Shown: piece by piece, positions 1-10,527 of the stretch | How the letters are laid out: every line of letters starts with the position of its first letter | Position numbering within the stretch: the first letter of the stretch is position 1 | Source of the DNA: Desulfobulbus sp. | Lineage (GTDB): Bacteria; Desulfobacterota; Desulfobulbia; Desulfobulbales; Desulfobulbaceae | DNA length: 10,527 nt | Assembly (NCBI GenBank): GCA_030602145.1 | Contig: JAUWAH010000040.1 | Span: 1 to 10,527, forward strand | Direction: 5' to 3' | Program-made: the position numbers and the translations under genes | The notes under the pieces: generated by a model | Databases searched by the model: none | Seen by the model: the letters and a program-made list of their open reading frames with translations, nothing else | Told to the model about the DNA's origin: nothing

Positions 1-608
1 CCGTAAGTGGCTCGCAGATTGGTCCAAAGGCGGACGAGGTTGCCCTTGTCATCATGGTGATGGGTGTTGATGGCCACCTCGCGGACGATCCGCACCCCGA
101 GCAACTGCAAAAACCGTTTGAAATCTCTGATGGTGATCACCCGAATGTTGGGGGTGTCGTACCATTCGTAGGGCAACTGCTCGTTGACCGGGGCCATGCC
201 GGTGAACAGCAGCTGCAGCCGGGCCGACCAGTGGCCGAAGTTGGGGAAGCTGACGATCACTCGCCGGCCGATCCACAGCAGGTCAATGAGCAGCTCCTTG
301 GGGTCCTGGATCTGCTGGAGGGTCTGGCTGAGCACCACCATGTCGAACCGGCCTTCGGGGTAATCCCGCACCTCCCGCCGAAAATCGCCCTGGAGGACGG
401 TGAGGCCGCGCTCGATGCAACGGGCCGCCTTTTCTTCGGAAAGTTCGATGCCTGTGCCGGCAACCTGCTTGTGGAGCTTGAGATAGGCGAGCAGATCGCC
501 GCTGCCGCAGCCCAGGTCCAGGACCCGCGAGCCCGGCTCGATCCAGGAGGCAATCACCTGGAGGTCGAAGCGCATGGTGCCCAGTTCGGGATTATAGGCG
601 GCGTTCAT
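1..608 (-). CDS. metW: Methionine biosynthesis protein MetW (3' end cut by window edge)
   Basis: The frame opens with ATG at 608 and stays open to the left edge, giving 202 complete residues. It starts MNAAYNPELGTMRFDLQVI and reaches NLRATYG at the edge, so probably only a few C-terminal residues are missing against the usual length of about 200. It is a class I SAM-dependent methyltransferase fold: motif I VLDLGCGSGDLL lies at residues 29-40, and a MetW-typical segment SFPNFGHWSARLQLLF is in the middle. MetW is known as a partner of MetX in the acetylation route to methionine in many proteobacteria, where the two genes are usually adjacent. Here its start codon lies inside metX, with a 17-base overlap, so translation is probably coupled. 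No strong Shine-Dalgarno was seen within metX. Function rests on family resemblance and the metX neighbour; substrate methylation by MetW is not established. Confidence 0.93.
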   Translation of the reverse strand, partial: MNAAYNPELGTMRFDLQVIASWIEPGSRVLDLGCGSGDLLAYLKLHKQVAGTGIELSEEKAARCIERGLTVLQGDFRREVRDYPEGRFDMVVLSQTLQQIQDPKELLIDLLWIGRRVIVSFPNFGHWSARLQLLFTGMAPVNEQLPYEWYDTPNIRVITIRDFKRFLQLLGVRIVREVAINTHHHDDKGNLVRLWTNLRATY

Positions 609-1746
609 GGTACACCCGGTCGAGGAAGCCGCTGATCAGGCCGTCCAACCGTGCATTGGGCAGCAGGAAGGCGTCGTGTCCCCATTGGGCTTCGATCTCG
701 CAGAAACTGACCTCGCTGCCGTTTTTTTTGAGCGCCGAGACAATGTCCCGCGACTGGTAGGTGGGGTAGAGCCAGTCCGAGGTAAAGGAAACAACCAGAA
801 AGGGGACGCCGGCCAGGGCTTCGTTGATCAGCAGGTTGCCGCCGCCCCGTTCGAGGTCGAAATAGTCGGCGGCCTTGGTGATATACAGCAGTGAGTTGGC
901 GTCGAAGCGATTGACGAATTTCTGGCCCTGGTGGTGGAGGTAGCTTTCCACCTGGAAATCGCCGGTGAAATCGAAGGACAGCGTGTCGCGGTGCAGCCGG
1001 CGGCCGAATTTCTCCCGCATCGCGTCGTCGGAGAGGTAGGTGACGTGGCCGATCATCCTCGCCACCGCCAGGCCGTGGGTGGGACCGGGGCCGTCATAGT
1101 AGTCGCCGTTGTTCCAGGCCGGGTCGGCCATGATGGCCTGGCGGGCCACCTCGTTGAAGGCGATGGCCTGGGCCGAGTGGCGGCTGGTGGTGGCCAGCGG
1201 GATGGCGGAGCCCACCATCTCCGGGAAGTCGGCGCACCAGCGCAGCACCTGCATGCCGCCCACCGAGCCGCCGATCAGCGACATCAGCTTGGCGATGCCC
1301 AGATGGTCAATGAGCTGTTTCTGCGCCCGAACCATGTCCTTGATGGTGACCATGGGGAAGGTGAGGCCGTAGGGTTTGCCGGTCTCGGGATTGATCGATG
1401 AGGGACCGGTGGTGCCCGAGCAGCCGCCGAGGATGTTGGAGCAGATGACGAAGTAGCGGTTGGTGTCCACCGGTTTGCCCGGGCCGACCATGTTGTCCCA
1501 CCAGCCGGGCCGTTCGTCGTCATCGCCGAAGCGACCGGCCACATGGGAGTCCCCGGAAAAAGCGTGCAGGACCAGCACGGCATTGGTACGGGCTTGGTTG
1601 AGTTCGCCCAGAGTCTCGTAGGCCAGGGTGATCGGGCCCAGCCGGGTGCCGCAATCGAGGATCATCTCGTCGGGCGGTGCCGCAAAGGTGAAATATTTGC
1701 GTTCCACCAGCACGCGGGTCTGATTGGTCCTCTGGGAGTCGCTCAT
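592..1746 (-). CDS. metX: Homoserine O-acetyltransferase
   Basis: MetX is a cytoplasmic alpha/beta-hydrolase-fold enzyme that transfers an acetyl group from acetyl-CoA to L-homoserine, the committed step of methionine synthesis. With the start at ATG 1746 it has 384 residues, normal for the family. The N-terminus YFTFAAPPDEMIL...LGPITLAYETLGELN at about 18-50 fits MetX. The block HAFSGDSHV is at 61-69. NILGGCSGTTGPSS is at 104-117. The nucleophile elbow GGSVGGMQ puts Ser161 as catalytic serine; V162 replaces the commoner Met. Asp324 (TSDWLYP) and His357 (QWGHDAFLL) complete the triad. The frame stays open further upstream, to 1881, but that extension has no family resemblance and contains a hairpin. 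The Shine-Dalgarno before 1746 is weak. Acetyl versus succinyl specificity cannot be decided from sequence alone. It overlaps metW by 17 bases and follows sbtM after 160 bases. Confidence 0.95.
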   Translation of the reverse strand: MSDSQRTNQTRVLVERKYFTFAAPPDEMILDCGTRLGPITLAYETLGELNQARTNAVLVLHAFSGDSHVAGRFGDDDERPGWWDNMVGPGKPVDTNRYFVICSNILGGCSGTTGPSSINPETGKPYGLTFPMVTIKDMVRAQKQLIDHLGIAKLMSLIGGSVGGMQVLRWCADFPEMVGSAIPLATTSRHSAQAIAFNEVARQAIMADPAWNNGDYYDGPGPTHGLAVARMIGHVTYLSDDAMREKFGRRLHRDTLSFDFTGDFQVESYLHHQGQKFVNRFDANSLLYITKAADYFDLERGGGNLLINEALAGVPFLVVSFTSDWLYPTYQSRDIVSALKKNGSEVSFCEIEAQWGHDAFLLPNARLDGLISGFLDRVYHERRL

Positions 1747-1906
1747 CGGTGGGGCGGGCCGCTTTGATGATTTCTGATTGTATCCCACAAGGTGGGATGG
1801 GTAGGCCTGGCGTGCGGACCAGGAGTCATGGCCAGAGTTATAAGCACCGGCGAAAAGCTCCGCCAGGCAAAAATGCACCAATCCGTGTGCGTAGAGATCA
1901 GGGAGC
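1747..1906 (-). promoter_or_regulatory. Structured leader between sbtM and metX
   Basis: This 160-base gap can form several local hairpins on the minus strand. In transcript order these are: a 4-bp GCAC/GTGC stem (1890-1875) followed by TTTTT (1873-1869), which is a weak terminator at best; CTGGCG/CGCCGG with an 8-base loop (1866-1847); CCTGG/CCAGG with an 8-base loop (1823-1806); and a perfect 7-bp ATCCCAC/GTGGGAT stem with a 3-base loop (1798-1782), starting 36 bases before the metX ATG. A TATAAC -10-like hexamer lies at 1842-1837, but no good -35 partner was found. Methionine genes are often controlled by SAM or SAH riboswitches. I could not match this leader to any of those consensus structures, so regulatory identity is open. 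Confidence 0.4.
1782..1798. repeat. Perfect inverted repeat upstream of metX
   Basis: ATCCCAC and GTGGGAT are separated by three bases. The structure is 36 bases upstream of the chosen metX start. It could be a protein-binding dyad or an RNA hairpin in the leader; nothing in the window tells which. Confidence 0.5.
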
Positions 1907-3490
1907 CTAGGTGATCAGAGGCGATATGGTTGGAGCGACGCCTTTGCAACAGTAGGGGTCTCGATCGGTGAAGACGTCGAGGCCATAGCCGTGGGCCACG
2001 GCGGGGCAGCCCCGGCAGACCGGTCGGAGTTCGCAGCCGAAACAGGCGCTGCAGCCGGTGCGGTAGCGCCGGGCGGCTTCGCCTGCATAGATATTGGTCA
2101 GCGAGTCGATGAAGAGATTGCCGATGGGTGAGGGAAACTTGCGGCAGGCGTGGACCTCGCCATCCGGAAGCACGGAAATGAAATTAAAAGCCGCGCCGCA
2201 GCCGAAACCGGTGCAGCCGCCGATGAGCGGTTGTCCCTGCCTGGCGAGAACCAAATTGAACAGGTTGTCTTTGAGGCTGAGCAGGGGATGGTCGGCTGCC
2301 GCTGCGAGGTAGGTCTCCAGAAAGGCGGTGAACCGTTCGGGTTCCACCGAGGCCAGTTCCGCCCCCTCACCCACCATGGCCAGCCGGTTGAACGTGAACA
2401 GATCGGCGCGGTCGCGGAGCAGCTCGGTAAGCGGCAGCACCTCCTCGCAGTTGGCGCGGGTCAGGGTGAGCATGACCATGGCGTAGAGACCATGGGCTCG
2501 CAGCCGATCGAGGAAGGCCAGAGTGCGATCGAAGTGGCCGGGCCCTCGGATAGAGTCGTTGTGGTCGCGCAAGCCTTCAAGGCTGACCTGGTAAAATTCC
2601 GGCCGCCTGATCGCCAGCATACGCTCGATATACCGATCCTCCATGGGGTTGCCCAGCACGGCAACCAGAAAGCCGCGATCCACCGCCTCCTGATAGATTT
2701 CGTAAAAGTGCGGGTAGAGCATGGGATTGCCGCCGGTGAAGCTCACCTGGGCATGGATGTGGTGCGCCTGGCAGAAGTCGTACAGCTGATCGAGGACACG
2801 GATCGCCTGCGGAAAGGACATCTGCGACCGGGTGCTGCGGTCGTAGCAATGGCGGCAGTGCAGGTCGCAGGCCTGGGTCAGGTGCCACTGGAGGGCAAAG
2901 GTCGCCACCGTCGATTGGTCGGCATCAGCAAATCGGCCCTGTAGAAAGCTCGGGTCGCGCACCAGGGACGAGGGAGGGGTGAGAATGAGTCCTTTGCGGG
3001 CCGCTTCGGCAAGGATGTCATCGATCCGGCCGACGGTCACCCCGGCTTCAGTGGCGGCAGCCCGGCTGGCAATATTCTCCACGACCAGTTTAAGGGCCAG
3101 CAGGTCATGGCTGTCCGGAGTGGTGACCACCACAGGTGCCCTGAACGCTGGTTGATAGAGCAACACCAGGGTCTTGCCGCTCTCCGGCCTGGTGTCCGGG
3201 TCCTGGAGCAGGGCGGGCAAGCCGGTCCAGTCGACTTCGACGATCCGAACCGTTGGGTTGATGGTCCGGGTTGCCACCATGGCTGGGAAAGTGGTGCCGG
3301 CGTGCGCCAGTTGATGGCGAGCGTATTCCAGGGTGGCGAGATCGGGCAAGTAGGGATGGCTGCCGCACAAATCGGGATGGGTTGCCAGGTAGAGGGGGAG
3401 TTCGGCCGGCGGGATGGCATCAGGCAATGCGCCGGCCAGATGACTGCTCATCGGGAAAATCGCGGCCAGCGATGGATTCGAAGCGGTCAT
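1907..3490 (-). CDS. sbtM: Radical SAM/SPASM selenopeptide maturase (SbtM family)
   Basis: Predicted RiPP maturase acting on the SbtA peptide encoded just upstream. With start ATG 3490 it has 527 residues. Roughly residues 125-175 (DLLALKLVVENIASRAAATEAG...DILAEAARKGLIL) look like a PqqD-type winged-helix recognition element; that is inference. The radical SAM cluster motif CDLHCRHC gives Cys208, Cys212 and Cys215, followed by the GGNP stretch SFTGGNPMLYP near 250. The C-terminus is a SPASM-like auxiliary Fe-S region: C426, C431, C449, then CSACFGCELRPVCRGC with C480, C483, C486, C492, C495, and C514/C515. Family knowledge: maturases of this type pair with selenocysteine-containing peptides (Haft and Basu 2011). 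Start choice: a TTG at 3547 and ATGs at 3490 and 3451 are in frame, none with a clear Shine-Dalgarno; 3490 is favoured by the overlapping mini-ORF stop. The chemistry, reportedly thio/selenooxazole formation, is not shown by the sequence. Confidence 0.88.
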   Translation of the reverse strand: MTASNPSLAAIFPMSSHLAGALPDAIPPAELPLYLATHPDLCGSHPYLPDLATLEYARHQLAHAGTTFPAMVATRTINPTVRIVEVDWTGLPALLQDPDTRPESGKTLVLLYQPAFRAPVVVTTPDSHDLLALKLVVENIASRAAATEAGVTVGRIDDILAEAARKGLILTPPSSLVRDPSFLQGRFADADQSTVATFALQWHLTQACDLHCRHCYDRSTRSQMSFPQAIRVLDQLYDFCQAHHIHAQVSFTGGNPMLYPHFYEIYQEAVDRGFLVAVLGNPMEDRYIERMLAIRRPEFYQVSLEGLRDHNDSIRGPGHFDRTLAFLDRLRAHGLYAMVMLTLTRANCEEVLPLTELLRDRADLFTFNRLAMVGEGAELASVEPERFTAFLETYLAAAADHPLLSLKDNLFNLVLARQGQPLIGGCTGFGCGAAFNFISVLPDGEVHACRKFPSPIGNLFIDSLTNIYAGEAARRYRTGCSACFGCELRPVCRGCPAVAHGYGLDVFTDRDPYCCKGVAPTISPLIT

Positions 3491-3537
3491 GGCGAGGGGG
3501 GGAAGAAGGCGGGAATGGTGATCAAACTGATCAGCAT
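3487..3537 (-). other. Possible 16-codon coupling ORF before sbtM
   Basis: In the gap between sbtA and sbtM an ATG at 3537, directly preceded by GGGCGGGG, opens a frame MLISLITIPAFFPPSP. Its TGA stop overlaps the proposed sbtM ATG at 3490 in an ATGA arrangement. sbtM itself lacks a Shine-Dalgarno, so termination-reinitiation is an attractive way to translate it. The purine stretch touches the ATG without normal spacing, and 16 codons can occur by chance. Confidence 0.2.
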
Positions 3538-3551
3538 CCCCGCCCAAATGT

Positions 3552-3568
3552 TCGTGCCAACTGCACGA
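3552..3568 (-). promoter_or_regulatory. Candidate SECIS hairpin for the third TGA
   Basis: A perfect 6-bp stem TCGTGC/GCACGA closes the loop AGTTG, beginning 17 bases after the TGA at 3587-3585 and lying beyond the TAA at 3578-3576. The inner GTGC/GCAC pairs equal those of the second hairpin. It supports reading the third TGA as Sec. It could instead be an intercistronic hairpin that affects sbtM translation. Loop sequence and distance are less canonical than in the first two. Confidence 0.5.
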
Positions 3569-3575
3569 CTATTGG

Positions 3576-3878
3576 TTAGCTGCTTCAGCCACTTTTTGCG
3601 GGTTTCTTGGGTGGTACCTGCTCGGGCTTGGGCGCATCCTTGCACTTACCGGTGGCAGGATCCTTTTCCTTGCATTCTTCGGTGCTCACGGCACCGCCTT
3701 TGTTTGCCCCTCAGCCGCTGCCTGCGGGCTTCTGGACTTCACTGGCGCTCCCGGCGCCAGGCTTGGCCCCTCAGCCGCTGCCGGCGGCATGTGCTCCGGG
3801 CACACTGACACCGCCAGCACTGATCAGGCCAGCTACACCCAATCCGGCGAGCAGCTTCTTCAGATCCTTGCTGTTCAT
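3576..3878 (-). CDS. sbtA: SbtA-family selenocysteine-containing RiPP precursor
   Basis: Read with TGA as selenocysteine, this frame gives 100 residues from ATG 3878 to TAA 3576, with Sec at 36, 56 and 98. All three share the context Ser-Gly-Sec: AGSGUGA, AGSGUGA and KSGUSS. A conventional reading stops after 35 residues. The start has a strong AGGAGG five bases upstream. The leader MNSKDLKKLLAGLGVAGLIS is Lys-rich then hydrophobic and ends in PGAHA-AGSG, resembling a Sec signal peptide with an AxA cleavage site. The core is rich in Gly, Ser, Pro and Lys and has Cys69 and Cys79 (EECKEKDPATGKCK). Candidate SECIS hairpins follow each TGA. The maturase gene lies downstream in the same direction. 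Three TGAs at equivalent motif positions in an otherwise intact frame argue against a pseudogene. Known of the family: a predicted Sec-peptide substrate of SbtM; bioactivity unknown to me. Whether the third TGA is Sec or the true stop (97 residues) is open. Confidence 0.85.
3680..3696 (-). promoter_or_regulatory. Candidate SECIS hairpin for the second Sec codon
   Basis: After the TGA at 3713-3711 and 14 further bases, a perfect 6-bp stem CGGTGC/GCACCG closes the loop CGTGA; the loop starts 21 bases after the TGA. Compared with the first hairpin, the inner stem changes GGCGC/GCGCC to GGTGC/GCACC, a C-G to U-A compensatory swap. The loop keeps the form C-G-x-G-A. Confidence 0.72.
3706..3782 (-). 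repeat. Two 17-base direct repeats spanning the Sec codons
   Basis: Identical 17-mers at 3782-3766 and 3722-3706 encode the GSGUG core of the first two motifs, spaced exactly 60 bases (20 codons) apart. The third site (AGTGGCTGA) shares only the SGU codons. The pattern suggests internal duplication of a core unit, or strong constraint on the UGA context. Confidence 0.8.
3742..3760 (-). promoter_or_regulatory. Candidate SECIS hairpin for the first Sec codon
   Basis: Downstream of the TGA at 3773-3771, after a 10-base spacer, the transcript forms a perfect 7-bp stem CTGGCGC/GCGCCAG closing a 5-base loop CGGGA. Bacterial SECIS elements lie inside the coding region just after UGA, have a short apical stem about 11 bases away and need a G early in the loop for SelB binding; this one fits. 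The loop starts 18 bases after the TGA. Confidence 0.75.
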
Positions 3879-3883
3879 GTTGG

Positions 3884-3889
3884 CCTCCT
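3884..3889 (-). promoter_or_regulatory. Ribosome binding site of sbtA
   Basis: AGGAGG lies five bases before the ATG at 3878. It is a near-perfect anti-SD match and fixes the start of a gene that cannot be found by ordinary open-frame length. Confidence 0.85.
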
Positions 3890-3908
3890 CTTCAGGATGA
3901 TGATGAAT

Positions 3909-3947
3909 ATGGGGTCGAATAGGTGCAGCCTATCTCTTTGCCCCCAT
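3909..3947 (-). promoter_or_regulatory. Structured 5' leader of sbtA
   Basis: Between promoter and start, the transcript can pair ATGGGG (3947-3942) with CCCCAT (3914-3909). This encloses an inner ATAGG/CCTAT stem (3933-3929 with 3923-3919) carrying a 5-base loop. The nested stem could control sbtA expression or stabilise the mRNA. It does not match a riboswitch class I know. Confidence 0.45.
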
Positions 3948-3959
3948 CCATTGAAAGAA

Positions 3960-3988
3960 AGCATACAAAAGGGAAATCGGGTTGTCAA
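3960..3988 (-). promoter_or_regulatory. Sigma70-type promoter of sbtA(-sbtM)
   Basis: A perfect -35 TTGACA (3988-3983), a 17-base spacer and a -10 TATGCT (3965-3960, 4 of 6) predict transcription from about 3953, giving a leader of about 75 bases. A T9 tract at 4012-4004 and AT-rich bases just upstream resemble an UP element. The T tract might also mark the end of ettA transcription, but no convincing hairpin precedes it. The rest of the gap, 4013-4177, shows nothing recognisable. Confidence 0.7.
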
Positions 3989-4177
3989 TCATCCTGAATA
4001 TTGAAAAAAAAAGAAACAGCAACGGGTAAGGCGTCGTGGAATCACCTGGCGAGTGCCACTCTGTCTGAGCTGACAACAGCGTCCAGGCGCGCCGATGTCG
4101 CGGTGAAAAGCGAAAGAGAGGACCCCCCTGCCACAACGCACCTGATCGGGTTCGCGGGCAGAGGGGTGTATGCAGGA

Positions 4178-5863
4178 TTAGTCGCGGGTGAGTTGCCGGT
4201 AGCGGATGCGGTGCGGCTGGTCGGCGTCGGCGCCCTTGCGTTTTTTGTAGTCCTGTTCATAGTCCGAATAGTTGCCCTCGTACCAGACCACCTCGGAGTT
4301 GCCCTCGAAGGCCAGGATATGGGTGGCGATCCGGTCCAGGAACCAGCGGTCGTGGCTGATGACCACGGCGCAGCCGGCAAAGTTTTCCAGTGCCTCCTCC
4401 AGGGCGCGCATGGTGTTGACGTCGAGGTCGTTGGTCGGCTCGTCGAGCAAAAGGACGTTGCCGCCCTCCTTGAGCATCCGGGCCAGATGGACCCGGTTGC
4501 GCTGGCCGCCGGAGATCTCGGTCACCTTCTGCTGCTGGTCGCTGCCGGTGAAATTGAACTTGGCCACGTAGGCACGGGCGTTGACCTCACGGGTGCCGAG
4601 CCAGATGGTCTCCTGGCCCTCGCTGATGGCCTGGAAGATGGTATCACCGGGTTTGAGCGAATCACGGGATTGGTCCACATAGGCCAGCTTGACGGTTTCG
4701 CCGATGCGGATGGTGCCGCCATCGGGCTGTTCCTGGCCGGTGATCATCCGGAAGAGGGTGGTCTTGCCGGCGCCGTTGGGACCGACGATACCGACGATGC
4801 CGCCCGGCGGCAGGGAAAAACTGAGCTTGTCCATCAACAGCCTGCCCTCATAGGCCTTGCACACCCCTTCGGCTTCGATGACCAGCTTGCCCAGGCGCGG
4901 CCCCGGCGGGATGTAGATCTCCATGTCACCGGCAGCCTTTTCACTCTGCTGGTTCACGAGGTTCTCGTAGGCGGTGATGCGGGCCTTGGACTTGGTTCGG
5001 CGGCCCTTGGGGCTCATCCGGATCCACTCCAGCTCGCGGGCCAGGGTGCGCTGGCGTTCGGTTTCCTTTTTCTCCTCCACCGCCAGCCGCTTCTGCTTCT
5101 GATCCAGCCAGGAGGAGTAGTTGCCCTTCCAGGGAATACCCTGGCCGCGGTCGAGTTCCAGGATCCAGCCGGCGACATTGTCGAGGAAATAACGGTCGTG
5201 GGTGACGGCGATGACCGTGCCCGGGTACTTTTGCAGATGCTGCTCCAGCCAAGAGACCGATTCGGCGTCCAAATGGTTGGTGGGCTCGTCGAGCAGCAGA
5301 ATGTCCGGATTCTTGAGCAGGATGCGGCACAGTGCCACCCGCCGTTTCTCGCCGCCGGACAGCACGCCGCACTGCATGTCGGCCGGCGGACAGCGCAGGG
5401 CGTCCATGGCCATCTCCAGGCGCGAGTCCAGGTTCCAGGCGTCGATGGCATCGAGCTTGTCCTGGACCTGGGCCTGGCGGTCGATCAGGGCCTGCATGGC
5501 ATCGTCGTCCATCGGCTCGGCGAACTTCTCGTTGATGGCATTGAATTCATTCAGGAGATCCACCGTGGCCTGGGCGCCTTCCTCAACGATCTGGCGCACC
5601 GTCTTGTCGGGGTCGAGCGCCGGCTCCTGGGGCAGGTAGTCGACGGTGAACCCTTCGGAGAGGATGGTCTTGCCATCGAATTCCTTGTCGATCCCGGCCA
5701 GAATGCGCAACAACGTGCTCTTGCCCGAGCCGTTGAGGCCGAGCACGCCGATCTTGGCCCCGTAGAAGTAGGACAGGGAGATGTCCTTGAGGATCTGCTT
5801 CTGGTTGTACTTCTTGCTCACTTTGAGCATCGAATAGATGATCTTGTTCGGTTCGTTGGCCAT
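4178..5863 (-). CDS. ettA: Energy-dependent translational throttle protein EttA (ABC-F ATPase)
   Basis: EttA is a soluble ABC-F protein that binds the ribosomal E site and gates the first elongation steps in response to ATP/ADP. From ATG 5863 it has 561 residues, the normal length. The first ABC domain has Walker A GLNGSGKST (42-50), signature LSGGEKRR (168-175) and Walker B LLLDEP with catalytic Glu193. The inter-domain region has the charged stretch around 255-300, including SPKGRRTKSKARI. The second domain has Walker A GPNGAGKTT (361-369), signature ISGGQR (450-455) and Walker B with Glu475. No membrane segments are present, separating it from transporters. The start is supported by AAGGAG and GAGG upstream and by the MANEPNKIIYSMLKVSKKY opening typical of EttA; the frame runs open a further 49 codons without family resemblance. 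It is followed by a 299-base gap before sbtA, so the two are probably separate transcription units. Confidence 0.96.
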   Translation of the reverse strand: MANEPNKIIYSMLKVSKKYNQKQILKDISLSYFYGAKIGVLGLNGSGKSTLLRILAGIDKEFDGKTILSEGFTVDYLPQEPALDPDKTVRQIVEEGAQATVDLLNEFNAINEKFAEPMDDDAMQALIDRQAQVQDKLDAIDAWNLDSRLEMAMDALRCPPADMQCGVLSGGEKRRVALCRILLKNPDILLLDEPTNHLDAESVSWLEQHLQKYPGTVIAVTHDRYFLDNVAGWILELDRGQGIPWKGNYSSWLDQKQKRLAVEEKKETERQRTLARELEWIRMSPKGRRTKSKARITAYENLVNQQSEKAAGDMEIYIPPGPRLGKLVIEAEGVCKAYEGRLLMDKLSFSLPPGGIVGIVGPNGAGKTTLFRMITGQEQPDGGTIRIGETVKLAYVDQSRDSLKPGDTIFQAISEGQETIWLGTREVNARAYVAKFNFTGSDQQQKVTEISGGQRNRVHLARMLKEGGNVLLLDEPTNDLDVNTMRALEEALENFAGCAVVISHDRWFLDRIATHILAFEGNSEVVWYEGNYSDYEQDYKKRKGADADQPHRIRYRQLTRD

Positions 5864-5900
5864 ATCCTCTGGTTCTCCTTTCTTTGTAAAAATGAGTGCA

Positions 5901-5928
5901 CAACGTCCCGTCACATCCATGGACGTTG
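5901..5928. repeat. 8-bp inverted repeat upstream of ettA
   Basis: CAACGTCC (5901-5908) and GGACGTTG (5921-5928) form perfect 8-bp arms around a 12-base spacer, centred about 50 bases before the ettA ATG. It could be an operator or a leader hairpin. Confidence 0.5.
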
Positions 5929-5981
5929 GTGATTGTTGGGGTGATCGGCCGGCCTGAGTTGACCTCGAAGCGCAGTCCGCT

Positions 5982-6010
5982 ATCTTACCCGCATCCCGAT
6001 CATCCGGCAA
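5982..6010 (-). promoter_or_regulatory. Possible sigma70 promoter of ettA
   Basis: TTGCCG (6010-6005) and TAAGAT (5987-5982) each match consensus at 4 of 6 positions and are separated by the optimal 17 bases. This would give a leader of about 110 bases that includes the 5901-5928 dyad. Confidence 0.4.
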
Positions 6011-6281
6011 TTCTTCTCGGAACAGTGCGGTCGGAGGCGATCCGCACCCCGGAACGTATCAAAGGGTGAACACCTTCATGCCGCGAATGATTGGGCCAGA
6101 TAAACGGCCACCACTAAGAAATCGGCTGTCAGGCGATCCCCCCTGCGACGTCGGGGATCTCACTTTTCTGCTTGCTTTCTTGGCCCGGCCCTGCTTTTCT
6201 TGCCGCAGTGTGCCGGTTTGACCGGGAAAGACGATTGTTTCCTCCGGCAAGTCATCAAAGAATGTTTAGAGGAGTAAACGT

Positions 6282-6809
6282 ATGTCGAGAACGATAGGTT
6301 CCTTGCTCATCGCGGTCGCCCTAACCGTCCTCTCCGGTTGCGGGGTCACCAACAAGGTCACCGACATGGTGGGGCTGGGCGGTGAAGACCGCACCGTCTA
6401 CGGCGGCCCGGTGTACCCGGCCGTCACCGCCACCAAGGTCGCCTTTCAGCCGGCCCAGGTGGACAGAGGCTGCCGGGTGTTCGCCGAGTCGCTGGTCCTC
6501 TTTCCGGCCAATGTATCCGGAAAGGATGTTCAGGGCAGCCTCCTGGCCGAGGCCGGCAAACGGGGAGCCGACCAGGTGCTCGTCGGACGGACCCGGCTGG
6601 GCAAGAACGACCAGGGGTTGAAGTTTCTTTACTACGGGCCGAAGCATGAATACCTCTGCACCGATCAGTGCGGCAGTTGGAAGTATGGCTACGACCTGTG
6701 GGAGAAGCAGGGCGACTGGATAAGCGTCGGCTATCGGGAATGGGGCAATCCGGGCGTGGTGTTCGACGTACCCCTGATCATGCAGGTGGTCATGTTGCGC
6801 TGCCAGTAG
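6282..6809 (+). CDS. Small lipoprotein of unknown function
   Basis: A 175-residue protein with a lipoprotein signal peptide: positively charged MSR, a hydrophobic stretch IGSLLIAVALTV and lipobox LSGC, with Cys20 as the lipidation site. Gly at +2 gives no inner-membrane retention signal, so an outer-membrane or periplasmic-face location is likely. The mature part holds four more than a lipid anchor needs: Cys64, Cys126, Cys130 and Cys174 are available for disulfides (YLCTDQC is a CxxxC pair). The central segment KDVQGSLLAEAGKRGADQVLVG loosely recalls the 'sum of ... Ala-Gly-Ala-(D/N)-x-V' pattern of small YbjQ/RcsF-like folds; that is a weak analogy. The C-terminus is aromatic (GSWKYGYDLWEKQGDWISVGYREW). 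The Shine-Dalgarno AGAGGAG lies at seven-base spacing. The gene stands alone, divergent from ettA and closed by a terminator. I do not recognise the family. Confidence 0.85.
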   Translation: MSRTIGSLLIAVALTVLSGCGVTNKVTDMVGLGGEDRTVYGGPVYPAVTATKVAFQPAQVDRGCRVFAESLVLFPANVSGKDVQGSLLAEAGKRGADQVLVGRTRLGKNDQGLKFLYYGPKHEYLCTDQCGSWKYGYDLWEKQGDWISVGYREWGNPGVVFDVPLIMQVVMLRCQ

Positions 6810-6846
6810 TTTTTTTCCCCTTTTCATCTCCCCTTCCTTTTGGCAG

Positions 6847-6908
6847 GCCCTGATGGTTTCGTCGGTCATATTGCTTGGCTGACAAGACCTTCAGGGCTTT
6901 TCTTTTTT
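6847..6908 (+). terminator. Intrinsic terminator after the lipoprotein gene
   Basis: The 5' arm starting GCCCTGA at 6847 pairs with the 3' arm ending TCAGGGC at 6897. There are 7 perfect base pairs at the base, then an extended imperfect stem up to 6863/6881. The T-rich tail TTTTCTTTTTT follows at 6898-6908. It begins 38 bases after the stop codon and insulates the next gene. Confidence 0.85.
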
Positions 6909-7050
6909 CGCCTTGCCTCGCCGGTGGAGTTGCCGGCGGTCTCCATGAACCAATCAACTGCAAGAAGTGGTGGAGAGTCGGCACTGTTTGCGGTACCTTG
7001 CCGAAAATGAGTCTGATTGTCGTATTCCCGGACAGCAAAGGAGGCATGCC

Positions 7051-9321
7051 ATGGAGCAGAGGACGAACGAAGCGCACCGCTGGCGGTTCTGCCGGTTGGG
7101 CGGATTTGACCAGGTCCGCTTGGAGACGGCTGAAGATATCCGCCATCTTGGTGCGTTGGATCAAAAGCTATGGGCGGCGCTCAGCTGTCCGGTCTACGGA
7201 TTGGAATTCGATACCCGTACCCTGGCCATGCTGGACAGCGGCGGCGACGGGCGGGTGCGGGTCCAGGAGGTCCTGGCCGCGGTGGCCTGGACCTGCTCGA
7301 TGCTCAGGGACCTCGATACCTTGCTGGCCGGTTCCTCCCAATTGCCGCTGGCGGCCATCGATGACAGCCATGCCGAAGGCCGGCAGGTCCTGGCCTCGGC
7401 CCGGCAGCTGCTGACCTATCTGGGCAAGGAGGAAGCGGAGGAGGTTTCCATGCAGGATGTGGCCGATACAGCCACCCTGCTCCACGAGTCGGCCTTCAAC
7501 GGCGATGGCATTGTTCCGGTCCATGCCGCCGACGATCCCGAGACCCGGACCCTGATCGAGGAGATCATGGCCTGCGTGGGCAGCGATGAGGACCGCAGCG
7601 GTCAGCCCGGCATCTCCTCGCAGCGGCTGGCCGCTTTCTTCGAGGCGGCGGAACTGTACCTCCAGTGGTGGCAGGCGGCCCACGATGACCCGGCCATTCT
7701 GCCCTTCGGTGAACAAACGCCCGCAGCCGCGGGGATCTATGCTGCCCTGCGCGACAAGGTGGACGACTATTTCATTCGCTGCAATCTGGCGGCCTTTGAT
7801 CCCAAGGCCGAAGAACCGCTCAATCCCTCCGCCGCCACCTACGAAACCGTGGCCGCCCACGGTCTGCACGCCGCCGCCGCCGAACTGGCCGCTTTTCCCC
7901 TCGCCCGTATTCAGGCCGGCCGGCCCCTGCCCCTGCGGGAGGGGGCCAATCCGGCCTGGGCCGACACCCTCGCCCAGTGTGTCGAGTTGATCGTCACCCC
8001 GCTGTTCGGACCGGTCGATCATCTTGAGGAGAACCAGTGGCGACGGATCAAAGCCACCTTCATCGCCCATGAGACCTGGCTGGCCAAGAAGGCCGGCGCC
8101 GAGGTCGAGGCCCTGGGGCCGGAGCGTCTTCGCGAGGTGGTCGACGGCCCCTGGCGGGATCGGCTCGAGCGGCTGATCGAGCGTGATCTGCAGTTGGCCG
8201 AGCAGGTCGAAACCATCGACAAAGTGGTCCGGCTGGTCCATTTCAACCGCGATCTCTTCCAGCTCCTCAATAACTTCGTAGCCTTCCGCGATTTTTACGC
8301 CCAGAAGCGCAAGGCCATCTTCCAGGCCGGCGCCCTGTTCATCGACGGCCGGGCCTGCGAACTCTGTATCCGGGTGGAGAGCGTCGAAACCCACAGTCCC
8401 CTGGCCAACCTCAGCCGCACCTACCTGGCCTATTGCGACTGCAAGCGCCGCGACAGCAGCGAACGCATGCTGATCGCCGCCGCCTTCACCGGGGGCGACG
8501 CCGACAATCTGATGGTCGGCCGTAACGGAGTCTTTTACGATGCCAGGGGCAACGACTGGGACGCCACCATCGTCAAGATCATCGACCATCCGATTTCCGT
8601 TTCCCAGGCATTCTGGGCGCCCTACAAACGGATCGCCCGCATGATCGGCGAGCAGGTCGAGAAGTTCGCCGCCGCCAAGGACAAGGCGGTGGACAGCGGC
8701 GCCTCGGCGGAGATCACCGGTATCGGCGCCAAGGCCGCGGCCGGCACACCACCGCCCATGCCCTTTGACGTCGGCAAATTTGCCGGTATCTTCGCCGCCA
8801 TCGGCCTGGCCCTGGGGGCCATCGGTACGGCTGTGGCCACCATCGTCGGCGGTTTCATGGCCCTGCCCCTCTGGGAAATGCCCCTGGCCATCGGCGGCAT
8901 CATCCTCGCCATTTCGGGGCCGTCGATGCTGATTGCCTTTCTCAAGCTGCGGCAGCGCAACCTGGGGCCCATCCTGGATGCCAACGGCTGGGCGGTCAAC
9001 ACCAAGGCTGCCATCAACATCCCCTTCGGTTCCACCCTGACCAAGTTGGCCGAGCTGCCCAAAGGCGCCGAGCGCAGCCTGGTCGATCCGTTCGCTGAGA
9101 AGAAGACCCCCTGGAAACGGTGGGTCTTTTTGGCGGTGCTGTTGACCGCCCTGGGTTTTGCGTGGAACAAGGGCTATATTCAGCGGATCGGTGTGCAGCT
9201 CAAGCCGTTGCTGATGGGCCAGATGACCAAGGCCCCCGACAAGGCTGCTGCCCCCGAACAGGGCAAGACGACGGAACAGGCTCCCGCACCCGACAAGAAA
9301 GTGGAGCCGGCGGCCAAATAA
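7051..9321 (+). CDS. Large EF-hand-like membrane protein, function unknown
   Basis: A 756-residue protein starting at ATG 7051, preceded by AAGGAGG at six bases; the frame is open from a non-ATG codon at 6967, but this SD decides the start. Near the N-terminus, DSGGDGRVRVQE (62-73) fits an EF-hand calcium loop except Gly at position 3. A second degenerate copy is FNGDGIV (149-155), and SDEDRSG (178-184) may be a third. Residues 200-540 look soluble and mostly helical, with CELC (436-439) and CDC (462-464) motifs. Hydrophobic segments at about 577-601 and 608-631 form a membrane hairpin; a third is at 690-705. The tail is Ala/Pro/Lys-rich and low complexity. No enzyme motif is recognised. The order soluble calcium-binding-like head, then membrane anchor, suggests a sensor or scaffold role, which is inference. 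It lies after a terminator; no convincing promoter was found in 6909-7050. Confidence 0.88.
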   Translation: MEQRTNEAHRWRFCRLGGFDQVRLETAEDIRHLGALDQKLWAALSCPVYGLEFDTRTLAMLDSGGDGRVRVQEVLAAVAWTCSMLRDLDTLLAGSSQLPLAAIDDSHAEGRQVLASARQLLTYLGKEEAEEVSMQDVADTATLLHESAFNGDGIVPVHAADDPETRTLIEEIMACVGSDEDRSGQPGISSQRLAAFFEAAELYLQWWQAAHDDPAILPFGEQTPAAAGIYAALRDKVDDYFIRCNLAAFDPKAEEPLNPSAATYETVAAHGLHAAAAELAAFPLARIQAGRPLPLREGANPAWADTLAQCVELIVTPLFGPVDHLEENQWRRIKATFIAHETWLAKKAGAEVEALGPERLREVVDGPWRDRLERLIERDLQLAEQVETIDKVVRLVHFNRDLFQLLNNFVAFRDFYAQKRKAIFQAGALFIDGRACELCIRVESVETHSPLANLSRTYLAYCDCKRRDSSERMLIAAAFTGGDADNLMVGRNGVFYDARGNDWDATIVKIIDHPISVSQAFWAPYKRIARMIGEQVEKFAAAKDKAVDSGASAEITGIGAKAAAGTPPPMPFDVGKFAGIFAAIGLALGAIGTAVATIVGGFMALPLWEMPLAIGGIILAISGPSMLIAFLKLRQRNLGPILDANGWAVNTKAAINIPFGSTLTKLAELPKGAERSLVDPFAEKKTPWKRWVFLAVLLTALGFAWNKGYIQRIGVQLKPLLMGQMTKAPDKAAAPEQGKTTEQAPAPDKKVEPAAK

Positions 9322-9383
9322 GGGGGGCGGTTTCCTGCTGAAAGCCGGCAGGGGGGCCGGCGGCAGCGGACAAGGCAAGCAGG

Positions 9384-9422
9384 AAAAACGACGCCGCCGG
9401 ATCGACTACGATCCGGCGGCGT
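9384..9422 (-). terminator. Intrinsic terminator of the pyruvate kinase gene
   Basis: ACGCCGCCGGATCG (9391-9404) and its exact complement (9409-9422) form a 14-bp stem with a 4-base loop. On the minus strand the stem is followed by CG and TTTTT (9388-9384). It starts 38 bases after the pyk stop. It may also stop plus-strand transcripts of the convergent gene, although the T tract on that side is poor. Confidence 0.88.
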
Positions 9423-9459
9423 TGCGTTTGGAGAGGACGATGCCCGGGGATAGGAACCC

Positions 9460-10527
9460 TTACTCCCTCTCCACCCGGATCACCTGGACCGAGGCCATCT
9501 GGCGGATGCCGCGCCGGGTCATCCGCGGGCCCTCGACCACGGCAATGGACTCCCCGGAATGGACGTATCCCCACTCCCTGGCCATGGCCAGGGCCCGGAG
9601 AACCATATCGGCCCGGTCCAGTTGTTCCTTGATGATCAGCGGAAAGATATTGTTGTACAGGCCGGCGTGCCGGGCCACATGGAGCGATCGGGTCACCAGC
9701 ACGATCGGCACCCGGCGGTTCCATTTGGAGAGAATGGGGTAGAGGGTGCCGTCCGGGTCGAGCAGCAGGGTGGCGGTGGTGGTGCTGAGATGGGCGACTA
9801 CCGACAGGGCCGGATAGACGGCGGCATCCTTGTCGAGTTCCTGGTGCTGTCCGGTGCTGGTGCCGGCATGCCGCTCCTCTTCGCAGATGATCGAGGCCAT
9901 GGTGCGGACCACGTTGACCGGGTCGATGCCGGTGGCGGTCTCCTGGCTGAGCATCACAGCATCGGTGCCCTCCTTGATGGCCATGCTGACGTCGGTGACC
10001 TCGGCGCGGGTGGGGCGGGCGTTGGTGGTCATCGAGTCGAGCATCTGGGTGGCGGTGATCACCGGGGTATTCAGTTCCCAGCAGAGGTGAATGATCCTCT
10101 CCTGGATGCGGGGTACCCGGGCAGCCGGCAGCTCGACGCCCATGTCGCCGCGGGCGATCATGATGGCGTCGGCCACCTCGACGATTTCGCGGATGTTCTG
10201 CACAGCCTCCGGCTTCTCGATCTTGGCCACCACCTTGATGTTACGTTTGCCCGCTGCCCGGATGTAGTTCTTGATCCGCCAGATGTCCTCGGCGCTGCGG
10301 ACAAAGGACAGGGCCACGTAATCGATGGAATGATTGAGGCCCCAGTCGAGGTCCTGCCAGTCCTTTTCGGTGATGCTGGGGAGGCTCAGGGCAGTCTGCG
10401 GCAGGTTGATCCCCGTGTTGGACTTGAGGGTGCCGCCGACGATCACCTCGCAGTGGACCTCGCGGGCTCCTTCCTTGAGGACCCGCAGCTCCAGCAGACC
10501 GTCGTCGAGCAGGACCGGGTCGCCGAC
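9460..10527 (-). CDS. pyk: Pyruvate kinase (N-terminus cut by window edge)
   Basis: The frame is open from the right edge to TAA at 9460, giving 355 C-terminal residues of a protein normally about 470-590 long. It catalyses phosphoenolpyruvate + ADP to pyruvate + ATP, the last step of glycolysis. Numbering from the edge: VGDPVLLDDGLLEL (1-14) is from the B domain. GGTLKSNTGINLP (31-43) leads back into the barrel. VAKIEKPEAVQNI (100-112) carries the catalytic Lys102 and metal ligand Glu104. IMIARGDMGVELP (122-134) has metal ligand Asp128. ITATQMLDSM and RPTRAEVTDV (157-180) are further signatures. The usual LSGETA block reads MLSQETATG (192-200), with Gln in place of Gly. The C-terminal domain follows from about 225, with SKWNRRVPIVLVTRSLHVARHAGLY. 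An internal GTG at 10446 is not the start, since homologous sequence continues upstream. Confidence 0.96.
   Translation of the reverse strand, partial: VGDPVLLDDGLLELRVLKEGAREVHCEVIVGGTLKSNTGINLPQTALSLPSITEKDWQDLDWGLNHSIDYVALSFVRSAEDIWRIKNYIRAAGKRNIKVVAKIEKPEAVQNIREIVEVADAIMIARGDMGVELPAARVPRIQERIIHLCWELNTPVITATQMLDSMTTNARPTRAEVTDVSMAIKEGTDAVMLSQETATGIDPVNVVRTMASIICEEERHAGTSTGQHQELDKDAAVYPALSVVAHLSTTTATLLLDPDGTLYPILSKWNRRVPIVLVTRSLHVARHAGLYNNIFPLIIKEQLDRADMVLRALAMAREWGYVHSGESIAVVEGPRMTRRGIRQMASVQVIRVERE

Follow-up and report, generated by a model that had tools for sequence, protein, structure and literature searches.

The window analysed here, a stretch of 10,527 nucleotides forming a 10.5-kb contig in a 2.8-Mb draft genome (72% complete) of Desulfobulbus sp., almost certainly contains, judging from the gene sequences, a selenocysteine (Sec)-coding precursor gene, sbtA, together with the gene of its maturase, sbtM. 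The pair is a plain new instance of the known SbtA/SbtM family of thio(seleno)oxazole RiPPs (also called 'selenobiotic' or 'selenobacteriocin'), with which it shares the leader, the Ser-Gly-Sec cores and the adjacent SbtM, both models scoring over their cut-offs; it differs only in detail, in that the window copy has three Sec and two extra Cys. To our knowledge, few natural products carry gene-encoded selenium through UGA. On balance, the explanation favoured for the locus as a whole is a two-gene selenopeptide RiPP cassette whose product would be exported and act as a soft-metal or redox buffer. The present analysis adds an apparently RNA-imposed peptide motif, leaders with signal-peptide and lipobox features, and Cys paralogues, parts of which may already be in print.

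The sbtA precursor and its maturase

The two genes and the elements of the precursor are located as follows.

3576..3878, minus strand: sbtA, a 100-codon precursor gene with three Sec (TGA) codons and a TAA stop at 3576-3578 (translation with TGA as U; TIGR04081, 47.7 bits; TGAs aligned in two same-genus relatives)
3884..3889, minus strand: Shine-Dalgarno AGGAGG of sbtA, 5 nt before the ATG (from the sequence)
3786..3878, minus strand: leader, residues 1-31, signal-peptide-like, with a K-rich n-region, a hydrophobic core and AHA before the first core (TIGR04081 over residues 1-27; hand rules on 77 relatives)
3771..3773, minus strand: Sec codon 1, U36, context SGUG (translation; TGA aligned in L015 and L020)
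3711..3713, minus strand: Sec codon 2, U56, context SGUG (translation; TGA aligned in L015 and L020)
3585..3587, minus strand: Sec codon 3, U98, context SGUS (translation; TGA aligned in L015 and L020)
1907..3490, minus strand: sbtM, radical SAM/SPASM maturase, 527 aa if the start is the ATG at 3490 (TIGR04082, 663.4 bits; PF04055 and PF13186)

Read on the minus strand from 3878 to 3576 with TGA as Sec, sbtA is one open frame of 100 residues in which Ser-Gly precedes each of U36, U56 and U98, and the three Ser-Gly-TGA codons in a single frame ending at TAA that an earlier, sequence-only reading had described, naming no strand, are confirmed there; the plus-strand reading of 3576-3878 is not sbtA. 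The peptide is MNSKDLKKLLAGLGVAGLISAGGVSVPGAHA-AGSGUGAKPGAGSASEVQKPAGSGUGANKGGAVSTEECKEKDPATGKCKDAPKPEQVPPKKPAKSGUSS, followed by TAA, the hyphen marking the proposed cleavage site. Residues 1-27 match TIGR04081, the SbtA leader model, with E 8.8e-13 and 47.7 bits against a cut-off of 30.5, so the leader that had been claimed holds, as does the Shine-Dalgarno sequence. The description of the gene as 'unannotatable' does not, since NCBIfam has curated models for both genes (TIGR04081 and TIGR04082). The spacer that separates Sec 2 from Sec 3 in the window SbtA contains two Cys, C69 and C79, that are absent from the same-genus L015 and L020.

sbtM is the next gene after sbtA on the same strand, and the radical SAM neighbour of the sequence-only reading is SbtM itself, scoring 663.4 bits against TIGR04082, an equivalog model for the thio(seleno)oxazole radical SAM maturase with a cut-off of 350. 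Its next-best NCBIfam match is the ACGX-system radical SAM/SPASM model (TIGR04340), at 201 bits and below that family's cut-off of 400; ACGX-system precursors carry Cys repeats. The CxxxCxxC motif (C208, C212 and C215) is invariant in 55 close homologues chosen among 120 matches listed of 3177, as are C426, C431, C449, C483, C486, C492, C495 and C514. For the SbtM of a relative, excerpts of a review citing Lewis 2021 report that Cys and SeCys peptides lose four hydrogens and that the Cys product is, by NMR, a thiooxazole; by analogy, a selenooxazole product is very probable here.

Selenocysteine insertion would need selA, selB, selC and selD, which the sequence-only reading had proposed to look for, and all four are present in the draft genome, with selA at 608 bits, selB at 358, selD at 364 and the tRNA-Sec gene (selC), whose anticodon is TCA, at 57.1 bits (gathering score 47). 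The host selD (G000:C353:996-1937) has one in-frame TGA itself and so is probably a selenoprotein gene.

Coding through the TGA codons

Were the TGAs stops, the frame would end after codon 35, leaving a 35-residue peptide followed by a decayed or non-coding tail. All three window TGAs align with TGA in the same-genus L015 and L020, and the differences beyond them can be counted by codon position. Between TGA1 and TGA2 these are 2,0,7 for window-L015, 3,0,6 for window-L020 and 1,0,8 for L015-L020, a close pair; between TGA2 and TGA3 they are 6,8,22, 6,15,19 and 0,7,7 respectively. The last of these counts has no third-position excess and indicates that the TGA2-TGA3 segment evolves fast and is loosely conserved, the ratios of amino-acid-changing to silent codons in that segment being 15:12, 19:10 and 10:3 in the same three pairs. 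The codon-position bias beyond TGA1 and TGA2 in the window-relative pairs nevertheless argues against termination, as do the sel genes and the Ser-Gly-Sec-type cores that most of the 77 homologues retain.

Distribution and diversity of the family

The survey started from 33 and 48 matches to TIGR04081, two of them shared, giving 79 distinct matches of which 77 were used; L130, at a contig end and lacking a core, and L133, a longer, unrelated-looking protein, were left out. Four of the 77 score below the TIGR04081 cut-off (G248, the second copies in G384 and G269, and G367:C93), six frames that continued beyond a plausible stop TGA were cut back to it manually (L007, L015, L136, both L132 and one L123), and L016 and L021 are truncated by contig ends.

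By the leader model, SbtA occurs in 32 of 73 genomes of the host's family and in 39 of 395 genomes drawn from the phylum, 37 of the latter over the cut-off. SbtM exceeds its cut-off in 29 of the 73 family genomes, such that 28 have both genes, four SbtA only (G003, G009, G014 and G071, with a partial SbtM match at a contig end in G003 and G014), one SbtM only (G068) and 40 neither. selA is found in 28 of the 32 family genomes with SbtA and in 31 of the 41 without it; this is no clear separation, so selA alone does not predict SbtA in the family, and the split is counted against the favoured explanation.

The 77 precursors hold 190 Sec, with none, one, two, three, four and five Sec in 3, 7, 25, 36, 5 and 1 precursors respectively, and the residues preceding Sec are SG at 134 sites, SS at 24 and GS at 14. 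Three Sec, which the sequence-only reading had taken for an exceptional density, are thus common (36/77), and the window SbtA ranks 21 of 76 for Sec density. The homologues also run on past the first TGA with Ser-Gly-Sec cores, where that reading would have been undone had they ended there. Its suggestion that homologues might have Cys in place of TGA is borne out at core positions in some of them and fails in the same-genus L015 and L020, which keep TGA: exchange is seen as SGCGG four times in L134_36878, as SGC in L053, L045, L054 and L127, and in the Cys-rich L060 and L131.

Several Sec per chain on Lys/Glu/Ala-rich low-complexity scaffolds, along with the two extra Cys of the window copy, would also suit an envelope selenium or redox protein, with Sec unmodified or partly so and serving as a selenium store, a peroxide scavenger or a selenenyl-sulfide switch. 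Such a protein is unlikely given that 28 of the 32 SbtA-positive family genomes also have an SbtM scoring over its cut-off and that a related SbtM oxidises Cys and Sec peptides in vitro, as excerpted from the review.

Some members of the family depart from the common layout. L134 (G269:C13:36878-36931, minus strand) is an all-Cys SbtA-like paralogue with SGCGG four times and no Sec; its leader scores under the TIGR04081 cut-off and it lies beside a four-Sec sbtA, and such a natural all-Cys counterpart of a Sec copy would be convenient for selenium-free expression. L010, L011, L017, L041, L055 and L136 end in AIEGC, a C-terminal Cys replacing the terminal Sec core (the end of L136 was set by hand at a TGA). 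L042 (G263) and L056 (G123) are SbtA-leader genes lacking Sec that have a lipobox-like site and adjoin a Sec-bearing sbtA; they are perhaps companion lipoproteins.

SECIS hairpins and the conserved motif after Sec

A SECIS-like hairpin lies downstream of each of the three window TGAs.

3742..3760, minus strand: SECIS-like hairpin 1, CTGGCGC-CGGGA-GCGCCAG (p 0.027 against the null)
3680..3696, minus strand: SECIS-like hairpin 2, CGGTGC-CGTGA-GCACCG (p 0.020 against the null)
3552..3568, minus strand: SECIS-like hairpin 3, TCGTGC-AGTTG-GCACGA, downstream of the TAA and between sbtA and sbtM (p 0.030 against the null)

A Sec insertion element just downstream of the precursor TGA is already in print, according to excerpts of the review. 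No Rfam family reached its gathering score over the window, and the SECIS elements were therefore shown by comparison, using a table of 148 sites and null models that covers precursors L007-L064 only, 19 precursors read later falling outside it. At 81 of 102 non-terminal TGA sites the loop of the best hairpin starts 20 or 23 nt downstream of the T of the codon, the distance at terminal sites being 19 to 29, and the loops in the family are mostly AGGTA, CGTGA or CGGGA. Against synonymous recoding, 101 internal sites have a mean hairpin score of 16.9 compared with 7.7 for the null, with p<=0.05 at 65; the 36 sites with p >0.05 are set against the favoured explanation. At 46 terminal sites, where the hairpins lie around or beyond the stop codon, the mean score is 18.5 against 5.2 for dinucleotide shuffles and p<=0.05 is reached in 45.

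In the strongest test, sites were chosen by peptide sequence, irrespective of whether the DNA pairs: x-[ATV]-[GV]-[SG]-[ATV] follows Sec at 111 of the 190 sites. The numbers of these sites that form each of five stem pairs are 111, 111, 111, 110 and 111; the sixth and innermost codon-pair position pairs in only 17 of 111 and is read as loop, which weighs against the favoured explanation. The synonymous wobble base of codon 1 follows the first base of codon 5 (G for Ala or Val, A for Thr) in a 56:0:1:54 split over the 111 sites, an association with a Fisher value of 3e-31, or 1e-13 on 52 unique 15-mers, in which relatedness is not fully removed. A wobble base that tracks a residue four codons away makes the A-G/V-S motif look imposed by the RNA and not by the peptide. 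To judge by these sequences, it seems to be the RNA that needs the conserved residues after Sec, and those after internal Sec would accordingly appear not to belong to the product and should not be read as core.

Sec and Cys sites differ in the same respect. Hairpins scoring at least 12.5, a cut-off set after the scores had been seen, occur at 183 of 189 Sec sites (of the 190 in the 77 precursors) as against 2 of 27 core-like Cys sites; for the A-G/V-S motif the counts are 110 of 127 Sec sites and 0 of 24 Cys sites. Three genes (L060, L131 and L134) supply 18 of the 27 Cys sites, a further point counted against the favoured explanation, and lipobox Cys account for five (L061-L063, L118 and L121), the counts without them being 2 of 22 for the hairpin and 0 of 19 for the motif. 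The two Cys sites with a hairpin are in L053, which has SGC where relatives have SGU and still has the hairpin, as expected if Sec gave way to Cys recently, and in L127, beside a Sec. The TGAs as real stops are rejected by the codon-position differences, the stem covariation and this contrast between Sec and Cys sites, and a 35-residue product is accordingly very improbable.

In eight of the 77 precursors (L044, L045, L050, L051, L054, L058, L064 and L124) two UGAs stand 3-6 codons apart, and in L044 and L051 the first of them lacks a hairpin at the usual distance, the nearest hairpin loop being about 35-38 nt away, so that one SECIS may serve two UGAs there. A literature search for paired UGAs with SECIS found no paper.

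Leader and probable export

By hand rules, a hydrophobic 12-mer with GRAVY >=1.6 is present in 77 of 77 leaders and a net positive n-region in 76, the shared hydrophobicity reflecting homology among leaders found by one model and not 77 independent signs. The cleavage sites, by the same rules, are AxA-type without a lipobox in 58 of the 77, lipobox-like in 16 and neither in three. Lipobox-like examples include LIGC (L039), LPGC (L018 and L057), LTGC (L061-L063), VAGC (L119) and LGGC (L125); a looser pattern finds 20, four of which are core Cys (L045, L054, L060 and L131) and are excluded from the strict 16. In 54 precursors the first Sec has an AxA-type site before it, and in 44 of them it is the third to sixth residue after that site. 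From these sequence features, export of the SbtA peptide is probable, and the leader may double as export signal. No statement that SbtA has a signal peptide was found in the SbtA/SbtM literature searched, the primary SbtM papers lying outside that search.

A different fate would follow if SbtA were a secreted selenobacteriocin or signalling RiPP, its cores cut out and passed through a dedicated transporter to act on other cells. SbtA and SbtM do form a precursor-plus-maturase pair, and [AST]GG, which double-glycine leaders contain, is found in 41 of the 77 leaders as a possible double-glycine site, a point counted against the favoured explanation. The name points the same way, a table excerpted from a 2026 review listing the family as 'Selenobacteriocin, SGUG' with 2 Sec. 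Against such a product stand the strongly hydrophobic leaders, 74 of 77 of which have an AxA or lipobox-like site, and the neighbourhood of the genes.

Genomic neighbourhood

Neighbouring genes were clustered from 561 frames of at least 90 aa in 45 stretches (the window, L074-L113 and L114-L117), which are not independent, as several genomes gave two and L114 and L078 come from contigs of equal length (83,742 bases) and are probably the same place. SbtM is the most widely shared neighbour cluster, found in 34 of the 45, and 15 further clusters reach at least four loci. Eleven of the 15 were annotated through 18 proteins, including the window frame at 592-1746, and are housekeeping, ATPase, helix-turn-helix or histidine kinase genes; by their Pfam names they are of RecA, DHFR, RNA-methyltransferase, Tyr-deacylase, M16-peptidase, CinA, tRNA_Me_trans, MiaB-like, ABC-ATPase, helix-turn-helix and histidine-kinase type. 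The recurrent clusters outside these 11 are c11, c13, c14 and c15, and c11 and c14 run antisense over sbtA (L076 and L080) and sbtM (L077 and L087) in the loci checked by coordinates. The recurrent neighbours are rejected as further cassette genes in view of what the annotated ones are.

The 11 annotated recurrent clusters of the 45 stretches include neither an exporter or peptidase of bacteriocin type nor an immunity gene; only frames of at least 90 aa were called, so that small immunity genes would be missed. In addition, sbtA and sbtM are on different long contigs in G045, G046 and G072. Together with the leaders, these findings make a selenobacteriocin or signalling RiPP quite unlikely. 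No metal gene beside the cassette is among the 18 annotated neighbour proteins either, and this is held against the metal-buffer explanation.

Proposed function

In the exported-buffer explanation, the ribosome would insert selenocysteine at the three UGAs of sbtA, every one of them served by a SECIS hairpin of its own, a step that has comparative sequence support. SbtM, in the cytoplasm, would then oxidise each Ser-Gly-Sec core to a selenooxazole, as the excerpted chemistry of its relative suggests. The leader would combine a maturation recognition part with a Sec-type signal peptide, and the modified peptide, of about 69 residues with three selenium rings and two Cys, would be exported after modification and cut by signal peptidase I; in the lipobox relatives it would presumably become membrane-anchored. 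In the envelope it might bind and buffer soft metals, for example Cu(I) or Hg(II), or counter related redox stress, which is the weakest step. The sequence-only reading had called the function unresolved, which no longer holds for the chemistry, partly known from the four-hydrogen loss and the thiooxazole of the excerpted review, and still stands for biology, as a literature search found nothing in print on the biological function of the SbtA/SbtM family.

The suggestion of metal buffering comes from bufferins and captophorins, thiooxazole peptides with Sec-type signal peptides that are known to sequester copper (excerpts of PMC11002830, PMC13188914, PMC12452194, PMC12538549 and PMC12668002, from which the review, bufferin and captophorin facts are taken). 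Bufferins are described there as copper-binding thiooxazole RiPPs in which such signal peptides replace ordinary leaders, a feature regarded as highly unusual among RiPP precursors, and lipoproteins are predicted for about 16% of Buf2. Captophorins have been put forward as a class of thiooxazole peptides associated with copper, and their ~305 nm band is also seen with the SbtM substrate once modified. In these MNIO-made 5-thiooxazole peptides, as is proposed for SbtA, Cys-type residues become thiooxazoles, the precursors have Sec-type signal peptides and several residues per chain are modified, by the excerpted accounts. They differ in that an MNIO with a partner protein acts on Cys, whereas SbtA has Sec and a radical SAM maturase; on the maturase gene alone, the window enzyme is a radical SAM protein and not an MNIO (DUF692). 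The likeness is an analogy in action and not membership. DAG-RiPPs, RiPP-lipoprotein hybrids such as DybA (excerpts of PMC12636315), likewise have a RiPP precursor with a lipobox leader, as some SbtA relatives do, but carry an MNIO-modified C-terminal motif, and the window SbtA has AHA and not a lipobox.

SbtA might thus buffer metals in the manner of bufferins and captophorins, with an unrelated enzyme and with selenium; given export, the analogy leaves metal buffering an even call. A more specific proposal is tentative and somewhat doubtful: SbtA peptides would be poly-selenooxazoles that anaerobic bacteria export, and sometimes anchor to lipid, to buffer metals. They would be a selenium counterpart of captophorins, made by a radical SAM enzyme and not by an MNIO, and each internal SECIS hairpin would be built into the peptide as an A-G/V-S repeat without a function in the product. 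If the exported-metallophore reading is true, thiooxazole peptides arose at least twice, with unrelated enzymes and one job.

Upstream elements of sbtA

Two elements were recognised upstream of sbtA.

3919..3933, minus strand: operator-like palindrome ATAGGCTGCACCTAT, between the promoter and sbtA (sequence pattern in family upstreams)
3960..3988, minus strand: sigma-70-like promoter TTGACA-17-TATGCT (from the sequence)

The pattern ATAG-N7-CTAT ranked first when all half-sites of 4 or 5 bases were scanned with gaps of 0-13; of 72 non-redundant upstreams of sbtA, 10 contain it (shuffle mean 0.0) and seven the variant ATCG-N7-CGAT (shuffle mean 0.1). A genome-wide palindrome search in six genomes gave 20-26 forward matches each against 1-26 in a backwards control and was too noisy to point to a regulator. 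The promoter pattern TTGAC[ACT]-n16-19-TAnn[AT]T is found in 20 of the 72 upstreams (shuffle mean 0.3), the -10 element of the window deviating from it at one base.
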